From positions 1-64,000 of IMG/VR virus record IMGVR_UViG_3300035703_000044: a stretch of 64,000 bases of DNA; one strand, given 5' to 3'. This DNA is from a virus. Under the pieces are notes generated by a model. It had not been told where the DNA came from, ran no database searches, and saw only the letters and a list, made by a program, of their open reading frames with translations. The position numbers were made by a program, and so were the translations under genes. Numbering within the stretch: the first letter of the stretch is position 1; each line of letters opens with the position of its first letter. Positions 1 through 64,000 of the stretch are shown here, one piece after another.

Positions 1-35
1 GACTTAGAGATCTTAGAACTATTGCTCTCGCATAA
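1..35 (+). CDS. Possible 3' end of a gene cut by the left window edge
   Basis: Reading from base 3, about ten codons (ending in the residues RTIALA) run to a TAA at 33-35, three bases before the next start codon. This tight spacing is like that of the genes that follow, so it is probably the C-terminus of an upstream gene. A second open frame from base 1 continues to 81 but overlaps the next gene. Too little is visible to name a product. Confidence 0.3.
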   Translation, partial: LRDLRTIALA

Positions 36-37
36 TT

Positions 38-265
38 ATGAATTACGCAAAGGTAGAGGGTCACGTAAATTTAGTACGTGACCAAAAAACAAAAGCAATT
101 TTAAATACAGACATGAATGAATATAACAACTATATTGCACTTAGAAATTCTAAACAAAGTAGTAATGATAAAATAAAAAATATTGAGGGAGAAATAGAAA
201 CTGTTAAAAGTGAATTAGGTGAAATTAAAAGTTTATTAAGGGAGTTAATTGATGGATCCAAATAG
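38..265 (+). CDS. Small conserved cyanophage-type protein with C-terminal coiled coil
   Basis: 75 residues, no recognised catalytic motif. The second half is a charged heptad-like helix (residues about 40-72, rich in K, E, I and L), which predicts a short coiled coil. It overlaps the next gene by 14 bases and leads the cluster that runs into neck gene gp13, so a structural or assembly role is possible by position only. Short proteins of this kind are, from memory, common beside gp13 in cyanomyoviruses; that is recall, not a search. No clear promoter is visible because the window starts just upstream. Confidence 0.7.
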   Translation: MNYAKVEGHVNLVRDQKTKAILNTDMNEYNNYIALRNSKQSSNDKIKNIEGEIETVKSELGEIKSLLRELIDGSK

Positions 266-416
266 TATTTCTTTAGAGGATATCAATAAAATGTTTGAAT
301 ATGAAAAACTTGCAAGAGATATAGATAGTATAGATGAAATTGAAGTAATTAAAAATTACGCAAAGTCTTATATTAAGTTATATTTAAAACAACAAGAAGT
401 TGTATCTAAATTCTAA
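252..416 (+). CDS. Small hypothetical protein (54 aa)
   Basis: A 54-residue reading frame starts at an ATG overlapping the previous gene and ends in a TAA whose last A is the first base of the next ATG (TAATG at 414-418). These two overlaps, and the absence of any other frame covering 266-415, argue that it is real. The protein is acidic at the N-terminus (SLEDINKMFEYEKLARDID) and ends in a basic, tyrosine-rich helix. I do not recognise a function; translational coupling with both neighbours is likely. Confidence 0.65.
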   Translation: MDPNSISLEDINKMFEYEKLARDIDSIDEIEVIKNYAKSYIKLYLKQQEVVSKF

Positions 417-802
417 TGGCAACTCACACAATTACATTCGATCCAACATCTGGCGTCGCATATGGATCAAATTTAGTCATCAACACTGGTGCATCATTTT
501 TAGATAGTTTTACCGTAAAAACAACTTCAGGATCTCCTTTTAATTTTGATGGATGGACAGGATCCTCTCAGATGGCAAAAAGTGTTTCCATCGGTTCATC
601 AATGTATGCATCAGCAACTTTTAATGTTGGTTTTACCAGTGCTATTGGTGGCAAATTTAATTTATCCTTAGGAAGTACTGCAACAAGATCTTTGAGTGAA
701 GGTAGATATGTTTATGACATTCTTGTAAGTTCTGGATCTACTGTTTATAGACTTGCAAGTGGCAATGTTTTAGTTATTTCTGGAATATCTTCCGCACCAT
801 AA
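416..802 (+). CDS. Putative virion protein, beta-rich
   Basis: 128 residues, rich in Ser, Thr, Gly and Val and with no charged catalytic pattern. The layout, an N-terminal beta segment followed by a Gly-Trp-Thr-Gly turn and more strands, looks like a small immunoglobulin-like or BppU-N-like module used in phage tail and baseplate decorations. That resemblance is by eye only. It is coupled to the previous gene by TAATG and precedes gp13, so it probably belongs to the particle. No signal peptide or membrane helix is visible. Confidence 0.65.
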   Translation: MATHTITFDPTSGVAYGSNLVINTGASFLDSFTVKTTSGSPFNFDGWTGSSQMAKSVSIGSSMYASATFNVGFTSAIGGKFNLSLGSTATRSLSEGRYVYDILVSSGSTVYRLASGNVLVISGISSAP

Positions 803-805
803 ATA
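798..805 (+). promoter_or_regulatory. Late promoter CATAAATA upstream of gp13
   Basis: CATAAATA, one mismatch from the T4 late box TATAAATA, straddles the stop codon of the preceding gene 21 bases before the gp13 ATG. A purine-rich stretch (AAGGGG) lies between them. Confidence 0.5.
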
Positions 806-825
806 CCTTAAGGGGTAATGAATAA

Positions 826-1665
826 ATGGCACAACCATCATCTAGACAAGAATTAATTGATTATTGTAAGAGGAAACTGGGTGCTCCAGTTTTGGAAATT
901 AATGTTGCGGATGAACAAATTGAAGATCTAGTAGATGATGCTATTCAGTTCTTTCAAGAGAGACATTTTGATGGCGTATATCCAACATTTCTAAAATATC
1001 AGATAACTGAAGATGATATTAACAGAGGCAAGGCTCAACCAACCTCTGGTGTTGGAATAAGTACAATAACTGTAAATCATAATGTTGGACTAACAACCCA
1101 ATTCAATTTTTATGAAGGTGGGAATTATTTACAAATTCCACCTTCAGTAATAGGAGTTAATAAAATATTTCACTTTGATGGGACAAATACCATTACCAAT
1201 AATATGTTTAGTGTGAAGTATCAGTTATTCCTGAATGACATTTACTACTGGGGATCAACTGAACTTCTCACTTATGCGATGGTAAAAACTTATCTGGAAG
1301 ACATTGAGTTTTTACTTACCACACAAAAACAAATTAGATTTAATAAGAGACAAGATCGATTATACTTAGATATTGATTGGGGTTCGGTAACAGCAGGAAC
1401 TTATCTAATTATTGATTGTTATAGAACTTTAGATCCTACAGATTATTCTAAAGTGTGGAATGATTCTTTCTTAAAGATGTATTTGACTTCTCTTATTAAA
1501 AAACAGTGGGGTCAGAATTTGATAAAATTCCAAGGAGTTAAATTGCCAGGTGGAGTTGAATTAAATGGAAGACAAATTTATGATGATGCACAGAAAGAAC
1601 TCGAAACTATAATGGAAAGAATGTCCAACACATACGAACTACCACCATTAGATATGATTGGATAG
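826..1665 (+). CDS. gp13: Neck protein gp13
   Basis: 279 residues. The N-terminus (SRQELIDYCKRKLGAP, then an acidic segment containing DDAIQFFQERHFDGV) is characteristic of T4-like gp13, the head-completion protein that joins the filled capsid to the tail with gp14. T4 gp13 is of similar length (about 309 residues). It sits directly upstream of gp14, as in T4, and its stop lies one base before the gp14 ATG. A late-type promoter precedes it. Identification rests on sequence pattern plus gene order and is confident; no enzymatic activity is expected. Confidence 0.92.
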   Translation: MAQPSSRQELIDYCKRKLGAPVLEINVADEQIEDLVDDAIQFFQERHFDGVYPTFLKYQITEDDINRGKAQPTSGVGISTITVNHNVGLTTQFNFYEGGNYLQIPPSVIGVNKIFHFDGTNTITNNMFSVKYQLFLNDIYYWGSTELLTYAMVKTYLEDIEFLLTTQKQIRFNKRQDRLYLDIDWGSVTAGTYLIIDCYRTLDPTDYSKVWNDSFLKMYLTSLIKKQWGQNLIKFQGVKLPGGVELNGRQIYDDAQKELETIMERMSNTYELPPLDMIG

Positions 1666-1666
1666 T

Positions 1667-3049
1667 ATGTTAAATCCATTTTTTCTTCAAGGATCAAAAT
1701 CTGAGCAATCGTTAGTTCAAAGTTTAATTAACGAACAACTTCGCATGTATGGTGTTGAGGTTTATTATATTCCAAGAAGATATATCACAGAAAAGACTAT
1801 TATAAAAGAGGTCATTGAATCCAAATTTGATAATGCGTATCCTTTAGAAGCATACGTGGATACTTATGATGGATATGAGGGTCAAGGTACTATTCTTTCA
1901 AAGTTTGGTGTTCAACCACTGAATGATTTGAACTTGATAATATCAAAAGAAAGGTTTGAAACTTACATCTCACCTCTTATAAAAAATATACCAGATATTA
2001 AACTATCCACAAGACCAAAGGAAGGAGATTTAATTTGGTTTCCATTGGGGGATAGATTATTTGAAATTAAGTTTGTCGAACATGAAAAACCATTTTATCA
2101 ACTCCAAAAAACTTACGTTTATGAATTGAGATGTGAACTGTTTAGATATGAGGATGAAGTTATTGATACTGGTGTTGAAGAAATTGATGATAATGTAAAA
2201 GACGATGGTTATATTCAATCTCTAACTATGGTTGGTGCAGGAGTTACTGCAACAGCTGTAACTGGAATAGTAAATGGTGGGGTGAGATTTATCACTGTTA
2301 CAAATAGAGGAAACGGATATAAATCGGTTCCAAGAGTAGCAATATCTTCAGCTCCAATCGGTGGACTTACTGCGGTTGGAATTGCAACACTTATTGGTGG
2401 ATTGGTTGATTGTAATGGAAATACTGAAAATTATAAAGTTCAAGGTGTTGAAGTTGTAAATCCAGGATATGGATACACTGTTGCACCATCAGTTACATTT
2501 GTCGGTGGCGGAGGTGCAGGAGCTGCGGCAACAGCAACCATTGGTAATGGTGTTGTTGGTATAATTACTTTAACCTCTGGTGGTTCTGGATATGTTGGAG
2601 AACCAACGGTAACATTTAGTGGTGCGCCAGGGGCGGGAATAACTGCAACCGCGAGAGCTCATGTAAACACTGCAGGTGTTGTAACGGCAATTTATATAAC
2701 AAATGCCGGACTTGGTTATACAGATACTCCAACAATAACTATTTCATCACCATATTCATCTGGATCAGGAACTTATATTTACAATGAAACAGTGGTTGGA
2801 AGTATAAGTTCCACTACTGCAATAGTTAAAGAATGGAATTTGGTTGACAGTGTATTGAAGGTATCAAATATTTCAGGATCTTTTGTAAATGGTGACGTAT
2901 TAACTGGTTCAAAATCTGGTGCAACATATGAAGTAAGGATAGTGGACGGATATAATAGAACTGATAGATATGCGGAGAATGATACAATAGAAACTGAAGC
3001 TGATGCAATTATAGATTTTAGTGAGTCTAATCCTTTTGGAAATCCATAA
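1667..3049 (+). CDS. gp14: Neck protein gp14 with a long repeat insertion
   Basis: 460 residues from the ATG at 1667; an earlier TTG at 1658 is in frame but lies inside gp13, so the ATG is preferred. The N-terminal ~170 residues (NPFFLQGSKSEQSLVQSL, later a YVYELRCELFRYEDE segment) match T4-like gp14, which is only about 256 residues in T4. Residues about 190-370 form an extra Gly-rich domain with four copies of a G-x-G-Y-x3-P-x-[VI] pattern (NRGNGY, NPGYGY, SGGSGY, NAGLGY). The C-terminus returns to a gp14-like acidic tail. The insertion may be a surface decoration on the neck; its role is inferred only. Confidence 0.9.
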   Translation: MLNPFFLQGSKSEQSLVQSLINEQLRMYGVEVYYIPRRYITEKTIIKEVIESKFDNAYPLEAYVDTYDGYEGQGTILSKFGVQPLNDLNLIISKERFETYISPLIKNIPDIKLSTRPKEGDLIWFPLGDRLFEIKFVEHEKPFYQLQKTYVYELRCELFRYEDEVIDTGVEEIDDNVKDDGYIQSLTMVGAGVTATAVTGIVNGGVRFITVTNRGNGYKSVPRVAISSAPIGGLTAVGIATLIGGLVDCNGNTENYKVQGVEVVNPGYGYTVAPSVTFVGGGGAGAAATATIGNGVVGIITLTSGGSGYVGEPTVTFSGAPGAGITATARAHVNTAGVVTAIYITNAGLGYTDTPTITISSPYSSGSGTYIYNETVVGSISSTTAIVKEWNLVDSVLKVSNISGSFVNGDVLTGSKSGATYEVRIVDGYNRTDRYAENDTIETEADAIIDFSESNPFGNP

Positions 3050-3052
3050 ATA
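3045..3052 (+). promoter_or_regulatory. Late promoter CATAAATA upstream of gp15
   Basis: CATAAATA overlaps the gp14 stop codon and lies 22 bases before the gp15 ATG. A CTCCTG stretch follows, and no strong Shine-Dalgarno sequence is visible. Confidence 0.5.
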
Positions 3053-3074
3053 GTTTATCATAATCTCCTGACAA

Positions 3075-4073
3075 ATGTTTGAATATTTTTACCACGAGAT
3101 ATTAAGAAGAACTATTGTCTCTTTTGGTTCTTTGTTTAATAATATTTCAATTAAACATACAAACAACTCAAATGATGTTGTAAGTCATACTAAAGTTCCT
3201 CTTGCATACGGACCAATCCAGAAGTTTTTAGCAAGATTAGAACAAGCACCAAACTTAAATCAACCAGTTCAAATGTCATTACCCAGAATGTCATTTGAGT
3301 TCACTGGATTGACATATGACACTTCAAGAAAGGTAACTACAACTCAAACATTTTTATCTACTATAACTTCTGATAAGACTAAACCAAGAAAGTCTTATAT
3401 GCCAGTGCCTTATAATATGTCATTTGAACTTAGTATTATGACTAAGTTAAATGATGATATGCTTCAGATTATTGAACAGATTATTCCATATTTCCAACCT
3501 GCGTATACAATGAGTGTTGATCTTGTTGAAACCATTGGAGAAAAAAGAGATATTCCTGTTGTTCTTGAAGGAATATCAATGCAAGATGATTATGAAGGAG
3601 ATTATTCAACTAGAAGGGCACTAATTTATACTTTAAGATTTACTGTAAAGACATATTTGTTTGGACCAATCTCGGATGTTTCCAAAGATATTATCGAAAA
3701 AGTTTCTATTGGATACATTGCAGGAGATCGTACAAATACTCCAACAAGAGAAGTTACTTATTCTGTTGAACCAGTAGCTACCAAGAGTTACACTAATAAT
3801 GTTGTCACAAATCTTTCTAAGGATGTAACGGACTTAGCAACTATCATTGAAGTCAATGATGCATCATCAATTTCTGTTGGTGGAGTAATAGTTATTGATG
3901 ACGAAAACTTCAGAGTTGCTTCTAAGTCAGGAAACAAAATCACTGTTGAACGTGGATATGATGAAACATCTCCAGTATCTCATGTTTCTGGATCTGAAGT
4001 TAAACTAATCACCAATGCAGATGCAAATCTAATTCAATTTGGCGATGATTTCGGATTTAGTGGATCATTTTAA
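3075..4073 (+). CDS. gp15: Tail sheath stabiliser and completion protein gp15
   Basis: 332 residues. The start (FEYFYHEILRRTIVSFGSLF) and the internal motif IIEQIIPYFQPAY match T4 gp15 (FGYFYNSSFRRYATLMGDLF and IVEQILPYFQPHF). gp15 forms the hexameric terminator at the head-proximal end of the contractile tail and is the docking site for gp13/gp14. T4 gp15 is 272 residues; here the extra length is a C-terminal beta-rich extension (about residues 215-332). It follows gp14 as expected and precedes gp16. Confidence 0.92.
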   Translation: MFEYFYHEILRRTIVSFGSLFNNISIKHTNNSNDVVSHTKVPLAYGPIQKFLARLEQAPNLNQPVQMSLPRMSFEFTGLTYDTSRKVTTTQTFLSTITSDKTKPRKSYMPVPYNMSFELSIMTKLNDDMLQIIEQIIPYFQPAYTMSVDLVETIGEKRDIPVVLEGISMQDDYEGDYSTRRALIYTLRFTVKTYLFGPISDVSKDIIEKVSIGYIAGDRTNTPTREVTYSVEPVATKSYTNNVVTNLSKDVTDLATIIEVNDASSISVGGVIVIDDENFRVASKSGNKITVERGYDETSPVSHVSGSEVKLITNADANLIQFGDDFGFSGSF

Positions 4074-4082
4074 TGAAAGAGT

Positions 4083-4517
4083 ATGAAAATGACAAAAAAG
4101 TTTGATGACCTTAACGATGCATTTAATGTAACAGGAGATATAGTATCTCGTGAGGTTGAATCTATTGAAGAGAAGGTAGAGACAATTGCATCCTCATCAA
4201 TTAATGATTTAAAAAAAGATTATGAGTACACTAGAGGTAACTTATATTCAATCATTGAAAAGGGACAAGAGGCTCTTAATGGTATCTTAGAACTTGCACA
4301 AGAAAGTGAGATGCCAAGAGCTTATGAAGTTGCTGGTCAGTTGATTAAAAACGTTGCTGATGCTACAGATAAATTGATAGACCTTCAGAAGAAACTCAAA
4401 GATATTGATGAACAAAAAGTTAAAGGACCCACAAATGTCACCAATGCACTTTTTGTTGGTTCCACTGCAGAGTTATCAAAACTTTTAAAGAACGGACTTA
4501 CAGAAGATAATAAATAG
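4083..4517 (+). CDS. gp16: Small terminase subunit gp16
   Basis: 144 residues, nearly all predicted helix, with the gp16 core: a central coiled-coil region and the C-terminal motif VTNALFVGSTAELSKLL, comparable to T4 gp16 NATVFMGSPTELMDEI. gp16 recognises viral DNA and regulates the gp17 packaging motor. In T4, gp16 and gp17 are adjacent; here about 8 kb of tail and decoration genes separate them, an arrangement I recall from cyanomyoviruses. An in-frame second ATG at 4089 is an alternative start. Confidence 0.9.
   Translation: MKMTKKFDDLNDAFNVTGDIVSREVESIEEKVETIASSSINDLKKDYEYTRGNLYSIIEKGQEALNGILELAQESEMPRAYEVAGQLIKNVADATDKLIDLQKKLKDIDEQKVKGPTNVTNALFVGSTAELSKLLKNGLTEDNK
4509..4516 (+). promoter_or_regulatory. 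Late promoter AATAAATA upstream of the fibre-like gene
   Basis: AATAAATA overlaps the end of gp16 and lies 45 bases before the ATG at 4561. A GGGAGAG purine stretch lies between the box and the start. Confidence 0.45.
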
Positions 4518-4560
4518 TACAAAGGGAGAGAAATCCCAAAGTACTATCGTTACTAATAAG

Positions 4561-7509
4561 ATGTCAAAGGATGAGTTACCTTCGATTGAGCAATTTGTCT
4601 CAGATGACAATTTGCCATCTATAGAAGAATTTTTAACAGAGGAAGTGGAACAAGAATTACCCTCTGTTGAAGATTTTGTCGAAAAAGAAGAGGATGAAAT
4701 AAAAGAGTTAGTTGAAGAATTTGTACCAGAAGAAAAGAGTTTAGAACTCAATGAAGTTCTTCGATTAATTAATGATGTTAGGGAAAGTATTCCAGACATT
4801 CCAGAAATAAAGTATTATGATAAAGAACTAGAAGATATTTGTGAGTCTATTCAGATACTCGCATCTTCAATTCCAGAAGTAAAATATTATGATTCTGATA
4901 TTGAAAATTTACAAAGTCAGATTCAAGAAGTTAAATCAGAAATTCCCAATGTTCCCAAATGGATAAATGAAGTAAATAATATTCCGGATTTTTCTTGGAT
5001 TGGAAAGACGATTACCATTTTAGATAATAAAACGTCATTAATTGATGATAATTTTTCAAAAGTCAATGACAGTATTGAAACTCTTCGTGAAAGAATTGAA
5101 ATAAACATAAGAGATGTTGTTGAAGAAAACGAAGTAAGGCATTTTGAAAATAAGGTTCAGATTGAATCTGAAATTAAAGATTTAGAAGAAAGATATCAAG
5201 AATCTAAAGATAATATTTGGAAAGAACTTAGAGAGTCATCTCTTAAAATTTGGGAGTATCACAAAGAATTTAAAGATGATGATCGTAAGTTAAAAAAAGA
5301 AATTATAAATGAATATAATTTACTGAAGATCAATCTCGAAGAAAAACTCAAAGAGTTTAATAACAATAGTGTTAAAACAGATCAAGTTTTATTAAATTAC
5401 TTCGAAAAACTTAAAGAAGAAATTGCAAATCTTCCTGAAGTTAAATTTTATGATGAAGATATTCTAAATTTAAACCATAAAATTGAAAAAATTGATGGTC
5501 AATTATCATCATTGGATTATCTTTATGATTTAGTAGAAACGATAAAATTAAATCAAATAGATCTTGAAGAACAACTATCCAATAAATCTTTGTCATTAAA
5601 TGACGAAGACCCACTAACTCCATTAAATCAAAACTTTGCAACTCTTGAAGACCTTTCAAGTCATTATCGTTTATTCATCAATCGCATTCAACAACAACTT
5701 TCTACGATTGGTGGTGGAGGAGAAACAAGATTAAAGTATCTTGATGATATTGTTGGTATTGCTACAAATGCTTCTGCTTATGATGGTAAGTTTTTAAAAT
5801 ACAATCATTCTACTGAAAGTTTTGTATTTGAAACTGTCTCTGGTGGAGGTGGAGGTGGTGGAGAAAGTTATTGGGCATCAACATCTGTAGGAATTCACAC
5901 ACTTTCTAATGTGGGTGTTGGGACCACTGCAAAGAGTGACTTTAAACTTTTTGTTGAAGGAAACGCTAAGATTACGGGAATACTGACTGTAGGAAATCAA
6001 TCAGTAACAATTGATGGAACAAATAATACAGTAAATGTTGGTTCTGGTGTAACAATCAATGGTAACACTGGAATTATCAGTGCAACTGCAATTTATGTTG
6101 GCGGATCTCAAGTATCAACATTCTCCGGAAATTATAACGATCTAACGAATAAACCAGATCTTTCTACTATATCAGTAGCATATGCAACAACTGCAGGAAT
6201 ATCAACAGCACTTCAGAACTCAAGGACATTTGAAATTACTGGAGATATAATTGCTTCACCAATTAGTTTCGATGGAACTGGTAACGTATCACTAGCAGCA
6301 ACAATTCAACCCAATAGTGTTGCTCTTGGTGGGGATACCACAGGTGATTATGTCCAGTCAATCACTGGCACATCAAATCAAATCACAGTTACCAGTGGAA
6401 CTGGTGAAGGTTCTACACCAACATTAAGTATTCCAAGTCAATTCACTGCACCACAAGACGTTACGATTACAAGAGACCTTCAGGTTAATCGTAACTTAAA
6501 TGTTAATGGTAACATTACGATTGGCGGTACTGCTGCTACATTATTCACAACTGAATTTAAGGTTTATGACCCTGATATTGTTCTTGGTTTCAGAACTGAT
6601 GCACTAGGTAATGATATTTCTACTGATAATACTGCAAATCATGGTGGTATTGCGATTGCATCCACGGAAGGAACACCACTCATCAGTCTTTATGATGTTG
6701 GAGTAGGAGAAACTAATCCAGCAACATATAAGAAGTTCATGTGGTTTAAGTCTGGAACTTTTTTTGGACTTGGTACTGATGCTTGGATTAGTAACTATGC
6801 GATTGGTATTGGTAGCACACAAGTACCTAATGGAGTAAGACTTTCTGCCGGTGGAATGCAAGTTACTGATAGTACTTTAAGTGTTCCACAACTGAATATT
6901 TCTGGAGTTACAACATCAACTGGCGGATTTGTAGGTAACATAACTGGTACTGCAACAACAGCAACTAATCTTTCTGATGCTGCAAATATCACTACAGGAA
7001 CTATCAATTCTGCAAGATTAACTGGAACTTATCATATCAATGTAAGTTATGCTACTACTGCTGGTATTGCAACAGTTGCTCAAGGATTAACTGGGACTCC
7101 TCATATTACTGTTGGTGTTGTCACCTCTACATCATTCGTGAAGTCTGGCGGAACTTCGAGTCAGTTCTTAAAAGCAGATGGAAGTGTTGATTCAAGTAAT
7201 TATCTGACCACAACTGGTTCAGGTACAAACTTAACTGGTATCGTAACTTCTATTGTTGCTGGAGATAATATCACTATTTCCGGTTCAACAGGACAAGTTA
7301 CGATTAACTCTACTGGAGGAGGTGGAGGATCTACACTTGGTATTGCAACAGCAGGAGGAACAGTAGGAACTGGTGTTACTCTATTAGACTTTAGAGGTTC
7401 TGGTATTTCTACAGTTACTGTCTCTTCTGGAATAGCAACAATAAATATAGAAGGTGGAGGAAGTTTAACTCCAGAAATAAGTTCAGTAATGATGAGTATG
7501 ATTTTCTAA
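4561..7509 (+). CDS. Large coiled-coil/beta structural protein, probable tail fibre or whisker
   Basis: 982 residues. Residues 1-60 are acidic and hold three copies of an LPS[IV]E[EQD]F motif. Residues about 70-350 are a long coiled-coil region with three copies of an E[IV]K[YF]YD segment. A Gly-rich hinge (about residues 425-435, seven consecutive Gly) leads into a repetitive beta region to the C-terminus, rich in VGIATA/TAGIS-type turns like trimeric fibre shafts. This order (acidic anchor, coiled coil, hinge, beta shaft) is typical of fibrous trimeric phage proteins. It heads the gp16-gp17 insertion block behind a late-type promoter. A receptor-binding role is inferred, not shown; the exact fibre type cannot be assigned. 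Confidence 0.75.
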   Translation: MSKDELPSIEQFVSDDNLPSIEEFLTEEVEQELPSVEDFVEKEEDEIKELVEEFVPEEKSLELNEVLRLINDVRESIPDIPEIKYYDKELEDICESIQILASSIPEVKYYDSDIENLQSQIQEVKSEIPNVPKWINEVNNIPDFSWIGKTITILDNKTSLIDDNFSKVNDSIETLRERIEINIRDVVEENEVRHFENKVQIESEIKDLEERYQESKDNIWKELRESSLKIWEYHKEFKDDDRKLKKEIINEYNLLKINLEEKLKEFNNNSVKTDQVLLNYFEKLKEEIANLPEVKFYDEDILNLNHKIEKIDGQLSSLDYLYDLVETIKLNQIDLEEQLSNKSLSLNDEDPLTPLNQNFATLEDLSSHYRLFINRIQQQLSTIGGGGETRLKYLDDIVGIATNASAYDGKFLKYNHSTESFVFETVSGGGGGGGESYWASTSVGIHTLSNVGVGTTAKSDFKLFVEGNAKITGILTVGNQSVTIDGTNNTVNVGSGVTINGNTGIISATAIYVGGSQVSTFSGNYNDLTNKPDLSTISVAYATTAGISTALQNSRTFEITGDIIASPISFDGTGNVSLAATIQPNSVALGGDTTGDYVQSITGTSNQITVTSGTGEGSTPTLSIPSQFTAPQDVTITRDLQVNRNLNVNGNITIGGTAATLFTTEFKVYDPDIVLGFRTDALGNDISTDNTANHGGIAIASTEGTPLISLYDVGVGETNPATYKKFMWFKSGTFFGLGTDAWISNYAIGIGSTQVPNGVRLSAGGMQVTDSTLSVPQLNISGVTTSTGGFVGNITGTATTATNLSDAANITTGTINSARLTGTYHINVSYATTAGIATVAQGLTGTPHITVGVVTSTSFVKSGGTSSQFLKADGSVDSSNYLTTTGSGTNLTGIVTSIVAGDNITISGSTGQVTINSTGGGGGSTLGIATAGGTVGTGVTLLDFRGSGISTVTVSSGIATINIEGGGSLTPEISSVMMSMIF

Positions 7510-7510
7510 A

Positions 7511-7879
7511 ATGGCAGCACCAAATCTTAAAAATCCAACTACAATCACAGGAAAAACTGCAAGAGTTGGTTTAACAACCACTGATACAGTAGGTATTGTT
7601 ACAAATAATACTGCAAGTGGAAAAGTATTAAAAATTAACAGCATTTTTGCAGCAAATATTGATGGAACAAATGGAGTAGATGTGTCGGTAGCAATTGCTG
7701 CGACTGATGGTTCTAGTGCATTTTTCATTGCATCAACAATTTATGTACCACCTGATGCGACTCAAATTCTTTCCACGAAAGAGAGTTATTTTTATTTGGA
7801 AGAAGGAGATACACTTAGAGGAACTGCTTCTGTTGCAAACAGATTGAATATTATTGTTTCTTATGAGGATATTTCTTAA
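7511..7879 (+). CDS. Small putative virion protein
   Basis: 122 residues, Ala/Thr/Val-rich and beta-predicted, with no catalytic motif. It starts one base after the fibre-like gene stop and its TAA overlaps the next ATG (TAATG), so the three genes are likely one transcription and translation unit. The ending (RLNIIVSYEDIS) and the alternating hydrophobic strands suggest a compact beta-sandwich, perhaps capping or decorating the neighbouring fibre. Function is unknown. Confidence 0.65.
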   Translation: MAAPNLKNPTTITGKTARVGLTTTDTVGIVTNNTASGKVLKINSIFAANIDGTNGVDVSVAIAATDGSSAFFIASTIYVPPDATQILSTKESYFYLEEGDTLRGTASVANRLNIIVSYEDIS

Positions 7880-9660
7880 TGAAAAAACTGGGACTATTAT
7901 CTGGAAGATCATATATTCAACAATCAACAACACGATCTGGTATGTATTCACCGGATGATAATTATGCACTCCAATCAACAAAGGCAGGAACTTTAAGCAA
8001 TTGGAGAAATTTAACTTATTATTGGAGGTTAAATCAACAATCCGATACTGCTTTTTTGAGTGGAGTAAGTTGGACTCCAGACGGTAAAGGTCTTTGGACA
8101 TGTGCTGCAACTGGTGGTACTAATGCCGCATTTAGGCAATATACAGTATCAACTCCCTTTGATTGTTCAACCATAACTCTCATTAATTCGCATTTCAATA
8201 CTAGTAATGCAACAACTGCAAATTATGGTTCATATATTGGTGGAAGTACCAATCCAGCAGGAATTTATGTTGGGGGTAATTATGTAAATGTTGTTGATAG
8301 TGGAGCAGACGCAATTTTTACATATCAACTTGTAGATGATAAAAGTTCAATATTAAGTGCAGATTTGCAATCAGTTAAAACATTTTCAATCGCATCTCAA
8401 GAAACACTACCAACAGATATTGCATTTAGTTCTGATGGCACAAAAATGTATACTCTTGGTGATACTGGAAATGGTATTGATGAATGGGCATTGTCAACTG
8501 CATGGGATGTAACTACTGCATCCTGGACTGCATTTACATCAACAAGTGGTCAAGATACAATACCAACTTCGTTCTTTTTCAAACCAGATGGGACAAGATT
8601 GTGGGTTTTGGGGGATACTAATGATAGGATATATGAATATGATTTATCAACTGCTTGGGATACAACAACGATTACTTATAACAGTGTGTCTGCTTTACTA
8701 TCCGGAGGTGTAGCAAATAGTCAGTTACTACCAGAAGCAATGACTTGGAGTAGTGATGGATTATCTATTATTGTTTATTCAGCAAATCTTAGATATTTGA
8801 ATAAATTTACTGTAAGTTCTGCTTGGTCTTTAAGTGGATTTTCATTCAGTACTCAATCTAATAGTATTGCAACATTTATAACGCAAACTGGACAGACGTG
8901 TGGAATAACATACAATTCTGATGGAACTAGATTGACTGTAGTTGATTCTTCTAATGATGCGGTAACTGAGTTTATTACTTCTGCGTATGGAGTTTCAGTT
9001 ACAAGAATAGGAAGTTTTGTTGTTGGTGATGGCATTCCTGAAGGAGTTTGTTTCGGCGATAATGGAACTAAACTCTATTATGTTGGAAGCTCTGGAGATA
9101 CTGTTTATCAGTATGATTTGAAACAACCATATGTTTCTGTGATGAAAAGTGCAGTCACGCAAAAATCAATATCTTCACAAACTATCACACCATCTGGAAT
9201 TACTTTTAGTTCTGATGGAACGAAAATGTGGATTACTGATACTACAAATGAATATATACTTCAATATTCGTGTTCTACTCCTTTTGATGGCAATACAGCA
9301 ACTTATGATAATATAAGATTTCAAACTACCACGGGAAACCTTTTCAATAATGGAGTCACAACAACTCCTGGAGGAACTTTTAGTGTAGGTACTGATCCAA
9401 ATGGAGTAACGATAGATTCTACTGGAAAATATCTATTCATTAGTACTGACCAAACTGATGGAATTGTAGCATTTTTCTTACCAACACCGAATGCATTAGA
9501 AAGTTGGTCAGGTGGTTGGGCATATATTGCTGTTCCATCAAATCATTTCGGAACTTCAATTAGTAGTATTAATGGACTTTCCTTATCATCTGATGGAAGA
9601 ACATTATTATTATCAGATGGTTCTACAGACGATCTTTTTCAATTGGATTTAAATTTTTAA
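7879..9660 (+). CDS. Propeller-like repeat protein, probable tail adhesin
   Basis: 593 residues built from about nine copies of a 40-60 residue unit whose core is [ST]xDGT[KR][ML] followed about 15 residues later by a [YQ]xxDLST[AP][WF]D-like strand. Examples are SDGTKMYTLGDTGNGIDEW and PDGTRLWVLGDTNDRIYEY. Such units resemble beta-propeller blades (YVTN/NHL/TolB type). No signal peptide or enzyme motif is visible. Position after the fibre-like gene suggests a virion adhesin or carbohydrate-binding tip. The repeat unit is directly visible; the propeller fold and adhesin role are inferences. Confidence 0.7.
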   Translation: MKKLGLLSGRSYIQQSTTRSGMYSPDDNYALQSTKAGTLSNWRNLTYYWRLNQQSDTAFLSGVSWTPDGKGLWTCAATGGTNAAFRQYTVSTPFDCSTITLINSHFNTSNATTANYGSYIGGSTNPAGIYVGGNYVNVVDSGADAIFTYQLVDDKSSILSADLQSVKTFSIASQETLPTDIAFSSDGTKMYTLGDTGNGIDEWALSTAWDVTTASWTAFTSTSGQDTIPTSFFFKPDGTRLWVLGDTNDRIYEYDLSTAWDTTTITYNSVSALLSGGVANSQLLPEAMTWSSDGLSIIVYSANLRYLNKFTVSSAWSLSGFSFSTQSNSIATFITQTGQTCGITYNSDGTRLTVVDSSNDAVTEFITSAYGVSVTRIGSFVVGDGIPEGVCFGDNGTKLYYVGSSGDTVYQYDLKQPYVSVMKSAVTQKSISSQTITPSGITFSSDGTKMWITDTTNEYILQYSCSTPFDGNTATYDNIRFQTTTGNLFNNGVTTTPGGTFSVGTDPNGVTIDSTGKYLFISTDQTDGIVAFFLPTPNALESWSGGWAYIAVPSNHFGTSISSINGLSLSSDGRTLLLSDGSTDDLFQLDLNF

Positions 9661-9719
9661 ATTCATTACTTTGGGGTGCAATTTATTACTAAATATAAAA
9701 AGATCCTTGATATCATTTG

Positions 9720-11450
9720 ATGAAATCCCAGTTCACCAAATTTACTCATAAAACTCCACATCTTGGAAAAAAACAACATCAACTTGATCCCAATTTGGAT
9801 CTAAAACAGTTGGTACATCACTCAACTGTTCAGTATGTTGATCGTGATGCTGATGGAGATGTGGACGTTTATGATAATCCTAAAAAACCAGTTCCTGATG
9901 AAAATCCAATTAAAGATTTTGACACAGTTTCAAAAAAATTAATTGCAAAACAAAAAGGTGAAATTAAACATACTCGCAGAGGTATGGCGTATGAGGATCT
10001 TCGTAAATGGTTTGGAACTGGTGGAGAAGGTGGAGTAGGTGGTGGAGGATGGGATCGTTATAATACAAAAGGTGAAAGAATTGGCAAATGTGCTCGTGAA
10101 CCTGGAGAGGGTAAACCAAAATGTCTTTCAAAAGAAAAGGCATCAAAGATGTCCAAGGATGAAATTGCTGCTGCAGTAAGAAGAAAAAGAAAAGCAGATC
10201 CTGTAGCAGATCGTCCAGGAAAAGGAGGAAAACCAAAAATGGTATCCAATAAAATCAAAGAAGAAACACACGATTCTTCTCTTCCTGATTGGAATGGACC
10301 AATGTTTTCAGTAAATGAAAAGAGATTTTGTCCAAAATGCCAAAAAAATGAAACCCAAATGGAATGTAGGTATGGTCCAAAATATTGGGCATTATATTCA
10401 TTACCATCATCAATAGTCACAAATCAAATGAAATACGACATCGCTCAACTTCATCCAGCAAATGAACAAAAAGATCATGAACACTCTATGGCTCGTTCTG
10501 AACTTTCTACGGTGATGAATGCGGCTAAGAGACTTAAGAAAAAAATGGGTAAAGGAGAAGGTAATATTGAAGCATGGGTACAATCAAAAATTACCAAGGC
10601 TGCAGATTATCTTGATGCGGCCGCAGATTACTTAGATAGTGGTGAACATAATGTTCATGGATCTATGGATGAAGAAAAAGGACCTTGTTGGACAGGATAC
10701 AAACAAGTTGGAATGAAGAAAAAAGGAAAAAGAATGGTTCCAAATTGTGTACCCGAACATACTGGAATTGTCGGAAAGATTCTTGAACAGATTGCTGGAG
10801 AAGAGGAACTTCAAACTCTCGAAGAAAAGAATGTTCCTACCAATCCCGCACTTTGGTCTAAAATGAAATCCAGAGCAAAAGCAAAGTTTGATGTTTATCC
10901 TTCCGCATATGCAAATGGTTGGGCAGCTAAAGAATATAAGAAAGCTGGTGGCGGATGGAAATCAGTAAGTGAGGAAGTTGAACTTGAGGAAGCAGTAAGA
11001 ATTCCATCAAAAACTGGAAACTTAGTACACGTAATGTTGACTTGGAAAGGTAAGTATTATTCACTCAAGATGTTCTTCCCACAAGTATCTCTTCCAAGTA
11101 GAAAGGATGTTCAAGATCAAGTTGAAAAGGTGTATCCAGGATCTAAAGTCCAATCATATCATGTAGTAGAGTATCAACCAGGAGAGCCAATTGTTCATAC
11201 TGAAGGTGCTGCTTGGACACGTAGAGAAGGACAAAACAAAGAAGGTGGACTTAATGAGAAAGGACGTAAATCTTACGAAAGAGAAAATCCAGGATCTGAT
11301 CTTAAGGCACCAAGTAAGAAGGTTGGAAATCCCCGCAGGGCATCATTCTGTGCAAGGATGCAAGGAATGAAGAAGAAACTTACTTCTTCAAAAACTGCTA
11401 ACGATCCAAATAGCAGAATCAACAAAAGTTTGCGTGCGTGGAATTGTTGA
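9720..11450 (+). CDS. Basic multi-domain protein with DUF5872/DUF6321-like segments
   Basis: 576 residues from ATG 9720 (an in-frame TTG at 9717 is less likely). Visible modules: an Asp-rich calcium-loop-like motif DRDADGDVDVYDN (about 43-55); a segment WDRYNTKGERIGKCAREPGEG followed by KCLSKEKA and RRKRKADP that I associate with DUF5872; a Cys-containing FCPKCQKNETQMEC pair; a VYPSAYANGWAAKEYKK segment; and a C-terminal basic RRASFCARMQGMKKKL module (DUF6321-like). Family names are from memory. The strongly basic modules suggest a DNA-associated, head-internal protein. It lies between tail decoration genes and gp17; biochemical function is unknown. Confidence 0.7.
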   Translation: MKSQFTKFTHKTPHLGKKQHQLDPNLDLKQLVHHSTVQYVDRDADGDVDVYDNPKKPVPDENPIKDFDTVSKKLIAKQKGEIKHTRRGMAYEDLRKWFGTGGEGGVGGGGWDRYNTKGERIGKCAREPGEGKPKCLSKEKASKMSKDEIAAAVRRKRKADPVADRPGKGGKPKMVSNKIKEETHDSSLPDWNGPMFSVNEKRFCPKCQKNETQMECRYGPKYWALYSLPSSIVTNQMKYDIAQLHPANEQKDHEHSMARSELSTVMNAAKRLKKKMGKGEGNIEAWVQSKITKAADYLDAAADYLDSGEHNVHGSMDEEKGPCWTGYKQVGMKKKGKRMVPNCVPEHTGIVGKILEQIAGEEELQTLEEKNVPTNPALWSKMKSRAKAKFDVYPSAYANGWAAKEYKKAGGGWKSVSEEVELEEAVRIPSKTGNLVHVMLTWKGKYYSLKMFFPQVSLPSRKDVQDQVEKVYPGSKVQSYHVVEYQPGEPIVHTEGAAWTRREGQNKEGGLNEKGRKSYERENPGSDLKAPSKKVGNPRRASFCARMQGMKKKLTSSKTANDPNSRINKSLRAWNC

Positions 11451-11451
11451 T

Positions 11452-11772
11452 ATGAAAACATTCAAACAGTTTTTAGAAGAAAGCATCAACATCTCCGGAG
11501 ATTTCAACGGAACTTTGATTGTTGGTGGAAATAATCAACCAGAATCTCAGACAGAAGAGTTTTCTGCAGATATAGTTTATATGGGAAATATCCATAGAAT
11601 TTCTATGGTAACTGAAAATGGTATTCCATCAAAACTAGATCTTACAGAATATCTTCAAGATGAATATCCAGGTTCTATTGTTCAGCATATATACGTTAAA
11701 GAGAACTCAAAAGGTTCTATTCGAGTAACAGACGATAAAAGATATCATCCCGCAAAATTAGATTGGATTTAA
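11452..11772 (+). CDS. Small protein with T4-like capsid-targeting N-terminus
   Basis: 106 residues from ATG 11452; an in-frame GTG at 11434 lies inside the previous gene. The first 11 residues, MKTFKQFLEES, closely resemble the T4 internal-protein capsid-targeting peptide (MKTYQEFIAEA) and contain an L-x-E site of the kind cut by prohead protease gp21. The remainder is a small mixed domain (IVYMGNIHRISMVTENG, then YLQDEYPGSIVQHIYV) that I do not recognise. An ejected or internal head protein is a reasonable inference. The same N-terminal style recurs at 48653. Confidence 0.65.
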   Translation: MKTFKQFLEESINISGDFNGTLIVGGNNQPESQTEEFSADIVYMGNIHRISMVTENGIPSKLDLTEYLQDEYPGSIVQHIYVKENSKGSIRVTDDKRYHPAKLDWI

Positions 11773-11775
11773 ATT

Positions 11776-12510
11776 ATGTCACTTAATAATTATATTTGGG
11801 GTGAACAATTTGATCTGAATGTTTCGAGGGGCAAAACTCGTGGAGCATCACCACTCCATAAGTTTGGTGCAACTCCCATTCAATCAATCAATACTACTGC
11901 AACAGTATGGGATAAACCAGATACTTTATATCCTTGGAGTGCTTTTGATACTCCAGGTGTTCTTGTCGCAGCACAAGTTGGTGCGTCCGATAATGGAAAA
12001 GTAGTTACTATTATTGGTCTTGATAGTAACTGGGATCAAATAGAAGAGGACTTCACATTATCTAGTGCGGGTACTGTAACTGGGACTAAAATTTTTAAAA
12101 GAGTATTCAGAGGATTTATAAAAACAGGAACAAATAATGTTGGACAATTAAGTTTTTCCAGAGGAGGAGTAGAAGTTTTAAGAATTACTGCCGAACTAGG
12201 GCAAACTTTGATGACGGTTTACACTGTTCCAAACGGTTATACTGGATACCTATACCAGGGAGTATGCACTATTCAAACAGGTGGTGATGCAACTGGTTTT
12301 ATGATGGTTAGATACAATACGATTGGACAAGCATTTAGAGTGGGACATACATTTGAGGTAAGTGGTGCAGGTGGAGAATACTTTTATAAATTCGCATTTC
12401 CAATTGAATTACCACAACATTCGGATATTGATGTTAGAACTACTACAAGAGGAAATAATTCTCGTGTTACTGCTGCCTTTGATATGTTGTTAATTAAGAA
12501 TGAACTATGA
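11776..12510 (+). CDS. Putative virion structural protein, jelly-roll-like
   Basis: 244 residues, beta-predicted, with aromatic-Gly turns (VPNGYTGYLYQG, GAGGEYFYKFAFPIELPQHSDIDVR) typical of capsid or tail decoration jelly rolls found in marine phages. No enzyme signature. It starts four bases after the previous gene and overlaps gp17 by four bases (ATGA), so it is coupled to the terminase. Function is not assigned; a host-attachment or head-decoration role is only suggested by location and composition. Confidence 0.65.
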   Translation: MSLNNYIWGEQFDLNVSRGKTRGASPLHKFGATPIQSINTTATVWDKPDTLYPWSAFDTPGVLVAAQVGASDNGKVVTIIGLDSNWDQIEEDFTLSSAGTVTGTKIFKRVFRGFIKTGTNNVGQLSFSRGGVEVLRITAELGQTLMTVYTVPNGYTGYLYQGVCTIQTGGDATGFMMVRYNTIGQAFRVGHTFEVSGAGGEYFYKFAFPIELPQHSDIDVRTTTRGNNSRVTAAFDMLLIKNEL

Positions 12511-14153
12511 GTGACGTATATCTTGGTAATCCACTTCTCAAGAAGGCTAATACTCCTATCGAGTTTACTCAGGATCAAATTCTTGAGTTTGTAAAGTGTA
12601 AGGAAGATCCTGTTTATTTTGCAAAGAACTATGTGAAGATTGTGACTCTGGACAAAGGATTGCAACCTTTCCAGATGTATCCCTTTCAGGAGAAGTTAGT
12701 TAATAACTTCCACAATCATAGATTCAACATCTGTAAGATGCCACGACAGACTGGTAAATCAACCACTGTAGTGTCCTTCCTACTCCACTATGCCGTCTTT
12801 AATGACAATGTTAACATAGGTATCCTCGCAAACAAGGCAGCAACTGCCAGGGAACTCCTGGATAGGTTACAGACTGCTTATGAGAACCTACCCAAATGGA
12901 TGCAACAAGGAATTATCTCATGGAACAAAGGTTCTTTGGAATTAGAGAACGGTTCTAAAATTCTTGCTGCATCTACATCAGCATCTGCTGTTCGAGGAAT
13001 GTCATTTAACATTCTGTTCTTGGACGAATTTGCGTTCGTTCCAAACCATATTGCAGATTCTTTCTTTGCATCTGTGTATCCTACGATTACTTCAGGTAAG
13101 AGTACGAAAGTAATCATCGTTTCTACGCCGCACGGTATGAATCACTTCTACCGTATGTGGCATGATGCGGAGAAGAAAAAGAATGAATATATTCCAACTG
13201 ATGTTCACTGGAGTGAAGTTCCTGGTAGAGACGAAACCTGGAAAGCTCAGACAATTGCAAACACTTCAGAACAACAATTTAAAGTTGAGTTTGAATGTGA
13301 ATTCTTAGGATCTGTTGATACTCTAATTGCACCTAGTAAACTCAAGAGTTTAGTTTATGATCATCCATTAAAACGAAGTGCTGGTCTAGATGTTTATGAG
13401 GATGTAAAAGAAAATCACGATTATGTAATTACCGTTGACGTTGCTCGTGGTGTTGGGAATGATTACTCCGCATTTACGGTCATAGACATTACAACATTCC
13501 CACATAAAGTTGTTGCAAAGTACAGGAATAATGAAATTAAACCAATGTTATTCCCAAGTATTATTGTGGATGTTGCAAGAAACTATAATGACTCTTATAT
13601 TCTATGTGAAGTAAATGATGTTGGGGATCAAGTAGCAAGTATTGTTCATTATGACTTGGAATACAACAACCTTCTTATGTGTTCTATGCGTGGTAGAGCA
13701 GGTCAAATTGTTGGACAAGGATTCTCTGGAAAGAAAACTCAACTTGGGGTAAAAATGTCCAAGACCGTTAAGAAGGTTGGATGTCTAAACCTCAAGACGA
13801 TGATTGAAGAAAACAAACTTCTTATCAATGATTATGAGATCATCGCAGAACTTACAACATTTATTCAAAAACATAACTCATTCGAGGCAGAAGAAGGTTG
13901 CAATGATGACTTAGCAATGTGTTTGGTGATTTATGCTTGGTTGGTTGCACAAGATTACTTTAAAGAACTTACCGATCAAGATGTTCGTAAGAGAATCTAC
14001 GAAGAACAGAAGAATCAAATTGAACAAGACATGGCACCATTTGGTTTTATTGTTGATGGTCTTGATGGAAATAGTTTTGTTGATTCTGAAGGCGATCGTT
14101 GGTATACTGATGAGTATGGTGATAGAGCTTACATGTGGGAGTATCTATCCTGA
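12507..14153 (+). CDS. gp17: Terminase large subunit gp17
   Basis: 548 residues. ATPase domain: Walker A MPRQTGKST (about 78-86), Walker B ILFLDEFAF (about 168-176), coupling motif VSTPHG (about 205-210). Nuclease domain: VITVDVARGVGNDYS with the first catalytic Asp near 310, CEVNDVGD near 370 and a GCNDDLAM acidic motif near 463. This is the packaging motor that docks on portal gp20, translocates DNA and cuts headful lengths. It is slightly shorter than T4 gp17 (610). It overlaps the preceding and following genes, consistent with translational coupling. Confidence 0.97.
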   Translation: MSDVYLGNPLLKKANTPIEFTQDQILEFVKCKEDPVYFAKNYVKIVTLDKGLQPFQMYPFQEKLVNNFHNHRFNICKMPRQTGKSTTVVSFLLHYAVFNDNVNIGILANKAATARELLDRLQTAYENLPKWMQQGIISWNKGSLELENGSKILAASTSASAVRGMSFNILFLDEFAFVPNHIADSFFASVYPTITSGKSTKVIIVSTPHGMNHFYRMWHDAEKKKNEYIPTDVHWSEVPGRDETWKAQTIANTSEQQFKVEFECEFLGSVDTLIAPSKLKSLVYDHPLKRSAGLDVYEDVKENHDYVITVDVARGVGNDYSAFTVIDITTFPHKVVAKYRNNEIKPMLFPSIIVDVARNYNDSYILCEVNDVGDQVASIVHYDLEYNNLLMCSMRGRAGQIVGQGFSGKKTQLGVKMSKTVKKVGCLNLKTMIEENKLLINDYEIIAELTTFIQKHNSFEAEEGCNDDLAMCLVIYAWLVAQDYFKELTDQDVRKRIYEEQKNQIEQDMAPFGFIVDGLDGNSFVDSEGDRWYTDEYGDRAYMWEYLS

Positions 14154-14383
14154 TGGACTTAGATGGTCAAATTAGACTTGGACATTTATTACTTAATGAT
14201 AGAAAATGTAGAGTTTGTGGTGAGGTAAAAAATCTTATTGATGGATTTTATAGGACCAGAAAAGATAGAGGGCCTGTTCCATCATCATATTCTTATGAGT
14301 GTAAAGAGTGTACAATTAAAAGGATAGTAACTAGTAGAATGACTACGAGAGTTTTGGATAAATGGGAATATCCTGATTGGTAG
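14153..14383 (+). CDS. Small zinc-finger-like protein
   Basis: 76 residues from ATG 14153, which overlaps the gp17 stop (TGATG); an earlier in-frame ATG at 14135 lies inside gp17. Four cysteines in C-x2-C (CRVCGE) and C-x2-C (CKECT) pairs, about 27 residues apart, predict a treble-clef or zinc-ribbon fold like that of HNH-related proteins, but the His/Asn catalytic pattern of an HNH nuclease is not clear. The C-terminus is basic. A nucleic-acid-binding role is inferred. Confidence 0.65.
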   Translation: MDLDGQIRLGHLLLNDRKCRVCGEVKNLIDGFYRTRKDRGPVPSSYSYECKECTIKRIVTSRMTTRVLDKWEYPDW

Positions 14384-14422
14384 TCGTTCACACACCATTT
14401 CCCCATTCAAAAACTCCTTTTT

Positions 14423-14430
14423 CATAAATA
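14423..14430 (+). promoter_or_regulatory. Late promoter CATAAATA upstream of gp18
   Basis: CATAAATA lies 34 bases before the tail sheath ATG, with a CAGGAGAAAA Shine-Dalgarno stretch just ahead of the start. It is the clearest promoter/RBS arrangement in the structural block. Confidence 0.65.
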
Positions 14431-14463
14431 TTTCCAGTTAAACTGAAGTATCAGGAGAAAAAC

Positions 14464-16620
14464 ATGGCGACTCCTCAATTATCTCCAGGCGTGCTCGTCA
14501 GAGAAGTTGATTTAACTGTAGGGAGAGCTGATAATGTTTTAGATAATATTGGAGCAATTGCGGGTCCTTTTGCAATTGGTCCTGTTGATGAAGCAATTGA
14601 TATTACCACAGAACAAGAATTAATTAACACTTTTGGCAAACCACTTTCAACCGATGCTCAGTATGAGTATTGGATGAGTGCATCCTCTTTCTTATCGTAT
14701 GGTGGCATTCTTAAAGTTGTTAGAACTGATGGATCAACTTTAAACAATGCAAACTCAACAAGAGCTGGTGTAAGTAGTTCAGTTCTTAAGATCAAGAATT
14801 ATGACGATTACAATGCAAACTATTCTGATGATACAGTAACTTGGGGCATTGCTGCAAAGAATCCAGGTGCTTGGGCAAACAACCTTAAAGTTTGTGTCAT
14901 TGACGATAAAGCAGATCAAACTTTATCAATTGGATCCACTGCAGGTATTAGTGTTGGTTTTGGAGTTACCACTACTCTCACCAATCAGGTCATTGCAGGA
15001 TCTGGTTCTACCAGCACCTTTACTGGTTATCTGAAAGGAATCATCACTGGAATCGGTGCAACAACTATTGATGTTAAGATCGTTTCTCGTGTAAGTTCTG
15101 TTGGAGTAGAAACTTCAGTCACTTATGCACAAAGAGATCAATCTTTATCATTCAGACCAGGTAACACGGTTTCGGTGATCAATGCTTCTGGTGTTGGTAT
15201 TTTAACCGCAACACTAGGTTCTGCAGAGACCGACGCTGTAGATTGGTACGATCAACAAACTCTTGGACTGGTAAACTCCACAGTTTTCTGGAGTTCGATC
15301 GCACCAAAACCAATTTCAAGCAACTACTCACTTTCAAGACAAGGAAAGAATGATAGTATTCACGTTGTAGTAGTTGATGACACTGGTTCAGTAACTGGAA
15401 TTCAAGGAAATCTTCTTGAAAAACACCTCTTCTTATCCAAGGCATCGGATGCAATTTCTGCAGAAAATGCACCACAGAAAGTATTCTGGAAGGATTATCT
15501 TGCACTGAACTCCGCATATATCTATGCAGGTGATAACCCATCTGACGGTTCCGATGGTTTCGTAGCAGTTTCTGGATTTAGTTCTGGATTTAGTGGAATT
15601 ACAACTGCATCGGGAACTTGGAATAGAGATGCTCAGGGAGTTACCTTTAACGTAATCGGTAATACCTCATACACCTTAACTGGTGGTGTTGATTATTCCG
15701 CATCAAACGGAATGACAGCAACTCTCGGCAATCTGATTACTTCATATAATCTCTTCTCAAACAGAGATGAGATTCAAGTTGATTACTTAATTTGTGGTCC
15801 TGGTTTGTCCAACAAGTCACAATCTCAAGCAAAAGCAAATCAACTGATTTCAATTGCAGAATCTAGAAAAGATTGTGTTGCTGTTGTTTCTCCTCATCGT
15901 GCAGATGTTGTTGATGTAACAAATACAACTACACAAACTAATAATGTAATTGAGTTCTTCGCACCACTTTCATCTTCTTCTTATGCGGTATTTGATAGTG
16001 GTTACAAGTACACTTATGATAGATTTAACAACAAATTCCGTTATATCCCATGTAATGCTGATGTTGCTGGATTGATGGTAAGAACTAGTATTCTTGCATT
16101 CCCTTGGTTCTCTCCTGCTGGACAACAAAGAGGAATCCTGAACAATGCAATTAAACTTGCATACAATCCATCAAAGGCACAAAGAGATCAACTTTATCCT
16201 GTAAGAGTTAACTCAATCGTTAATCAACCAGGAACTGGAATTCTTCTCTTTGGTGATAAGACCGCTCTTGGTTATGCATCTGCATTTGATAGAATCAACG
16301 TTCGCCGTCTGTTCTTGACAATTGAACAAGCTCTTCAGAAGTCTGCTGAGGCTCAACTCTTTGAACTTAATGACCAAATCACCAGAGCAAACTTTGTTAA
16401 CATTGTTGAACCATATCTGCGTGACATTCAAGCAAAACGAGGTCTCTATGGATTCCTGGTAATTTGTGATGAAACAAATAACACTCCAGATGTAATTGAT
16501 AATAATGAATTCAGAGCAGATATTTTCCTGAAACCTGCCAAGTCTATCAACTACGTCACACTTACTTTCGTTGCAACCAGAACTGGTGTTAGCTTCGAAG
16601 AAGTTGCTGGTAGAGTTTGA
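14464..16620 (+). CDS. gp18: Tail sheath protein gp18
   Basis: 718 residues. The N-terminus (SPGVLVREVDLTV) and C-terminal region (AFDRINVRRLFLTIEQAL, later DNNEFRADIFLKPAKSINYVTLTFVATRTGVSFEEV) are diagnostic of T4-like contractile sheath proteins. T4 gp18 is 659 residues; the added length lies in the middle, surface-exposed domains (about 150-400). gp18 polymerises around the gp19 tube and contracts on infection. It has its own late promoter and a good AGGAG site and is followed directly by gp19. Confidence 0.96.
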   Translation: MATPQLSPGVLVREVDLTVGRADNVLDNIGAIAGPFAIGPVDEAIDITTEQELINTFGKPLSTDAQYEYWMSASSFLSYGGILKVVRTDGSTLNNANSTRAGVSSSVLKIKNYDDYNANYSDDTVTWGIAAKNPGAWANNLKVCVIDDKADQTLSIGSTAGISVGFGVTTTLTNQVIAGSGSTSTFTGYLKGIITGIGATTIDVKIVSRVSSVGVETSVTYAQRDQSLSFRPGNTVSVINASGVGILTATLGSAETDAVDWYDQQTLGLVNSTVFWSSIAPKPISSNYSLSRQGKNDSIHVVVVDDTGSVTGIQGNLLEKHLFLSKASDAISAENAPQKVFWKDYLALNSAYIYAGDNPSDGSDGFVAVSGFSSGFSGITTASGTWNRDAQGVTFNVIGNTSYTLTGGVDYSASNGMTATLGNLITSYNLFSNRDEIQVDYLICGPGLSNKSQSQAKANQLISIAESRKDCVAVVSPHRADVVDVTNTTTQTNNVIEFFAPLSSSSYAVFDSGYKYTYDRFNNKFRYIPCNADVAGLMVRTSILAFPWFSPAGQQRGILNNAIKLAYNPSKAQRDQLYPVRVNSIVNQPGTGILLFGDKTALGYASAFDRINVRRLFLTIEQALQKSAEAQLFELNDQITRANFVNIVEPYLRDIQAKRGLYGFLVICDETNNTPDVIDNNEFRADIFLKPAKSINYVTLTFVATRTGVSFEEVAGRV

Positions 16621-16628
16621 TTTTAGAT

Positions 16629-16636
16629 TATAAATT
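16629..16636 (+). promoter_or_regulatory. Possible weak late box TATAAATT before gp19
   Basis: TATAAATT, one base off the late consensus, lies 21 bases before the gp19 ATG and is followed by the strong Shine-Dalgarno AAAGGAGGAA. It may boost tube-protein supply. Confidence 0.35.
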
Positions 16637-16656
16637 ACTAAAGGAGGAACCTAAAA

Positions 16657-17271
16657 ATGGCACAAATTCCAACAAGAGGCATTTCACAATTTAAATCAAA
16701 ACTGATTGGTGGTGGAGCCCGTCCTAATCTTTTTGAAGTTGATATCACATTTCCAGCTGGTGTAAACCTTGGAGTGCAGGGAGACGGAACTGGTCAGTTT
16801 GATAAAGAAAACTTCCGTTTTCTTTGCAAAGCTGCTGCACTTCCAGCATCAAACGTTGCTGCAATTGAAGTACCTTTCAGAGGTCGTACTCTGAAAGTTG
16901 CTGGAGATAGAACGTTTGATGTTTGGACCGTAACTGTAATTAATGATGAAAACTTCTCACACAGAAGAGCATTTGAAGCATGGATGCAAAACCTTGGACA
17001 ATATGGTGATCACTCAGGTTTAACAAACCCAACTGATTACATGGGACAAGCAGTTGTTTATCAACTGGGTAGAAGTGCATCCAACCAGCAAGGTAATAAC
17101 ACCACTGGTGAAGATTCCAGAATTCTTGCACAATATCGTTTCATTGACATCTTCCCAACTGCAGTTTCTGCAATCGATCTTTCTTATGATACGACTGACA
17201 CGATTGAAGATTTCACAGTTGATTTCCAAGTTCAATACTACTTCCCAGAAGCTCCAGGAACTGGAGCATAA
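16657..17271 (+). CDS. gp19: Tail tube protein gp19
   Basis: 204 residues. The opening (GISQFKSKLIGGGARPNLFEVDI), central ALPASNVAAIEVPFRGR and ending FTVDFQVQYY are typical of T4-like gp19, the hexamer-forming inner tube. T4 gp19 is 163 residues. An unusually strong Shine-Dalgarno (AAAGGAGG) fits a highly expressed protein. Its position between sheath and portal is the standard 18-19-20 order. Confidence 0.96.
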   Translation: MAQIPTRGISQFKSKLIGGGARPNLFEVDITFPAGVNLGVQGDGTGQFDKENFRFLCKAAALPASNVAAIEVPFRGRTLKVAGDRTFDVWTVTVINDENFSHRRAFEAWMQNLGQYGDHSGLTNPTDYMGQAVVYQLGRSASNQQGNNTTGEDSRILAQYRFIDIFPTAVSAIDLSYDTTDTIEDFTVDFQVQYYFPEAPGTGA

Positions 17272-17277
17272 TAAATA
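17270..17277 (+). promoter_or_regulatory. Late promoter AATAAATA upstream of gp20
   Basis: AATAAATA overlaps the gp19 stop codon and lies 28 bases before the portal ATG. Confidence 0.45.
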
Positions 17278-17304
17278 GATCATAAGTAGTCAAGAACTTT
17301 AATA

Positions 17305-18969
17305 ATGGCAAAATTATTTGGATTCTCTATTGAGGATACTGAACCACTATCACCGAGTACAGTCAGTCCTGTTCCTCCAAATAATGAGGATGGGACTGAC
17401 CACTACTTGAGTAGTGGTTTTTTTGGTTCTTATGTAGATATTGAAGGTGTTTATAGAACTGAGTTTGATCTTATTAAAAGATATCGTGAGATGGCACTTC
17501 ATCCAGAATGTGATAGTGCCATTGAAGATATTGTTAATGAAGCAATTGTATCGGATACAAATGATAGTCCAGTTCAAATAGATCTGGATAATCTGAACGC
17601 AAGTGATGGTATTAAGAAAAAAATTAGAGATGAGTTTAAGTATATTTTAGAATTATTAGACTTTGATAAAAAGTCGCACGAAATTTATAGAAACTGGTAT
17701 GTTGATGGTAGATTATATTATCACAAGGTAATTGATCTCAAAAATCCACACGAAGGAATTCAAGAACTTCGTTACATTGACGCACTTAAGATGCGTTATG
17801 TTAGACAAAATAAGAAGAAGAAAGATGATCATCTTCGTTTAGCGAATATGAGATCTGATAATCCTATGGATTATGAGTTCCCAGAAATCGAAGAGTACTT
17901 CATTTATAGTCCAAAGACTGCATATCCAACACAGAATCCAACAGCTTCTGGTGCAAATAATGGAATTAAGATGTCGAAAGATTCCATTACATACTGCACA
18001 TCTGGTCTTGTGGATAGGAATAAAGGATCAACTCTTTCATATCTCCATAAGGCAATCAAAGCACTCAATCAACTTCGAATGATTGAGGACTCTCTCGTTA
18101 TCTATCGTTTATCTAGAGCACCAGAAAGAAGAATTTTCTACATTGATGTGGGCAATCTTCCTAAGGTCAAAGCGGAACAATATCTCAGAGATGTTATGAT
18201 GAGATATCGTAATAAGTTGGTTTATGATGCCAACACCGGTGAGATTCGTGATGATAAGAAATATATGAGTATGCTCGAAGATTTTTGGTTGCCTCGTCGT
18301 GAAGGTGGTAGAGGAACTGAAATCTCAACACTTCCTGGTGGACAAAATCTTGGAGAAATTACTGATATTAAGTATTTTCAAGAAAAACTCTATCGTTCTC
18401 TGAACGTTCCAACCTCAAGAATTGGTGGAGATGGTGGATTTAATCTTGGACGTTCATCAGAAATTCTGAGAGATGAACTTAAATTTAGTAAGTTTGTTGG
18501 TCGTTTGAGAAAGAGATTCTCAAATATGTTTAGTGATATGTTGAGAACGCAATTGATTCTCAAGAACATTATCACTCCAGAAGATTGGGAGATCATGAAT
18601 GAACATATTCAATATGACTTCTTATATGACAATCACTTCTCGGAACTTAAAGAAGCAGAACTTCTCAATGAAAGATTGAGTCTTGCAGCAACTGCAGAAC
18701 CTTATGTTGGCAGATACTTCTCTCAAGATTATTTGAGAAGAAAGGTTCTTCGTCAGACTGATCAGGAGATTATTGAACAAGATCTGTTAATTAAGAAAGA
18801 AATTGAAGAAGGTATTATTCCAGATCCATCCCAAATGCAAATTGATCCTGCAACAGGACAACCAATTCCAGTGGAAGATGCGGGTATGAATTTAGGTAAA
18901 CCTGTAGTAGAACCAGATTTAGGATCTCAGGAAAAATCTGTAGAAATTCCGAAGGGTGGGGAAATTTAA
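17305..18969 (+). CDS. gp20: Portal vertex protein gp20
   Basis: 554 residues, close to T4 gp20 (524). Recognisable blocks include HPECDSAIEDIVNEAIV, the stretch RAPERRIFYIDVGNLPK and LPGGQNLGEITDIKYFQEKLY, all conserved in T4-like portals. gp20 forms the dodecamer through which DNA enters, nucleates prohead assembly and docks gp17 and the gp13/14 neck. The C-terminal tail (about 500-554) is variable and acidic. It follows gp19 behind a late-type box. Confidence 0.97.
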   Translation: MAKLFGFSIEDTEPLSPSTVSPVPPNNEDGTDHYLSSGFFGSYVDIEGVYRTEFDLIKRYREMALHPECDSAIEDIVNEAIVSDTNDSPVQIDLDNLNASDGIKKKIRDEFKYILELLDFDKKSHEIYRNWYVDGRLYYHKVIDLKNPHEGIQELRYIDALKMRYVRQNKKKKDDHLRLANMRSDNPMDYEFPEIEEYFIYSPKTAYPTQNPTASGANNGIKMSKDSITYCTSGLVDRNKGSTLSYLHKAIKALNQLRMIEDSLVIYRLSRAPERRIFYIDVGNLPKVKAEQYLRDVMMRYRNKLVYDANTGEIRDDKKYMSMLEDFWLPRREGGRGTEISTLPGGQNLGEITDIKYFQEKLYRSLNVPTSRIGGDGGFNLGRSSEILRDELKFSKFVGRLRKRFSNMFSDMLRTQLILKNIITPEDWEIMNEHIQYDFLYDNHFSELKEAELLNERLSLAATAEPYVGRYFSQDYLRRKVLRQTDQEIIEQDLLIKKEIEEGIIPDPSQMQIDPATGQPIPVEDAGMNLGKPVVEPDLGSQEKSVEIPKGGEI

Positions 18970-18975
18970 TAAATA
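18968..18975 (+). promoter_or_regulatory. Late promoter AATAAATA before the gp67-like gene
   Basis: AATAAATA overlaps the gp20 stop codon, 26 bases before the ATG at 19001. Confidence 0.4.
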
Positions 18976-19000
18976 AGTCAGACTATTATTGATTACAACA

Positions 19001-19180
19001 ATGGATGAATTAATGGATATGATTGTTACTGATGAGAGTCCATCTCAAATCAGTGACAAAATCAAAGATCTTTTGTTTGCAAAGGCATCGGAAAGAGTGG
19101 ATTCTTTTAAACCTCATGTTGCAGACTCTCTCTTTGGTGGAGAACCCGAAGAAGAAACTGAAGACTACGAAGAATCATAA
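19001..19180 (+). CDS. Small acidic protein, candidate prohead core gp67
   Basis: 59 residues from ATG 19001 (an in-frame TTG at 18989 is unlikely). The sequence is helical at the start (MDELMDMIVTDESPSQISD) and ends in a strongly acidic tail (GGEPEEETEDYEES). T4 places the small acidic core protein gp67 exactly between gp20 and gp21, so synteny, size and charge support a gp67 equivalent, although sequence identity to T4 gp67 is not evident by eye. It would be part of the scaffold that gp21 degrades. Confidence 0.6.
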   Translation: MDELMDMIVTDESPSQISDKIKDLLFAKASERVDSFKPHVADSLFGGEPEEETEDYEES

Positions 19181-19183
19181 ATA
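19176..19183 (+). promoter_or_regulatory. Late promoter CATAAATA before the 19209 gene
   Basis: CATAAATA overlaps the stop of the gp67-like gene, 26 bases before the next ATG. Confidence 0.45.
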
Positions 19184-19208
19184 AAAAGTATAAGACTTTA
19201 TCATAAAA

Positions 19209-19475
19209 ATGCAAAGAACTAAGATAATTGAGACTGAAGTTTCTACAGGTGCTTCTGCCGGTGCTGCTACAAGTATTGGAAGTGCAACCTGTGTGAGAAT
19301 TCATAATAATACTGGCGGTATTATTACAGTTGGAGTTTCAACTATTGTTGGTGCTGCAACCACTAATTATTTTACAATGCCAGCAAACTCTGTTGAATTT
19401 CTTGAGAAACTTCCAACTGATGTTATCTGGACTTCATCATCCATCAAAGCAGCAAAAGTAGGATTCACAAACTAA
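19209..19475 (+). CDS. Small putative virion protein between gp67-like gene and gp21
   Basis: 88 residues, with Ala/Ser/Gly/Thr-rich low complexity in the first 30 residues, then a beta-rich portion (IHNNTGGIITVGVSTIVGA) and a LEKLPTDVIWTSSSIKAAKVGFT ending that resembles small phage decoration proteins. T4 has gp68 at this position, but this sequence is not obviously gp68-like. The late promoter and location suggest a head or tail component. Function is unknown. Confidence 0.6.
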   Translation: MQRTKIIETEVSTGASAGAATSIGSATCVRIHNNTGGIITVGVSTIVGAATTNYFTMPANSVEFLEKLPTDVIWTSSSIKAAKVGFTN

Positions 19476-19479
19476 AACC

Positions 19480-20130
19480 ATGAAACTCATCAGAGAAGAA
19501 ATCGAACAGGTCGAATTTATCGTTGAAAACAAGAACGGTAAAAAGTCACTTTTCATCGAAGGAGTTTTTCTCCAGGGTAACATTAAGAACCGTAATGGTC
19601 GTATGTATCCTATGGAAACTCTTCGTCGTGAAGTTGCTCGTTATAATGAGAACCATGTTGCTCAAGGTAGAGCACTTGGAGAACTTGGACATCCAGATGG
19701 TCCAACCGTAAATCTGGATAGAGTTTCTCACAAGATTGTTTCTCTGAGAGAGAGTGGTTCAAACTTCATCGGAAAAGCAAAGATTCTTTCAACCCCAATG
19801 GGTAAGATTGCAGAATCTCTAATTTCCGAAGGTGTAAAACTTGGAGTTTCTTCTCGTGGTATTGGATCTCTCCGTATGACGAGAGAAGGAATTAATGTTG
19901 TTGGTGAAGACTTTATGCTTGCAACTGCTGCTGATATCGTTGCAGATCCTTCTGCTCCTGATGCATTCGTTGAAGGTATCATGGAAGGAAAAGAATGGGT
20001 ATGGGATGGTGGTATTCTGCGTGAAAAATATGCAGAAAAAACCTACAAGACCATTAATACTCTTGTAGATCAAAAGAGATTGGATGAGAATAAGTTGAAC
20101 TTATTCAACGACTTTCTCGCAAATCTTTAA
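19480..20130 (+). CDS. gp21: Prohead core protease gp21
   Basis: 216 residues, matching T4 gp21 (212). The conserved blocks of the T4-type serine protease are present: NRNGRMYP (about 38-44), GELGHPDGP with His 71, and KLGVSSRGIGSL with the serines near 124-125. It matures the capsid by cutting scaffold, gp23 and internal proteins after [LI]-x-E sites, several of which are visible in proteins of this window. It starts four bases after the preceding gene stop and lies upstream of its substrate gp22. Confidence 0.95.
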   Translation: MKLIREEIEQVEFIVENKNGKKSLFIEGVFLQGNIKNRNGRMYPMETLRREVARYNENHVAQGRALGELGHPDGPTVNLDRVSHKIVSLRESGSNFIGKAKILSTPMGKIAESLISEGVKLGVSSRGIGSLRMTREGINVVGEDFMLATAADIVADPSAPDAFVEGIMEGKEWVWDGGILREKYAEKTYKTINTLVDQKRLDENKLNLFNDFLANL

Positions 20131-20132
20131 TT

Positions 20133-20140
20133 TATAAATA
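20133..20140 (+). promoter_or_regulatory. Late promoter TATAAATA (perfect) upstream of gp22
   Basis: An exact T4 late box 38 bases before the gp22 ATG, just after the gp21 stop. An AACGGAGAG ribosome-binding stretch follows. Since no box precedes gp23, gp22 and gp23 are probably made from this promoter. Confidence 0.7.
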
Positions 20141-20177
20141 AATATAGTTTAAAACTAAGGTTAAACGGAGAGTTCAA

Positions 20178-21260
20178 ATGTCTCGTGGAGATTTACAAGA
20201 AATGGAAGTAGGCACTAAGCAATCCAAAACCGCCGTTAATGCTAATGCAAAGGCGGCAGAAGCGATGCCTAAATTATCAGATCCAGGTACTCAACTCGGT
20301 TCTGTAGAAGATCTTGGTGGCCCTACACCAGAAAACTATAGATCTGACGACGATTCAGCTAAGCTGAAGACTCCTGGTGCCACTCTTAAACAAGTAAGAG
20401 ATGTTGTAAACAAAGGCGCTAAGGCTGCTGATGCCATGAAGGGTATGAAGGAAGAAGAGGAACTGGAGGATGAAAACATTATCTCCGAGACCGAAGAAGT
20501 AGAAGAAGAAGTTGTAGAAGAAGAGACCTCTGAAGAATATGACATCGAAGAAGATGTTAATGCTCTTCTGGGTGGTGAAGACCTCTCTGAGGAATTTAAA
20601 GAAAAGGCAAAGACCATCTTTGAAGCTGCTCTGACTGCTAAGGTTGGAGAAATCAAAGAGGCTCTTGAAGCACAATATGAAGAAAGACTTGTAGAAGAAG
20701 TCGAAGAAATTAAAGAAGCACTTGCACAAAGAGTAGATTCTTATCTTGAGTACGTTGCTGACGAATGGTTCACCGAAAATGAACTGGCGGTCGAGCAAGG
20801 TCTTAAGACTGAAATGACCGAATCATTCCTTGAAGGAATGAAGGGTCTTTTTGAAGCACATTATGTATCAATCCCTGAAGATAAATATGATGTTCTTGAG
20901 AGCATGGTAGAAAAACTTGATGACATGGAGACAAAACTCAACGAGCAGATTGAGAAGAACATTCATCTTAACCAAAGACTCGCAGAGTCGGTTGCTGATG
21001 GAATCTTCGATGAGATTTCTGAGGGCCTTGCTGCTACTCAGAAAGAGAAGCTCGCTTCACTTGCCGAAAGTGTTGAGTTTGAAAGTGAAGAAGAATATCG
21101 TGAAAAACTGGAGATGCTGAAGGAATCATATTTCCCAGCAAATAAAACTCCTAAAGCGCATACTGAATCCCTTTCTGAGGGTGTAGACCATTCAACCGAA
21201 TCTATTTCGGGACCAATGGCTGCATACCTGAAGACTCTTCAGGCTGTTGCTAAGAACTGA
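20178..21260 (+). CDS. gp22: Prohead scaffold protein gp22
   Basis: 360 residues, highly charged and almost entirely helical. An N-terminal polar region precedes an acidic stretch (about 95-130, runs of Glu) and a long coiled coil (about 140-320). The segment FLEGMKGLFEAHYVSIPEDKYDV is shared with T4-like gp22 scaffolds. The major core protein shapes the prohead and is then degraded by gp21. Gene order 21-22-23 is conserved. T4 gp22 is shorter (269); the N-terminal ~90 residues account for the difference. Confidence 0.93.
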   Translation: MSRGDLQEMEVGTKQSKTAVNANAKAAEAMPKLSDPGTQLGSVEDLGGPTPENYRSDDDSAKLKTPGATLKQVRDVVNKGAKAADAMKGMKEEEELEDENIISETEEVEEEVVEEETSEEYDIEEDVNALLGGEDLSEEFKEKAKTIFEAALTAKVGEIKEALEAQYEERLVEEVEEIKEALAQRVDSYLEYVADEWFTENELAVEQGLKTEMTESFLEGMKGLFEAHYVSIPEDKYDVLESMVEKLDDMETKLNEQIEKNIHLNQRLAESVADGIFDEISEGLAATQKEKLASLAESVEFESEEEYREKLEMLKESYFPANKTPKAHTESLSEGVDHSTESISGPMAAYLKTLQAVAKN

Positions 21261-21304
21261 ATTTAATATTAATCAAACGTAAACATTCACAAAGGTACAC
21301 GCAA

Positions 21305-22738
21305 ATGTTCCATTCCGAGCATCTGCAGGAAAAGTGGGCACCTCTCCTCAACTATGAGGGTCTTGATCCAATCAAAGATTCCCATCGTAGAGCGGTAACC
21401 GCAGTCCTGCTGGAAAACCAAGAAAAGTTTTTAAGAGAAGAGTCCGCATTTAGCAGCGGATTCAACCTGATGGAAACCCCAACCAACTCAGCTAACGCAG
21501 CTGGTGCTTCTGGTGGTTTCAGTGGTAGTTCTGCTGCTGCAGGTCCTACCGCAGGTTTCGATCCCGTTCTGATCTCACTGATCAGACGTTCAATGCCTAA
21601 CCTGGTTGCATATGACCTGGCTGGCGTTCAACCAATGAGTGGTCCTACTGGACTCATCTTTGCAATGCGTTCGCGTTACAACAACCAGAGCGGAACCGAG
21701 GCATTCTTCAACGAGGCCGATACCGCATTCTCTGGTCAGGATGATGGTAACAACCTCACCGCAGGTTTCACCGACGTTGTTGCTGGTCTTGGTACTACTT
21801 CACAGTCTGGTACTAACCCCGCAATCCTGAACCCAGTTGGAACCGCTACCTCAACCGCATATGATGTCGGTCAGGGTATGGTTACTGGTGACGCAGAGAA
21901 TCTTGGTTCTGCTGCTGGCGATCAGTTCAACCAGATGGCATTCTCGATCGAGAAAGTCACCGTTACTGCAAAGTCACGCGCACTGAAGGCTGAGTACTCA
22001 CTTGAGCTCGCTCAGGACCTGAAGGCAATCCACGGTCTGAATGCAGAAGCAGAACTCGCTAACATTCTGTCAAGCGAGATTCTTGCTGAGATCAACCGTG
22101 AGGTTATCAGAACCATCTACAAGATTGCTGAACAGGGTGCTGTTGAGAACGTTTCTACTCAGGGTGTATTTGACCTCGATATCGACTCCAACGGTCGTTG
22201 GTCGGTTGAGAAGTTCAAGGGTCTTCTGTTCCAGATCGAAAGAGATGCAAACAGAATCGCTCAGAGAACTCGTCGTGGAAAGGGTAACATCATCATGTGT
22301 TCAGCTGACGTTGCTTCAGCACTGACCATGGCTGGTGTTCTCGATTACACCCCTGCTCTGAACGCAAACCTGAACGTTGATGACACCGGCAACACCTTTG
22401 CTGGTACTATCAACGGTAAGTACAGAGTCTACATTGACCCATATTCTGCAAACCTGGCTGCTGATAACGGTGGTCTGGCACAGGGTACTAACCAATACTA
22501 CGTTGTTGGTTATAAGGGTTCCAGTGCATATGATGCTGGTCTCTTCTATTGCCCATATGTACCTCTGCAGATGGTACGTGCTGTTGGAGAGGATACCTTC
22601 CAACCAAAAATTGGCTTCAAGACCCGTTATGGTATTGTTGCCAACCCATTCGCAGAAGGAACCGATCAAGGTCTGGGTCGTCTGCGCGTCAACAGCAACC
22701 GTTACTACAGACGTGTTGCAATCAAAAATCTCATGTGA
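21305..22738 (+). CDS. gp23: Major capsid protein gp23
   Basis: 477 residues with the HK97-fold gp23 signature: PNLVAYDLAGVQPMSGPTG, EYSLELAQDLKAIHGL and the C-terminal KIGFKTRYGIVANPF. T4 gp23 is 521 residues. A gp21-type site L-M-E (residues 55-57) fits removal of an N-terminal propeptide of about 57 residues (T4 cuts at 65). Codons are visibly shifted to C-ending forms (AAC, ACC, ATC, TAC) compared with neighbours, as expected for the most abundant virion protein. A strong terminator follows 21 bases after the stop. Confidence 0.98.
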   Translation: MFHSEHLQEKWAPLLNYEGLDPIKDSHRRAVTAVLLENQEKFLREESAFSSGFNLMETPTNSANAAGASGGFSGSSAAAGPTAGFDPVLISLIRRSMPNLVAYDLAGVQPMSGPTGLIFAMRSRYNNQSGTEAFFNEADTAFSGQDDGNNLTAGFTDVVAGLGTTSQSGTNPAILNPVGTATSTAYDVGQGMVTGDAENLGSAAGDQFNQMAFSIEKVTVTAKSRALKAEYSLELAQDLKAIHGLNAEAELANILSSEILAEINREVIRTIYKIAEQGAVENVSTQGVFDLDIDSNGRWSVEKFKGLLFQIERDANRIAQRTRRGKGNIIMCSADVASALTMAGVLDYTPALNANLNVDDTGNTFAGTINGKYRVYIDPYSANLAADNGGLAQGTNQYYVVGYKGSSAYDAGLFYCPYVPLQMVRAVGEDTFQPKIGFKTRYGIVANPFAEGTDQGLGRLRVNSNRYYRRVAIKNLM

Positions 22739-22759
22739 GCCTTTTCACAAGAGTTCTCT

Positions 22760-22784
22760 GGGGTCCGCAAGGACCCCTTTTTTT
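22760..22784 (+). terminator. Intrinsic terminator after gp23
   Basis: Perfect 7-bp stem GGGGTCC/GGACCCC around a GCAA loop, followed by seven T. It ends the head operon and is fused to the TCTAAATA late-type box at 22786. Confidence 0.93.
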
Positions 22785-22785
22785 A

Positions 22786-22793
22786 TCTAAATA
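22786..22793 (+). promoter_or_regulatory. Late-type box TCTAAATA before the gp3-position gene
   Basis: TCTAAATA begins two bases after the terminator T-run and lies 18 bases before the ATG at 22804. Confidence 0.4.
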
Positions 22794-22803
22794 ATTCAAA
22801 AAA

Positions 22804-23367
22804 ATGACAGTTACAAACGCATATAAGAATCAGATACAGAATAGAAACTTTCTATCACCTGTAGGATTCAAATTTACATTGAATAGAGCTCCTAAAGTTG
22901 CATTCTTTGGAAACTCAACGAACATTCCAGGAATGACTTTAGGTATTGCTGTACAACCAACTTATCTTAAGGACATTGATATTCCTGGAGATAAAGTCAC
23001 CTTTAATGATTTAACTCTCAGATTTCTTGTGGATGAGAATCTTGAGAACTATATGGAGATTCAAAATTGGATTCGTGGTATTGGATATCCAGAGTCTTTG
23101 GATCAAATATATGATTGGCAGAAAAATAATCCTGCAATGGATTTGCAAGATAAGAGTCAGATGAACTTATACTCTGATGCAACTTTATCTATTCTTACAA
23201 GTTCCAACAATTCAAACTTTAAAGTTAAGTTTTCCGATGTCTTTCCATATTCAATAACAGATCTTCAGTTTGATGCAACAGATAGTGATATTGATTATTT
23301 GACTGCAGAGGTTACTTTCAAGTATACTATCTACAACATAGTAGATAATGCTGGCAACCCATTATGA
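22804..23367 (+). CDS. Tail protein at the gp3 position (tail completion/tube-like)
   Basis: 187 residues. The pattern FLSPVGFKFTLNRAPKVAFFGNS, then LTLRFLVDENLENYMEIQNWIRG and a final EVTFKYTIYNI, is the tube-like fold used by gp19-family proteins and is what cyanophage annotations commonly call gp3, the tail completion and sheath stabiliser protein. It resembles the tube/gp48/gp54 group in general form, so assignment to gp3 rather than another tube-associated protein rests mainly on position after gp23. It overlaps uvsY by four bases. Confidence 0.7.
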   Translation: MTVTNAYKNQIQNRNFLSPVGFKFTLNRAPKVAFFGNSTNIPGMTLGIAVQPTYLKDIDIPGDKVTFNDLTLRFLVDENLENYMEIQNWIRGIGYPESLDQIYDWQKNNPAMDLQDKSQMNLYSDATLSILTSSNNSNFKVKFSDVFPYSITDLQFDATDSDIDYLTAEVTFKYTIYNIVDNAGNPL

Positions 23368-23801
23368 CCTTTGATTTGGATACCATCCAAAAAATGTGGG
23401 AAGAAGATTGTAAAATTGATCCCGATAATTTGCATACAGAATCACTGAATATTGCAAGTCTACATGCAAAATATTTTGACATGTACAACAACATTGTTCT
23501 TCTAAAAAAGAAAGCAGAACAACAAAGAAAAAATATTCGTCACGATAGATATGAATATTATACTGGAAAAGCAGATCCTGACGTTTATGTAGAGAATCCA
23601 TTCCCTAAGAAAATTCGTGACAAAGAGACTCTTCAGAAATACTTAGATGCTGATGAGAAACTATCTCAAGTCTGTTTGAAGATTGACTACTATGATACAA
23701 TGTTAAATTATATTGAGAGCATTCTAAAGATGATTCAGAATAGAACCTTTCAAATCAAAAACGCAATTGAGTTTGTTAGATTTACTGCTGGACTGGGGTA
23801 A
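23364..23801 (+). CDS. uvsY: Recombination mediator UvsY
   Basis: 145 residues, close to T4 UvsY (137). Shared features are the N-terminal helix of the form LDTIQKMWEEDCKIDPDNL, the central motif RYEYYTGKADPDVY (T4 has RLDYYSGRGDGDEF), and the C-terminal NRTFQIKNAIEFVRFTAGLG (T4 SRGFAIKHIQDMRAFEAG). UvsY loads UvsX on gp32-coated single-stranded DNA. It is translationally coupled to the upstream tail gene through an ATGA overlap and lies ahead of uvsW, as in T4. Confidence 0.92.
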   Translation: MTFDLDTIQKMWEEDCKIDPDNLHTESLNIASLHAKYFDMYNNIVLLKKKAEQQRKNIRHDRYEYYTGKADPDVYVENPFPKKIRDKETLQKYLDADEKLSQVCLKIDYYDTMLNYIESILKMIQNRTFQIKNAIEFVRFTAGLG

Positions 23802-23808
23802 ATAAATA
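23801..23808 (+). promoter_or_regulatory. Late promoter AATAAATA upstream of uvsW
   Basis: AATAAATA immediately follows the uvsY stop, 22 bases before the uvsW GTG. Late expression of UvsW is known in T4, where it resolves recombination intermediates late in infection. Confidence 0.5.
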
Positions 23809-23829
23809 CCTTTAGATGCATGGATTTAT

Positions 23830-25308
23830 GTGATTGATACTACGGCGAATCTTGTTATATCAAAATCCAACGAAGTATTTTTAAAGATTAATACGGAACC
23901 TCACATTGAATATGAACTTAGAGATCACTTTAAGTTTGAGGTTCCCAATGCAAAGTTTATGCCCCAGTACCGTGGAAGGAATTGGAATGGGGAGATTCAT
24001 TTGTATGATATGAGATCAAAACAGATCTATGTTGGTCTGTTAGATAAGATTGTATCTTTCTGTAAGCAATACGGATACACTTATAAGTTTGATGATAATA
24101 AATTTTATGGTCTTCCATTCGAAGTGAATGAGGAGATTTCATATGAAGGTGTAAAGGATTATATGAGATCTATTTGTTCTCATTCTCCAAGGGAGTATCA
24201 AGTAGAGGGAGTATATGATGCTCTAAGGCATAACAGAAAGCTATTGATAAGCCCCACTGCATCTGGCAAATCACTGATGATTTATTCGATCGTAAGATAT
24301 TATGTGGATAAAGGGCAAAAAATTCTTTTAATTGTTCCAACGACATCTCTTGTAGAACAGATGTATAAGGATTTCCAGGATTATGGTTGGGATGCTGAGT
24401 CATATTGTCACAAGATTTATTCTGGTAGGGAGAAGACAAACGAACATGCAGTTACGATTACAACCTGGCAATCAGTCTATAAGTTAGATCGTTCTTTCTT
24501 TGAAGATTATGGTGTCATTATAGGCGATGAAGCACATTTGTTCAAGAGTAAATCTCTAGTACAGATCATGACTAAACTTCACCACGCAAAGTATCGTTTT
24601 GGATTTACAGGAACTTTGGATGGAACTCAAACTCACAAATGGGTTCTTGAAGGATTGTTTGGTCCATCATACAAAGTAACTAAAACTGCAGAACTGATGA
24701 AGCAAGGACATCTGTCCCAGTTAGATATTCAGTGTTTAGTTCTTAAACACCCTCCACAAAAGTTTGAAACTTATGAAGATGAGATACAGTATTTAATCTC
24801 CCACGAACAGAGGAATAAGTTCATCACAAACCTTTCTTTAGATCTCAAAGGAAATACTCTTGTTCTGTTTTCACGAGTTGAAGCACACGGAGCAATTCTC
24901 TATGAAATGATAAATAAGAATAACCGTGAAGATCGTAAAGTATTTTTCGTTCATGGTGGAGTGGATGCGGAAGAAAGAGAACTTGTAAGAGAAATTACCG
25001 AAAGAGAAAACAACGCAATCATCGTTGCTTCATATGGAACTTTTTCTACAGGTATTAATATTAAGAGTCTCCATAATGTTATCTTTGCTTCACCCAGTAA
25101 ATCGAGAGTTAGAAATCTACAATCTATTGGAAGAGTACTTAGAAAGGGAAAAAATAAAACTAAAGCAGTCCTCTACGACATCTCTGATGATTGTACATTT
25201 CAATCAAGAAAGAACTACACTTTAAACCACTTCATAGAAAGAATTAAAATTTATAATGAAGAACAATTCAATTATGAGATAATCACTATTCAACTAAAGA
25301 TCAAATGA
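23830..25308 (+). CDS. uvsW: ATP-dependent helicase UvsW
   Basis: 492 residues, matching T4 UvsW (about 500). SF2 helicase motifs: Walker A SPTASGKS (about 141-148), DEAH box GDEAHLF (about 235), TGTLDG (about 256), and motif VI QSIGRVLRKG. The N-terminal ~100 residues match the small UvsW DNA-binding domain. It acts on branched DNA, R-loops and stalled forks. The start is a GTG; upstream ATGs run into TGA at once, so GTG is the only sensible start. Confidence 0.95.
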   Translation: MIDTTANLVISKSNEVFLKINTEPHIEYELRDHFKFEVPNAKFMPQYRGRNWNGEIHLYDMRSKQIYVGLLDKIVSFCKQYGYTYKFDDNKFYGLPFEVNEEISYEGVKDYMRSICSHSPREYQVEGVYDALRHNRKLLISPTASGKSLMIYSIVRYYVDKGQKILLIVPTTSLVEQMYKDFQDYGWDAESYCHKIYSGREKTNEHAVTITTWQSVYKLDRSFFEDYGVIIGDEAHLFKSKSLVQIMTKLHHAKYRFGFTGTLDGTQTHKWVLEGLFGPSYKVTKTAELMKQGHLSQLDIQCLVLKHPPQKFETYEDEIQYLISHEQRNKFITNLSLDLKGNTLVLFSRVEAHGAILYEMINKNNREDRKVFFVHGGVDAEERELVREITERENNAIIVASYGTFSTGINIKSLHNVIFASPSKSRVRNLQSIGRVLRKGKNKTKAVLYDISDDCTFQSRKNYTLNHFIERIKIYNEEQFNYEIITIQLKIK

Positions 25309-25697
25309 TAGAAGATGATTTTTACGCTACACTTAAGTTAAAGACCGGAGAGGAAATCTTCGCAAAAGTAGCAGCTACTGAAGAAGAAGATAGAACTCTT
25401 CTCATAGTTACAAATCCTATTATTGTTGCTGAAATAAAAGGTAGAACTGGAGTAATGGGATACAAGATAGAACCTTGGTTAAAGACTACTACAGAAGATA
25501 TGTTTATTATTAATATTGATGATGTTCTTACAATGACTGAATCTTCTGATATTGAAATGATATCAATGTATCAAACTTATTGTAGAGAAAGTGATAAGAC
25601 CAGAAACAATCAATCAAAGATATCTCGTAAGATGGGTTATCTTGCAAATGTCAATGATGCTAAAGAGATCTTAGAGAAACTCTTTAAGAATAGCTAA
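25305..25697 (+). CDS. Sm-like small protein downstream of uvsW
   Basis: 130 residues. The first ~75 residues alternate in beta strands (FYATLKLKTGEEIFAKV, RTLLIVTNPIIV, then TEDMFIINIDDVLTM), the five-strand pattern of an Sm-like barrel. The C-terminal half is helical and basic. It overlaps uvsW by four bases. Two further short proteins of similar pattern flank gp43 (39264, 39574). An RNA- or DNA-binding role is inferred from the fold pattern only. Confidence 0.65.
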   Translation: MIEDDFYATLKLKTGEEIFAKVAATEEEDRTLLIVTNPIIVAEIKGRTGVMGYKIEPWLKTTTEDMFIINIDDVLTMTESSDIEMISMYQTYCRESDKTRNNQSKISRKMGYLANVNDAKEILEKLFKNS

Positions 25698-25746
25698 AGC
25701 CTCATCTTCAAACCCAACAAAGGTATTCTACAGAGTATTTGAATAC

Positions 25747-25775
25747 TTGTCAACTATTTGTAAAGGTGGTATAAT
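25747..25775 (+). promoter_or_regulatory. Sigma70-type promoter for gp55/gp47/gp46
   Basis: TTGTCA (25747-25752), 17-bp spacer, perfect TATAAT (25770-25775), in the only sizeable intergenic gap of this block (25698-25799). The start point would be near 25782, about 18 bases before gp55. It places the late sigma factor under host-type control. Confidence 0.8.
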
Positions 25776-25799
25776 TCATACATATTATGAGATAAACTA

Positions 25800-26294
25800 A
25801 TGATAACCACAGCAGTTATGACCAGAAGAAAGAGGTCAGAACATTACGTCAATAACAAAGAGTTTCTTGCAGCACTGATCAAGTATCGTGAGGATGTTGA
25901 GATTGCCAAGATTAAAGGTAATCCAAAACCACAAATTCCCAGGTATATTGGTGAATGCTTCTTAAAGATTGCAAATCATTTATCATTCAAACCAAACTTT
26001 GTCAACTATATGTTCAAAGATGATATGATTTGTGATGGTATTGAAAACTGTGTTCAGTATATTCACAACTTTAATCCAGAGAAATCTCAGAACCCATTTG
26101 CTTACTTCACTCAGATTATTCACTACGCATTTCTGAGACGCATTCAGAAAGAGAAGAAACAACTGGAGATCAAGAACAAGATTCTTGAAAGGACAGGATT
26201 TGATCAAGTTTTTGATAGTGGAAGTGTTGACGGATCTGACTATTCAGACTATAATTCTATCAAGGACAATGTTCACTCCAAACTTCGTTATTGA
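25800..26294 (+). CDS. gp55: Late transcription sigma factor gp55
   Basis: 164 residues (T4 gp55: 185). Sigma region-2-like features are present: IPRYIGECFLKIANHLSFKPNFVNY, CIQYIHNFNPEKSQNPFAYFTQIIHYAFLRRIQKEKKQ. The aromatic-rich FAYFTQIIHYAFLRRI is the core gp55 signature. gp55 directs host RNA polymerase to TATAAATA boxes, with clamp gp45 as activator. Many such boxes are seen in this window. A sigma70-type promoter lies just upstream, and gp47 begins directly after the stop. An internal ATG seven codons in is an alternative start. Confidence 0.93.
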   Translation: MITTAVMTRRKRSEHYVNNKEFLAALIKYREDVEIAKIKGNPKPQIPRYIGECFLKIANHLSFKPNFVNYMFKDDMICDGIENCVQYIHNFNPEKSQNPFAYFTQIIHYAFLRRIQKEKKQLEIKNKILERTGFDQVFDSGSVDGSDYSDYNSIKDNVHSKLRY

Positions 26295-27335
26295 ATGAAA
26301 GTCGCAATTATTACAGACCAACATTTTGGAGCAAGAAAGAATTCCAAACTCTTTCATGACTATTTCTTAAAGTTCTACAATGAAGTGTTTTTCCCGACGC
26401 TGGAACAGTACGGGATTACCACAGTTGTAGACATGGGAGATACTTTTGACAGTCGTAAAGGAATTGATTTCTCTGCATTATCTTGGGCTAAAAATAATTA
26501 CTACGATCGTCTTAATGAAATGGGAGTGAAGGTTCATACAATTGTAGGAAACCATACTGCATATTACAAGAATACAAATCAAGTCAATGCAGTTGATTTG
26601 CTTCTGCGTGAGTATGATAATGTAACCGTATATTCGGAACCAACTGAAGTGATGTTGGGAAAACTACCAACTCTTTTTATCCCGTGGATCAATCAAGAAA
26701 ATGAGGAAAAAACTCTTAAACTTATTCAAAAGACAACTTGCCCGTGTGCGATGGGGCACCTTGAACTCCAGGGATTTAGAGTTAATAACCAAATCGTCAT
26801 GGAACATGGTTTGGAGAGCAAACTATTTGACAAGTTCTCCCGTGTCTACTCGGGACACTATCACACTAGATCGGATAATGGAACAGTCTTCTATCTAGGA
26901 AATCCTTATGAGTTGTATTGGAACGATGTGAAGGATACTAGAGGTTTTCACATCTTTGATACTGAAACTTTAGAACATACCCCAATCAACAATCCTCACA
27001 GAATGTTTTATAACATTTACTATGAAGATACAAACTATCAAACTTTTGACACTCGTGAATATCAAAACAAAATTGTTCGAGTGATTGTTCGCAAGAAAAC
27101 AGACATCAAAAAATTTGAAAAGTTTATTGATAAACTTTACAGTTCTAATGTTGCTGAACTCAAAGTTGTGGAGAACTTCCAAATTCAAGAGAATGAGGAG
27201 TTTGAAGCATTTGAATCAGAAGATACACTTTCTATCTTGAATAGATATGTAGAGGAATCAGAAATTGGACTGGATAAATCCATCGTTCAGAAACTTATCT
27301 CCGAAGTGTATCAAGAGGCTTGCGAACTAGTGTAG
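26295..27335 (+). CDS. gp47: Recombination endonuclease subunit gp47 (Mre11/SbcD-like)
   Basis: 346 residues (T4 gp47: 339). Calcineurin-type phosphoesterase motifs are intact: DQHFG (Asp 8, His 10), DMGDTFDSRKG (about 46-56), GNHTAYY (about 85-91) and SGHYHTRS (about 187). It is the Mre11-type nuclease that, with gp46, resects DNA ends for recombination-dependent replication. It starts immediately after the gp55 stop, without a gap. Confidence 0.96.
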   Translation: MKVAIITDQHFGARKNSKLFHDYFLKFYNEVFFPTLEQYGITTVVDMGDTFDSRKGIDFSALSWAKNNYYDRLNEMGVKVHTIVGNHTAYYKNTNQVNAVDLLLREYDNVTVYSEPTEVMLGKLPTLFIPWINQENEEKTLKLIQKTTCPCAMGHLELQGFRVNNQIVMEHGLESKLFDKFSRVYSGHYHTRSDNGTVFYLGNPYELYWNDVKDTRGFHIFDTETLEHTPINNPHRMFYNIYYEDTNYQTFDTREYQNKIVRVIVRKKTDIKKFEKFIDKLYSSNVAELKVVENFQIQENEEFEAFESEDTLSILNRYVEESEIGLDKSIVQKLISEVYQEACELV

Positions 27336-27336
27336 A

Positions 27337-27606
27337 ATGTTTATCTTAACAATTAATGGTAGAGAAGACGAAGGTGCATATTCAGTAGTCAATGAAGAGG
27401 GAGATCAAGTTCTCTATCTCTTTGAGGAAGAAGATGATGCTACTCGTTTTGCCATGATGTTGGAAGAAGATAATTATCCAGAAATGCACGTAATGGAAAT
27501 AGATGATGATTTGCTTGTCGGTGTTTGCGAGACACAAGGACATGAGTATGTTATCATTACGACAAATGACATTGTGATTCCCCCTCAAGAAAATGATATT
27601 GTTTGA
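27337..27606 (+). CDS. DUF3110-like small protein between gp47 and gp46
   Basis: 89 residues, very acidic. The pattern of an N-terminal strand, GAYSVVNEEGDQVLYLFEEEDDATRFAMMLEE and a terminal VIIPP segment resembles DUF3110, a small family I associate with cyanobacteria and plastids, here apparently adopted by the phage. It starts one base after gp47 and overlaps gp46 by 14 bases. In T4 gp47 and gp46 are separated by other small genes, so this is a lineage-specific insertion. Function is unknown; an accessory of the Mre11/Rad50-like complex is a guess from position. Confidence 0.7.
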   Translation: MFILTINGREDEGAYSVVNEEGDQVLYLFEEEDDATRFAMMLEEDNYPEMHVMEIDDDLLVGVCETQGHEYVIITTNDIVIPPQENDIV

Positions 27607-29305
27607 AAAAATCCGTTGGAAGAACTTTCTTTCTACTGGAAACCAATTCACTGAAGTTCAACTGAATAAGAACTCAACCACTCTTATTGTGGGAAACAAT
27701 GGTGCTGGTAAGAGTACTATTCTTGATGCTCTCTGTTTTGTTCTATTTGGTAAAGCTTTTCGTAAGATCAATAAACCACAACTCATCAATACTACAAACG
27801 AAAAGGATTGTCTTGTTGAGATTGAGTTAAAAATCGGTTCTACTGACTGGATGATCCGTCGTGGAATCAAACCAAATATTTTTGAGATCTATCGAGATGG
27901 ATCTGTTCTTGATCAAAGTTCTTCTGCAATTGATCAGCAGAAGTATCTGGAACAATCCATTCTCAAGATGAACTATAAGTCATTTACTCAGATTGTGATT
28001 CTGGGTAGCAGCAACTTTGTTCCATTTATGCAACTCACTGCTGCGAGTCGTAGGGAAGTGATTGAAGATCTCTTGGATATTAAGATCTTCTCGTCCATGA
28101 ATGTCATTATCAAAGAAAAGATTCGTTCTCTGAAAGAAGAAATCCGCACTCTTGAACTGAAGAAAGAGTCGGTGAAAGATAAAGTTGAGATGCAGAAAAA
28201 CTTTATCGAAGAATTGGAGAATCTTAGTAATGCCAATATAAATGCCAATAAAGAAAAGATTGCCAATTTAGATAAGGAAATTGGTGATTATATGGAAGAG
28301 AATACTTCTAATGAAGATCCTCTCAGGGAACTTATTCGTGAGCAAGATGCTATTACTGGACATGCAGAAAAACTTCGTAAGTTAGGAAACCTGAAAGGTA
28401 AGATCTCTCAAAAAGTATCTACAATTACTAAAGAACACAAGTTCTTCACTGAGAATACGGTTTGTCCCACCTGCACTCAATCAATTGAAGAAGAGTTTCG
28501 GTTAAATAGAATTAACGACGCTCAAAATAAAGCAAAGGAGTTGCAATCTGGTTATAAAGAACTGGAGGAGGCAATTAAAGAGGAAGAGGAGAGAGAGCGT
28601 CAATTTAACAATTTATCTGAGGAGATCAGAAAACTAACGAATGGCATTTCTCAAAACAATATTAAGATTAACGGATTACGGAGACAAATCCGAAATCTTG
28701 AATCTGAAATTCAAACTATTACCGAGAACCTTGCAAACCGAAATTCTGAACATGAGAAACTAGAAAAATTTAAGAATGATTTAAAAACAGTATATGATGA
28801 TCTGTCTGGAAAGAAGGATTTAATTCAGTATCATGACTTTTCTTATTCTCTATTGAAAGATAGTGGTGTAAAATCCAAAATAATCAAAAAGTATCTGCCA
28901 CTGATTAATCAACAAGTTAATCGGTATCTGCAAATGTTGGATTTCTACATCAACTTTACTTTAGATGAAGAGTTCAACGAAACTGTTCAGTCTCCTATTC
29001 ATGAAGACTTTTCTTATTCTTCTTTCAGTGAAGGTGAAAAACAAAGAATTGACTTGGCACTCTTATTCACTTGGAGAGAAGTTGCCAAGTTTAAAAACTC
29101 AACCAACACAAACCTTTTGATTCTTGATGAAGTTTTTGATTCTTCTCTTGATGGATTTGGAACAGAAGATTTCCTGAAGATCATTCGTTACGTAATCAAA
29201 GATGCAAACGTCTTTATTATTTCACATAAAGTTGGTATGGAGGACAGATTTGAAAGTGTCATAAAGTTTGAGAAAGTAAAAGGTTTTTCGCGTATGGTGG
29301 ACTGA
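27593..29305 (+). CDS. gp46: Recombination endonuclease subunit gp46 (Rad50/SbcC-like)
   Basis: 570 residues (T4 gp46: 560). ATP-binding head: Walker A GNNGAGKST (34-42), ABC signature SFSEGEKQRIDLAL (about 480) and Walker B LLILDEVFDSSLDG (about 505). Between them are two coiled coils separated by a zinc hook CPTC (about 295). It is the ATPase partner of gp47. The start overlaps the DUF3110-like gene, and the N-terminus FEKIRWKNFLSTGN is the family norm. Confidence 0.96.
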   Translation: MILFEKIRWKNFLSTGNQFTEVQLNKNSTTLIVGNNGAGKSTILDALCFVLFGKAFRKINKPQLINTTNEKDCLVEIELKIGSTDWMIRRGIKPNIFEIYRDGSVLDQSSSAIDQQKYLEQSILKMNYKSFTQIVILGSSNFVPFMQLTAASRREVIEDLLDIKIFSSMNVIIKEKIRSLKEEIRTLELKKESVKDKVEMQKNFIEELENLSNANINANKEKIANLDKEIGDYMEENTSNEDPLRELIREQDAITGHAEKLRKLGNLKGKISQKVSTITKEHKFFTENTVCPTCTQSIEEEFRLNRINDAQNKAKELQSGYKELEEAIKEEEERERQFNNLSEEIRKLTNGISQNNIKINGLRRQIRNLESEIQTITENLANRNSEHEKLEKFKNDLKTVYDDLSGKKDLIQYHDFSYSLLKDSGVKSKIIKKYLPLINQQVNRYLQMLDFYINFTLDEEFNETVQSPIHEDFSYSSFSEGEKQRIDLALLFTWREVAKFKNSTNTNLLILDEVFDSSLDGFGTEDFLKIIRYVIKDANVFIISHKVGMEDRFESVIKFEKVKGFSRMVD

Positions 29306-29319
29306 CCCGCCAAAAAACA

Positions 29320-29541
29320 ATGCAAGTCCCAAACTGGAAGCATCATTCTAAGAAAGAACAGAAACGAAAACTTAAACCGCAAGCACTGAGGCAAGCAAAA
29401 GCACGACTCGCCCAGTTCAAAAAGCGTCACATGGGTCGCCCAAAAGGCGACCTTTCGTTTTATGATGACCACATACGAAACAAATCACATGGCAGTCCGT
29501 CACGAAATCAAATCCCAACTTGCCAAACTGCTTGCCACTGA
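29320..29541 (+). CDS. Possible small basic protein (doubtful)
   Basis: 73 codons, the first ~45 strongly basic (HHSKKEQKRKLKPQALRQA and on to HMGRPKGD). The N-terminal half covers an otherwise empty stretch after gp46, but the last 80 bases overlap the well-supported next gene and run through a strong terminator hairpin. Either this is a genuine short basic peptide gene or chance reading. The bias of the non-overlapping part toward Lys/Arg/Gln with few low-frequency residues makes it worth listing at low confidence. Confidence 0.35.
   Translation: MQVPNWKHHSKKEQKRKLKPQALRQAKARLAQFKKRHMGRPKGDLSFYDDHIRNKSHGSPSRNQIPTCQTACH
29433..29461 (+). terminator. Terminator between gp46 block and the CobT-like gene
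   Basis: Stem GGTCGCC/GGCGACC with a CAAAA loop, then TTTCGTTTT. The next gene's ATG is the very next base, with no Shine-Dalgarno sequence. Confidence 0.85.
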
Positions 29542-31672
29542 AGATCTTGTGGTAGAGCACAAGAAAGTTCAAACAGCCTGTTTCAATGTTCATACCCGTG
29601 TCTTGACTCTTCCTCTATGGGAGAAGGCAAGTAATCTTGTGTATGACCTTCTCGTTGGTCACGAAGTGGGCCATGCTCTCTTTACTCCTGATGAGGATTG
29701 GACTGAGACTGTAAAGGTTCCTCAGCAGTTTGTGAATGTAGTTGAGGATGCTCGTATTGAGAAACTGATGAAGCGTAAATATGCTGGACTTGCTAAAACT
29801 TTTTTCAATGGATATAAAGAACTAAATGATGATGATTTCTTTCAGATTTCTGATGAGGATACTTCCACTTTCAATCTTGCTGATAGGGTAAATCTTTATT
29901 TTAAGATTGGTAATTTCATTACCTTAGATTTCAAACAAGAAGAGAAGGAAATCGTTGATATCATTGGTGCATGTGAAAGTTTTGCAGACACTCTGATTGC
30001 TGCAGAAGAACTCTATAAGTATTGTAAAAAAGAACAAGAACAACAACAGAAGGTTGCTGATTTTGATTCTCACGAGACTCAAGGAAATTCTCAGTCTCCC
30101 GCAAGTGATTTTGTGGAGACTAATGACTCCTCTTCAGAACAAGAAGGTGAGAGTGATAAGTCACAGGAACAACCTGGTGAAACTGACTCTTATGGTGGAA
30201 CTGCTCATGGTGACGAAATTCAAACCGAAGAAACTAAAGAAGAACCAGAAATTCGAACGGTAGATTCTCTAGATCAAAAAATTCGTGATCTTGTGAACAC
30301 TGATGGGTATGAAAATACTTACATCGAAATTCCTAAAGTAAATCTAGATACTATCATTGGTAAGAACTCTGAGGTTCATAAAGACATTGATGATTCTTTT
30401 GCACATCAACAAAAGATTCATAATGAACATGCCCAAGACAAAGGATATACTCCTGTAAATCTTTATAAAGAAGTTGATACCGAATTTAAGAAGTTTAAGT
30501 CCTCTGCTCAGAAGGAAGTCAATTATCTAGTCAAAGAGTTTGAGTGTCGAAAGGCAGCAGACCAGTATGCTCGTGCATCAACTGCTCGCACTGGTGTTCT
30601 TGACACTACTCGTCTTCATACTTACAAATATAATGAAGACTTATTCAAGAAGGTTTCTGTGATTCCTGATGGTAAGAATCATGGTCTTGTGTTTGTACTA
30701 GACTGGAGTGTGTCAATGGCAGATGTGATGATTGATACTTGTAAACAACTCTTCAACCTTGTTTGGTTCTGTAAGAAAGTATCCATTCCCTTTGAGGTTT
30801 ACGCTTTCACGAATGAGTGGCGTCGTGGTGAATATGACTATGAGAATGACCGTTATCTCGCTGCGGATCGAACTCCTCACTATGAGAAGAAAGATGGTCT
30901 TCTTGTAATTGATGAGACCTTTTCTATGATGAACATTCTTACCAGTAAAGTTTCTGGTAGTGTTCTTGAACATCAAATGTTGAACATCTGGAGGCTCGCT
31001 TATTGTTTTGGTAGGTCTTATAGTTCTCATTACACTTATTCGAGTCGTATGTGTCTTTCTGGCACACCCTTGAATGAAGCACTGATTACTCTTCATCAGA
31101 TTCTTCCTAAGTTTCAGAAAGAGAACAAACTGCAAAAAGTTCAATGTATTGTTCTAACTGATGGTGAAGCAAACCAACTTGTACACCATAAAGAAGTTCA
31201 ACGCCGATGGGAAAAAGGTCCAACTCTTGGTACTGGATATATTAATCCGATGAGTACATTTCTTCGTGATCGTAAACTGGGAACCACCTACAGAATTGGA
31301 TATGGTTATCATGAGTTTACTGATGTTCTCCTTAAGAACTTGAAAGACAAGTTCTCTTCAACAAACTTTATTGGTATTCGTGTTCTTGAAAGTAGAAATG
31401 CAAGTCGATTTATTCAAATGTACCATTCTCATAATGACAAAGAATATGAAAAAATTCAGAACGATTGGAAAAAACTAAAAAGTTTTACCATCACAAACTC
31501 TGGATATGATGCATACTTTGGAATGTCTGCAACTGCACTGTCCCAAGACTCTGAGTTTGAAGTTGCTGAATGTGCAACTAAGTCTCAAATCAAATCTGCT
31601 TTTGTTAAGTCTCTGAAAACCAAAAAACTAAATAAGAAAGTTCTTGGTGAATTTATTTCTTTGGTTGCATGA
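29462..31672 (+). CDS. CobT-like protein: metallopeptidase motif plus VWA domain
   Basis: 736 residues. An HEVGH zinc-peptidase-type motif (67-71) sits in a helical N-terminal domain, followed by an acidic Glu/Ser/Gln-rich linker (about 190-265). A C-terminal von Willebrand A domain has a MIDAS-like FVLDWSVSM (about residue 405-415), a Thr in a SGTPLNEA stretch and a final VLTDGEAN. This order (N-terminal domain, acidic linker, VWA) is that of CobT, the partner of CobS in cobaltochelatase, and of other MoxR-VWA pairs. The CobS-like ATPase lies directly downstream. Start codon ATGATG follows a terminator T-run directly. Whether it acts in cobalamin synthesis or as a chaperone is not decided by sequence. 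Confidence 0.8.
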   Translation: MMTTYETNHMAVRHEIKSQLAKLLATEDLVVEHKKVQTACFNVHTRVLTLPLWEKASNLVYDLLVGHEVGHALFTPDEDWTETVKVPQQFVNVVEDARIEKLMKRKYAGLAKTFFNGYKELNDDDFFQISDEDTSTFNLADRVNLYFKIGNFITLDFKQEEKEIVDIIGACESFADTLIAAEELYKYCKKEQEQQQKVADFDSHETQGNSQSPASDFVETNDSSSEQEGESDKSQEQPGETDSYGGTAHGDEIQTEETKEEPEIRTVDSLDQKIRDLVNTDGYENTYIEIPKVNLDTIIGKNSEVHKDIDDSFAHQQKIHNEHAQDKGYTPVNLYKEVDTEFKKFKSSAQKEVNYLVKEFECRKAADQYARASTARTGVLDTTRLHTYKYNEDLFKKVSVIPDGKNHGLVFVLDWSVSMADVMIDTCKQLFNLVWFCKKVSIPFEVYAFTNEWRRGEYDYENDRYLAADRTPHYEKKDGLLVIDETFSMMNILTSKVSGSVLEHQMLNIWRLAYCFGRSYSSHYTYSSRMCLSGTPLNEALITLHQILPKFQKENKLQKVQCIVLTDGEANQLVHHKEVQRRWEKGPTLGTGYINPMSTFLRDRKLGTTYRIGYGYHEFTDVLLKNLKDKFSSTNFIGIRVLESRNASRFIQMYHSHNDKEYEKIQNDWKKLKSFTITNSGYDAYFGMSATALSQDSEFEVAECATKSQIKSAFVKSLKTKKLNKKVLGEFISLVA

Positions 31673-31694
31673 TGGACAGTTTGCAAACTGTCCA
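31673..31694. repeat. Perfect 22-bp palindrome after the CobT-like gene
   Basis: An exact inverted repeat (TGGACAGTTTG and its complement) begins one base after the stop codon. Followed by a terminator and a TATAAT hexamer (31725-31730). It could be an operator for a dimeric regulator, an RNA hairpin or a nuclease/processing site. Confidence 0.85.
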
Positions 31695-31697
31695 TTG

Positions 31698-31720
31698 GGG
31701 TCTCAAGAGTACCCTTTTTT
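31698..31720 (+). terminator. Terminator upstream of cobS-like gene
   Basis: GGGTCT/AG(T)ACCC stem with one bulged T and a CAAG loop, then six T. A TATAAT at 31725-31730 lacks a good -35 at 17 bp, so a separate promoter for cobS is uncertain. Confidence 0.7.
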
Positions 31721-31755
31721 CGTCTATAATGACTAGGTTGAAACGAAACAAACGA

Positions 31756-32859
31756 ATGGCACTCTCCTCTGACTACATCCGCACGTCTCTTCAGAACCTC
31801 TACGGCAACAACGTTAGTGGTGCTGATATTCGTGCTTGGTGTAACATGAATGATGCTAACTATCAAACTGTAACTAAGAAACTTGACCAATTCAAAGTTG
31901 GTCGTGGTAAATGGAATCTTGAAGTGACTCAACAAAAGGTGGAAGAAATCGAACGTACTTTTCAATCGCCTGCTGTGGTTCCTCCTATCGAACAAAATCT
32001 TATTCCTGATAAAGATGATACCTTCGTCAAGTTTGGTAACTTTGGTGATATTAAAAAAATTATCCAGTCCCGTCTTTTTTATCCAACGTTCATTACGGGT
32101 TTGTCGGGTAACGGTAAAACGTTCTCGGTGGAACAAGCGTGTGCCCAACTCAAACGTGAACTAATCCGTGTAAACATTACGATTGAAACTGATGAAGATG
32201 ACCTTATTGGTGGTTTCCGTCTTGTTGATGGTGCCACTGTTTGGCACAACGGTCCTGTTATTGAAGCACTCCAACGTGGAGCGATCCTGCTCCTTGACGA
32301 GATTGACCTTGCCTCCAACAAAATCCTTTGCCTACAGTCCGTGTTAGAGGGTAAAGGTGTATTCCTAAAAAAAATTGGTCGGTTTGTAAAACCTTCTGAT
32401 GGGTTTAACGTCATCGCAACTGCTAATACCAAAGGTAAGGGTTCTGATGATGGCCGCTTTATTGGTACCAACGTGCTAAACGAGGCATTCCTTGAGCGTT
32501 TCCCAGTGACTTTTGAACAGTCCTATCCTGCTCCTGTCACTGAACAAAAGATTCTAGAAGGTGTTGCCTTGGATCTACAGGTAGAAGACCGAGACTTCTG
32601 CAAGCGTCTTGTAGACTGGGCAGATATCATTCGTAAGACTTTCTACGATGGTGGTATTGAGGAGATCATCAGCACACGTCGTCTTGTACATATCATTCGT
32701 GCCTACAGCATCTTTGGTAACAAAGCAAAGGCAATTGATGTTTGCACTGCACGATTTGATGATGAAACTAAGCAAGCATTCATTGAACTTTATGATAAGG
32801 TGGACGCTGATTTCCAAATGCCTTCTGAAGAATCCATTGACACATACCAGTCTGTTTGA
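31756..32859 (+). CDS. cobS: CobS/MoxR-like AAA+ ATPase
   Basis: 367 residues from ATG 31756; upstream in-frame ATGs lie in the terminator region and are rejected. Walker A GLSGNGKTF (115-123), Walker B GAILLLDEIDLAS (about 175-187), sensor region NVIATANTKGKG and an arginine-finger region NEAFLERF identify a MoxR-family AAA+ ATPase closest in layout to CobS, the ATPase subunit of aerobic cobaltochelatase. cobS genes are a well-known feature of cyanomyoviruses. Here it is paired with a CobT-like VWA partner, as in bacterial CobS/CobT. The N-terminal helical domain (1-80) is typical of CobS. Substrate is not proven by sequence. Confidence 0.85.
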   Translation: MALSSDYIRTSLQNLYGNNVSGADIRAWCNMNDANYQTVTKKLDQFKVGRGKWNLEVTQQKVEEIERTFQSPAVVPPIEQNLIPDKDDTFVKFGNFGDIKKIIQSRLFYPTFITGLSGNGKTFSVEQACAQLKRELIRVNITIETDEDDLIGGFRLVDGATVWHNGPVIEALQRGAILLLDEIDLASNKILCLQSVLEGKGVFLKKIGRFVKPSDGFNVIATANTKGKGSDDGRFIGTNVLNEAFLERFPVTFEQSYPAPVTEQKILEGVALDLQVEDRDFCKRLVDWADIIRKTFYDGGIEEIISTRRLVHIIRAYSIFGNKAKAIDVCTARFDDETKQAFIELYDKVDADFQMPSEESIDTYQSV

Positions 32860-32865
32860 TAGAAT
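32837..32865 (+). promoter_or_regulatory. Sigma70-type promoter for the gp45 block
   Basis: Perfect TTGACA (32837-32842), 17-bp spacer, TAGAAT (32860-32865), overlapping the 3' end of cobS. The start point, near 32872, falls inside the left arm of the following hairpin, so new transcripts would lack part of the stem and escape termination. Confidence 0.75.
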
Positions 32866-32867
32866 AT

Positions 32868-32893
32868 GGGGAGGTAAAAATATCTCCCCTTTT
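32868..32893 (+). terminator. Terminator after cobS
   Basis: GGGGAG/CTCCCC stem with a 10-base A/T-rich loop, then four T. The next ATG is four bases after the T-run. Transcripts entering from cobS carry the whole hairpin, while those from the promoter at 32837 do not. Confidence 0.75.
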
Positions 32894-32896
32894 ATT

Positions 32897-33391
32897 ATGA
32901 AGAAAAATTATGATGGAGTTTATAATTTCAATTCCAGTATAAACTCCGAAAATTTTGAAACCCTTTACTCTTCAAATAATACTGATGTAATTCATTTTTC
33001 TGAAATTACTCTTCCAGCAATGAACTTTGAAATTTCTGACTCCACTCCTTCAACATTTAATTTGAATATGAATACTACTAATCATCTTTGGAAATACGAT
33101 GAAGATAAAATCCTGAAAGATATTCAGGAATATGTTACCGGCACATATAAGAGTCATTATTGTGGTCAGGAAGCAAACTACAAAGACATTCAAACTATTG
33201 ATCTGATGGCAGCAAAAGAACTTGCTGCAAACTTCTGCCAAGCAAACATTCTCAAGTATGGTAGTCGTTATGGATCAAAGGATGGTCGTAATAAGATTGA
33301 CCTTATGAAAGTTATCCATTATTCTATGCTTCTTCTGCATTTTGATGGACATTATTCTCGAAAAGATAATGGTCTGACTGAATTCCGTTGA
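32897..33391 (+). CDS. DUF3310-like protein upstream of gp45
   Basis: 164 residues from ATG 32897; the open frame extends upstream through cobS but that part is a shadow. The C-terminal ~75 residues (QTIDLMAAKELAANFCQANILKYGSRYG, DLMKVIHYSMLLLHFDG) follow the DUF3310 pattern seen in many phage replication regions. The N-terminal ~90 residues are acidic and unfamiliar. The promoter at 32837 would serve this gene and gp45. Biochemical role is unknown; DUF3310 proteins are often fused or adjacent to nucleotide-metabolism enzymes. Confidence 0.7.
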   Translation: MKKNYDGVYNFNSSINSENFETLYSSNNTDVIHFSEITLPAMNFEISDSTPSTFNLNMNTTNHLWKYDEDKILKDIQEYVTGTYKSHYCGQEANYKDIQTIDLMAAKELAANFCQANILKYGSRYGSKDGRNKIDLMKVIHYSMLLLHFDGHYSRKDNGLTEFR

Positions 33392-33414
33392 TTATGAAAC
33401 TCCAAGACAAAACT

Positions 33415-34080
33415 ATGAAACTCTCTGACAAAACTCTGACTCTTCTCAAGAACTTTTCTTCCATCAATCAATCCATTCTTTTCAAGGAGGGAAATTGTCT
33501 TCGTACAATTTCTGTGATGAAGAACATTCTTGCCGAAGCTACAATTGAAGAAGAACTCCCTAAAGATTTTGGTATCTATGATCTGAATCAGTTTCTGAAT
33601 GGACTCAATCTTCATCAGAACGCAGAACTTGATTTCCAGAATGATGGATATGTAGTAATCAAAGAAGGTAAGTCTCGCTCAAAGTATTTCTTTGCAGATC
33701 CTAATGTAATTGTTACTCCTCCAGAAAAGGATATTGTTCTGCCTAGTGAAGATGTTTGTTTCCTTCTTGATACCAAAGAACTTGATAAACTCCTTAAGGC
33801 TGCTGCTGTTTATCAACTGCCTGACTTGTCTGTGGTTGGTGAAGCTGGTGTGGTGAAACTGGTGGTTCGTGATAAGAAGAACGATACGTCTAATGATTTT
33901 TCCGTGATTGTTGGTGAAACTGATGAAGTGTTTACCTTCAACTTTAAGGTTGAAAACATCAAGATTCTTCCTGGTTCCTACGAGGTAGTCATCTCTCGTA
34001 AACTTCTGTCACGATTCAAGAATACTGGGTTCAATGTGACTTATCATATTGCTATGGAGCCTGATTCTACATTTGGTTGA
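33415..34080 (+). CDS. gp45: DNA sliding clamp gp45
   Basis: 221 residues from ATG 33415, chosen because MKLSDKTLTLLKNFSSIN aligns with the T4 start MKLSKDTTALLKNFATIN; an in-frame ATG at 33394 gives seven extra residues and is possible. T4 gp45 is 228 residues. Other matches are IYDLNQFLNGL, FFADPNVIVTPP, FNFKVENIKILPGSYEV and the ending AMEPDSTFG. The trimeric clamp tethers polymerase gp43 and activates late transcription with gp55. The stop overlaps the next ATG. Confidence 0.95.
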   Translation: MKLSDKTLTLLKNFSSINQSILFKEGNCLRTISVMKNILAEATIEEELPKDFGIYDLNQFLNGLNLHQNAELDFQNDGYVVIKEGKSRSKYFFADPNVIVTPPEKDIVLPSEDVCFLLDTKELDKLLKAAAVYQLPDLSVVGEAGVVKLVVRDKKNDTSNDFSVIVGETDEVFTFNFKVENIKILPGSYEVVISRKLLSRFKNTGFNVTYHIAMEPDSTFG

Positions 34081-34592
34081 TGAACATCTTTGTCACTTCC
34101 CCCTGGCCTGCTGAGAGTGCCATCTGTCTTCCAGACAAACACATCGTTAAGATGCCCCTAGAATGCTGCCAGATGCTCTCTATCGTGGCATCAGAGAAGT
34201 GGGGACATGGGTATGGCACTCTCCCTAAGACCGATGGAACCCCCTACAAGACCGATAAAGGAGCATTCCGCAATCATCCCTGCACTAAGTGGGCATTGGA
34301 GAGCATCCATAATGCCTACTGGTTAATCAAATGGGGATTGAACTTGTCCGATGAATACTGCCTGAGGTATAATAAAACTCACTCCTGTTACAAAACTCTT
34401 GTGGATGCATACTATTTGTTTCCCAAAGGTAAGATTACAGAGGTGACTCCATTTGCTCGTGCTATGCCTGAGGAATGGAAGTTTGACGACACTATTGATA
34501 CATTTGAAGCATACAAAAGATACATCGCATCCAAACCTTGGGTGAAGGACAACTACCTCCGTATGCCTGAAAGGCGACCATCTTGGGTGTAA
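34080..34592 (+). CDS. Conserved phage protein, possible pyrimidine-dimer glycosylase-like
   Basis: 170 residues from ATG 34080. Conserved-looking blocks are ICLPDKHIVKMPLECCQML, KGAFRNHPCTKWALES, EYCLRYNKTHSC and a C-terminal ASKPWVKDNYLRMPERRPSWV. I recall proteins of this type in many cyanophages, sometimes annotated as UV-endonuclease (DenV/Pyr_excise) relatives, but I cannot confirm a catalytic residue pattern. Its place directly after gp45 and before gp44 fits a DNA-maintenance role. Many charged and aromatic invariant-looking residues suggest an enzyme. Confidence 0.6.
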   Translation: MNIFVTSPWPAESAICLPDKHIVKMPLECCQMLSIVASEKWGHGYGTLPKTDGTPYKTDKGAFRNHPCTKWALESIHNAYWLIKWGLNLSDEYCLRYNKTHSCYKTLVDAYYLFPKGKITEVTPFARAMPEEWKFDDTIDTFEAYKRYIASKPWVKDNYLRMPERRPSWV

Positions 34593-34598
34593 TAAATA
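34591..34598 (+). promoter_or_regulatory. Late-type box AATAAATA after the 34080 gene
   Basis: AATAAATA overlaps the stop codon region. With the box at 34652 it brackets the terminator at 34630, so transcripts from it would soon end. Confidence 0.25.
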
Positions 34599-34629
34599 AT
34601 AATGCCTGGTTTGTTCGCACTTTTCAGGT

Positions 34630-34652
34630 GGGAGAGTATTTTACTCTCCCTT
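34630..34652 (+). terminator. Terminator upstream of GIY-YIG gene 1
   Basis: Perfect 9-bp stem GGGAGAGTA/TACTCTCCC with a TTT loop. The short T-run is the start of the late box TATAAATA, a merged element. Confidence 0.75.
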
Positions 34653-34659
34653 ATAAATA
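34652..34659 (+). promoter_or_regulatory. Late promoter TATAAATA (perfect) before GIY-YIG gene 1
   Basis: Exact late box two bases after the hairpin. Transcription would start near 34665-34668, downstream of the first possible ATG (34663), which supports the ATG at 34687. Confidence 0.65.
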
Positions 34660-34686
34660 GTAATGCGAACAAACAACAGAGCAGAA

Positions 34687-35256
34687 ATGTATTACACTTA
34701 CGCCTATTTGCGTGAAGATGGAACTCCTTATTATGTTGGTAAAGGTAAAGGAGACCGTGCATATAGAAAAGTAGGAAAACCTTGTGCTACTCCAAAGGAT
34801 AAAAGTAAAATAATATATCTCAAAACAAATCTTACAGAAGAACAATCATTCAACCACGAAAGATATATGATTTTTATTCTTGGTAGGAAAGATTTGGGAA
34901 CTGGTATTTTATTAAACAAATCTGATGGTGGAGAAGGTGCAAGTGGGTGTATTCCAAGTGAAGAAACCAGAAGAAAAAGAAGTGTAAAAATGAAGGGGGA
35001 AAATAATCCTTTGTATGGTAAAAGAGGTAAAGATAGTCCTCGTTATGGTAAAAAACATACACAAGAAACAAAGGATAAAATAAGAAAATCTTTACAAGGT
35101 AATGTCATTTCGGAAGAAACTAGAATAAAGATTAGTGAAAAAAATAAACTAAATCGTCTTGGAGAAAAAAATCCTTTTTATGGAAGAAAACATAGTGAGG
35201 AGACAAAACAAAAAATGAAGGAGGCGGCAAAAAGAAGAAAAGAAAAAGGTGATTGA
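34687..35256 (+). mobile_element. GIY-YIG homing endonuclease with NUMOD3 repeats (copy 1)
   Basis: A coding sequence of 189 residues from ATG 34687 (an in-frame ATG at 34663 is probably upstream of the RNA start). N-terminal GIY-YIG nuclease: YYTYAYLREDGTPYYVGKG contains the paired tyrosines and Gly; Arg and a catalytic Glu region (NHERYMIFILGR) follow. The rest holds NUMOD3 DNA-binding repeats, seen as NNPLYGKRGKDSPRYGKKHT, then EETRIKISEKNK and NPFYGRKHSEETKQKM. It is a stand-alone homing endonuclease inserted between the 34080 gene and gp44, with its own late promoter. A similar gene lies at 45194. Confidence 0.9.
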
Positions 35257-35301
35257 TTTCTACTGATTTGTATGATAAACTAAACCTGATTGGATTTGAT
35301 T

Positions 35302-35745
35302 ATGACTAACATAGAAACCTATGCGATTGATGAACTCACCAGAATTGGAATGTATAGTTCTGGTGATGAGATGAATGATGCGATGTGCGAACACATTCTT
35401 AAAATTGTGAATGTCTTTGCCGAAGAAGGACACTCTGGATTTTCGGCAAATTATGCTATCAATATTCTTCAAAAACTTCTACGATTTGAACCACTTTCTC
35501 CTTTGACTGGTGAGGATGATGAGTGGAAATTGTGTGAATATAGTGATAGAGAAACCTACCAAAACAAAAGATTTAGTAGAGTATTCAAGGAAGGTAAAGA
35601 CGGACAAGCATATGATATGCAAGGTAAAGTATTTGTAGAACCTAATGGTGCTTCTTATACTAGTCGTGATAGTTGTGTGTATATTGAGTTTCCTTATACA
35701 CCTAAAACTGAATATGTGAATGTTGAAAATCAACCTCTGGATTGA
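35302..35745 (+). CDS. Conserved hypothetical protein upstream of gp44
   Basis: 147 residues from ATG 35302. Helical N-terminal half (DEMNDAMCEHILKIVNVFAEEGHSGFSANYAIN), then LLRFEPLSPLTGEDDEW and a beta-rich end (DMQGKVFVEPNGASYTS, YIEFPYTPKTEYV). The combination GHSGFS and PLSPLTGEDDEW recurs in my memory of phage proteins across different marine and other phages, always as an unknown. No catalytic motif is identified. It ends eight bases before gp44. Confidence 0.7.
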   Translation: MTNIETYAIDELTRIGMYSSGDEMNDAMCEHILKIVNVFAEEGHSGFSANYAINILQKLLRFEPLSPLTGEDDEWKLCEYSDRETYQNKRFSRVFKEGKDGQAYDMQGKVFVEPNGASYTSRDSCVYIEFPYTPKTEYVNVENQPLD

Positions 35746-35753
35746 ACTAAATT

Positions 35754-36698
35754 ATGGCAAGTGAATTTCTTCTCACGGAAAAGTATCGTCCCCAAGTAAT
35801 TGAGGATTGTATTCTTCCAGATGAAACTAAAAAAACATTTAAGGAGTTTGTAGAGAAGGGTGAGATTCCGAATCTCCTTCTTGCAGGACCTCCTGGTATT
35901 GGTAAGACAACCATTGCCAAAGCATTATGTAACGAACTGGGTGCAGATTATTATGTCATCAACGGATCCGACGAAGGACGTTTCCTGGATACTGTACGGA
36001 ACCAAGCAAAGAACTTTGCTTCGACCGTCTCACTTACGGGATCTTCTAAACACAAGGTCATCATCATCGATGAGGCAGATAACACGGGGAACGACGTACA
36101 ACTCCTTCTACGGGCAAATATTGAGACGTTTTATAACAACTGTCGATTCATCTTCACCTGCAACTACAAGAACAAAATCATTGAACCTCTACATTCCCGA
36201 TGTGCTGTCATTGACTTCACAATCAAAGGAAAACAACGGGTTCAACTTGCAGGAAGTTTCTTTCAACGACTTCAATCAATCCTGGATCAGGAGAAAATTG
36301 AGTATGATCAAAAGGTCGTTGCAGAACTCGTATCCAAGCACTTTCCCGATTTTCGACGTGTTCTGAATGAGATTCAACGATACTCTACTGGTGGTAAAAT
36401 TGACTCGGGTATTCTTGCTTCATTCTCTGATGTTTCGATAAATGATCTCGTTAAAAGTCTCAAAGAAAAGAACTTTGCGGAAGTTCGTAAGTGGGTCGTC
36501 AATAATCTTGATAATGACTCTAGTGTATTACTCCGTCGTCTTTACGATGTTTTACTTACATCCCTTGAAAACCCTAGCATTCCTGCTGCTGTGCTCATTA
36601 TTGCTAAGTATCAGTATCAAATCGCCTTCGTTGCCGATCAAGAAATTAATCTTTTGGCGGCGTTAACTGAAATTATGTGTGAGTGTGAATTCAAATGA
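35754..36698 (+). CDS. gp44: Clamp loader large subunit gp44
   Basis: 314 residues (T4 gp44: 319). AAA+ motifs: Walker A GPPGIGKTT (45-53), Walker B VIIIDEADN (102-110), sensor 1 FIFTCNYKNKI and an SRC arginine-finger motif (LHSRCAVIDF). With gp62 it opens and loads gp45. It is coupled to the next gene by an ATGA overlap. Confidence 0.96.
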   Translation: MASEFLLTEKYRPQVIEDCILPDETKKTFKEFVEKGEIPNLLLAGPPGIGKTTIAKALCNELGADYYVINGSDEGRFLDTVRNQAKNFASTVSLTGSSKHKVIIIDEADNTGNDVQLLLRANIETFYNNCRFIFTCNYKNKIIEPLHSRCAVIDFTIKGKQRVQLAGSFFQRLQSILDQEKIEYDQKVVAELVSKHFPDFRRVLNEIQRYSTGGKIDSGILASFSDVSINDLVKSLKEKNFAEVRKWVVNNLDNDSSVLLRRLYDVLLTSLENPSIPAAVLIIAKYQYQIAFVADQEINLLAALTEIMCECEFK

Positions 36699-37816
36699 TA
36701 TTGAGTGAAGAAGATGCAATTTATGCAGCGAATAAATTCATCGATTACTTCTCTAATATGGGGAGAATTGATGAGTATTTACGTAATATTAAACTGGATA
36801 GAATGAATCAAATGCCTTCATCCATCTTAGGCATTGGTCCTGAAGATGATATGTTTGATGCATTTGATATGCACCCTCAAGATATGAACTTTAAGGTTTA
36901 TACTGCTGGGGAGAAAGGTGGATTTACCAATGAATACTTCAATGAGAGACTTCAGGTTACCACTTCCCACGCAATTGAGGATAGTATTCCTGGTAAATCT
37001 TTAAAGTGGATTGTAATGGAAACCAATACACAAAAGATTGTTGGTTTCTGTCGGTTTGGTTCTCCTACAATTAATTCAAAACCACGCAATGATTGGCTTG
37101 GTCAAACACCAGAACTTTCCCGATTCAATCGTCATGCAATCATGGGATTCATTATTGTTCCCACTCAACCTTTTGGATTTAATTATCTTGGAGGTAAACT
37201 CCTTGCACTTCTCTGTTGTTCTCACACCGCTCGTGAAACCTTAAATAAGAAGTATGGTGCAGATATTTGTTCTTTTGAGACAACCTCTCTTTATGGATCT
37301 ACCAAGGCCTCATCTCAGTATGATGGTTTAAAACCGTATATGAGGTATAAGGGACTGACACAGAGTGACTTTACTCCTCTGCTCCATGACGAAATCTTTC
37401 AAGAGTTAAACAAATGGTTTATTCAGAGGAACAACAACCAATCTCTAGTGAAGGAGGATGCATCCAGTCGCAAACTCAAAACACAACAGAAGATGATTGC
37501 AATCATCAAGAAAAGCTTACCTTCTCAAAAGGTTGCGGAGTTCCAGACTGCGATTGTAAATGCAAAAAATCTAACTGAACAAAAAAGATTTTATATCTCA
37601 GACTATGGGTTTGAGAATGCTCGTGAAGTAATTCTTGGACAGGAAGATGTTTTACGTCCTGGTCAAAATTATGAGAAGTTTCATTTTGATAATCTTGTCA
37701 ACTGGTGGAAGAAAAAGGCTTCTAATCGATATGAAAGTCTTAAGACTGATGGAAGACTCCGTACTGAACTTGAGACTTGGAATAAAAATCCTGATGCAAT
37801 TGATATTATCCGATGA
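36695..37816 (+). CDS. DruA/DUF4338-like protein inside the clamp-loader operon
   Basis: 373 residues. The central region (about 110-230) reads VGFCRFGSPTIN, RNDWLG, NRHAIMGFIIVPTQPFGFNYLGGKLLALLCC, KKYGADICSFETTSLYGSTKASSQYDG and then YKGLT. By eye this follows the order of conserved blocks in DUF4338/DruA, the signature protein of the Druantia defence system (R-x-WIG, NxxRFLILPxVxxxNLASxxL, YGxxPxLxETF, GxT). Identity is modest and must be tested. The N-terminal 100 and C-terminal 140 residues are extra. It is wedged between gp44 and gp62 with ATGA overlaps on both sides, so it is made with the clamp loader. Function is unknown. Confidence 0.65.
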   Translation: MILSEEDAIYAANKFIDYFSNMGRIDEYLRNIKLDRMNQMPSSILGIGPEDDMFDAFDMHPQDMNFKVYTAGEKGGFTNEYFNERLQVTTSHAIEDSIPGKSLKWIVMETNTQKIVGFCRFGSPTINSKPRNDWLGQTPELSRFNRHAIMGFIIVPTQPFGFNYLGGKLLALLCCSHTARETLNKKYGADICSFETTSLYGSTKASSQYDGLKPYMRYKGLTQSDFTPLLHDEIFQELNKWFIQRNNNQSLVKEDASSRKLKTQQKMIAIIKKSLPSQKVAEFQTAIVNAKNLTEQKRFYISDYGFENAREVILGQEDVLRPGQNYEKFHFDNLVNWWKKKASNRYESLKTDGRLRTELETWNKNPDAIDIIR

Positions 37817-38187
37817 GTTACGAATTAAAAGATTGGTTGAATTCCGTTAACTTTACAAAAGAAGACTTGTCTGAGGATATTAGTTCATATCCACCATTTA
37901 TCATCAATCGTTGTCTTTCTGGACATATTGACTGTATTCTTTTTGCAAATGAAATGAATATGTATTCCTTTCTTGATAAAGATATGCAGTATTATTTCTA
38001 TCTAAATAGTCTTAGGAAACGGAAGAGATTTTCTCCCTGGCTCCGAAAGGATAAAGTCAAAGATTTAGAATGCGTTAAACAATACTATGGTTATAGTAAT
38101 GAGAAGGCATCTCAAGCTTTGAAGATTCTAAATAAAGAACAACTAGATTTTATTAAACAACGACTTGAAACTGGCGGAACAAAATGA
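37813..38187 (+). CDS. gp62: Clamp loader small subunit gp62
   Basis: 124 residues, shorter than T4 gp62 (187). Recognisable blocks are LKDWLNSVNFTKEDL, YPPFIINRCLSGHIDCILFANEMN and the helical YYGYSNEKASQALKILN near the C-terminus. gp62 anchors the gp44 tetramer in the loader. Overlap with both neighbours (ATGA at each side) and position before regA match T4 order apart from the inserted DruA-like gene. Confidence 0.9.
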   Translation: MSYELKDWLNSVNFTKEDLSEDISSYPPFIINRCLSGHIDCILFANEMNMYSFLDKDMQYYFYLNSLRKRKRFSPWLRKDKVKDLECVKQYYGYSNEKASQALKILNKEQLDFIKQRLETGGTK

Positions 38188-38624
38188 CTACTCAAACAAT
38201 TGAACCACAAGTAAACTGGTCTCCCGATATGATGGTGGAGGTCGTTTTGAATGAACCTGATGATTTTCTGAAAGTTCGTGAAACTTTGACTCGTATCGGA
38301 GTTGCATCCCGTAAGGAGAAAAAACTCTATCAATCCTGTCATATTCTCCATAAACAAGGTAGATATTACGTTGTTCACTTCAAAGAGTTGTTTGCTCTTG
38401 ATGGTAAACATGCAAATCTTACGGTGAATGATGTTCAACGCAGAAACCGTATTACTCGTCTTCTTTCTGATTGGGGACTGATTACTGTAGTGAAAGAAGA
38501 CTCTATCTCTGATATTGCACCTCTGAATCAAATCAAGGTTCTTGCATACAAAGATAAGAACGATTGGATCCTTGAACAAAAATATAATATTGGTAAGAAG
38601 GGAAAGAGTCAGGAAACCGAATAA
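38184..38624 (+). CDS. regA: Translational repressor RegA
   Basis: 146 residues (T4 RegA: 122). T4-RegA blocks are visible: VEVVLNEPDDFLKVRETLTRIGVASRKEKKLYQSCHILHK and YVVHFKELFALDGK, with the RNA-binding-like RRNRITRLLSDWGL. RegA binds early mRNAs near the start codon and represses translation of replication genes, itself included. The operon ends here in a terminator. Confidence 0.95.
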   Translation: MTTQTIEPQVNWSPDMMVEVVLNEPDDFLKVRETLTRIGVASRKEKKLYQSCHILHKQGRYYVVHFKELFALDGKHANLTVNDVQRRNRITRLLSDWGLITVVKEDSISDIAPLNQIKVLAYKDKNDWILEQKYNIGKKGKSQETE

Positions 38625-38631
38625 TTTTGTA

Positions 38632-38655
38632 GGGAGTTCAACACTCCCTTTTTTT
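38632..38655 (+). terminator. Terminator after regA
   Basis: GGGAGT/ACTCCC stem, TCAAC loop, seven T. A TATAAT hexamer at 38666-38671 follows without a good -35 at normal spacing and may be the promoter for hsp20. Confidence 0.9.
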
Positions 38656-38731
38656 ATGAATGTTGTATAATTAGTATTGGATGCCGTAAGGATCCACAAA
38701 ACACAAACTCGCTTTTAAAGGAGCTACAATA

Positions 38732-39166
38732 ATGACTAACCTTGCACGTTATACTGCATCGGATCTTCCTACTCTTCTAGATAAGATCACTCGTAACAGT
38801 ATTGGAATGGATGAGTATCTTGATCGTATTTTCAATGTTCATGAAAGTACATCAAACTATCCACCATACAATCTTGTTCAGATAAGTAATGTAGAATCTC
38901 ATCTAGAGATTGCTCTTGCTGGATTCAAAAAGGAGGAAGTTCATGCGTACACAGAGTATGGAAAACTTTATGTCGAAGGACAAAAATCCGATATTGAATC
39001 GGACAGGACGTTTATCCACAAGGGTCTGGCTCAAAGAAGTTTTAAACGAGCGTGGACTTTATCCGACGACACAGAAGTTTCCAACGTCACATTTGAAGAT
39101 GGACTCCTCAGAATTGAACTGAAAAAAGTAGTTCCTGAACATCATGCACGTAAAGACTATATCTAA
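38732..39166 (+). CDS. hsp20: Small heat-shock protein Hsp20
   Basis: 144 residues with an alpha-crystallin domain (about 45-140): PPYNLVQISNVESHLEIALAGFKKEEVHAYTEYGKLYVEG and the terminal FEDGLLRIELKKVVPE. A strong AAAGGAG Shine-Dalgarno lies 12 bases upstream. hsp20 genes are a hallmark of cyanomyoviruses and may protect virion or photosystem proteins during infection; the substrate is unknown. It forms a single-gene unit between two terminators, with a possible -10 at 38666. Confidence 0.95.
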   Translation: MTNLARYTASDLPTLLDKITRNSIGMDEYLDRIFNVHESTSNYPPYNLVQISNVESHLEIALAGFKKEEVHAYTEYGKLYVEGQKSDIESDRTFIHKGLAQRSFKRAWTLSDDTEVSNVTFEDGLLRIELKKVVPEHHARKDYI

Positions 39167-39169
39167 ATA
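39162..39169 (+). promoter_or_regulatory. Late-type box TCTAAATA after hsp20
   Basis: TCTAAATA overlaps the hsp20 stop codon; a terminator follows 22 bases later, so functional value is doubtful. Confidence 0.25.
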
Positions 39170-39190
39170 GAACTGAATATCGTCGGCGCA

Positions 39191-39231
39191 GGGGAACGAC
39201 TGGCAAAATCCAGTTGACTTCCCCCTTTTTT
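39191..39231 (+). terminator. Long terminator after hsp20 carrying a -35 box
   Basis: GGGGAA/TTCCCC outer stem and CGACTGG/CCAGTTG inner stem, two-base bulge, CAAAAT loop, then six T. The right arm contains TTGACT, the -35 element of the next promoter. Confidence 0.85.
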
Positions 39232-39242
39232 ATTGGTATACT
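39214..39242 (+). promoter_or_regulatory. Sigma70-type promoter for the gp43 operon
   Basis: TTGACT (39214-39219) in the terminator's right arm, 17-bp spacer containing the T-run, TATACT (39237-39242). Transcription would start near 39249, just before the ATG at 39264. Confidence 0.75.
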
Positions 39243-39263
39243 GATTGAAGGCATTGGAGTATT

Positions 39264-39632
39264 ATGACTGTAAAACTTGCACTTTTAAAGTCTGGTGAGG
39301 ATGTAATATCTGACATACAGGAGATGGTTGTAGTTGATGATGATGGTAACGAAAAAATAATCGGGTACTTTTTTACAAAACCATGTGTAGTAAAACTTCT
39401 CAATCCAGACAACCTTTCGGATCAAAATGGAAATAAAGCTTTTGAGATAAGTATGTTTCCTTGGTTCCCTCTTTCAAAAGACACAAAGATTCCAGTTACC
39501 GCTGATTGGGTAGTTACTTTGGTAGAACCAATTGAAAAACTAAAAACAATGTATACAGAAGGAGTTTTAGACTATGGAAAACGTAAAGATTCTAGTTCTA
39601 ATGAACAATCAAATTCTGATATCTCAGATTGA
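39264..39632 (+). CDS. Sm-like small protein, first of two before gp43
   Basis: 122 residues. Pattern of strands: KLALLKSGEDVISDIQEMVV, IIGYFFTKPCVVKLL, FEISMFPWFPLSK, IPVTADWVVTLVEP, the order of an Sm-like barrel, followed by an acidic Ser/Asn-rich tail. It overlaps the next gene, of similar pattern, by 59 bases, and both precede polymerase gp43. A role in RNA binding or polymerase regulation is inferred only from fold pattern and position. Confidence 0.7.
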   Translation: MTVKLALLKSGEDVISDIQEMVVVDDDGNEKIIGYFFTKPCVVKLLNPDNLSDQNGNKAFEISMFPWFPLSKDTKIPVTADWVVTLVEPIEKLKTMYTEGVLDYGKRKDSSSNEQSNSDISD

Positions 39633-39831
39633 AGAAGTTGGAGCTGATATTGGAGAACCAGATTGTAAATTGATCGAACCATTTGTTCTTGATACTAATA
39701 CGGAAACTTTGACACCTTGGTTAGTCAATGTTACAAATCAAAATACATTCATGATTAATTCGGATAAGATTATTACAATTTCTGATCCCAAACCCACCCT
39801 TGTTGAAAAGTACCAGAACTTGATTAAATGA
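39574..39831 (+). CDS. Sm-like small protein, second of two before gp43
   Basis: 85 residues. ATG 39574 is preferred because an AGGAG stretch precedes it and the N-terminus (ENVKILVLMNNQILISQIEEV) aligns with that of the previous protein (TVKLALLKSGEDVISDIQEMV). ATG 39601 is an alternative. The pattern KLIEPFVLD, LTPWLVNVTN, TFMINSDKIITISDP suggests the same barrel. The large 59-base overlap with its neighbour is unusual for this genome and suggests a duplication followed by overprinting. It overlaps gp43 by four bases. Confidence 0.7.
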   Translation: MENVKILVLMNNQILISQIEEVGADIGEPDCKLIEPFVLDTNTETLTPWLVNVTNQNTFMINSDKIITISDPKPTLVEKYQNLIK

Positions 39832-42326
39832 GATTTTATACCAACGTGCAAATGATCGGGAACCAGTTTCTCGTTCGTGGTTATGATAATGGTAAACATG
39901 TAATGTTCAAAGAAGAGTTTTCTCCAACTCTTTTTGTTCCTAGTAAAAAAGAATCAAAATATAAAACTCTTGATGGGGAGAATGTAGAACCTATTGTTCC
40001 TGGTTCTGTTCGAGACTGTCGAGAGTTTTACAAAAAATACGATGACGTAGATGGATTCAAGATCTATGGGAATGATCGTTATGTCTGTCAGTATATTTCT
40101 GACAAATATCCTGAGGATGAAATCAAGTTTGATATCTCAAAAATCAAACTGGTAACAGTTGATATTGAGGTTGCTTCTGAGAATGGATTTCCAGATACGG
40201 AATCCGCATCGGAGGAAATGCTTACTATTACTATCCAAGACTACACCACAAAAAATATTATTACTTGGGGTGTAAAACCATTCATCAATAAACAATCAAA
40301 CGTTAAGTATATTGAATGTGAATCTGAGTATCAATTACTCCAGAGTTTCATGGACTACTGGACTAGAAATACTCCAGAAGTGATTACTGGATGGAACATT
40401 GAATTTTATGATATTCCTTACATTTGTCGTAGGTTGAATCGAGTTCTTGGTGAGAAGGTGATGAAATCATTTTCTCCTTGGGGGTTGGTTACTGAGAAAG
40501 AAGTTTATGTAAATGGTAGGAAACAAATTTGTTATGATATTGGTGGTCTCTCAGTTCTTGATTACCTGCACCTGTACAAATGGTCTCCAGGAACTCCCAA
40601 TCAAGAGAGTTATAGACTGGATTACATTGCTCAACAAGAACTTGGTCAACAGAAACTTGATCACTCTGAGTATGATACTTTCAAAGAATTTTATACAAAG
40701 GGATGGCAAAAATTTGTTGAGTATAACATCATTGACGTAGAACTTGTAGACAAACTAGAGGATAAACTAAAGTTAATTGAACTTGCAATTACTCTTGCAT
40801 ATGATGCAAAGGTTAATTATGCAGATATTTTCTATCAAGTTCGAATGTGGGATAATATTATTTACAATTATCTTAAAAAGAGGAACATAGTTATTCCCCC
40901 AAAGGTTAAGACAGAAAAGAGTGAGAAGTATGCTGGCGCATATGTAAAGGAACCTAAACCAGGAGTTTATGATTGGGTCGTTAACTTTGACCTTAACTCT
41001 CTATATCCTCACCTAATTATGATGTATAACATTTCACCAGAAACTCTGATGGATGAAAGACATCCTACATCGTCAGTTGATAGAATTCTCAACCAAGAAG
41101 TAAGTTTTGAACTGTATAAAAACTATGCAGTTTGTGCAAATGGGGCAATGTTCCGCAAGGATTCTCGTGGAATGCTTCCAGAACTTATGGAAAAGATGTA
41201 TAACGAACGTGTTATCTTCAAAAAGAAGATGATTGAGGCAAAGAAAAAGTATGAGAAGACTCCAACCAAAGAACTGGAGAAAGAAATCTCTAGGTGTAAT
41301 AATATCCAGATGGCAAAGAAAATTTCACTTAACTCTGCCTATGGGGCCATTGGAAATCAGTACTTTCGTTACTATAAACTTGAGAATGCGGAGGCCATTA
41401 CTCTTAGTGGACAGGTTGCCATCCGATGGATCGAAGGAAAAATGAATACATATCTGAATAAGATTCTTAAAACAGAGGATGTGGATTATGTTATTGCTTC
41501 AGATACTGATTCTATCTACCTTAATATGGGTCCTTTGGTTGAACGTGTATTCAAAGGAAGAGAGAAAACTACTGAGGGCATTGTTTCGTTCCTTGATAAG
41601 GTCTGTCAAATGGAACTTGAAAAGTATATTGAGGGTTCTTACCAAGAATTGGCTGACTATGTGAATGCTTATGATCAGAAGATGTTCATGAAACGTGAAA
41701 ACATTGCTGATCGTGGTATTTGGACTGCAAAGAAACGTTATATTCTCAATGTATGGGATAGTGAAGGTGTTCGATACTCTGAACCCAAACTTAAAATCAT
41801 GGGTATTGAGGCAGTAAAATCATCAACTCCCGCACCTTGTCGTAAGATGATTAAGGATGCACTTAAACTTATGATGAATGGAACTGAAGATGATGTAATT
41901 GACTTCATTGAAAAGAGTAGGAATGAGTTCAAGAAACTTCCTCCAGAACAAATCTCATTTCCGAGATCAGCTTCTGATGTAACTAAGTATTCTTCTAACT
42001 CAACAATCTATGAGAAAGGTACTCCAATCCATGTTAGGGGTGCATTACTCTTCAACTACTACATCAAGAAGGAAAACCTCAAAAATAAATACTCTCTTAT
42101 TCAGAATGGAGAAAAAATCAAGTTCTGTTACTTGAAGAAACCAAATCCAATTTATGAAAATGTGATCTCATTCATTCAAGATTTTCCAAAGGAACTCAAC
42201 CTTGACAAATACATAGACTACGAACTACAATTTGAGAAAGCATTTCTAGAACCCTTGAAAGGCATCCTTGATGCTATTGGATGGAATGTAGAAAAAACCG
42301 TAAACCTTGATTCATTTTTCTTCTGA
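39828..42326 (+). CDS. gp43: DNA polymerase gp43
   Basis: 832 residues (T4 gp43: 898), family B. 3'-5' exonuclease: TVDIEVASE with Asp 112 and Glu 114, and [11 protein letters not shown] (Asp 195). Polymerase: motif [21 protein letters not shown], motif [21 protein letters not shown], motif [12 protein letters not shown]. No intein or interruption is seen. Coupled by ATGA to the preceding gene and TGATG to uvsX. Confidence 0.98.
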
Positions 42327-43333
42327 TGGACTTCTTAAAAGATATTGTAAAAGAAATAGGTGACGACTTTACTAAGTTGGCATCAGATATTGACGAAACA
42401 GAAACTTATGTTGATACGGGTTCATACATTTTTAATGCACTGGTCTCAGGTAGTGTATTTGGTGGTGTATCTGGGAATAAGATTACTGCTATTGCTGGAG
42501 AGTCTTCTACTGGAAAGACTTTTTTCTCTCTCGCCGTGGTTAAGAACTTTCTTGATTCTAATCCCGATGGTTACTGTCTCTACTTTGACACTGAAGCTGC
42601 TATCACTAAATCACTTATAGAATCCCGTGGAATTGATACTACTCGTCTGGTTGTTGTTAACGTTGTTACTATTGAGGAGTTTCGTACAAAGGCACTCAAA
42701 GCCGTAGATATGTATTTGAAAGCTCCAGTAGAAGATCGCAAACCTTGTATGTTTGTGTTAGACTCTTTGGGAATGCTTTCTACAACCAAAGAAATTACCG
42801 ATGCACTGAATGAAAAGGAAGTTCGGGATATGACTAAATCCCAACTTATCAAAGGTGCATTCCGAATGCTCACACTCAAACTAGGACAAGCAAATGTACC
42901 ACTCATTGTCACAAATCATACATACGATGTCATCGGAGCTTATGTACCAACGAAAGAAATGGGGGGAGGTTCTGGACTCAAATACGCAGCAAGTACGATC
43001 ATTTATCTCAGCAAGAAAAAAGAAAAGGATGGAACGGAAGTGGTCGGAAATATTATCAAGGCTAAGACTGCTAAATCGCGTTTGAGTAAAGAGAATAAAG
43101 ATGTTGAAGTTCGTCTTTACTACGATGAGCGTGGTCTTGATCGTTACTATGGTCTTCTTGAACTCGGTGAGATTGGTGGACTTTGGAAGAATGTAGCCGG
43201 TCGATATGAGATTGATGGTAAGAAGATTTATGCTAAACAGATTCTAAAGGAACCTGAACTATACTTCACAGAAGAAGTAATGCAACAACTGGATCAAATC
43301 GCACGTAAGGAATTTAGTTATGGAGAAAGTTGA
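42326..43333 (+). CDS. uvsX: Recombinase UvsX
   Basis: 335 residues, RecA-type. Walker A GESSTGKT (58-65), Walker [12 protein letters not shown], and a [19 protein letters not shown] segment typical of UvsX. It shares strand-exchange duty with UvsY and gp32. T4 UvsX is 391 residues; the C-terminus is shorter here. It starts on the last base of the gp43 stop and overlaps gp41 by 14 bases. Confidence 0.96.
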
Positions 43334-44696
43334 GTTTCTAATTCTTAGGAACCTATTACATAATGAAGAATACATTCGTAAGGTAATACCATTTCTAAAA
43401 TCTGAGTATTTTGAAGATACAAATCAAAGAATTGTCTTTGAAGAAATTCTATCCTTCATCCAAGAATACAATCAACCTGCAACTAAAGAAGTTCTTTGTA
43501 TTGAGGTAGAAAATCGTAAAGACATTAATGACACTTCTTTTAAGGAAATCGTTCATCTTATCAATAATTTGGATAATGTTCCTGTTGAACTGGAGTGGTT
43601 GATTGATACTACTGAAAAGTGGTGTCGTGATCGTGCAATCTACATCGCACTTATGGAATCAATCCATATTGCAGATGGTAAAGATGAGAAAAAGAATCGT
43701 GATAGTATTCCAAGTATTCTTTCAGATGCCTTATCAGTATCTTTCGATACACACATCGGACACGATTATCTGTTAGACTACGAACAACGTTATGAGTCCT
43801 ATCATAGAAAGGAAGAGAAAATTGAATTCGACCTTGAATATTTTAACAAGATCACAAAAGGTGGTTTACCTAATAAGACTCTTAATATCGCTCTGGCTGG
43901 TACGGGTGTCGGAAAGAGTCTCTTTATGTGCCATGTTGCTTCTTCCGTCTTATTGCAAGGCCGCAACGTTCTCTACATCACTCTTGAGATGGCGGAGGAA
44001 CGAATTGCTGAAAGAATTGATGCAAACCTCCTGAACGTTCCTATTCAAGATATTGGTAACCTTCCAAAACAGATGTTTGAAAGTAAGGTAACCAATCTTT
44101 CCAAGAAAACTCAAGGTACTTTGATTATTAAAGAGTACCCTACTGCATCTGCACACTCTGGACATTTCAAGTCTCTTCTGAATGAACTTGCATTGAAGAA
44201 GTCTTTCCGTCCTGATATCATCTTTATTGACTATCTGAACATCTGTGCATCTTCGAGATACAAAGGTAATCTTTCTGTGAACTCTTATTCTTATATTAAG
44301 GCAATTGCAGAAGAACTTCGTGGTCTTGCAGTGGAGTTTAATGTTCCTATTGTAAGTGCCACTCAGACAACTCGTTCTGGTTATGGTAGTTCTGATGTGG
44401 AACTGACTGATACCTCAGAAAGTTTTGGTCTCCCTGCTACTGCTGACTTGATGTTTGCGTTGATTTCTACAGAAGATTTGGAAGGTCTTGGTCAAATTCT
44501 AGTCAAACAACTTAAGAACCGATATAATGACCCTACCATTCATAAGCGTTTCGTGATTGGTATTGATCGCGCTAAGATGCGTCTTTATGACTGCGAACAA
44601 TCTGCTCAACAAGATATCCTTGACAATGGAAAGGATGAGGAGTATGATTATGAAGAAAAGAAACCAAAGAAAACATTTGAGGGATTTAAATTCTGA
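43320..44696 (+). CDS. gp41: Replicative helicase gp41
   Basis: 458 residues (T4 gp41: 475). DnaB-type: Walker [12 protein letters not shown] (191-201), H1a-like [20 protein letters not shown], Walker [11 protein letters not shown] (about 295), and [23 protein letters not shown] near 345-370. An acidic C-terminal tail ends in [12 protein letters not shown]. It moves 5'-3' on the lagging strand and recruits primase gp61, which is encoded at 52966, not adjacent. Confidence 0.97.
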
Positions 44697-44697
44697 T

Positions 44698-45111
44698 ATG
44701 ACACAAGTTATTGATACAAACAAATATATTGAATTCGTTCGCCAAACTACAAGTCCTGCAAGCAGTGACTTTGCTCAACTTCTTTCTCGTCTGACTGAAC
44801 TTGAAGCAACTGCTGATGCTGATGTTCCTCGCCTTCTTACTGCTGCTCTTGGTATGAGTGCTGAATGTGGAGAACTGGTAGAAATTATCAAGAAAATTCT
44901 ACTGCAGGGAAAATCTTATAATGAAGACAATGTTATTCATATGAAAAAAGAAGCAGGTGATGTACTTTGGTATATGTCTCAACTTTGTATTGCTCTTGAT
45001 ACTACATTTGAAGAACTGATGGAAATCAATTATCAAAAACTATCGGCAAGATATCCAGAAGGAACTTTTTCTGTCTATAAGTCAGAAAATAGGGCAGAAG
45101 GGGATATTTGA
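44698..45111 (+). CDS. mazG: MazG-like nucleotide pyrophosphohydrolase
   Basis: 137 residues from ATG 44698, one base after the gp41 stop; a longer in-frame start lies inside gp41. The MazG helical metal-binding motifs are present: SAECGELVEIIKK (EExxE-like) and MKKEAGDVLWYMSQLC (ExxD). Cyanophage MazG has been proposed to alter the host (p)ppGpp or dNTP pool. A GAAA-loop terminator follows directly. Confidence 0.9.
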   Translation: MTQVIDTNKYIEFVRQTTSPASSDFAQLLSRLTELEATADADVPRLLTAALGMSAECGELVEIIKKILLQGKSYNEDNVIHMKKEAGDVLWYMSQLCIALDTTFEELMEINYQKLSARYPEGTFSVYKSENRAEGDI

Positions 45112-45116
45112 TTTAT

Positions 45117-45140
45117 GGAGGTTGAAAAACCTCCTTTTTT
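45117..45140 (+). terminator. Terminator after mazG
   Basis: Perfect 7-bp stem GGAGGTT/AACCTCC closed by a GAAA tetraloop, then six T. Ends the gp43-mazG operon. Confidence 0.95.
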
Positions 45141-45164
45141 GTTATTTCTATAATCTCTATAATT

Positions 45165-45172
45165 TATAAATA
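45165..45172 (+). promoter_or_regulatory. Late promoter TATAAATA (perfect) before GIY-YIG gene 2
   Basis: Exact late box ending at the base before a possible ATG (45173). The RNA would start downstream of that ATG, so ATG 45194 is the likely start. Two TATAAT hexamers lie just upstream (45149, 45158). Confidence 0.65.
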
Positions 45173-45193
45173 ATGATAGAGTTAAAGTCAATT

Positions 45194-45922
45194 ATGAATT
45201 ATATTGTGTATGCATATTGTAATGAATTTGGAAAATTTTATTATATTGGTAGAGGGAGAGTAGGTAGAGAAATTGAAAATCATAAAAGGATAAAAGTTCC
45301 TCCTAGAGAAAGAATTTTAATACTCCATAAAAATCTAACTAAACAAGAAAGTGTTGATTATGAAAAAGGTTTAATTAAATTTTATGGAAGAAAAATTGAT
45401 GGTGGAATATTAGAAAATTTAAGTATAGGTGGGCATTGTGGTTCTGAAGGAGTTCCTCCTTGGAATAAAGGTAAAAAATGTGAATATATTTCAGAATCAA
45501 ATAGTAGAAGAATTGGTGAATTGCATCCTTTTTATGGAAAACCTTTACCAAAAAAGATGAGAGATAAGATTAGCCAATCCAACAAAGGAAAAAAACATAC
45601 TGAAGAATCAAAAAATAAAATTAGTGAGAGTAATCTTGGAATTAAAAAAACAGAGGAACACAGAAAAAATATAAGTAAAGGTAAAAAAGGTATGAAGCAA
45701 TCTGAAACTCATAGACAAAATAATTCTAAAAGTAAGTGTAAGTTTTTATATAAAATTGAAACTCCCACTGGAGAAATTGTTGAAACTGAAAATATGAGGA
45801 AATTTAGTATTGAAAATAATCTACCTCCAGCATCTATGCATAGGTTATCTACTGGTCAGTATATTGAATATCGTGGATATAAATTAGTTGATAAGATTGA
45901 GTTAATAGTGAAACCAACTTGA
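45194..45922 (+). mobile_element. GIY-YIG homing endonuclease with NUMOD repeats (copy 2)
   Basis: A coding sequence of 242 residues from ATG 45194 (seven more from ATG 45173). GIY-YIG nuclease: MNYIVYAYCNEFGKFYYIGRGRVGR, then the YEKGLIKFYGRK region holding a catalytic-type Glu. NUMOD3 repeats (HPFYGKPLPKKMRDKISQSNK; GKKHTEESKNKISE; KTEEHRKNISKG) and a C-terminal NUMOD1-like helix-turn-helix (MRKFSIENNLPPASMHRL, then YRGYKLVDK) give the DNA-binding part. Base composition is noticeably more A-rich than the flanking mazG, a sign of mobility. It shares layout and promoter context with copy 1 but is divergent. Confidence 0.9.
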
Positions 45923-45947
45923 CTTTATTTTTTTTGTGTGGTATAAT
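45919..45947 (+). promoter_or_regulatory. Sigma70-type promoter for the 45968 gene pair
   Basis: TTGACT (45919-45924) overlapping the homing-endonuclease stop, 17-bp spacer, perfect TATAAT (45942-45947). An AAAAGGAG Shine-Dalgarno follows before ATG 45968. Confidence 0.8.
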
Positions 45948-45967
45948 CAAACAGAAAAGGAGAAAAT

Positions 45968-46156
45968 ATGAAAACACTAACATCTTTTATTGCTCCAGAA
46001 AAATCAAAGTTTATGTTCCAAAATACCCCTCAAGGACCTGTGATGTGGGTTGTGTCTGATGAAGGCAACCAGAAACTTTTTAGATTTCGTGGAAAAACAA
46101 TCCGTGATACTAACAAAAACTTTTTACACATGAAATATTATTTGGAGGAAGTATGA
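45968..46156 (+). CDS. Small hypothetical protein
   Basis: 62 residues, basic, with a probable small beta core (SKFMFQNTPQGPVMWVVSD, KLFRFRGKTIRD). Strong Shine-Dalgarno AAAAGGAGA and sigma70-type promoter upstream suggest early expression. It overlaps the next small gene by four bases. I do not recognise it. Confidence 0.65.
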   Translation: MKTLTSFIAPEKSKFMFQNTPQGPVMWVVSDEGNQKLFRFRGKTIRDTNKNFLHMKYYLEEV

Positions 46157-46338
46157 GTAAAGAAAAGCAAGTAACTGTTAAAATGGATGCTCGTACTGCG
46201 GCTGCAGTTCGTCAAGTTTTATTTGATTCTCAAAAAGGATACACTTATGATGAAGTAAGTGTTCCTCCTCGAATTTCTGATATTCGTGGAGTTATTGTGC
46301 AACTTGATGAAAGTATTGGTACTGCTCTTGGTGTTTGA
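46153..46338 (+). CDS. Small hypothetical protein
   Basis: 61 residues. The middle part (KMDARTAAAVRQVLFDSQKGYTYDEVSVPPRI) looks helical and conserved, followed by a short helix (GVIVQLDESIGTAL). The stop codon is part of the terminator stem. It is coupled by ATGA to the preceding gene and forms a two-gene early-type unit. No function is assigned. Confidence 0.65.
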   Translation: MSKEKQVTVKMDARTAAAVRQVLFDSQKGYTYDEVSVPPRISDIRGVIVQLDESIGTALGV

Positions 46339-46358
46339 CCCTTCGGGGTCTTTTTTTT
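46337..46358 (+). terminator. Terminator after the 45968 gene pair
   Basis: GACCC-TTCG-GGGTC, a UUCG-tetraloop hairpin, then eight T merging into the TATAAATA late box at 46358. Confidence 0.95.
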
Positions 46359-46365
46359 ATAAATA
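46358..46365 (+). promoter_or_regulatory. Late promoter TATAAATA (perfect) before the 46388 gene
   Basis: Exact late box made in part from the terminator T-run, 23 bases before the ATG at 46388. Confidence 0.7.
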
Positions 46366-46387
46366 ACTAAAAAAGTATTTGCAAAAA

Positions 46388-47059
46388 ATGGATACCAAAG
46401 ATCTTAAGGGTTTGATGGAAGCATATTCTGAAGTTTATGCTCCTCAAGAAGTTGATGAAGCACTAGATAAGAGATTTGATTCAATGAGAAAGCGTGGTGG
46501 AAGAAGTGCTCCTCCAGAAGAGCGTTCTGTTGGTGGTGAAATGAATAGAAAAAATAAAGATTATTGGGCAGATACTCTAGGTAAAGGTAGAGATAGAGGA
46601 AAGGGCAGTAAAGCAGCAAGAAGAGTAGCAGCACTTAAGAATGAAGAACTTGATATCTTTGACGTGGTTCTTGAGTTTCTCCAAGTAGAAGGGTTTGCAG
46701 AAACTCTGGAAGAAGCAGAGTGGATGATGGCGAATGTGATTGATGAGGAAGCAATTGGTATTATTCTTGGTGAAGCTAATAAAGAAAATAAGCAAAAAAA
46801 GAACGATGCTATTTCTAAAATAATTCAGAAAAAACTTCATCCTTCAGTTTTACCATCATTAACTTATGGTAGAAGAGAATTGAAAAAAGAAGATTATGTA
46901 AATGAAGCACAACACGCTCGTGAGAACCCAGAGAAGTATGAAAGAGAGCAGGCAAAGAAATCTGCTCCTGTTCGTGGAGAAAGAACTCCTATGCCACCAA
47001 GAGGTGATAAGCGTAGAGAGGACTTTGAGAAGTGGTATGCTAAACAGATGGGTCGCTGA
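46388..47059 (+). CDS. Probable head-internal or core protein
   Basis: 223 residues from ATG 46388 (in-frame TTG at 46379 rejected). The N-terminus DTKDLKGLMEAYSEVYAPQ contains an L-M-E-A site of gp21 protease type. A Gly/Lys/Arg-rich stretch (GKGRDRGKGSKAARR) and an acidic helical segment (LEFLQVEGFAETLEEAEW) follow, and the C-terminus is basic. Late promoter, charge pattern and a cleavage-like site near the start suggest a processed internal head protein, though no family with known activity is recognised. Confidence 0.65.
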   Translation: MDTKDLKGLMEAYSEVYAPQEVDEALDKRFDSMRKRGGRSAPPEERSVGGEMNRKNKDYWADTLGKGRDRGKGSKAARRVAALKNEELDIFDVVLEFLQVEGFAETLEEAEWMMANVIDEEAIGIILGEANKENKQKKNDAISKIIQKKLHPSVLPSLTYGRRELKKEDYVNEAQHARENPEKYEREQAKKSAPVRGERTPMPPRGDKRREDFEKWYAKQMGR

Positions 47060-47065
47060 TAAATA
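47058..47065 (+). promoter_or_regulatory. Late-type box GATAAATA overlapping the 46388 gene stop
   Basis: GATAAATA includes the TGA stop; a hairpin follows within 20 bases, so its role is unclear. Confidence 0.25.
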
Positions 47066-47082
47066 AATCGGAAGGTTGCTCT

Positions 47083-47112
47083 AACCCCTTGACTTTTTAG
47101 TTGAGGGGTTTT
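47083..47112 (+). terminator. Hairpin overlapping the tRNA-Ala promoter
   Basis: 12-bp stem AACCCCTTGACT/AGTTGAGGGGTT (two G-T pairs) with a TTTT loop; the following T-run is short (TTAT). The left arm contains the TTGACT -35 box. Confidence 0.6.
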
Positions 47113-47117
47113 ATAAT
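47089..47117 (+). promoter_or_regulatory. Sigma70-type promoter for tRNA-Ala
   Basis: TTGACT (47089-47094), 17 bp, perfect TATAAT (47112-47117). The tRNA 5' end is ten bases downstream of the -10 box. Confidence 0.8.
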
Positions 47118-47126
47118 GTCTTTATT

Positions 47127-47200
47127 GGGGGATTAGCTCAGTTGGTAGTAGCGCATCCTTTGCAAGGATGATGTCATCGGTTCGAGTCCGATATCTTCCA
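47127..47200 (+). tRNA. tRNA-Ala (anticodon TGC)
   Basis: 74 nt. Acceptor GGGGGAT pairs with ATCTTCC (two G-U pairs); anticodon loop TTTGCAA with TGC at 47161-47163; T arm ATCGG-TTCGAGT-CCGAT. The D arm has one extra base, giving a slightly irregular stem. CCA is not encoded. Confidence 0.92.
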
Positions 47201-47202
47201 CT

Positions 47203-47210
47203 TCTAAATA
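47203..47210 (+). promoter_or_regulatory. Late-type box TCTAAATA before the 47232 gene
   Basis: TCTAAATA just after the tRNA-Ala, 22 bases before the next ATG. Confidence 0.4.
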
Positions 47211-47231
47211 CTTGAAAGAGTATTTCTATAG

Positions 47232-48626
47232 ATGTCTAGATTTTCTGGTAAGGATACAGAAACTTATACTGAGATCTTAGCTCAAGTTTGCTTAGCATAT
47301 TCTATATCTACAAATAAACCATTAACAAAAGGTGAGTTAATAACGGGATCAACTTTAAATCCAAAAGTTGTTTCTTTAATTAGTAGGTATATGATAACTC
47401 AATCTAGTGTTAATCTAACAAGAACTAGTTTTACTTCCGGATTTGTTGAATATATTAAAGGTGATGTTAGTTCTGGATTAAATTGGGTAGATGCTCAAGG
47501 TAGAAATATGATGGAGGTAAAGAAGAGATTTAAAATAGGAACAAAACATAAAGTTTATAATGATAAACTTTTTGAAGGAGGGCAGTCGGATAATAATCCA
47601 TATACTGCATTTTTGAGAGCAAAAACTGGAGCAAAAACTGATAAATGGAATCCTGCTGATATTTGGGTGATGAATTTGGAGGGAAGACAAGCATTAAAAA
47701 GATTGAATAGGAGAGTTCAAACAAGATCAAAAGTATCTCTTGAATATTGTAATCAATTTTTGGCAGATCAATTTTCTAAAGGTAATATCATTCCAATTTC
47801 TTTAAAAAAACCTCAAAAAACTCCACATATTGATATTGTTAATAGTAACGAATATGTAACTAGAATTTCTCTTGGAAAGTCTCCTAATCCTACAATTGAA
47901 TATGACTATGGAAATAAAGATGTGAAAATTAATTTTACTATTGAAACTGTTGAACTTGCCAAAGGACAAAAAGCATCAACAGCAAGAAGAAATCCGAATA
48001 GCATCACAGGTAAAGTAGTTCCTGGATCCGAAAAGCATATCAGGTTAAAATATCACGTAGACAATAAAAAAGTAGAACTTGAATATTCTCAAACTGGAAA
48101 GGGAATGAATTATGCTGCTGCAAAGATGGGAAATCTTGGTGCAGATAATTTTCAAAAAATTATTAATCAAACTTCAAGGCAGGGGGTAAATAAACTTAAT
48201 AACATTCAATCAAAATATGATGATATTGATATCAAAACTAATCCTTGGTTTAATGGAAAACAACTTGGTGTTGTTAAAGCAAGAAAAGAAGTTTCAAAAA
48301 TTGCTCCACATTATGATAGAATTGCAGAATATGTTGGTGAAATATGGAAAGAAATTAATGGAAACAATTTTGATTCTGGAAAAATGCGTGAACCAGACGC
48401 AATTTGGAGTAAAGCAAGAGCTGGTGAATTGGGATTATCTATACATTCCATTTCAAATGAGCAAGTTAAAAAACGAGTAATTCAAAATTTATATGAAGCA
48501 GCTGCTTCCATTAGTTACGTTACTGGATTAAATAAAGACGAAATGGAATTGGAGAAAGAAGTTGGTATGGATCCTTCTCCAAGAAAAACTAATTTTAATG
48601 CTAGTGTCTACGTAAAAGTATATTAA
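47232..48626 (+). CDS. Hypothetical protein with a KWNPADIW motif
   Basis: 464 residues, basic overall. The most distinctive feature is TDKWNPADIWVMN near residue 137-149, a motif I associate with restriction-endonuclease-like (PD-(D/E)XK-type) phage and defence proteins. An earlier acidic-Lys pattern (VDAQGRNMMEVKKRF, about 85-100) could supply other active-site residues. The C-terminal half has a helical domain (APHYDRIAEYVGEIWKEINGN) and ends in YITGLNKDE/ASVYVKVY-like strands. Base use is more A/T-rich than the core genes, suggesting an accessory gene. A nuclease is a hypothesis only. Confidence 0.6.
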   Translation: MSRFSGKDTETYTEILAQVCLAYSISTNKPLTKGELITGSTLNPKVVSLISRYMITQSSVNLTRTSFTSGFVEYIKGDVSSGLNWVDAQGRNMMEVKKRFKIGTKHKVYNDKLFEGGQSDNNPYTAFLRAKTGAKTDKWNPADIWVMNLEGRQALKRLNRRVQTRSKVSLEYCNQFLADQFSKGNIIPISLKKPQKTPHIDIVNSNEYVTRISLGKSPNPTIEYDYGNKDVKINFTIETVELAKGQKASTARRNPNSITGKVVPGSEKHIRLKYHVDNKKVELEYSQTGKGMNYAAAKMGNLGADNFQKIINQTSRQGVNKLNNIQSKYDDIDIKTNPWFNGKQLGVVKARKEVSKIAPHYDRIAEYVGEIWKEINGNNFDSGKMREPDAIWSKARAGELGLSIHSISNEQVKKRVIQNLYEAAASISYVTGLNKDEMELEKEVGMDPSPRKTNFNASVYVKVY

Positions 48627-48632
48627 TAAATA
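48625..48632 (+). promoter_or_regulatory. Late promoter AATAAATA before the 48653 gene
   Basis: AATAAATA overlaps the preceding stop, 28 bases before the ATG. Confidence 0.45.
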
Positions 48633-48652
48633 TAAGTATATCAAGATAAACC

Positions 48653-49945
48653 ATGAAGAGTTTTTTCCAATTTCTAACTGAGGCAAAAGAATCGCAAGCA
48701 TCCGCTCAAGCGAGGAAACTCAACCTCAAGAGTGATGGACACGGGGGATGGTATGATTCCCGTGGAGAATTTGTTGCGAAAACAGAAGCAGGAAAACTCA
48801 AGTTTTATGATAAGGGAGAAAAGGTAGGTCAGAAGGATCAACCAAAGGAACCCGCAGAAAAGGCAAAACCTGCAAAGAAACCAACTGCAAAACCACAACC
48901 AACTACAACAACTCAAAAGAAATCTCCAGCAAAACCAGAAGGAGAAGGTGGAACTGGAGAGATTAGTGATACTTTAACTGTTGCTTTTGGACGTTTCAAT
49001 CCACCAACAGTAGGACATGAGAAACTTTTAAAGTCTGCTAGTAAGGTTGCTACTGGTGGAGATCTTAAGATTTATCCTTCAAGAACTCAGGATCCTAAGA
49101 AGAATCCATTAGATCCTGATATGAAGATCTCGTTTATGAAAAAGATGTTCCCCGATTTTGAAGATAATATTATTAATGATGATGAGATGAAATCAATCTT
49201 TAATGTATTGATTGCAGCAGCAGAAGCAGGATATGCAAATGTTAATATTGTTGTAGGTTCTGATCGTCAAGCAGAATTTGAGAACCTTGCACAGAAATAC
49301 AATGGTGATCTTTATGACTTTGATCTTATTCGTGTCATCTCTGCAGGTGTGAGAGATGCTGATGCGGAGGGTGTATCGGGAATGTCTGCTTCCAAGATGA
49401 GAAAGGCTGTGATGGATGATGACTTTGAATCATTCCGTAAAGGAACTCCCAAGACTCTTGATGATGGTGATGCACGTTCTTTATTTGATGCAGTCCGTCA
49501 AGGAATGGGCGCAAAGAAATCTAAAGTTCAGAAAGAAGGATATGCTCTCTGGGAGATTGCTCCTAAGTTTGATATGTGGAATCTCCGTGAACATTATGTC
49601 ACCAAGAAAATCTTTAGAATTGGTGATATTGTTGAGAACTTAAACACTGGATTGGTTGGTGAAATCATTCGTAGAGGTGCAAATCATCTTATTTGTGTAA
49701 CTGAAGAGGGTTGGATGTTTAAGTCTTGGATTAAAGATGTGATGGAATATAATGAAGTTAAGATGGAAAGAAAGATGAGAGTTCCTGGAAAGCCAAACAC
49801 TTTGGTTGGAACTGGTGGATACTTTAAATATGTTGCTGATATGACTCCTGGATTTAATAAAGGTGACAAGATGAATCTTCAACCTGGAGCAAAACCTTAT
49901 AGTGGTATTAAGAATTTCATAAATAAGTATAAGGTCAAGAAGTAA
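48653..49945 (+). CDS. Nucleotidyltransferase-like protein with capsid-targeting peptide
   Basis: 430 residues. Residues 1-11 (MKSFFQFLTEA) match the T4 capsid-targeting peptide MKTYQEFIAEA, with an L-T-E gp21 site. A low-complexity Lys/Pro/Ala/Thr linker (about 60-100) follows. Residues about 108-260 form a HIGH-type nucleotidyltransferase domain: GRFNPPTVGH (113-122), a VVGSDRQ strand, then VSGMSASKMRKA (the S-x-[ST]-x-[IVM]-R-like second motif). The rest (about 310-430) has a small barrel-like region (FRIGDIVENLNTGLVGEIIRRG) and a basic tail. It is probably packaged in the head and injected. Substrate (NMN, cytidylyl or pantetheine type) is not known. Confidence 0.8.
   Translation: MKSFFQFLTEAKESQASAQARKLNLKSDGHGGWYDSRGEFVAKTEAGKLKFYDKGEKVGQKDQPKEPAEKAKPAKKPTAKPQPTTTTQKKSPAKPEGEGGTGEISDTLTVAFGRFNPPTVGHEKLLKSASKVATGGDLKIYPSRTQDPKKNPLDPDMKISFMKKMFPDFEDNIINDDEMKSIFNVLIAAAEAGYANVNIVVGSDRQAEFENLAQKYNGDLYDFDLIRVISAGVRDADAEGVSGMSASKMRKAVMDDDFESFRKGTPKTLDDGDARSLFDAVRQGMGAKKSKVQKEGYALWEIAPKFDMWNLREHYVTKKIFRIGDIVENLNTGLVGEIIRRGANHLICVTEEGWMFKSWIKDVMEYNEVKMERKMRVPGKPNTLVGTGGYFKYVADMTPGFNKGDKMNLQPGAKPYSGIKNFINKYKVKK
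49918..49925 (+). promoter_or_regulatory. Late promoter CATAAATA before the 49959 gene
   Basis: CATAAATA inside the last codons of the upstream gene, 34 bases before the next ATG. Confidence 0.4.
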
Positions 49946-49958
49946 CACACTTATACTC

Positions 49959-51146
49959 ATGTCAATGAACATCCTTAACGATATTTCTGCAGTCTATCTT
50001 CAACAGGTTGCTGAGAAGAAAGATGATTCATATCTTGAGAAAGATATGAAGAAACGTCACGAGAATAACGAGAAGGCTCGTGAAGAAATGAAGAGGACTA
50101 AGGCAAATAAGGATATGGTGAAGGCTGCCAGAAAGTCTATGGGTGTTGAAGATGATGATGACGATGATGATATCAACGAAGCAGTAAAAGGTGTTGATAC
50201 TGGAATGAGAAAAGCAGCATCTGCCGAAAGAAGATCGGGAGATAAGAGACTTGCTCCTTCTAAAGGAAAGGGGTATGCGGATCAACAAAAACAAAGTATT
50301 GCCTACATGGATAAGGTAACGAAGAAAAATAAAAATGTTGTTGGATTAGTAACTAAGGAAGCACTTGATCCAGTAGGGAAAGAGGATTCTGATATTGATA
50401 ATGATGGTGATACTGATAGTTCAGATAAGTATCTTCATAAGAGAAGAAAGGCAATTGGTAAGGCAATGAAAAAAGAAAAGATGAAAGAGTCTTTTTCAAA
50501 CTGGAGACAAGATCTTGCTGAAGTGATGGGTGATGTTGAATCAAACAAAGAAGTTAAAGAAAAGAAGGTCAATAATAAGATTAAGATTAATCCAGAGATG
50601 AAGGAGGCAGTTGAGGAACTTGGTGGTGAACTGATTGAGATGGTTGAACTTGATGAGAAGGCACTCAGCAAGCAACAACAAAAGTTTATGGGAATGGTTT
50701 ATGCTGTAAAGAAGGGTGAGATGAAAGCACCATCACCTGAAGTTGCAAAGGCAGCTGCAGGTATGAGTAAGAAATCTGCAAGAGACTTTGCAAAGACTAA
50801 ACATAAAGGACTCCCTCAAGTTAAAGAAGATGTTCTTAATGAAAGAGAACATGATGAACCAGGAGAAGGTCCAAGACAAAAATATGGCGATATGCGTGGT
50901 ATAGATAGAGGAACTGGTAATGAAGTAAAATTTGGTGGAAAGTGGCAAAGTAAAGAAAGAAAAGAAGCTGGTGCTGCAGCACTTGCTAAACTGAAGTCTA
51001 AAGAAAATGGAATACGTGAAATGGAAGAACCTACCATGGAACCATCACAAGATAAAACTAGTGATATGCAAAAGAAAAAAATTCAGGTTCAAAAGGTAAG
51101 AGACTTAACAACCAGATTACAGGCTGCAAGAAAAGGAGTTTATTAA
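49959..51146 (+). CDS. Highly charged protein with a DUF3008-like domain
   Basis: 395 residues, alternating acidic and basic, mostly disordered or helical. An Asp run (about 64-71), an EF-hand-like EDSDIDNDGDTDSSDKYL (about 141-158), and a well-defined DUF3008-type segment: SKQQQKFMGMVYAVKKGEMK, then SPEVAKAAAGMSKKSARDFA and KHKGLP (about 238-290). DUF3008 is a small basic domain found in phages and bacteria, function unknown. Charge and location beside the targeting-peptide protein suggest an internal head protein that binds DNA. ATG 49965 is an alternative start. Confidence 0.7.
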   Translation: MSMNILNDISAVYLQQVAEKKDDSYLEKDMKKRHENNEKAREEMKRTKANKDMVKAARKSMGVEDDDDDDDINEAVKGVDTGMRKAASAERRSGDKRLAPSKGKGYADQQKQSIAYMDKVTKKNKNVVGLVTKEALDPVGKEDSDIDNDGDTDSSDKYLHKRRKAIGKAMKKEKMKESFSNWRQDLAEVMGDVESNKEVKEKKVNNKIKINPEMKEAVEELGGELIEMVELDEKALSKQQQKFMGMVYAVKKGEMKAPSPEVAKAAAGMSKKSARDFAKTKHKGLPQVKEDVLNEREHDEPGEGPRQKYGDMRGIDRGTGNEVKFGGKWQSKERKEAGAAALAKLKSKENGIREMEEPTMEPSQDKTSDMQKKKIQVQKVRDLTTRLQAARKGVY

Positions 51147-51168
51147 TCTCTTTTTAAGAGTAATATTT

Positions 51169-51176
51169 TCTAAATA
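51169..51176 (+). promoter_or_regulatory. Late-type box TCTAAATA before the 51206 gene
   Basis: TCTAAATA 30 bases before ATG 51206, with a CGGAGG Shine-Dalgarno in between. Confidence 0.4.
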
Positions 51177-51205
51177 ACTTTGAATCCACTTATACGGAGG
51201 TTATT

Positions 51206-51376
51206 ATGGGCGTACTTGTAGAGGTTGTAAAACCAATTATTCTTGCTGCATTAAACTCTTGTCATACTAAGCGTCTTGTGGTTGAACTACTTGAACGTTA
51301 TGTAAAGACTACTGATAATGACATCGATGATGTTATTGCTGGATCAGTAAGAACAGCACTTTTAAAGAACTGCTGA
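51206..51376 (+). CDS. Small hypothetical protein (56 aa)
   Basis: A 56-residue frame with a good Shine-Dalgarno (CGGAGGTT, seven bases before ATG) and a terminator after it. The first half is a hydrophobic or amphipathic helix (VLVEVVKPIILAALNS), the second contains VVELLERYVKTTDNDIDDVIAG. It is a complete little transcription unit. I recall similar short cyanophage proteins with no known function. The helix could be membrane-associated. Confidence 0.7.
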   Translation: MGVLVEVVKPIILAALNSCHTKRLVVELLERYVKTTDNDIDDVIAGSVRTALLKNC

Positions 51377-51404
51377 TTAAATAAAATTAAATTAATATGA
51401 GGTG

Positions 51405-51435
51405 GGGAGACGAAAAGTAAAAGTCTCCCTTTTTT
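51405..51435 (+). terminator. Terminator after the 51206 gene
   Basis: GGGAGAC/GTCTCCC stem with an A-rich 11-base loop, six T merging into the TATAAATA box at 51435. Confidence 0.9.
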
Positions 51436-51442
51436 ATAAATA
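51435..51442 (+). promoter_or_regulatory. Late promoter TATAAATA (perfect) before the 51474 gene
   Basis: Exact late box sharing its first T with the terminator T-run, 32 bases before the ATG. Confidence 0.7.
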
Positions 51443-51473
51443 TTATTAGCAAATATTTTTACGGAAAAGAAAC

Positions 51474-51995
51474 ATGGCACTCTGGGGAAACAATGATAAT
51501 GTTGGTGCTGGTGGTTCAGTATCATTAAATTATTCTACCGGTGTTGTAACGGGAACTGGAACCACTTTTGGGCAGGTGGGAGCTGCAGCGACTGGTGATA
51601 TAATTAGATTTGGAAGTCGCTCTGGTATCTATTTCGGAGATGCTGTAATTGTTGGAATTGCTAGCACGACTCAACTTACTATTGGATCAACTGCTGGTCT
51701 TAGTGGTGCTGCAATTGCTTCTACATCATTTAGAGTAAGTCAACTTCCCAAGTATACTGTACTTGATTCTAAGTATAGTGAAGCTTCCTGGGGAACTGAT
51801 GATTCATATGTATATGGTGTCGCTGAAGGTGGACTGACGGCGGCAACTGGAACTTCATATGCACTTACCCATGGGGGTTGGGTTGGAGTTACCACTTATG
51901 TTGATGCCAATGGATCACTGAGAGTTAAATCTGAGACTCTCGTTGCAATGTCTGGTATCACTACTGGAAACACACCAGTATTTCCCCCTGCATGA
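51474..51995 (+). CDS. Putative virion structural protein
   Basis: 173 residues, Gly/Thr/Ser/Val-rich, beta. Recognisable repeating turns: VVTGTGTTFGQVGAAATGDIIRFG and AVIVGIASTTQLTIGSTAG, then GGWVGVTTYVDANGSLRVKSETLVAMSGI. I recall close relatives of the last block in cyanophage virion proteins. Perfect late promoter upstream. It is likely a head or tail decoration, function unknown. Confidence 0.75.
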   Translation: MALWGNNDNVGAGGSVSLNYSTGVVTGTGTTFGQVGAAATGDIIRFGSRSGIYFGDAVIVGIASTTQLTIGSTAGLSGAAIASTSFRVSQLPKYTVLDSKYSEASWGTDDSYVYGVAEGGLTAATGTSYALTHGGWVGVTTYVDANGSLRVKSETLVAMSGITTGNTPVFPPA

Positions 51996-52001
51996 TAATA
52001 T

Positions 52002-52394
52002 ATGATCTTCAATGAATTGAATGAGGACAACTTCCTCCTTTTTGCCATTAAGAATTATGAGAATCCTCAGGCCGTAACAAAAGAAGATTTTGATAAAGAT
52101 CTAAATCATTTCAAGTACATCAAAAGACTTTTGAAACGATATAGAAACACTGGGGAACTTAAGGTTCCCCTTTTGATCAATCACTTTATTGTTCTGTATA
52201 ATATCTTTGGTGAAGCAGCAACTCCGATGCTCTTTTTTAAGATAGAACGAGAACTCTGGTCCACGATGAAAACTTTTATATTATTCTTAAACAAGATACC
52301 AGAATATCCAAAATGTTATCTTCACGATATTCCCGTTGACTTAGATTGTTTAAAAGAACTCCAGAAGATTTTTAGGACAAATGAACAAACTTGA
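52002..52394 (+). CDS. Conserved cyanophage hypothetical protein
   Basis: 130 residues, all-helical prediction, with conserved-looking blocks (NELNEDNFLLFAIKNYENPQ, HFKYIKRLLKRY, LLINHFIVLYNIFG). I recall it as a common family of unknown function in cyanomyoviruses (possibly DUF7207). The basic central helix may bind nucleic acid. It starts six bases after the virion gene and overlaps the next small gene by 14 bases, leading into gp61. Confidence 0.7.
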   Translation: MIFNELNEDNFLLFAIKNYENPQAVTKEDFDKDLNHFKYIKRLLKRYRNTGELKVPLLINHFIVLYNIFGEAATPMLFFKIERELWSTMKTFILFLNKIPEYPKCYLHDIPVDLDCLKELQKIFRTNEQT

Positions 52395-52596
52395 TAGAAT
52401 TATTCGAATGATTCGTGAGCAGATGGTTGCAAATGCTCCTGGTACTTCTGGTGGTTTTACTGGTGCAGCAGATCCTAAAGGTCCAGTTGCTGGTTATGAT
52501 CCAACAATGAAGAGAAGAAAGTATGCTACAGGTGGAATTGGTAGTAGAAAACGCTGGTTAGATTACCTCAAATCCTCCAATGGCAGAAGAAATTAG
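52381..52596 (+). CDS. Small virion-like protein
   Basis: 71 residues. A short N-terminal helix with basic face (MNKLDRIIRMIREQ) is followed by a Gly-rich loop (NAPGTSGGFTGAADPKGP) and a strongly basic C-terminus (KRRKYATGG, GSRKRWLDYLKSSNGRR). The composition resembles small internal or decoration proteins. It overlaps both neighbours. Function is not known. Confidence 0.6.
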   Translation: MNKLDRIIRMIREQMVANAPGTSGGFTGAADPKGPVAGYDPTMKRRKYATGGIGSRKRWLDYLKSSNGRRN

Positions 52597-52963
52597 AGTC
52601 GCAGTACTAGAACAAAAACTAGAAGACTTAAAAGACATCATCGTCAAGATAGATGATGCTATCGAAAAGTTAAGTGAAGTAAATAGTAATGTAACTAAGA
52701 TGCTCGCAGTCCATGAGCAAAGGATCTCCAAGCAAGAGGAAACCGACTCTGTACTCTTTGCTAAAATTGACAAACTCCGTGATAAAGTTGACAGGGATTA
52801 TGACGCACTTGTGTCACGAGTACAAACGATAGAGAAAAGGGTCTGGATGGCCATTGGGGCCATTGCATGTATATCCTTTTTAATGAACAATACTCGTGTT
52901 ATAGAAATCTTGACACCAGAACCTCAGGCATCTATAATAGAGCAACGCAACTTTAAGGTTTGA
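52580..52963 (+). CDS. Coiled-coil protein with one membrane helix
   Basis: 127 residues: residues about 5-90 are a continuous heptad coiled coil (LEQKLEDLKDIIVKIDDAIEKL, later ETDSVLFAKIDKLRDKVDRDY), then a membrane-spanning segment (WMAIGAIACISFLMNN, about 92-107) and a short tail. Topology fits a type-II membrane anchor or a spanin/holin-like accessory. Short phage proteins of this form are common. It overlaps the previous gene by 17 bases and stops three bases before gp61. Confidence 0.7.
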   Translation: MAEEIRVAVLEQKLEDLKDIIVKIDDAIEKLSEVNSNVTKMLAVHEQRISKQEETDSVLFAKIDKLRDKVDRDYDALVSRVQTIEKRVWMAIGAIACISFLMNNTRVIEILTPEPQASIIEQRNFKV

Positions 52964-52965
52964 TT

Positions 52966-53934
52966 ATGGATTTTGTTGATGTTAAGTACATCAATTTGAT
53001 TTCTCCACGACTACAAAAATTCAAAAGAGTAAAGAGTAATCTATACAATTTTCGTTGTCCAATCTGTGGTGATTCTCAAAGAAACAAAAACAAAGCGAGA
53101 GGATATCTATATCAGGTAAAGAATAATACAAACTTTAAGTGTCATAATTGTGGATTGAATATATCTTTCAACAACTTCTTAAAACAAGTAGATATCAATA
53201 CACATAAACAATATACGTTTGAAAAATTTAAAGAGGGTAATACTGGTAAAAACTTTGTTATTGATGAACCAGAGTTTAAGTTTGAAACTCCAAAATTCAA
53301 GACAAAGTTAGATCTTCCCAGGGCATCAGAAAATCCTGATGCAAAGACATACCTGGAAAAAAGAAAATTAAACCCACATAAATTTTATTACACTGAAAAA
53401 TTTAAGGAGTGGACTAACTCCCTAAAACCTACATTTGACTCCACTATTAAAGATGAACCAAGGATTATTATTCCCTTGTTTTATCAAGATACACTAGTCG
53501 GATTTCAGGGTAGGGCATTAGGTCCATCAAAAGTTAAATACATTACTGTAATGATTACTGATGACGCACCAAAAATCTATGGTCTCGATGAAATACAAAA
53601 AGACAAAACTGTCTATGTCACAGAAGGTCCCTTCGACTCAACTTTCATTTGCAATGCGATTGCTCTTTGTGGAGCTGACGGTGATCTTGGTAAGTGGGGC
53701 ATTGACAATCCTGTTTGGATCTATGATAACGAACCACGTAATGGAGAAATCGTCAGGCGAATCCAATCTAAAATTGAGAGTGGAGAGTCCGTCGTCATTT
53801 ATCCAAAGTCAGTAACTGAAAAGGACATTAATGACATGGTTTTATCTGGACTTGATGTGCAATCTATGATAGAATCAAATACTTACTCTGGTTTAGAAGC
53901 AAAACTTAAATTTACTACCTGGAAGAAAATATGA
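52966..53934 (+). CDS. gp61: DNA primase gp61
   Basis: 322 residues from ATG 52966 (in-frame TTG at 52960 rejected); T4 gp61 is 342. An N-terminal zinc-binding domain has two C-x2-C pairs (CPICGD, CHNCGL). A TOPRIM-type domain contains VYVTEGPFDSTF (catalytic Glu) and a WIYDNEPRN acidic patch, with CGADGDLG between. It makes RNA primers with helicase gp41. The stop overlaps the nrdA ATG. Confidence 0.95.
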   Translation: MDFVDVKYINLISPRLQKFKRVKSNLYNFRCPICGDSQRNKNKARGYLYQVKNNTNFKCHNCGLNISFNNFLKQVDINTHKQYTFEKFKEGNTGKNFVIDEPEFKFETPKFKTKLDLPRASENPDAKTYLEKRKLNPHKFYYTEKFKEWTNSLKPTFDSTIKDEPRIIIPLFYQDTLVGFQGRALGPSKVKYITVMITDDAPKIYGLDEIQKDKTVYVTEGPFDSTFICNAIALCGADGDLGKWGIDNPVWIYDNEPRNGEIVRRIQSKIESGESVVIYPKSVTEKDINDMVLSGLDVQSMIESNTYSGLEAKLKFTTWKKI

Positions 53935-56231
53935 GTAACGGTTTAAAGGTTCAAAAGAGAAATGGGTCAATTGAGAGTATTGACCTTGATAAGATGCATG
54001 TGATGGTTGAAGAGGCGTGTAGGGGTCTTGCAGGAGTCTCTGCGAGTCAAGTTGAGATGAAGTCTGGTATTCAATTCTATGATGGAATTACAACCTCCGA
54101 GATTCAAGAAATTTTGATTCGTAGTGCGAGTGATCTAATTGATCTGGATCACCCTAACTACCAATATGTTGCTGCACGTCTTCTTCTCTTTTCTGTAAGA
54201 AAACAACTTTATGGGAAGATGAAAGAACTTCCCACTCTAGAACAACACATTATTGATTGTGTATCTGCAGAGGTTTATGATAGTGATATCTACAATAAGT
54301 ATTCTCAGGAAGAGATTGAACGTGCAGATTCCTTTATTGACCATGATCGTGACTTCTTGTTCACATATGCAGGCCTTCGTCAGGTAGTTGATAAGTATTT
54401 GGTACAGGATAGGAGTTCTGGTGGAGTGTATGAAACTCCACAATTCATGTACATGATGATTGCTCTGACTATCTTTGCAGAGTATCCAAAAGAAACTAGG
54501 ATGTCATACGTCAAGAGGTATTATGACGCAATCTCAAAACACAAAATCAACATTCCCACACCTATCATGGCGGGGGTTAGAACTCCACTTCGACAATTTG
54601 CAAGCTGTGTTCTTGTTGATGTTGATGACTCCCTCGATAGCATCTTTAGCAGTGATATGGCTATCGGCCGCTATGTTGCACAACGTGCGGGAATCGGTAT
54701 CAACGCAGGTCGAATCCGCGGCATCAACAGCAAAATACGAGGTGGCGAGGTTCAGCACACGGGTGTTGTACCGTTCCTCAAAAAGTTTGAAGCGACTGTC
54801 CGATGTTGTACTCAAAATGGCATACGCGGTGGATCCGCCACCGTACACTTCCCAATCTGGCACCAAGAAATCGAAGACATCTTAGTTCTCAAGAACAACA
54901 AAGGAACCGAAGATAACCGAGTTCGTAAACTTGATTATTCTATTCAGATTTCTAAGTTGTTCTATGAGAGATTCATTCGCAATGAAGAAGTATCTCTCTT
55001 CTCACCGCATGATGTTCCTGGACTCTATGAGGCATTTGGAACAGATAGGTTTGATGAGTTGTATTTGAGGTATGAGAATGATCCTTCTACCAAGAAAAAG
55101 ACCATTGGTGGACAAGAACTTATTCTTAATCTCTTGAAAGAACGTGCTGAGACTGGTCGTATTTACATTATGAATATTGATCATTGTAACTCACACTCAT
55201 CATTCAAAGATAAGATTGAAATGTCCAATCTTTGTCAGGAAATCACCCTTCCAACTTATCCAATTCAACACATTGATGATGAGAGTGGAGAGATTGCTCT
55301 TTGTATTCTTTCCGCAATCAATGTTGGTAAAGTAAAGTCTGATGAAGAACTGGAAGAACTCTGTGAACTTTCTGTTCGTGGATTGGATGAACTGATTGAT
55401 TATCAGAAGTATCCAGTACGTGCTGCAGAACTCGCCACGAAGGCGCGTAGATCCCTTGGAATCGGTTACATTGGTCTTGCACACTATCTTGCTAAACTTG
55501 GGTATTCATATGAATCTCAAGAGGCCTGGGATGCAGTTCATGGACTCTCAGAATCTTTTCAGTATTACCTGTTGAAAGCTTCTAACAAACTTGCAAAAGA
55601 AAAAGGTCATTGTGAAAACTTTGGTCGTACTAAGTATGCTGATGGAATTCTTCCAATCGATACTTATAAAAAAGATGTAGACGAAATTTCATCGATTCCA
55701 TACCAACATGATTGGGAAACTCTTAGGACATCTATCCTGGAACATGGTCTCAGGCACTCAACACTGTCCGCACAAATGCCATCGGAGAGCAGTTCCGTTG
55801 TGTCAAACGCCACAAATGGAATCGAACCTCCCCGTGGATTCTTGTCCATTAAGAAATCCAAGAAGGGACCTCTTAAACAGATTGTTCCCCAATATGCAAC
55901 GTTGAAGAACCACTACACGTTGTTGTGGGACATGAAGAGTAATGAAGGTTACATCAAGATTGTTGCAATGATGCAAAAGTTCTTTGATCAGGCTATTTCT
56001 GGTAACTGGAGTTACAATCCAGAAAACTATCCAGACAATGAAGTTCCAGTGTCAGTTATGGCAAATGACTTCTTGACTACATACAAGTACGGATGGAAAA
56101 CTTCCTATTATCAGAATACTTACGATATCAAGACTGATGAAGTGGTGGAAGAAAAGAAATCCGAATTGGAAAATCTAATTAATGAGTTAAGTTCAGTAGA
56201 GGAGGGAGAGTGTGAATCCTGTGCAGTTTAA
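53931..56231 (+). CDS. nrdA: Ribonucleotide reductase class Ia, large subunit NrdA
   Basis: 766 residues (E. coli NrdA: 761). An N-terminal ATP-cone-like region (residues 1-90) is present. Active-site features: CVLVDVDDSLDS (redox Cys), NLCQEITLP (the N-x-C-x-E site), ALCILSAINVG (second redox Cys) and SYYQNTYDI (paired radical-transfer Tyr). The C-terminal shuttle cysteines are in GECESCAV. It reduces NDPs to supply dNTPs for replication, with NrdB next door. Coupled by ATGA to gp61. Confidence 0.97.
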   Translation: MSNGLKVQKRNGSIESIDLDKMHVMVEEACRGLAGVSASQVEMKSGIQFYDGITTSEIQEILIRSASDLIDLDHPNYQYVAARLLLFSVRKQLYGKMKELPTLEQHIIDCVSAEVYDSDIYNKYSQEEIERADSFIDHDRDFLFTYAGLRQVVDKYLVQDRSSGGVYETPQFMYMMIALTIFAEYPKETRMSYVKRYYDAISKHKINIPTPIMAGVRTPLRQFASCVLVDVDDSLDSIFSSDMAIGRYVAQRAGIGINAGRIRGINSKIRGGEVQHTGVVPFLKKFEATVRCCTQNGIRGGSATVHFPIWHQEIEDILVLKNNKGTEDNRVRKLDYSIQISKLFYERFIRNEEVSLFSPHDVPGLYEAFGTDRFDELYLRYENDPSTKKKTIGGQELILNLLKERAETGRIYIMNIDHCNSHSSFKDKIEMSNLCQEITLPTYPIQHIDDESGEIALCILSAINVGKVKSDEELEELCELSVRGLDELIDYQKYPVRAAELATKARRSLGIGYIGLAHYLAKLGYSYESQEAWDAVHGLSESFQYYLLKASNKLAKEKGHCENFGRTKYADGILPIDTYKKDVDEISSIPYQHDWETLRTSILEHGLRHSTLSAQMPSESSSVVSNATNGIEPPRGFLSIKKSKKGPLKQIVPQYATLKNHYTLLWDMKSNEGYIKIVAMMQKFFDQAISGNWSYNPENYPDNEVPVSVMANDFLTTYKYGWKTSYYQNTYDIKTDEVVEEKKSELENLINELSSVEEGECESCAV

Positions 56232-56268
56232 GATTTCTTCTACGGAAGAAACCACACAAATTAAAGGA

Positions 56269-57399
56269 ATGACGGTTTTTAACACTGAAAAAGTTGATAC
56301 TAAGAAACAACCAATGTTTTTTGGTAAACCCCTTGGAGTCCAGAGATATGATTCATACAAATATCCTGTATTCGATAAACTGACCACTCAACAATTAGGA
56401 TACTTCTGGAGACCCGAAGAGGTGTCTCTCCAGAAGGATCGTGGAGATTATCAAACACTACGTCCAGAACAGAAACATATCTACACTTCTAATCTGAAGT
56501 ATCAGATTATGCTTGATTCTGTTCAGGGACGTGGACCTGGAATGGCATTTATTCCTTATTGTTCTTTGCCAGAACTTGAGGCATGTATGGAAGTATGGGG
56601 ATTTATGGAGATGATCCATAGTCGTTCATACACTTATATCATCAAGAATGTATACTCGGATCCTTCTGAGGTATTTGATACTATTATTACAGATAATCGC
56701 ATTCTTGAACGTGCCAAGAGTGTAACTGAATCGTATGATGACTTTATTCAATCAGCACAATCTTATGGTACATCCAATGCATGGATGCACAATCTTGAAG
56801 GAGTTTCATACGCAAGAGAAACAATTAACGATGTTAAAAGAAAACTCTATAGAGCAGTCGCAAACGTTAACATTCTTGAAGGTATTCGCTTCTACGTTAG
56901 TTTTGCATGTTCTTTCGCATTCGGTGAACTTAAGCTCATGGAAGGATCCGCTAAGATCATCTCTCTTATCGCAAGAGACGAAAATCAACACTTAGCAATC
57001 ACTCAAAATATTCTGAATAAGTGGAAAGAAGGTGATGATCCTGAGATGCGTCAGATCGCAAAAGAAGAAGAAGAGTGGGTTTATGCAATGTTTGATCGTG
57101 CAGTAAATGAAGAAAAGAAATGGGCAGATTATCTGTTCAAAGATGGAAGCATGATTGGACTTAATGATAAACTTCTTCAACAGTACGTTGAATGGATTGC
57201 AAACAGAAGACTTAAAGCAATTGGGATGAAACCCCAGTACGATATTTCAGCAAACAATAATCCACTTCCTTGGACTCAGCACTGGATTTCCTCTAAAGGT
57301 CTCCAGGTGGCTCCCCAAGAAACGGAAGTTGAAAGTTATGTGGTAGGTGGAATTAAACAAGATGTGAAAACAGACACATTTAGTGGTTTCAAACTGTAA
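56269..57399 (+). CDS. nrdB: Ribonucleotide reductase class Ia, small subunit NrdB
   Basis: 376 residues from ATG 56269, chosen because MTVFNTEKVDTKKQPMFFGKP matches the usual start of the family. An in-frame GTG at 56212 (GGAGGGAGAG upstream) would add 19 residues and overlap nrdA by 20 bases; it cannot be excluded. Diiron and radical residues are visible: LDSVQG (Asp), MEMIHSRSYT (Glu, His, radical Tyr), LEGIRFYVSFACSFAF (Glu) and RDENQHL (Glu, His). E. coli NrdB is also 376 residues. It holds the tyrosyl radical for NrdA. Confidence 0.95.
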   Translation: MTVFNTEKVDTKKQPMFFGKPLGVQRYDSYKYPVFDKLTTQQLGYFWRPEEVSLQKDRGDYQTLRPEQKHIYTSNLKYQIMLDSVQGRGPGMAFIPYCSLPELEACMEVWGFMEMIHSRSYTYIIKNVYSDPSEVFDTIITDNRILERAKSVTESYDDFIQSAQSYGTSNAWMHNLEGVSYARETINDVKRKLYRAVANVNILEGIRFYVSFACSFAFGELKLMEGSAKIISLIARDENQHLAITQNILNKWKEGDDPEMRQIAKEEEEWVYAMFDRAVNEEKKWADYLFKDGSMIGLNDKLLQQYVEWIANRRLKAIGMKPQYDISANNNPLPWTQHWISSKGLQVAPQETEVESYVVGGIKQDVKTDTFSGFKL

Positions 57400-57424
57400 T
57401 AATATAATAAAATTTTATAGATAG

Positions 57425-57446
57425 GGGAGAGTAATCTCCCTTTTTT
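57425..57446 (+). terminator. Terminator after nrdB
   Basis: GGGAGA-GTAA-TCTCCC then six T. The next ATG starts two bases after the T-run. Confidence 0.9.
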
Positions 57447-57447
57447 A

Positions 57448-57603
57448 ATGCCTAAAAATCAACTCACTAAAGACGAACTGAAGGTTCGTGTATTAAAACT
57501 AAAAGATAGATTGCACAAGGACCAACCAAGTTGGGACTCTAAAGGACTTGCTCATAAATATCTGAATGAAGTTCTTGACATTATTGATGAGTATAGGTAC
57601 TAG
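57448..57603 (+). CDS. Small hypothetical protein (51 aa)
   Basis: A 51-residue frame, mostly helical and charged (KDELKVRVLKLKDRLHKDQ, GLAHKYLNEVLDIIDEYR). It starts two bases past the terminator T-run without a Shine-Dalgarno sequence, and its end overlaps the GIY-YIG gene. Similar short proteins occur in cyanophages to my memory. No function is assigned. Confidence 0.6.
   Translation: MPKNQLTKDELKVRVLKLKDRLHKDQPSWDSKGLAHKYLNEVLDIIDEYRY
57553..57560 (+). promoter_or_regulatory. Late-type box CATAAATA before GIY-YIG gene 3
   Basis: CATAAATA inside the 57448 gene, 27 bases before ATG 57587; it resembles the placement of late boxes before the other two homing endonucleases but may be chance coding sequence. 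Confidence 0.3.
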
Positions 57604-58045
57604 TTGCAGTTATAATAATGGGTGGAAATATAAGAAACCTGAAGGACAATGTTTCGAGTCTGAAGACATAGGGGATAATTTTGGGTTTGTTTATCTCATT
57701 ACAAACAAGATAAACTCCAAACAATACATAGGACGGAAATATTTCTGGCAGTTTAGGACCCCCAAAGGGAAAAAACGTAAAGTAAAATCAGAGTCTAATT
57801 GGAAGGATTACTATGGGTCTTGCCCAGAACTTAAAGAAGATATTGAAAAATACGGCAGAGAAAATTTTGTTAGAGTTATTCTCTCATTACATAAAACAAA
57901 GGGCAAAACAAACTTTGAAGAGACAAGACAACTCTTCTGCCACAACGTCCTCACGGAATCACTTGACAACGGGGAACCAGCCTTCTACAATAGCAACATC
58001 CTCAACAGGTACTTCCGAAAAGATTACTATGGAAACACAGATTGA
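57587..58045 (+). CDS. GIY-YIG endonuclease, Seg-like (third copy)
   Basis: 152 residues from ATG 57587 (ATG 57566 adds seven residues). The nuclease core is FGFVYLITNKINSKQYIGRKYFW with the paired GFVYL/QYIGR of the family, then Arg/Lys-rich residues and NWKDYYGSCPELKEDIEKYG, followed by ENFVRVILSLHKTKG and a Glu region (TNFEETRQLF). No NUMOD3 repeats are visible, so it differs from the two copies in the replication block. Relatives of this shorter form are frequent in T4-like phages. Whether it is mobile is not shown. Confidence 0.8.
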   Translation: MSIGTSCSYNNGWKYKKPEGQCFESEDIGDNFGFVYLITNKINSKQYIGRKYFWQFRTPKGKKRKVKSESNWKDYYGSCPELKEDIEKYGRENFVRVILSLHKTKGKTNFEETRQLFCHNVLTESLDNGEPAFYNSNILNRYFRKDYYGNTD

Positions 58046-58247
58046 ACCAGTGCCTTATGTGAGGGAGTGGTGTATTAATCGAATCCATTACCTTGCAGAT
58101 CATGGTGGATTGGAAGATCAGTTCAATGCCGTCGCTCTTGCTGAAGAGTTTGATGAATGGATCAACATTCCAGAAGGAGTTCAAGAACTTGATTATCTCT
58201 GTCTTGAAGAAGAAGGTTGGGGGGATCAAGAGGTTGATATTCGGTAA
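58029..58247 (+). CDS. Small acidic hypothetical protein
   Basis: 72 residues from ATG 58029, overlapping the GIY-YIG gene by 17 bases. An acidic, Trp/Glu-rich sequence (YVREWCINRIHYLADHGG, ALAEEFDEWINIPEG) with a mostly helical prediction. A longer in-frame start further up lies within the nuclease. Function is unknown. Confidence 0.6.
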   Translation: METQIEPVPYVREWCINRIHYLADHGGLEDQFNAVALAEEFDEWINIPEGVQELDYLCLEEEGWGDQEVDIR

Positions 58248-58256
58248 ACCAAACAC

Positions 58257-58285
58257 TTGACTTTTACTAAATATTAACTTATTAT
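58257..58285 (+). promoter_or_regulatory. Sigma70-type promoter before the structured region
   Basis: TTGACT (58257-58262), 17 bp, TATTAT (58280-58285). The start point near 58292 falls at the left arm of the hairpin at 58289. Confidence 0.6.
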
Positions 58286-58288
58286 GTA

Positions 58289-58318
58289 AAATCCCACTCC
58301 AAAAGGGTGGGATTTTTA
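58289..58318 (+). terminator. Terminator after the 58029 gene
   Basis: ATCCCAC/GTGGGAT stem, with extra CC/GG pairing inside and an AAAA loop, then TTTTT. It closes the upstream unit, and transcripts from 58257 would start within it. Confidence 0.85.
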
Positions 58319-58344
58319 TTATTAGACTTTGATTTGATTTAGAG

Positions 58345-58393
58345 CCCAGGAAGGTGCCCCCCGAGAGGGGCGGTGTACCCCCCTTCTATTGGG
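58345..58393 (+). other. GC-rich structured leader upstream of the RlpA-like gene
   Basis: Three nested helices can be drawn: CCCA/TGGG, GGAAGG-type GAAGG/CCTTC, and GCCCC/GGGGC closed by CCGAGA. It is much richer in G and C than its surroundings and lies between a sigma70-type promoter and the ATG at 58416, which has no evident Shine-Dalgarno sequence. Candidate regulatory RNA; no known riboswitch class is recognised. Confidence 0.5.
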
Positions 58394-58415
58394 ATGTAGA
58401 GTTCTATTAAATTTA

Positions 58416-58778
58416 ATGCTTTTTAAAACACTTTCAATTCTTGTCTTTGGTCTTGTCGGACTGGCACCCGTAACAGCAAAGGCAGCGAGCGGATGTTCCC
58501 TCGCATCACATTATGGAGTCGGTGATGGATATCACGGGCAGACAACTGCCAATGGTGAAAGATACAATGCTTATGGTAAATCAGTAGCACATAAAACACT
58601 TCCTTTTGGAACTAGATTGCGTGTAACCAATCAATCAAACGGTAAGTCTGTGATTGTGCGTGTAAATGATCGCGGTCCTTATATCGCGGGTAGAGACCTT
58701 GACTTGTCTTACGGTGCATTCTCTACTATTGCTTCACCCGGTCAAGGTGTTGCTAGGATTTGTTACTCGCGGGTATGA
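58416..58778 (+). CDS. Exported RlpA-like double-psi beta-barrel protein
   Basis: 120 residues from ATG 58416 (in-frame TTG at 58389 rejected). A clear signal peptide (LFKTLSILVFGLVGLAPV, cleavage near AKA-AS at about 23-25) is followed by an RlpA-type domain: ASHYGVGDGYHGQTTANGE, HKTLPFGTRLRVTN, SVIVRVNDRGPY and RDLDLSYGAFSTIA. RlpA proteins act on peptidoglycan glycan strands; in Pseudomonas RlpA is a lytic transglycosylase, while in E. coli activity is unclear. A phage copy could aid cell-wall passage or lysis. The neighbour at 58832 encodes a membrane-anchored protein, together perhaps a wall-active unit. Confidence 0.9.
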   Translation: MLFKTLSILVFGLVGLAPVTAKAASGCSLASHYGVGDGYHGQTTANGERYNAYGKSVAHKTLPFGTRLRVTNQSNGKSVIVRVNDRGPYIAGRDLDLSYGAFSTIASPGQGVARICYSRV

Positions 58779-58793
58779 CGATCTGAAAAACTG

Positions 58794-58801
58794 AATAAAT
58801 A
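58794..58801 (+). promoter_or_regulatory. Late promoter AATAAATA before the 58832 gene
   Basis: AATAAATA 15 bases after the RlpA-like stop; the RNA would begin within or before the hairpin at 58803. Confidence 0.4.
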
Positions 58802-58802
58802 G

Positions 58803-58831
58803 AGAGGAGTGGTTGCTACTCCTCTTTTTTT
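58803..58831 (+). terminator. Terminator/leader hairpin upstream of the 58832 gene
   Basis: Perfect 8-bp stem AGAGGAGT/ACTCCTCT, loop GGTTGCT, then seven T; the ATG is the next base. AGGAG, a Shine-Dalgarno sequence, is buried in the stem. Confidence 0.85.
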
Positions 58832-59242
58832 ATGTTTAATTTTAACTTCGGTAAGAAGAAACCAGATAAGAAGAAGATATTCATCATAAGTCTCGTACTC
58901 AGTGGTATCGTAGCAACCCTCTCACAATGCACAGGAGTGTCCCAGAAGACCCTGTGGGACCTTCTAGACGAGGTACAGAGGACTCTGTTCCCTCAGACCA
59001 TAATCAATGATGTTCTGATCCAAGATCCAGACATCATAAAGAGAAGAGTTGAAAGGGATGTAGACAGAGCCATAAGAGAATATGAGGACTTGACAAGAGA
59101 CTCAGAACCACCTAGAGTACCTTTGCCACGGTTGATAGAGAAAGCTCCAGATGAAGCTTTATGTTATTCTGAAGAGTGTAAGAAACTTGGAGGAGAAATG
59201 AGACTCTGTGCCCCATGGCTTGACACCTGTAAAGAGGAGTGA
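58832..59242 (+). CDS. Small membrane-anchored protein, possible spanin-like
   Basis: 136 residues: a basic N-terminus (FGKKKPDKKK), one hydrophobic helix (IFIISLVLSGIVATL, about 16-30) ending in SQCTG, then a charged helical domain (DIIKRRVERDVDRAIREYED) and a Pro-rich segment with four cysteines near the end (CYSEECKK, LCAPWLDTC). Cys after the membrane helix hints at a lipoprotein, but the lipobox is poor. Topology fits an inner-membrane spanin or wall-facing protein, and it follows the RlpA-like gene. No sequence match to known spanins is recognised. Confidence 0.6.
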   Translation: MFNFNFGKKKPDKKKIFIISLVLSGIVATLSQCTGVSQKTLWDLLDEVQRTLFPQTIINDVLIQDPDIIKRRVERDVDRAIREYEDLTRDSEPPRVPLPRLIEKAPDEALCYSEECKKLGGEMRLCAPWLDTCKEE

Positions 59243-59248
59243 TATACT
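59220..59248 (+). promoter_or_regulatory. Sigma70-type promoter for tRNA-Arg
   Basis: TTGACA (59220-59225), 17 bp, TATACT (59243-59248), overlapping the end of the 58832 gene; the tRNA begins 18 bases after the -10. Confidence 0.8.
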
Positions 59249-59265
59249 AAACAAGTAAACAACAA

Positions 59266-59337
59266 GGGCTCATAGTTAAGCGGATATAACTACCGCCTTC
59301 TAAGCGGTCGTCCCTGGTTCGATTCCAGGTGAGCCTG
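59266..59337 (+). tRNA. tRNA-Arg (anticodon TCT)
   Basis: 72 nt. Acceptor GGGCTCA/TGAGCCT, anticodon loop CTTCTAA with TCT at 59299-59301, T arm CCTGG-TTCGATT-CCAGG. Reads AGA, abundant in this AT-rich phage. CCA not encoded; the next promoter's -35 begins at the following base. Confidence 0.93.
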
Positions 59338-59366
59338 TTGACAATTATACTCAATTACTCTATAAT
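59338..59366 (+). promoter_or_regulatory. Consensus sigma70-type promoter for tRNA-Gly
   Basis: Perfect TTGACA (59338-59343), 17 bp, perfect TATAAT (59361-59366); tRNA-Gly starts ten bases later. Confidence 0.88.
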
Positions 59367-59375
59367 TGTCTTATT

Positions 59376-59446
59376 GCGAGTGTGGTGTAGTGGTAACATG
59401 CGAGCCTTCCAAGCTCTTGTCACGGGTTCGAACCCCGTCACTCGCT
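59376..59446 (+). tRNA. tRNA-Gly (anticodon TCC)
   Basis: 71 nt. Acceptor GCGAGTG/CACTCGC perfect, anticodon loop CTTCCAA with TCC at 59408-59410, T arm CGGG-TTCGAAC-CCCG. CCA not encoded. Confidence 0.94.
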
Positions 59447-59448
59447 CT

Positions 59449-59520
59449 CCTCTGGTAGTCTATTGGTAAGGACACCCCGACAAGGGAGTTGGAAATTGGG
59501 TTCGATTCCCAGACAGAGGT
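59449..59520 (+). tRNA. Degenerate tRNA-like sequence, isotype undetermined
   Basis: Acceptor CCTCTG pairs with CAGAGG (seventh pair mismatched), D arm GTCT/GGAC and T arm TTGGG-TTCGATT-CCCAG are normal. The anticodon arm is abnormal: the region CACCCCGACAAGGGAG gives only a partial CCC/GGG stem, with a six-base loop lacking the usual T33. A GAC (Val) or CAA (Leu) anticodon could be argued; neither is convincing. It may be a decayed tRNA, an unusual one, or a sequencing error. Confidence 0.55.
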
Positions 59521-59524
59521 ACAT

Positions 59525-59600
59525 TCCCCTATAGCTCAATTGGCAGAGCACGGAGCTGTTAACTCTGGGGTTGTTAGTTCGAGTCTAACTGGGGGAGCCA
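59525..59600 (+). tRNA. tRNA-Asn (anticodon GTT), CCA encoded
   Basis: Acceptor TCCCCTA/TGGGGGA, anticodon loop CTGTTAA with GTT at 59558-59560, T arm GTTAG-TTCGAGT-CTAAC, discriminator G and an encoded CCA (59598-59600). The only tRNA in the window with a complete encoded CCA. Confidence 0.94.
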
Positions 59601-59601
59601 C

Positions 59602-59674
<73 letters not shown>

Positions 59675-59682
59675 CATAAATA
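59675..59682 (+). promoter_or_regulatory. Late promoter CATAAATA before the Dps-like gene
   Basis: CATAAATA one base after tRNA-Val, 21 bases before the ATG at 59696. Confidence 0.55.
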
Positions 59683-59695
59683 TTTCAAAAAGATA

Positions 59696-60133
59696 ATGGA
59701 CGAGTTATACCAGTCATTACACAAAGCACAAACAAGTCTTTTTTGTTTAATGCAAAAGACTTGGGTATATCATTGGAATGTGGTTGGTTCGGATTTCTTT
59801 GAACTTCATGAAGCATTTGGTGAACAATATACTACAATGCAAGGTGAACTAGATAGATTGACTGAACATATGAGATATCTTCGCATGAAAGCTATCTCAC
59901 CAATCAGTAGAGTCATTGAAACATGCGAGATTCCAGAAGCATCATCAAACCCAACTGATAAATCTATGGTTTCTCAGTTGCTTGCAGACAATAAAAAGAT
60001 GATTGAACTTCTCACTTCTGTTGTAGAAGAATCTGAAAAAACAAAACAATATACTACATCAAATATTGCTCAGGATTTAATTGAAACACATGGCAAATTT
60101 GTTTGGATGTTACGATCGTATTTGAAAGAATGA
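59696..60133 (+). CDS. dps: Dps-like ferritin (DNA-protection protein)
   Basis: 145 residues. The Dps ferroxidase signature is intact: YHWNVVGSDFFELHEAFGEQ, with His 26, His 38, Asp 53 and Glu 57, the same spacing as His 51, His 63, Asp 78 and Glu 82 of E. coli Dps. A four-helix-bundle length and a C-terminal helix (IAQDLIETHGKFVWMLRSYL) fit. Dps oxidises iron with peroxide and can bind DNA; here it may protect phage or host DNA from light-driven oxidative damage. There is no basic Dps-type N-terminal tail, so DNA binding may be weak. Late-type promoter upstream. Confidence 0.85.
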   Translation: MDELYQSLHKAQTSLFCLMQKTWVYHWNVVGSDFFELHEAFGEQYTTMQGELDRLTEHMRYLRMKAISPISRVIETCEIPEASSNPTDKSMVSQLLADNKKMIELLTSVVEESEKTKQYTTSNIAQDLIETHGKFVWMLRSYLKE

Positions 60134-60303
60134 AAAAGAAAACCTTTAACAAACTTATTCAAAAACCTTTGAGGTTTCATCATCAAGATATTCATGAGGA
60201 ACTTGATATTATTAAGTTAGAACTATTAGAGATTAGGAGATTATTGCAAGATGTTAATCGTGAGATGCCGAGATTGCAACAAGGAGATAACCAGCACGAA
60301 TAA
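60130..60303 (+). CDS. Small coiled-coil protein
   Basis: 57 residues from ATG 60130, overlapping the Dps-like stop (ATGA). A basic start (KKKTFNKLIQKPLRFHH) leads to a coiled-coil helix (IHEELDIIKLELLEIRRLLQ). Overlaps the next gene by 53 bases in another frame. Function is unknown; coupling to dps is visible. Confidence 0.55.
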   Translation: MKKKTFNKLIQKPLRFHHQDIHEELDIIKLELLEIRRLLQDVNREMPRLQQGDNQHE

Positions 60304-60496
60304 AACTCAGGTGTGTGGTTGTCCAAATACTATGACTGTCAAAGGTGACAGTGTTTCAGCTGTTGACTTAAGTAGAGTAGTTATGGTAAACTCTACACAG
60401 AAAGAACAAAGAAATGTTCTGACTTCTCAAGATCTTGCTTTTCAGGAAGCAAGGAGACAACGCAAAGTTCGTAAACTGGACTTTGAGATTCGATAG
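60251..60496 (+). CDS. Small zinc-binding-like protein
   Basis: 81 residues with C-x2-C (CRDCNK) and C-x-C (CGCPN) pairs at the N-terminus, then a charged part ending in RRQRKVRKLDFEIR. I recall similar proteins (CGCPNxxTV and RKVRKLDFE blocks) in many cyanophages, without a function. The ATG lies inside the preceding gene. A zinc-stabilised fold is inferred. Confidence 0.7.
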   Translation: MLIVRCRDCNKEITSTNKTQVCGCPNTMTVKGDSVSAVDLSRVVMVNSTQKEQRNVLTSQDLAFQEARRQRKVRKLDFEIR

Positions 60497-60582
60497 GAAG
60501 GTCAAGCCGATAGGTGACGGCAGCTGTCTTGAAAACAGTCGAGGTGTTAAAGCCCTTAGGCGTTCGATTCGCCTACCTTCCG
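60496..60582 (+). tRNA. tRNA-Ser (anticodon TGA)
   Basis: 87 nt with a long variable arm, as expected for serine. Acceptor GGAAGGT/ACCTTCC perfect, anticodon loop CTTGAAA with TGA at 60530-60532, T arm AGGCG-TTCGATT-CGCCT. It starts at the last base of the preceding gene. CCA not encoded. Confidence 0.93.
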
Positions 60583-60705
60583 TTACATAAGATACAGATT
60601 TAAGATTTTGTTTCGTTTTCTGTATCGCAGTGTTACAGAATCCTGACATATAGTTGACTTTGAAAAACCAGTGATTAGTATATATTAGTAATACGAATCA
60701 CAGAC

Positions 60706-60855
60706 ATGGACCAACATACCTATAATAATTGGGTCCGTATAAAGGAAACATTTGAAGCATCTGGTAATACAGATAATATGTTTTACAAGAGATCAGTGGA
60801 GATAGTTAAGACTAGAAGAGATCCCTTGGCAAAGTTTCTTGGAGATGAAAAGTAA
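60706..60855 (+). CDS. Small conserved hypothetical protein (49 aa)
   Basis: 49 residues, MDQHTYNNWVRIKETFEASGN followed by a helical basic half (YKRSVEIVKTRRDPL). I recall similar short proteins beside cyanophage tRNAs. A weak promoter (TTGACT at 60654, TATATA at 60679, spacer 19) lies upstream. Function is unknown. Confidence 0.6.
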   Translation: MDQHTYNNWVRIKETFEASGNTDNMFYKRSVEIVKTRRDPLAKFLGDEK

Positions 60856-60873
60856 GATTATACATAGAGTACG

Positions 60874-60987
60874 ATGAGACATCTTGTTGTGGAATTACTT
60901 AATAATAATCTGTTCTTATTCATCTTGTGTTACCTCTTGACAATGGTTCCAATCTTGGGTATAATGATCATACACAAAAACAAATAA
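60874..60987 (+). CDS. Possible single-span membrane mini-protein (37 aa)
   Basis: 37 residues dominated by a hydrophobic helix (LFLFILCYLLTMVPILGIMII) with a short Lys-rich tail, ending one base before tRNA-Pro. The promoter of tRNA-Pro lies inside it. Holin-like size, but no Shine-Dalgarno sequence is evident and coding status is uncertain. Confidence 0.35.
   Translation: MRHLVVELLNNNLFLFILCYLLTMVPILGIMIIHKNK
60937..60965 (+). promoter_or_regulatory. Consensus sigma70-type promoter for tRNA-Pro
   Basis: Perfect TTGACA (60937-60942), 17 bp, perfect TATAAT (60960-60965), 22 bases before the tRNA. Confidence 0.85.
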
Positions 60988-61061
60988 CGGGGTGTAGCTC
61001 AGTTTGGTAGAGCGCTGCTTTTGGGAAGCAGAAGTCGTAGGTTCGAATCCTGTCACCCCGA
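60988..61061 (+). tRNA. tRNA-Pro (anticodon TGG)
   Basis: 74 nt. Acceptor CGGGGTG/CACCCCG perfect, anticodon loop TTTGGGA with TGG at 61022-61024, anticodon stem CTGCT/AGCAG, T arm GTAGG-TTCGAAT-CCTGT. CCA not encoded. Confidence 0.95.
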
Positions 61062-61077
61062 TCATAAAACTCACTTT

Positions 61078-61305
61078 ATGAAAATGCAAGAAATTTCTGA
61101 ACTTCAATCATTCACTGTAGAAGAGTTTCAAACTGACTTTGATAATCTTATGGATAGAGTAGAACAAGGAGAATCGTTTATCATAACAAGTGAACATGGT
61201 AGTGCAGTTATGGTGCCATATAAAGAAGTGGTAGAAGTATTTGAAGAATGTGGTGTGAGTGAGGATATAATACGCATTCACACCAACCACGAAGAAGGTT
61301 CATAA
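61078..61305 (+). CDS. Phd/YefM-like antitoxin-fold protein
   Basis: 75 residues from ATG 61078 (ATG 61084 possible; a longer frame runs through tRNA-Pro). The sequence FTVEEFQTDFDNLMDRVEQGESFIITSEHGSAVMVPYKE follows the Phd/YefM antitoxin pattern (N-terminal strand-helix, [E/D]G...I[TL]..G..AV[ML]xP). No toxin gene follows: the next features are tRNAs. It could be an anti-toxin that blocks a host toxin, or a DNA-binding regulator. Confidence 0.7.
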   Translation: MKMQEISELQSFTVEEFQTDFDNLMDRVEQGESFIITSEHGSAVMVPYKEVVEVFEECGVSEDIIRIHTNHEEGS

Positions 61306-61312
61306 TTTTCTC

Positions 61313-61384
61313 GGGACTGTCGCCTATTGGCTAAGGCCCACTGCTTATAACGGTGTGAACTGGGTTCAATTCCCAGCAGTCCTA
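61313..61384 (+). tRNA. tRNA-Ile (anticodon TAT)
   Basis: 72 nt. Acceptor GGGACTG/CAGTCCT, anticodon stem CACTG/CGGTG with loop CTTATAA and TAT at 61346-61348, T arm CTGGG-TTCAATT-CCCAG (TTCAA instead of TTCGA). A TAT anticodon reads ATA directly; bacteria usually use a lysidine-modified CAT tRNA. CCA not encoded. Confidence 0.88.
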
Positions 61385-61387
61385 CTT

Positions 61388-61460
61388 GCTCCTTTAGCTC
61401 TCTGGTGAAAGCACTCTGCTCATAACAGAAGAAAGGTCAGTTCGATCCTGACAAGGAGCA
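61388..61460 (+). tRNA. tRNA-Met or tRNA-Ile2 (anticodon CAT)
   Basis: 73 nt. Acceptor GCTCCTT/AAGGAGC perfect, anticodon loop CTCATAA with CAT at 61421-61423, T arm GTCAG-TTCGATC-CTGAC. Sequence alone does not separate elongator Met from lysidine-modified Ile; the neighbouring Ile(TAT) makes Met more likely. Confidence 0.88.
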
Positions 61461-61486
61461 CTAGGACAGAAACTCTTCTGTCCATC

Positions 61487-61515
61487 TTGACTTCTCCAAG
61501 TCAAACCCTTATAAT
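61487..61515 (+). promoter_or_regulatory. Sigma70-type promoter for the 61538 gene pair
   Basis: TTGACT (61487-61492), 17 bp, perfect TATAAT (61510-61515). A perfect 8-bp inverted repeat (GGACAGAA/TTCTGTCC, 61464-61483) lies just upstream. Confidence 0.8.
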
Positions 61516-61537
61516 ACTAAGGTCAACATTCAAAACA

Positions 61538-61753
61538 ATGACTCTCAATTCCAAATTCAAGAAAGACATCCAAACCCTTCGTGGTGCAGCAAACGGTGAA
61601 TTTTATCTTGATGTGAAGAATCCGAAACTTTACAAAAAGGTTCGTCGGTACTATGAAAGTGAAGGTGTAGTATTCTCTGGTGATCCTCTGGATGATTATG
61701 AAATGCTTATGGAATATGTGTATAGTGACCTTGAATCTGTGGAAGTAGCATGA
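61538..61753 (+). CDS. Small hypothetical protein
   Basis: 71 residues from ATG 61538 (a longer frame would start within the promoter). Basic N-terminal half (NSKFKKDIQTLRGAANGEFYLDVKNPKLYKKVRRYY), acidic C-terminus. The promoter just upstream suggests early expression. Overlaps the next gene by four bases. Not recognised. Confidence 0.6.
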   Translation: MTLNSKFKKDIQTLRGAANGEFYLDVKNPKLYKKVRRYYESEGVVFSGDPLDDYEMLMEYVYSDLESVEVA

Positions 61754-61998
61754 CAACACGACTTCCTAAAGTTCTTTTGGAACGAGAAGGATATCGTTTC
61801 GTTGAAGTGGGTATTCTTGAAATCAACGGTAAACCTGATTACCGTATGCAAAAACAAAACGAATACACCAAACGTTGGAATGACATTTATCTTTTTGATA
61901 ATGTTCTACAATGTTCTACTGCAATGGAAGATATTGAGTATGCGAAATGGTTAGATCCAGATCGTGTTCCTTGTTATGTGAGAGATGATGATGAGTAA
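61750..61998 (+). CDS. Small hypothetical protein
   Basis: 82 residues, with a mixed alpha/beta prediction (PKVLLEREGYRFVEVGILEINGKP; RWNDIYLFDNVLQC). Coupled by ATGA to the preceding gene. No motif recognised. A small stem (ATAGTC/GACTAT, 61999-62017) follows the stop. Confidence 0.6.
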   Translation: MTTRLPKVLLEREGYRFVEVGILEINGKPDYRMQKQNEYTKRWNDIYLFDNVLQCSTAMEDIEYAKWLDPDRVPCYVRDDDE

Positions 61999-62046
61999 AT
62001 AGTCACGGATGGACTATAACAGCACTGGTCGGGAGCAAAACCCCTT

Positions 62047-62280
62047 ATGTCTAAATCTGATATTCTCAGATACATTGGTAATGTTCTTCTCTTATCAGGA
62101 TACTTTTTCCTTTTATGGGGAGATCCAAAATCTGGGTTATTAGTTAAGTGTATAGGAAATGCATTTGTAATTCCCTTTGCACTTAAGTATAAGTTCTGGG
62201 ACATTTTAATTCTATGTGGTTTTTATGCCGCGATTGAGATACCAAAACTTATACAACTTTTCTTAGTTTCTCAAAACTGA
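62047..62280 (+). CDS. Small integral membrane protein
   Basis: 77 residues with about three hydrophobic segments (YIGNVLLLSGYFFLLWG; LLVKCIGNAFVIPFAL; FWDILILCGFYAAIEI). Weak resemblance to small phage membrane proteins with holin-like size, but no holin family is recognised. The last codons form the first hairpin of the array at 62259. Confidence 0.65.
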   Translation: MSKSDILRYIGNVLLLSGYFFLLWGDPKSGLLVKCIGNAFVIPFALKYKFWDILILCGFYAAIEIPKLIQLFLVSQN

Positions 62281-62400
62281 GTGGTGGAGTCAAATGACCC
62301 CTATGAGTTTCTTGCTTCTCTCAAGAGCAAGTGGTGCGGATGGAGGTTACTCCCGCTGAGTTTCTTGTTTTCTCGTACTCAAAACAAGTGGCGAGCCTGA
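62259..62400 (+). repeat. Three tandem hairpin units (TTTCTTR...YAAGTGGYG)
   Basis: Starts at 62259, 62308 and 62361 (spacing 49 and 53). Each unit has TTTCTT, an 8-bp stem (CTTAGTTT/AAACTGAG; CTTGCTCT/AGAGCAAG with one bulge; CTTGTTTT/AAAACAAG), then [A/T]GTGG[TC]G. Stems differ in sequence but conserve pairing. A GGAG-GTTA-CTCC hairpin lies between units 2 and 3. The first unit overlaps the end of the membrane gene. Candidate RNA element or protein-binding array. Confidence 0.7.
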
Positions 62401-62407
62401 GTTACAT

Positions 62408-62437
62408 AAGAGGAGTTGCATAAACTCCTCTTTTTTT
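62408..62437 (+). terminator. Terminator before the epimerase gene, with -35 in the loop
   Basis: AAGAGGAGT/ACTCCTCTT stem, TGCATAA loop, seven T. The TTGCAT of the next promoter begins in the stem and runs into the loop. Confidence 0.92.
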
Positions 62438-62444
62438 GTATAAT
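62416..62444 (+). promoter_or_regulatory. Sigma70-type promoter for the sugar module
   Basis: TTGCAT (62416-62421), 17 bp spanning the terminator's right arm and T-run, perfect TATAAT (62439-62444), 28 bases before ATG 62472. Confidence 0.7.
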
Positions 62445-62471
62445 AGATAGTACAGAGATTATTCATTTTCT

Positions 62472-63518
62472 ATGAGTCAATATGTAAAGAAGGCACTTGT
62501 GCTTGGTGCTGGTGGTTTTATTGGAAGTCATATGGTGAAGAGACTTCGTTCGGAAGGATATTGGGTTCGTGGTGTGGACCTAAAATATCCAGAATTTTCT
62601 GGGACTGAAGCCAATGAATTTGTTATTGGTGATCTGAGAGATGTTTCTTTTGTAGAACGAGTCATTCAATATAAAGGTGATCGTGGAAACTTTTATAAGT
62701 TTGTTCCATCCAGATATCTTCAGGCATTTGATGAAATTTATCAGTTTGCTGCTGATATGGGTGGTGCTGGATTTGTTTTTAGTGGAGAAAATGATGCAGA
62801 TATTATGCATAACTCCGCTACAATTAATCTAAATGTTCTTGAGTCTGTAAGAAAGTTTAATGACTTTCTTGGCAAAAATGTAACCAAAGTTTTCTATTCT
62901 GGATCTGCTTGCATGTATCCAGAACATAATCAGTTAGATCCAGACAACCCCGATTGTCGTGAAGAGTCTGCATATCCCGCTAACCCAGATTCAGAATATG
63001 GATGGGAAAAACTCTTTTCTGAACGTCTGTACTTTGCTTATCATCGCAACTATGGTATTCCTGTACGTGTTGCTCGATACCACAATATTTTTGGACCAGA
63101 AGGGACTTGGACTGGTGGTAGGGAAAAGGCCCCTGCAGCTATTTGTCGCAAAGTAGCAGAACTTCCTGATCTTGGTGGAACGATTGAAGTGTGGGGTGAT
63201 GGAGAACAGACACGTTCATTCCTTTATGTTGATGAGTGTATTGAAGCAACTCGTCGCATGATGGATTCCAATTTCATTGGACCAGTGAATATTGGTTCCG
63301 AAGAGATGGTGACGATTAATCAACTCGTAGATACTGTTTCTAAGGTTGCTGGCATCCCTGTAAAGAGACAACATAAACTTGATGCTCCTCTTGGTGTTCG
63401 TGGTCGCAACTCTAATAATGATCTGATTCGTGAAAAATTAGGTTGGGATTATGAACAGACTCTTGAAGAAGGCATTCGCAAAACATATTTCTGGATCAAA
63501 GAACAACTGCAAAAATGA
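62472..63518 (+). CDS. GDP-mannose 3,5-epimerase-like enzyme
   Basis: 348 residues, extended SDR. NAD-binding VLGAGGFIGSH (10-20); SDR YGWEK with Tyr 176 and Lys 180. The GME-type catalytic pair is present: Cys 147 in SGSACMYP and Lys 219 in GGREKAPAAICRK, with the same spacing (72) as Cys 145 and Lys 217 of Arabidopsis GME. The blocks ADMGGAGFVF and RYHNIFGPEGTW also match. It would convert GDP-D-mannose to GDP-L-galactose (and GDP-L-gulose). It is coupled by an ATGA overlap to a GT11 gene that could use the product. Specificity is inferred from residues, not tested. Confidence 0.88.
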   Translation: MSQYVKKALVLGAGGFIGSHMVKRLRSEGYWVRGVDLKYPEFSGTEANEFVIGDLRDVSFVERVIQYKGDRGNFYKFVPSRYLQAFDEIYQFAADMGGAGFVFSGENDADIMHNSATINLNVLESVRKFNDFLGKNVTKVFYSGSACMYPEHNQLDPDNPDCREESAYPANPDSEYGWEKLFSERLYFAYHRNYGIPVRVARYHNIFGPEGTWTGGREKAPAAICRKVAELPDLGGTIEVWGDGEQTRSFLYVDECIEATRRMMDSNFIGPVNIGSEEMVTINQLVDTVSKVAGIPVKRQHKLDAPLGVRGRNSNNDLIREKLGWDYEQTLEEGIRKTYFWIKEQLQK

Positions 63519-64000
63519 CTATCAGTTTTAACCTTTTGGGACATCATGGTAGACTCGGTAACCAGATGTTCCAGTATGCAACTTTAAAATCTATTGCTAC
63601 AAAACACGGATACGAGTTTACGATCCCTCCAAGTGATTTCAATGATCCTTGGCACGATCATCAACTCTTTGAGGGATTTGAACTTTATTCTCTACCAAAA
63701 GAGAATATTGGGTATAATCAAACAGATAAGAGAGTTGAGGAAGGTCACTTTCATTTCAATCAAGAACTTTATGAAAGTTGTCCTGATGATATAGATCTTT
63801 TTGGATACTTTCAAACTGAAAAGTATTTCTCAGACATCAAAGAAGATGTAAAAAAAGATTTTACATTTAAAGAAAATATTCTTTCAGTCGCAAAAGATTA
63901 CAGAAGTCAAATTGAGAGTGATGAAGTTATCTCATTACATGTTCGTAGAGGAGATTATGTAAATCAACCTTGGCATGGATGTTGTCCCCTTGAATATTAT
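63515..64000 (+). CDS. GT11 (alpha-1,2-fucosyltransferase family) glycosyltransferase, 5' part
   Basis: 162 residues visible; the gene continues past the right edge. The GT11 signatures are present: HGRLGNQMFQYA (about 10-21) and the nucleotide-sugar motif SLHVRRGDY (about 142-150). GT11 enzymes transfer L-fucose from GDP-L-fucose; GDP-L-galactose is the 6-hydroxy analogue. The ATGA overlap with the epimerase suggests one pathway, for instance modification of a surface glycan or of a virion glycoprotein. Confidence 0.88.
   Translation, partial: MTISFNLLGHHGRLGNQMFQYATLKSIATKHGYEFTIPPSDFNDPWHDHQLFEGFELYSLPKENIGYNQTDKRVEEGHFHFNQELYESCPDDIDLFGYFQTEKYFSDIKEDVKKDFTFKENILSVAKDYRSQIESDEVISLHVRRGDYVNQPWHGCCPLEYY

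Follow-up and report, generated by a model that had tools for sequence, protein, structure and literature searches.

A DruA/DUF4338 protein related to phage Mu Mom alternates with the adenine methylase Dam at one site in the clamp-loader operon of marine T4-like phages

Overview

The site between the clamp-loader genes gp44 and gp62 of marine T4-like phages is a cassette site with two alternative genes, which were never found together there. The commoner codes for a D12 DNA adenine methylase (dam), and the other (here dru) for a protein of the DruA/DUF4338 family. This family and the DNA modification protein Mom of phage Mu are homologous. The reading that we favor, with a probability of roughly 0.6, is that the dru product is a Mom-like GNAT that takes the place of Dam, modifying the DNA of the phage and so protecting it from restriction. 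Both the exchange with Dam and the link between DruA and Mom appear to be new, in that neither was found in the open-access literature.

A DruA-like gene in the replication operon

The window, i.e., the whole stretch of 64,000 nucleotides that was analyzed, is part of a genome represented by an IMG/VR virus record of 93,764 bp. The first-pass annotation had placed an ORF of 373 residues between gp44 and gp62, wedged in by ATGA overlaps on both sides. This arrangement was confirmed by reading the junctions, in which ATGA joins the gp44 stop to the dru start and the dru stop to the gp62 start (TTCAAATGATATT and ATCCGATGAGTT, respectively), and by the assignment of the two flanking genes to phrog_168 and phrog_225 (Table 1). 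The dru frame (36695-37816, plus strand, 373 aa) is open throughout, and its product matched phrog_19197 over the full length (E 2.5e-192). Relatives were detected in 31 phage records, including Synechococcus phages, Pelagibacter phages HTVC008M and Mosig, and marine single-cell viruses, and the gene family extends to hundreds of IMG/VR loci. Purifying selection on the gene is strong (median pairwise dN/dS 0.06), and both the ORF and its conserved family are far beyond chance. An ORF resembling a GIY-YIG homing endonuclease (window positions 34663-35256) was also observed upstream of gp44 in the same replication operon.

Table 1. Features of the gp44-gp62 region, in window coordinates
Feature	Position	Strand	Evidence
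gp44 clamp-loader subunit (bounds the cassette site upstream)	35754..36698	+	phrog_168, E 5e-137; ATGA overlap
DruA/DUF4338 (Mom-like GNAT) protein, 373 aa	36695..37816	+	PF14236, 39.2 bits (cut-off 27); AlphaFold2 pLDDT 89.8, GNAT fold
GNAT-like domain, residues 61-316	36875..37642	+	Part of the model that aligns with Mom 8bv8 (Z 9.7, 187 residues)
Beta4/P-loop region IVPTQPFGFNYLGGKLL, residues 154-170	37154..37204	+	Invariant columns of the marine family alignment; hhalign
ETTSLYGSTKASSQYDGLK, residues 195-213	37277..37333	+	Invariant columns of the marine family alignment; hhalign
gp62 clamp-loader subunit (bounds the cassette site downstream)	37813..38187	+	phrog_225, E 2e-48; ATGA overlap

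In most cyanophage-type IMG/VR contigs, dru lies between gp44 and gp62, usually directly against gp62, and variable extra ORFs are present on its gp44 side, with gp44-dru gaps of up to about 1.5 kb. The gene follows gp43 in HTVC008M-type phages, and in Mosig it is located near gp47/gp55, among genes for 2OG-Fe(II) oxygenases, peptide deformylase and MazG. The Mosig-like clade (L163-L242) forms a second large DUF4338 branch, from Pelagibacter-type phages.

Relationship to DruA and to Druantia

The window protein matched Pfam DruA/DUF4338 (PF14236) over residues 97-190 with an E value of 6e-10, above the curated cut-off, and all 47 of 47 diverse relatives matched this profile at E 0.1 or better. 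The match to PADLOC DruA1 was weak (E 1e-5). DUF4338 has been described as a GNAT domain (PMC10853773), and in the available text of the Phold paper (PMC12774648) structures resembling DruA are described for six Synechococcus phages, one of which is S-PRM1 (NC_055761). The DruA resemblance itself is therefore not new. The S-PRM1 homologue, which is 65.5% identical to the window protein, is presumably the protein shown in that paper, because it is the single match in the S-PRM1 record.

A type I Druantia system was defined here by DruA together with a DruE-type helicase carrying an MZB/DUF1998 domain. No DruE-type MZB domain (PF09369) was detected in 17 dru-containing records, among them the source record (a 93.8-kb genome part), so the locus is not Druantia and such a system was ruled out. 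Thus, the DruA part of the earlier description of a "defence-type protein" stands, whereas the defence label is misleading, as the Druantia partner is absent and the family is one of Mom-like GNATs.

Homology of DUF4338 and Mom

We compared profiles of bacterial DUF4338, Mom, the marine phage family and generic GNATs (PF00583), with reversed alignments serving as decoys. Bacterial DUF4338 matched Mom with a probability of 97% (hhalign E 4e-11, 169 columns) and the marine phage family with a probability of 96.6% (E 6e-10, 115 columns), whereas neither generic GNATs nor reversed decoys matched any of the three. In addition, one bacterial DUF4338 protein matched Pfam Mom directly (E 8e-6, 26.1 bits, with a cut-off of 27.1). 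The DruA family is homologous to phage Mu Mom. The marine profile gave no direct match to Mom (hhalign E 0.037), and PF25680 (Mom) had no match to the window protein at E 10 and none in record G000; as judged from the profiles, the link between the marine family and Mom runs through bacterial DUF4338. The kinship with DruA/DUF4338 that had been proposed for the window protein is upheld by the curated Pfam score, by this HMM-HMM comparison and by the structural match published for a sister phage (PMC12774648). Separately, bacterial DUF4338 domains were found fused to DDE transposases of several kinds (Tn5-like, DDE_5 and DDE_Tnp_1; L457:38-2404, L454:106-2091 on the minus strand and L459:846-2234). 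The L454 protein also matches Pfam Mom, and the occurrence of Mom-like domains on transposases is noteworthy.

The AlphaFold2 model of the window protein, built from 47 sequences (pLDDT 89.8, pTM 0.84), has the GNAT alpha/beta fold, and GNAT enzymes, many of them protein acetyltransferases, dominate its matches among solved structures. In VIA-align, phage Mu Mom (8bv8) ranked first with a Z score of 9.7. Of its 222 residues 187 were aligned, more than in any other match listed, and the other GNATs listed reached at most Z 9.4 over 134-171 residues. With a lead of less than one Z unit, Mom is tied with these proteins, and its longer coverage is therefore a hint and not proof. Mom was again first when a classic DUF4338 protein (L590; pLDDT 72) was modeled and compared in this way, with a Z score of 10.5 and 10.0 for the next match. 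These first places were specific to VIA-align: Mom was missing from the best 50 Foldseek matches in the PDB, and a sequence-based search of solved structures with the window protein gave no match. Matches among predicted viral structures included the Mom of a Salmonella phage and, among the best of them, function-unassigned proteins of the giant viruses Faunusvirus, Yasminevirus and Dasosvirus (BFVD A0A3G4ZXG3, A0A5K0UAJ3 and A0A3G4ZRA1, respectively; E 2e-15 to 2e-7).

Conserved residues

Several positions are invariant in the marine clade: Q158, G161, N163, G166, G167 and K168 in IVPTQPFGFNYLGGKLL, S198, L199, Y209 and D210 in ETTSLYGSTKASSQYDGLK, and also R345. DruA and Mom align with each other at three blocks, PNLAS/PRNSES(124), ETFVD/SFAD(149) and GTCYRAANW/GVVY(159)QASNF. 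In hhalign alignments, IVPTQPFGFNYLGGKLL faces the first of these blocks in both proteins, and the ETTSLYGSTKASSQYDGLK region corresponds to the second and third (ETFVD...GTCYRAANW in DruA, SFAD149...GVVY159QASNF in Mom). The marine clade reads NYLGGK and ETTSL at the first two blocks, with Gly166/167 opposite Mom S124 and no Asp confidently aligned with D149; thus, the Ser and Asp of Mom are not visibly kept. The S124A mutant of Mom is called inactive in the title of PDB entry 8bv8, and loss of these residues could mean either a new chemistry or a non-catalytic role. Y209 is probably the equivalent of Mom Y159, although it lies beyond ETTS, where the confident alignment ends. When the stretch QPFGFNYLGGK is compared with the CoA-binding loop that follows beta4 in GNATs (R/Q-x-x-G-x-G/A), either QxxGxN or NxxGGK could be placed on it, and both are invariant.

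Mutual exclusion and repeated exchange with Dam

In S-ShM2 and ACG-2014d, the gp44-gp62 site is occupied by the D12 methylase gene. Dam relatives were present in 421 phage records (413 of them cyanophage-named), as against 31 with dru, the position of dam being established for the individually listed records; gp62 occurred in about 461 cyanophage-named records. The nearest kin of the window (96%; L513 and L507) have the order gp44-dam-gp62, and their dam start overlaps gp44 by 4 bases, exactly as dru does in the window. Another relative (L510), whose gp44 is 97% identical to that of the window, has an empty site, in which gp62 is the next gene after gp44. In ACG-2014f (L503, KJ019107.1), the site holds neither gene, and two D12 methylases are encoded elsewhere (130078-130809 and 134349-135011).

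For a survey of the site, relatives were fetched by gp62 alone, so that neither dam nor dru biased the choice of loci, and the set comprised 63 new loci in which gp44 and gp62 were both present (five previously collected dru loci were left out). The site held dam in 40 loci, dru in 21 and neither in two, and no locus held both (Fisher p 9e-15, kinship ignored). On the gp44+gp62 tree, this set required 9 state changes (8-9 in bootstraps, at least 5 of them forced by supported branches), and a larger, dru-enriched set required 16; in both counts the tree labels are clustered and related, and the IMG/VR loci are fragments. The features expected of a substitute for Dam, namely the same site, mutual exclusion and repeated exchange, were thus all observed.

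The exclusion extends to whole records. A D12 methylase was absent anywhere in 22 of 23 dru-containing records, the exception being S-SCSM2R, which has a distant D12 methylase (25%) at 48 kb. Conversely, no DruA-like gene was found in the dam-containing records tested; the scan gave three matches, all of them at loci in which dru occupies the site. A scan of 20 records for N6_N4 methylases elsewhere gave no match, and canonical Mom was absent elsewhere in the dru-containing genomes bar one record, a marine phage contig (the L391 record, G205) that carries a canonical Mom gene (229061-229621, PF25680 E 6e-33) in addition to dru. Depletion of GATC was of no use in telling dam loci from dru loci (0.72 versus 0.78; the group with neither gene is a different lineage). 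Limited capacity of the slot was considered as a cause of the exclusion and rejected, as the site often holds extra ORFs beside dru.

Possible function

Because close relatives hold Dam at the same spot and never both genes, the dru product probably marks phage DNA while it is being copied. Mom is established to protect Mu DNA from restriction (e.g., PMC6483171), and several Mom genes also occur in a replication context: one overlaps DNA polymerase I in Salmonella phage FSL SP-038, one follows polymerase B in Enterococcus phage TV217 and one follows SSB and ParB in Microbacterium phage Antuna. ParB genes adjoin Mom in actinophages, and a ParB_N-DUF4338 fusion (L258:1160-2911) is present in a marine proteobacterial single-cell genome. 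With these as supporting context, we propose a replication-coupled base modification. The DruA-like protein would be made together with the replisome, and as a GNAT-fold enzyme it would transfer a group onto bases, possibly adenine, of newly replicated phage DNA, which may protect this DNA from host restriction as Dam does in sister phages. The simplest reading is a single functional niche that is filled either by Dam or by an unrelated enzyme, a Mom-like GNAT. Of two roles suggested by the first-pass annotation, that of a counter-defence factor is favored in the form of a DNA-modifying enzyme, for which we infer DNA as the substrate, adenine as the base and anti-restriction as the benefit; that of a replisome accessory, if essential, is disfavored because the site is empty in L510 and holds dam in most relatives, and an essential clamp-loader accessory was set aside on account of the empty site.

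The GNAT fold, the many protein acetyltransferases among its structural matches and the gene overlaps, which suggest co-expression with gp44 and gp62, would also suit an acyltransferase acting on a protein (the clamp loader, the clamp, host RNA polymerase or a host defence protein), thereby tuning the replisome or blocking defence, with the Dam swap reflecting two useful early genes at one hot spot. The swap could indeed in part reflect a recombination hot spot favoring any early gene. However, outside DUF4338 the nearest relatives by sequence are Mom proteins and not generic GNATs, the exclusion with the DNA methylase spans whole records although the site often holds further ORFs, and the clamp loader does not need the gene, since a relative with an empty site exists. 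We therefore regard a protein substrate as unlikely.

Another reading starts from the residues themselves. The Mom S124 and D149 equivalents are not visibly conserved and a set particular to the clade is invariant (Q158, G161, N163, G166-K168, S198, Y209, D210 and R345), as might be expected if the protein were a catalytically dead or differently acting DNA-binding relative that masks or guides, replacing Dam in the regulation of replication or packaging and not in anti-restriction. This set, however, lies around the GNAT P-loop and the tyrosine expected to be catalytic, a location that suggests an active site, and selection on the gene is strongly purifying, which makes such a role improbable. 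Even less probable is a phage-borne defence gene, i.e., a DruA derivative for superinfection exclusion that attacks competing phages as in Druantia. The Pfam and PADLOC DruA matches and the structural similarity to Druantia DruA in the available text of PMC12774648 agree with it, but the best PADLOC score is weak, the DruE-type MZB domain is absent in the 17 records and a defence effector would not be expected to alternate with Dam.

More tentatively, and with somewhat less than even confidence, the favored DNA-modifying role may be extended to the whole family: DruA proteins may form a large unrecognized branch of Mom-type base-modifying GNATs, in which a non-methyl modification made by the marine branch stands in for Dam, and Druantia DruA and the transposase-fused DUF4338 proteins also act on DNA bases. 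No biochemical function of DruA was found in the open-access literature. With the Mom homology and the natural exchange with Dam, the question of what DruA does becomes a specific one, that of a modified base in the DNA of dru-containing phages. If the DNA-modifying role is correct, the clamp-loader operon of marine T4-like phages would be the place of one gene for marking DNA, drawn from unrelated chemistries, as would fit an arms race with restriction systems.

Comparison with known systems

The marine protein and DruA/DUF4338 have in common the order of blocks (VG..L+Y, RD..IGW, the P-loop and ET), the GNAT fold and a score above the curated cut-off. In contrast to DruA, the marine protein has no Druantia partners and sits in phage replication operons, and the Ser of PNLAS, the Asp of ETFVD and the GTCYRAANW block of DruA are replaced by N-YLGGK, ETTSLYG and S.YDGLK. 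The six Synechococcus phage DruA-like proteins in the available text of PMC12774648 belong to the same family as the window protein, but that text gives structural similarity only, whereas operon context, Mom kinship and the Dam swap are not reported in it.

Among solved structures, Mom (PF25680, PDB 8bv8) ranks best against the models predicted for the two DUF4338 branches; it shows profile homology to bacterial DUF4338 and likewise adjoins replication genes. It differs from the cyanophage clade in the absence of a direct sequence or profile match and in S124 and D149, and the marine protein has extra N-terminal and C-terminal helical regions. The cyanophage D12 Dam (PF02086; S-ShM2, ACG-2014d and others) belongs to an unrelated protein family with a different chemistry, that of a SAM methyltransferase with a DPPY motif, but it occupies the same gp44-gp62 position and, in the nearest kin of the window, has the same overlap with gp44.

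Follow-up and report, generated by a model that had tools for sequence, protein, structure and literature searches.

A probable T4-like capsid-targeting peptide on a conserved nucleotidyltransferase of T4-like cyanophages

Bacteriophage T4 loads its head with internal proteins. IPII and IPIII, which are small basic proteins expressed late, both start with MKTYQEFIAE/A in the GenBank T4 sequence (the slash marks the cleavage point), and the site in the T4 capsid protein gp23 reads FLTE/AEIGG. Ten residues of IPIII are enough for packaging, mutations of residues 4 and 7 affect targeting while those of residues 8 and 10 affect processing, and cleavage by gp21 in T4 falls after L/I-x-E (review of Black's work, PMC9026906). 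T4 Alt, an ADP-ribosyltransferase with a short N-terminal propeptide (MELITELFDE), is likewise carried in the head and is injected.

Here we analysed a window of 64,000 nucleotides, part of a 93,764-base IMG/VR virus record of a marine T4-like cyanophage; its nearest relatives among sequenced phages are the T4-like cyanophages Bellamy, S-SM2 and S-SCSM1. The window encodes a 430-residue protein matching the PHROG_395 'cytidyltransferase' profile (E 5.8e-102); matches to it occur in 559 phage records, and in 378 of these they span 80% or more of the protein. Its gene lies between gp41/mazG and gp61/nrdA, as it does in P-SSM2, S-SM1 and S-SCSM1, and the P-SSM2 and S-SM1 orthologues at this position are labelled T4-GC190, listed as a cyanophage core gene by Sullivan et al. 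2010 (PMC3037559). The protein is thus placed in PHROG_395/T4-GC190 both by sequence homology and by the gene order that it shares with annotated members. S-SCSM1 ORF91 (QFG06348.1) is essentially the same protein, with the same locus and N-terminal peptide and 65% identity over the full length; T4 has no homologue. The open reading frame and the motifs picked out in the initial annotation are real: MKSFFQFLTEA occupies residues 1-11, GRFNPPTVGH residues 113-122 and SGMSASKMR residues 242-250.

Table 1. Positions of the nucleotidyltransferase gene, its parts and associated genes (in the window unless another sequence is named).
Feature	Positions	Strand	Basis or remark
gp21 prohead protease, expected to cut the peptide	19480..20130	+	phrog_207, E 3.4e-83
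gp22 scaffold, expected binding partner of the peptide	20178..21260	+	phrog_237, E 1.6e-116
gp23 major capsid protein, possible L-M-E/T maturation site after residue 57	21305..22738	+	phrog_138, E 2.7e-169
Cassette gene, N-terminus MDTKDLKGLMEAYSEVY, possible L-M-E/A site	46388..47059	+	corresponds to S-SCSM1 ORF89, a virion protein; preceded by a late motif (22 bp upstream)
Cassette gene	47232..48626	+	position of S-SCSM1 virion protein ORF90
Late promoter motif AATAAATA	48625..48632	+	20 bp before the nucleotidyltransferase start codon
Nucleotidyltransferase gene	48653..49945	+	ATG start, 430 aa plus stop; PHROG_395 / T4-GC190
Capsid-targeting peptide MKSFFQFLTE, predicted gp21 cut between E10 and A11	48653..48682	+	T4 IPII/IPIII comparison, conservation, T4 mutational data
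Folded N-terminal module, residues 15-52, DGHGGWYD	48695..48808	+	conserved; pLDDT 93-95
Disordered low-complexity linker, residues 56-103	48818..48961	+	pLDDT mostly 41-52
HIGH-type nucleotidyltransferase domain, residues 104-290	48962..49522	+	AlphaFold2, PDB fold search, PF01467
Active-site motif 1, GRFNPPTVGH (T/HxGH)	48989..49018	+	G, R, F, N, P, P, G, H identical in 81/81 homologues
Active-site motif 2, SGMSASKMR (S/T-x-x-R type)	49376..49402	+	G243, S245, A246, S247, R250 identical in 81/81
SH3-like C-terminal domain, residues ~310-366	49580..49750	+	five strands; less ordered tail after
Cassette gene, DIDNDGDTDSSDKYLHKRR and DUF3008-like parts	49959..51146	+	counterpart of S-SCSM1 virion ORF92/93; late motif 33 bp upstream
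Cassette gene	51474..51995	+	corresponds to S-SCSM1 ORF95, a virion protein; preceded by a late motif (31 bp upstream)
D-rich / DUF3008-like charged proteins	window 49959-51146, 9717-11450; L087 5001-8066; L389 24422-25843		
DUF6267-type proteins	L083 2730-3923; L084 2323-3579; L085 2781-3980; L087 4103-4999; L338 461-1654		

An AlphaFold2 model built with 81 homologues predicted a small N-terminal module, a disordered linker, a confident nucleotidyltransferase domain and an SH3-like domain. The low-complexity linker that the initial annotation had placed before the enzyme therefore holds for residues ~56-103, whereas residues 15-52 form a conserved and confidently folded module; the small basic domain it had proposed at the other end was found as a five-strand SH3-like domain (~310-366) followed by a less ordered tail. 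Its reading of a nucleotidyltransferase fold with an intact active site was upheld by the model, by fold search and by the invariant motifs, together with PF01467, which was detected in 79 of the 81 homologues (best E 2.6e-11). A PDB fold search with the model returned PPAT, NadD and NadM at E about 3e-5, and the fold plus the T/HxGH and S-x-S/T-x-x-R motifs, common to NadD, NadM, NadR and CoaD/PPAT, identify a member of the HIGH-type superfamily. Because of the fold match, the prevalence of PF01467 and the (nearly) invariant motifs in 81 sequences, the protein is likely to be an active adenylyl- or nucleotidyltransferase.

A narrower assignment as NMNAT, PPAT or cytidylyltransferase was rejected, since the window protein scored under every curated cut-off in the specific-profile search (for the NMN/NaMN profiles, 13.2 bits against a cut-off of 164 for NF006479 and 11.9 against 112 for TIGR00482) and PDB sequence searches with it returned nothing significant. 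Profiles for NadD, NadR and CoaD match many of the 81 members, weakly; identity to the NMN/NaMN adenylyltransferases and CoaD/PPAT in the fold match is 10-17%, and domains added at both its N- and C-terminal ends set the window protein apart from NadD, NadM, NadR and CoaD. This leaves the published label NMNAT unestablished for the protein. As a guess, and a doubtful one, the enzyme may adenylylate NMN, NaMN or some related small phosphorylated molecule, which would raise or restore NAD-type cofactors early in infection; a second guess is that a partner or nucleic acid is the probable ligand of the SH3-like domain.

T4 Alt acts on host RNA polymerase, and a packaged and injected nucleotidyltransferase might similarly modify a host macromolecule, protein or RNA, rather than a cofactor. 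The sub-threshold cofactor-specific profiles, the attached SH3-like domain and tail, and the presence of protein kinases among other same-locus proteins in S-CRM01 and MA10 would all fit such a role. Against it, the best profile and fold matches are small-molecule adenylyltransferases, and protein adenylylation is not known to us for any HIGH-type enzyme of this class; we regard this alternative as unlikely.

The window protein presents F4, F7, L8 and E10, followed by Ala11, at the positions critical in T4, and its FLTE/A is also the sequence of the T4 gp23 site. Among 133 distinct homologue N-termini, columns 2, 4, 7, 8, 10 and 11 were conserved and columns 3, 5, 6, 9, 12 and 13 variable: the targeting residues F4 and F7 were found in 126 and 132 N-termini respectively, and in the putative gp21 motif L8-T9-E10/A11, L or I occupied position 8 in 125 and E10 was present in 130. 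E10 was also retained in 151 of 159 complete close orthologues. Like IPII and IPIII, the protein thus begins with ten residues that agree at the key positions and lead into an L/I-x-E/A gp21 site; it differs from them in its cargo, a nucleotidyltransferase. Like Alt, it would be a head-borne enzyme whose N-terminus is a short propeptide; Alt differs in fold and chemistry, its propeptide resembles the window peptide less than that of IPIII does, and injection, known for Alt, is predicted for the window protein.

A search pattern derived from T4 IPII/IPIII (M, 1-2 residues, [FYL]xxF[LIFM]xE) proved rare: in whole cyanophage genomes carrying 209-317 genes it picked out 1, 1, 2, 3 and 5 genes, and in the window 2 of 76. 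The nucleotidyltransferase was among the matching genes in each of the six T4-like cyanophage sequences scanned. The only other strict match in the window, MKTFKQFLEESINISGDFNG, begins a 106-residue protein (phrog_1742, 11452-11772, plus strand) upstream of the terminase genes; this is a possible second internal protein, and its S-SCSM1 relative (44215-44535) was not detected in virions. In T4 the pattern also fits, besides IPII and IPIII, a 54-residue open reading frame starting MKTFKEFIKED (18966-19130, minus strand; L370-L378).

The peptide persists across three protein architectures, with spacers of 17-23, 83-85 and 87-138 residues. In homologues of the Melnitz type (Methylophilales-phage type), MKKFSEIIEA sits directly on the enzyme, 17-23 residues before the FGR motif (73 of 74); in those of the S-RIM2 type it is followed by a different spacer of 83-85 residues (80 of 80), and the protein extends to 1,021 residues. 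The peptide is also borne by the S-SM1 and S-SCSM1 family members and by proteins of S-WAM1 (MRFRQFIIEA) and S-CRM01 (MKLFNQFFKEA). Given its retention in both the Melnitz and S-RIM2 types and the constancy of E10, comparison of the sequences rules out chance as the source of the peptide. Untagged nucleotidyltransferases occur in MED4-213, ACG-2014j, S-CAM1 and S-RIM44; all of these except MED4-213 encode the SH3-like domain as a gene of its own, whose product starts MKDFKKLRE and, speculatively, may itself carry a tag. The jumbo coliphage 121Q encodes a bare, untagged homologue of 177 residues.

The cyanomyovirus late promoter consensus is NATAAATA (PMC2984593). This motif occurred 25 times on the coding strand of window positions 1-64000 and never on the other strand, and 18 of the 25 copies lay within 60 bp upstream of an open reading frame start. 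At promoter distance it was found for none of 25 replication genes (23.8-46.3 kb) compared with four of six cassette genes (46.3-52 kb; p=5e-4), and for 8 of 25 genes in the structural block. Since the motif is one-stranded and mostly lies just 5′ of structural and cassette genes, its copies allow late genes to be located from sequence, and the copy upstream of the nucleotidyltransferase points to late expression. Of 128 orthologues whose upstream regions differ from one another, 81 have the motif there, compared with 2.5% of windows drawn at random; it is missing at that position from the S-RIM2 and Melnitz types.

S-SCSM1 ORFs 89-97 are the syntenic counterpart of the nucleotidyltransferase cassette, and among them 89, 90, 91 (the nucleotidyltransferase), 92, 93, 95 and 97 are annotated virion proteins. 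The machinery expected to handle the peptide is also at hand, as gp20, gp21, gp22 and gp23 are all encoded inside the window (gp21 to gp23 at 19480-22738). Cyanomyoviruses lack gp67 and gp68 (PMC2984593), and heads missing these proteins and the T4 internal proteins might employ the window protein as a core or DNA-condensing component, the nucleotidyltransferase fold being kept for its shape; the low-complexity, charged virion proteins that neighbour it in the cassette and its own lysine-rich linker are in keeping with such a role. However, a purely structural protein would not readily account for catalytic motif residues that are identical in 81 divergent homologues, or for free-standing homologues in jumbo phages that lack the head modules, and we consider this explanation quite unlikely.

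Several features of this neighbourhood were recorded in passing. A 71-residue protein (52381-52596, plus strand; phrog_696 major head protein, E 1.3e-7) resembles gp23 just past its likely cleavage site (ASGGFSG..GPTAGFDP against TSGGFTG..GPVAGYDP), and its S-SCSM1 counterpart is an annotated virion protein. Several charged proteins contain recurring stretches, one of D-x-D-x-D-G-D type (DIDNDGDTDSSDKYLHKRR) and one DUF3008-like, and the S-RIM2 nucleotidyltransferase has the D-rich one fused to it. In many relatives the nucleotidyltransferase adjoins a DUF6267-type protein with an invariant KWDGAP motif; KWDGAP(A) is like the KxDG of nucleic-acid ligases, and an RNA-ligase reading is a matter of motif resemblance. 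The proposal that the gene at 47232-48626 encodes a PD-(D/E)XK nuclease (WNPADIW...ISLKK) was unsupported, the model being of low confidence and giving no fold match. A link to NAD through a neighbouring 'NAD synthetase' (57566-58045) was dropped, as that protein also matches homing endonucleases and its label looks erroneous. Other likely annotation errors are an SH3-like fragment named 'ribonucleotide reductase alpha subunit' (L391 2049-2306) and an S-SM1 DNDGD protein named 'cytidyltransferase' (L389 24422-25843), and a tRNA-like gene in a tRNA cluster (59449-59520, plus strand) has an anomalous two-base anticodon call.

The presence of the family in virions is already published, from 2010 on: it was found in purified S-SM1 particles (PMC3037559), in S-SCSM1 virions as the 65%-identical ORF91 by mass spectrometry (PMC9602691), in S-CREM2 virions with 3 peptides (PMC10665884) and in S-SZBM1 virions with 2 peptides (PMC9146016). 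Could the protein be an ordinary cytoplasmic metabolic enzyme, detected through carry-over and resembling a tagged protein for another cause? The family is absent from the S-PM2 virion protein list, and carry-over was warned of by the S-CREM2 (PMC10665884) and S-SCSM1 (PMC9602691) authors. Enrichment of the tag among all S-SCSM1 virion proteins was not significant (strict pattern, 1/48 against 1/234; loose pattern, 4/48 against 6/234, p=0.07), and therefore the tag alone does not define the virion set. These points, with the 2-3 peptides in two of the proteomes and the untagged clade, count against packaging and for a cytoplasmic enzyme. Conversely, the conserved positions are exactly those for targeting and cleavage in T4, detection was independent in four phages, and a late promoter motif precedes the gene, whose neighbours correspond to virion proteins, so that a cytoplasmic enzyme seems highly improbable.

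Taken together, the initial annotation's claim that a T4-like capsid-targeting peptide ending in an L-T-E gp21 site directs packaging is well supported because of the match to T4 mutational data, conservation across architectures, the presence of gp21, gp22 and gp23 in the window, the late motif and the published mass spectrometry of the orthologue. Every defining feature of a T4 targeted internal head protein that can be tested on sequence was found. We consider it probable that the protein is a T4-style internal head protein bearing an enzyme, which is packaged, cut by gp21, injected and active at once. In this model the protein would be made late in infection from its own promoter, and its first ten residues, by analogy with T4 IPIII experiments, would attach to the scaffold core and bring the protein into the prohead. 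There gp21 would cut after L-T-E, at E10, leaving a mature protein that starts at Ala11 and presumably stays with the packaged DNA, as the orthologues in virions purified by others suggest. It would then be ejected with the DNA into the next cell, where its working part, an apparently active HIGH-type adenylyl- or nucleotidyltransferase, could act immediately. For S-SCSM1 QFG06348.1, the predicted mature N-terminus is AAESGASVQAK, beginning after E10, and the fully tryptic peptide is EAAESGASVQAK. In the literature searched, whose coverage was incomplete so that an earlier description may exist elsewhere, we found no mention of the tag on a cyanophage nucleotidyltransferase and no reading of S-SCSM1 ORF91 as a targeted, processed head protein. 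What is new for this known protein is the support for how it is delivered.

The DGHGGW module also occurs in other same-locus proteins: the MA10 Ser/Thr kinase (twice, as variants), its 973-residue neighbour and S-CRM01 g128. The S-CRM01 genome has five tagged genes, among them g127 (the nucleotidyltransferase), g129 and g130; the hypergeometric p=1.7e-4 for the clustering of these three is only indicative, because the interval was picked after the clustering had been seen. The S-CRM01 Ser/Thr kinase PKN8 (g130) shares with the window protein the locus, a tag-like MISFDQFLSE and a GFGYW-type variant of the module, and differs in its catalytic domain and in having Lys, not Ala, after the site. 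A Ser/Thr kinase is listed in S-CRM01 virions according to a report as cited in PMC10665884. Tag-like N-termini at the S-CRM01 locus (L338 2142-6268) comprise MISFDQFLSE of the kinase, MKKLDQFLTE, LDSFIKEA and MKLFNQFFKEA, those at the MA10 locus (L337 4479-9678) MKELSKFLRE and FSSFLKEA, and at both loci the DGHG module is found on several different proteins. Tentatively, the gp41/mazG-gp61/nrdA stretch of T4-like cyanophages may be an island of head-packaged, injected effectors that deliver an enzyme cocktail before transcription. Exchangeable enzymes would there carry a T4-type targeting peptide, often with the DGHGGW module, the cargoes being the nucleotidyltransferase in nearly all, protein kinases in S-CRM01 and MA10, and possibly others.

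A 'cytidylyltransferase' has been known in purified cyanophage particles since 2010, with the reason for its presence unstated and later authors unable to exclude contamination. A tag that matches the T4 head-address label would explain the repeated appearance of the family in purified particles, and the conserved peptide with its predicted cleavage point supplies a reason that can be checked in existing mass-spectrometry data. If true, a group that ranks among the commonest marine phages would inject a nucleotide-handling enzyme into Synechococcus and Prochlorococcus together with its DNA, the enzyme would arrive ahead of the phage's own gene expression, and the tag would allow further injected enzymes to be predicted from sequence.
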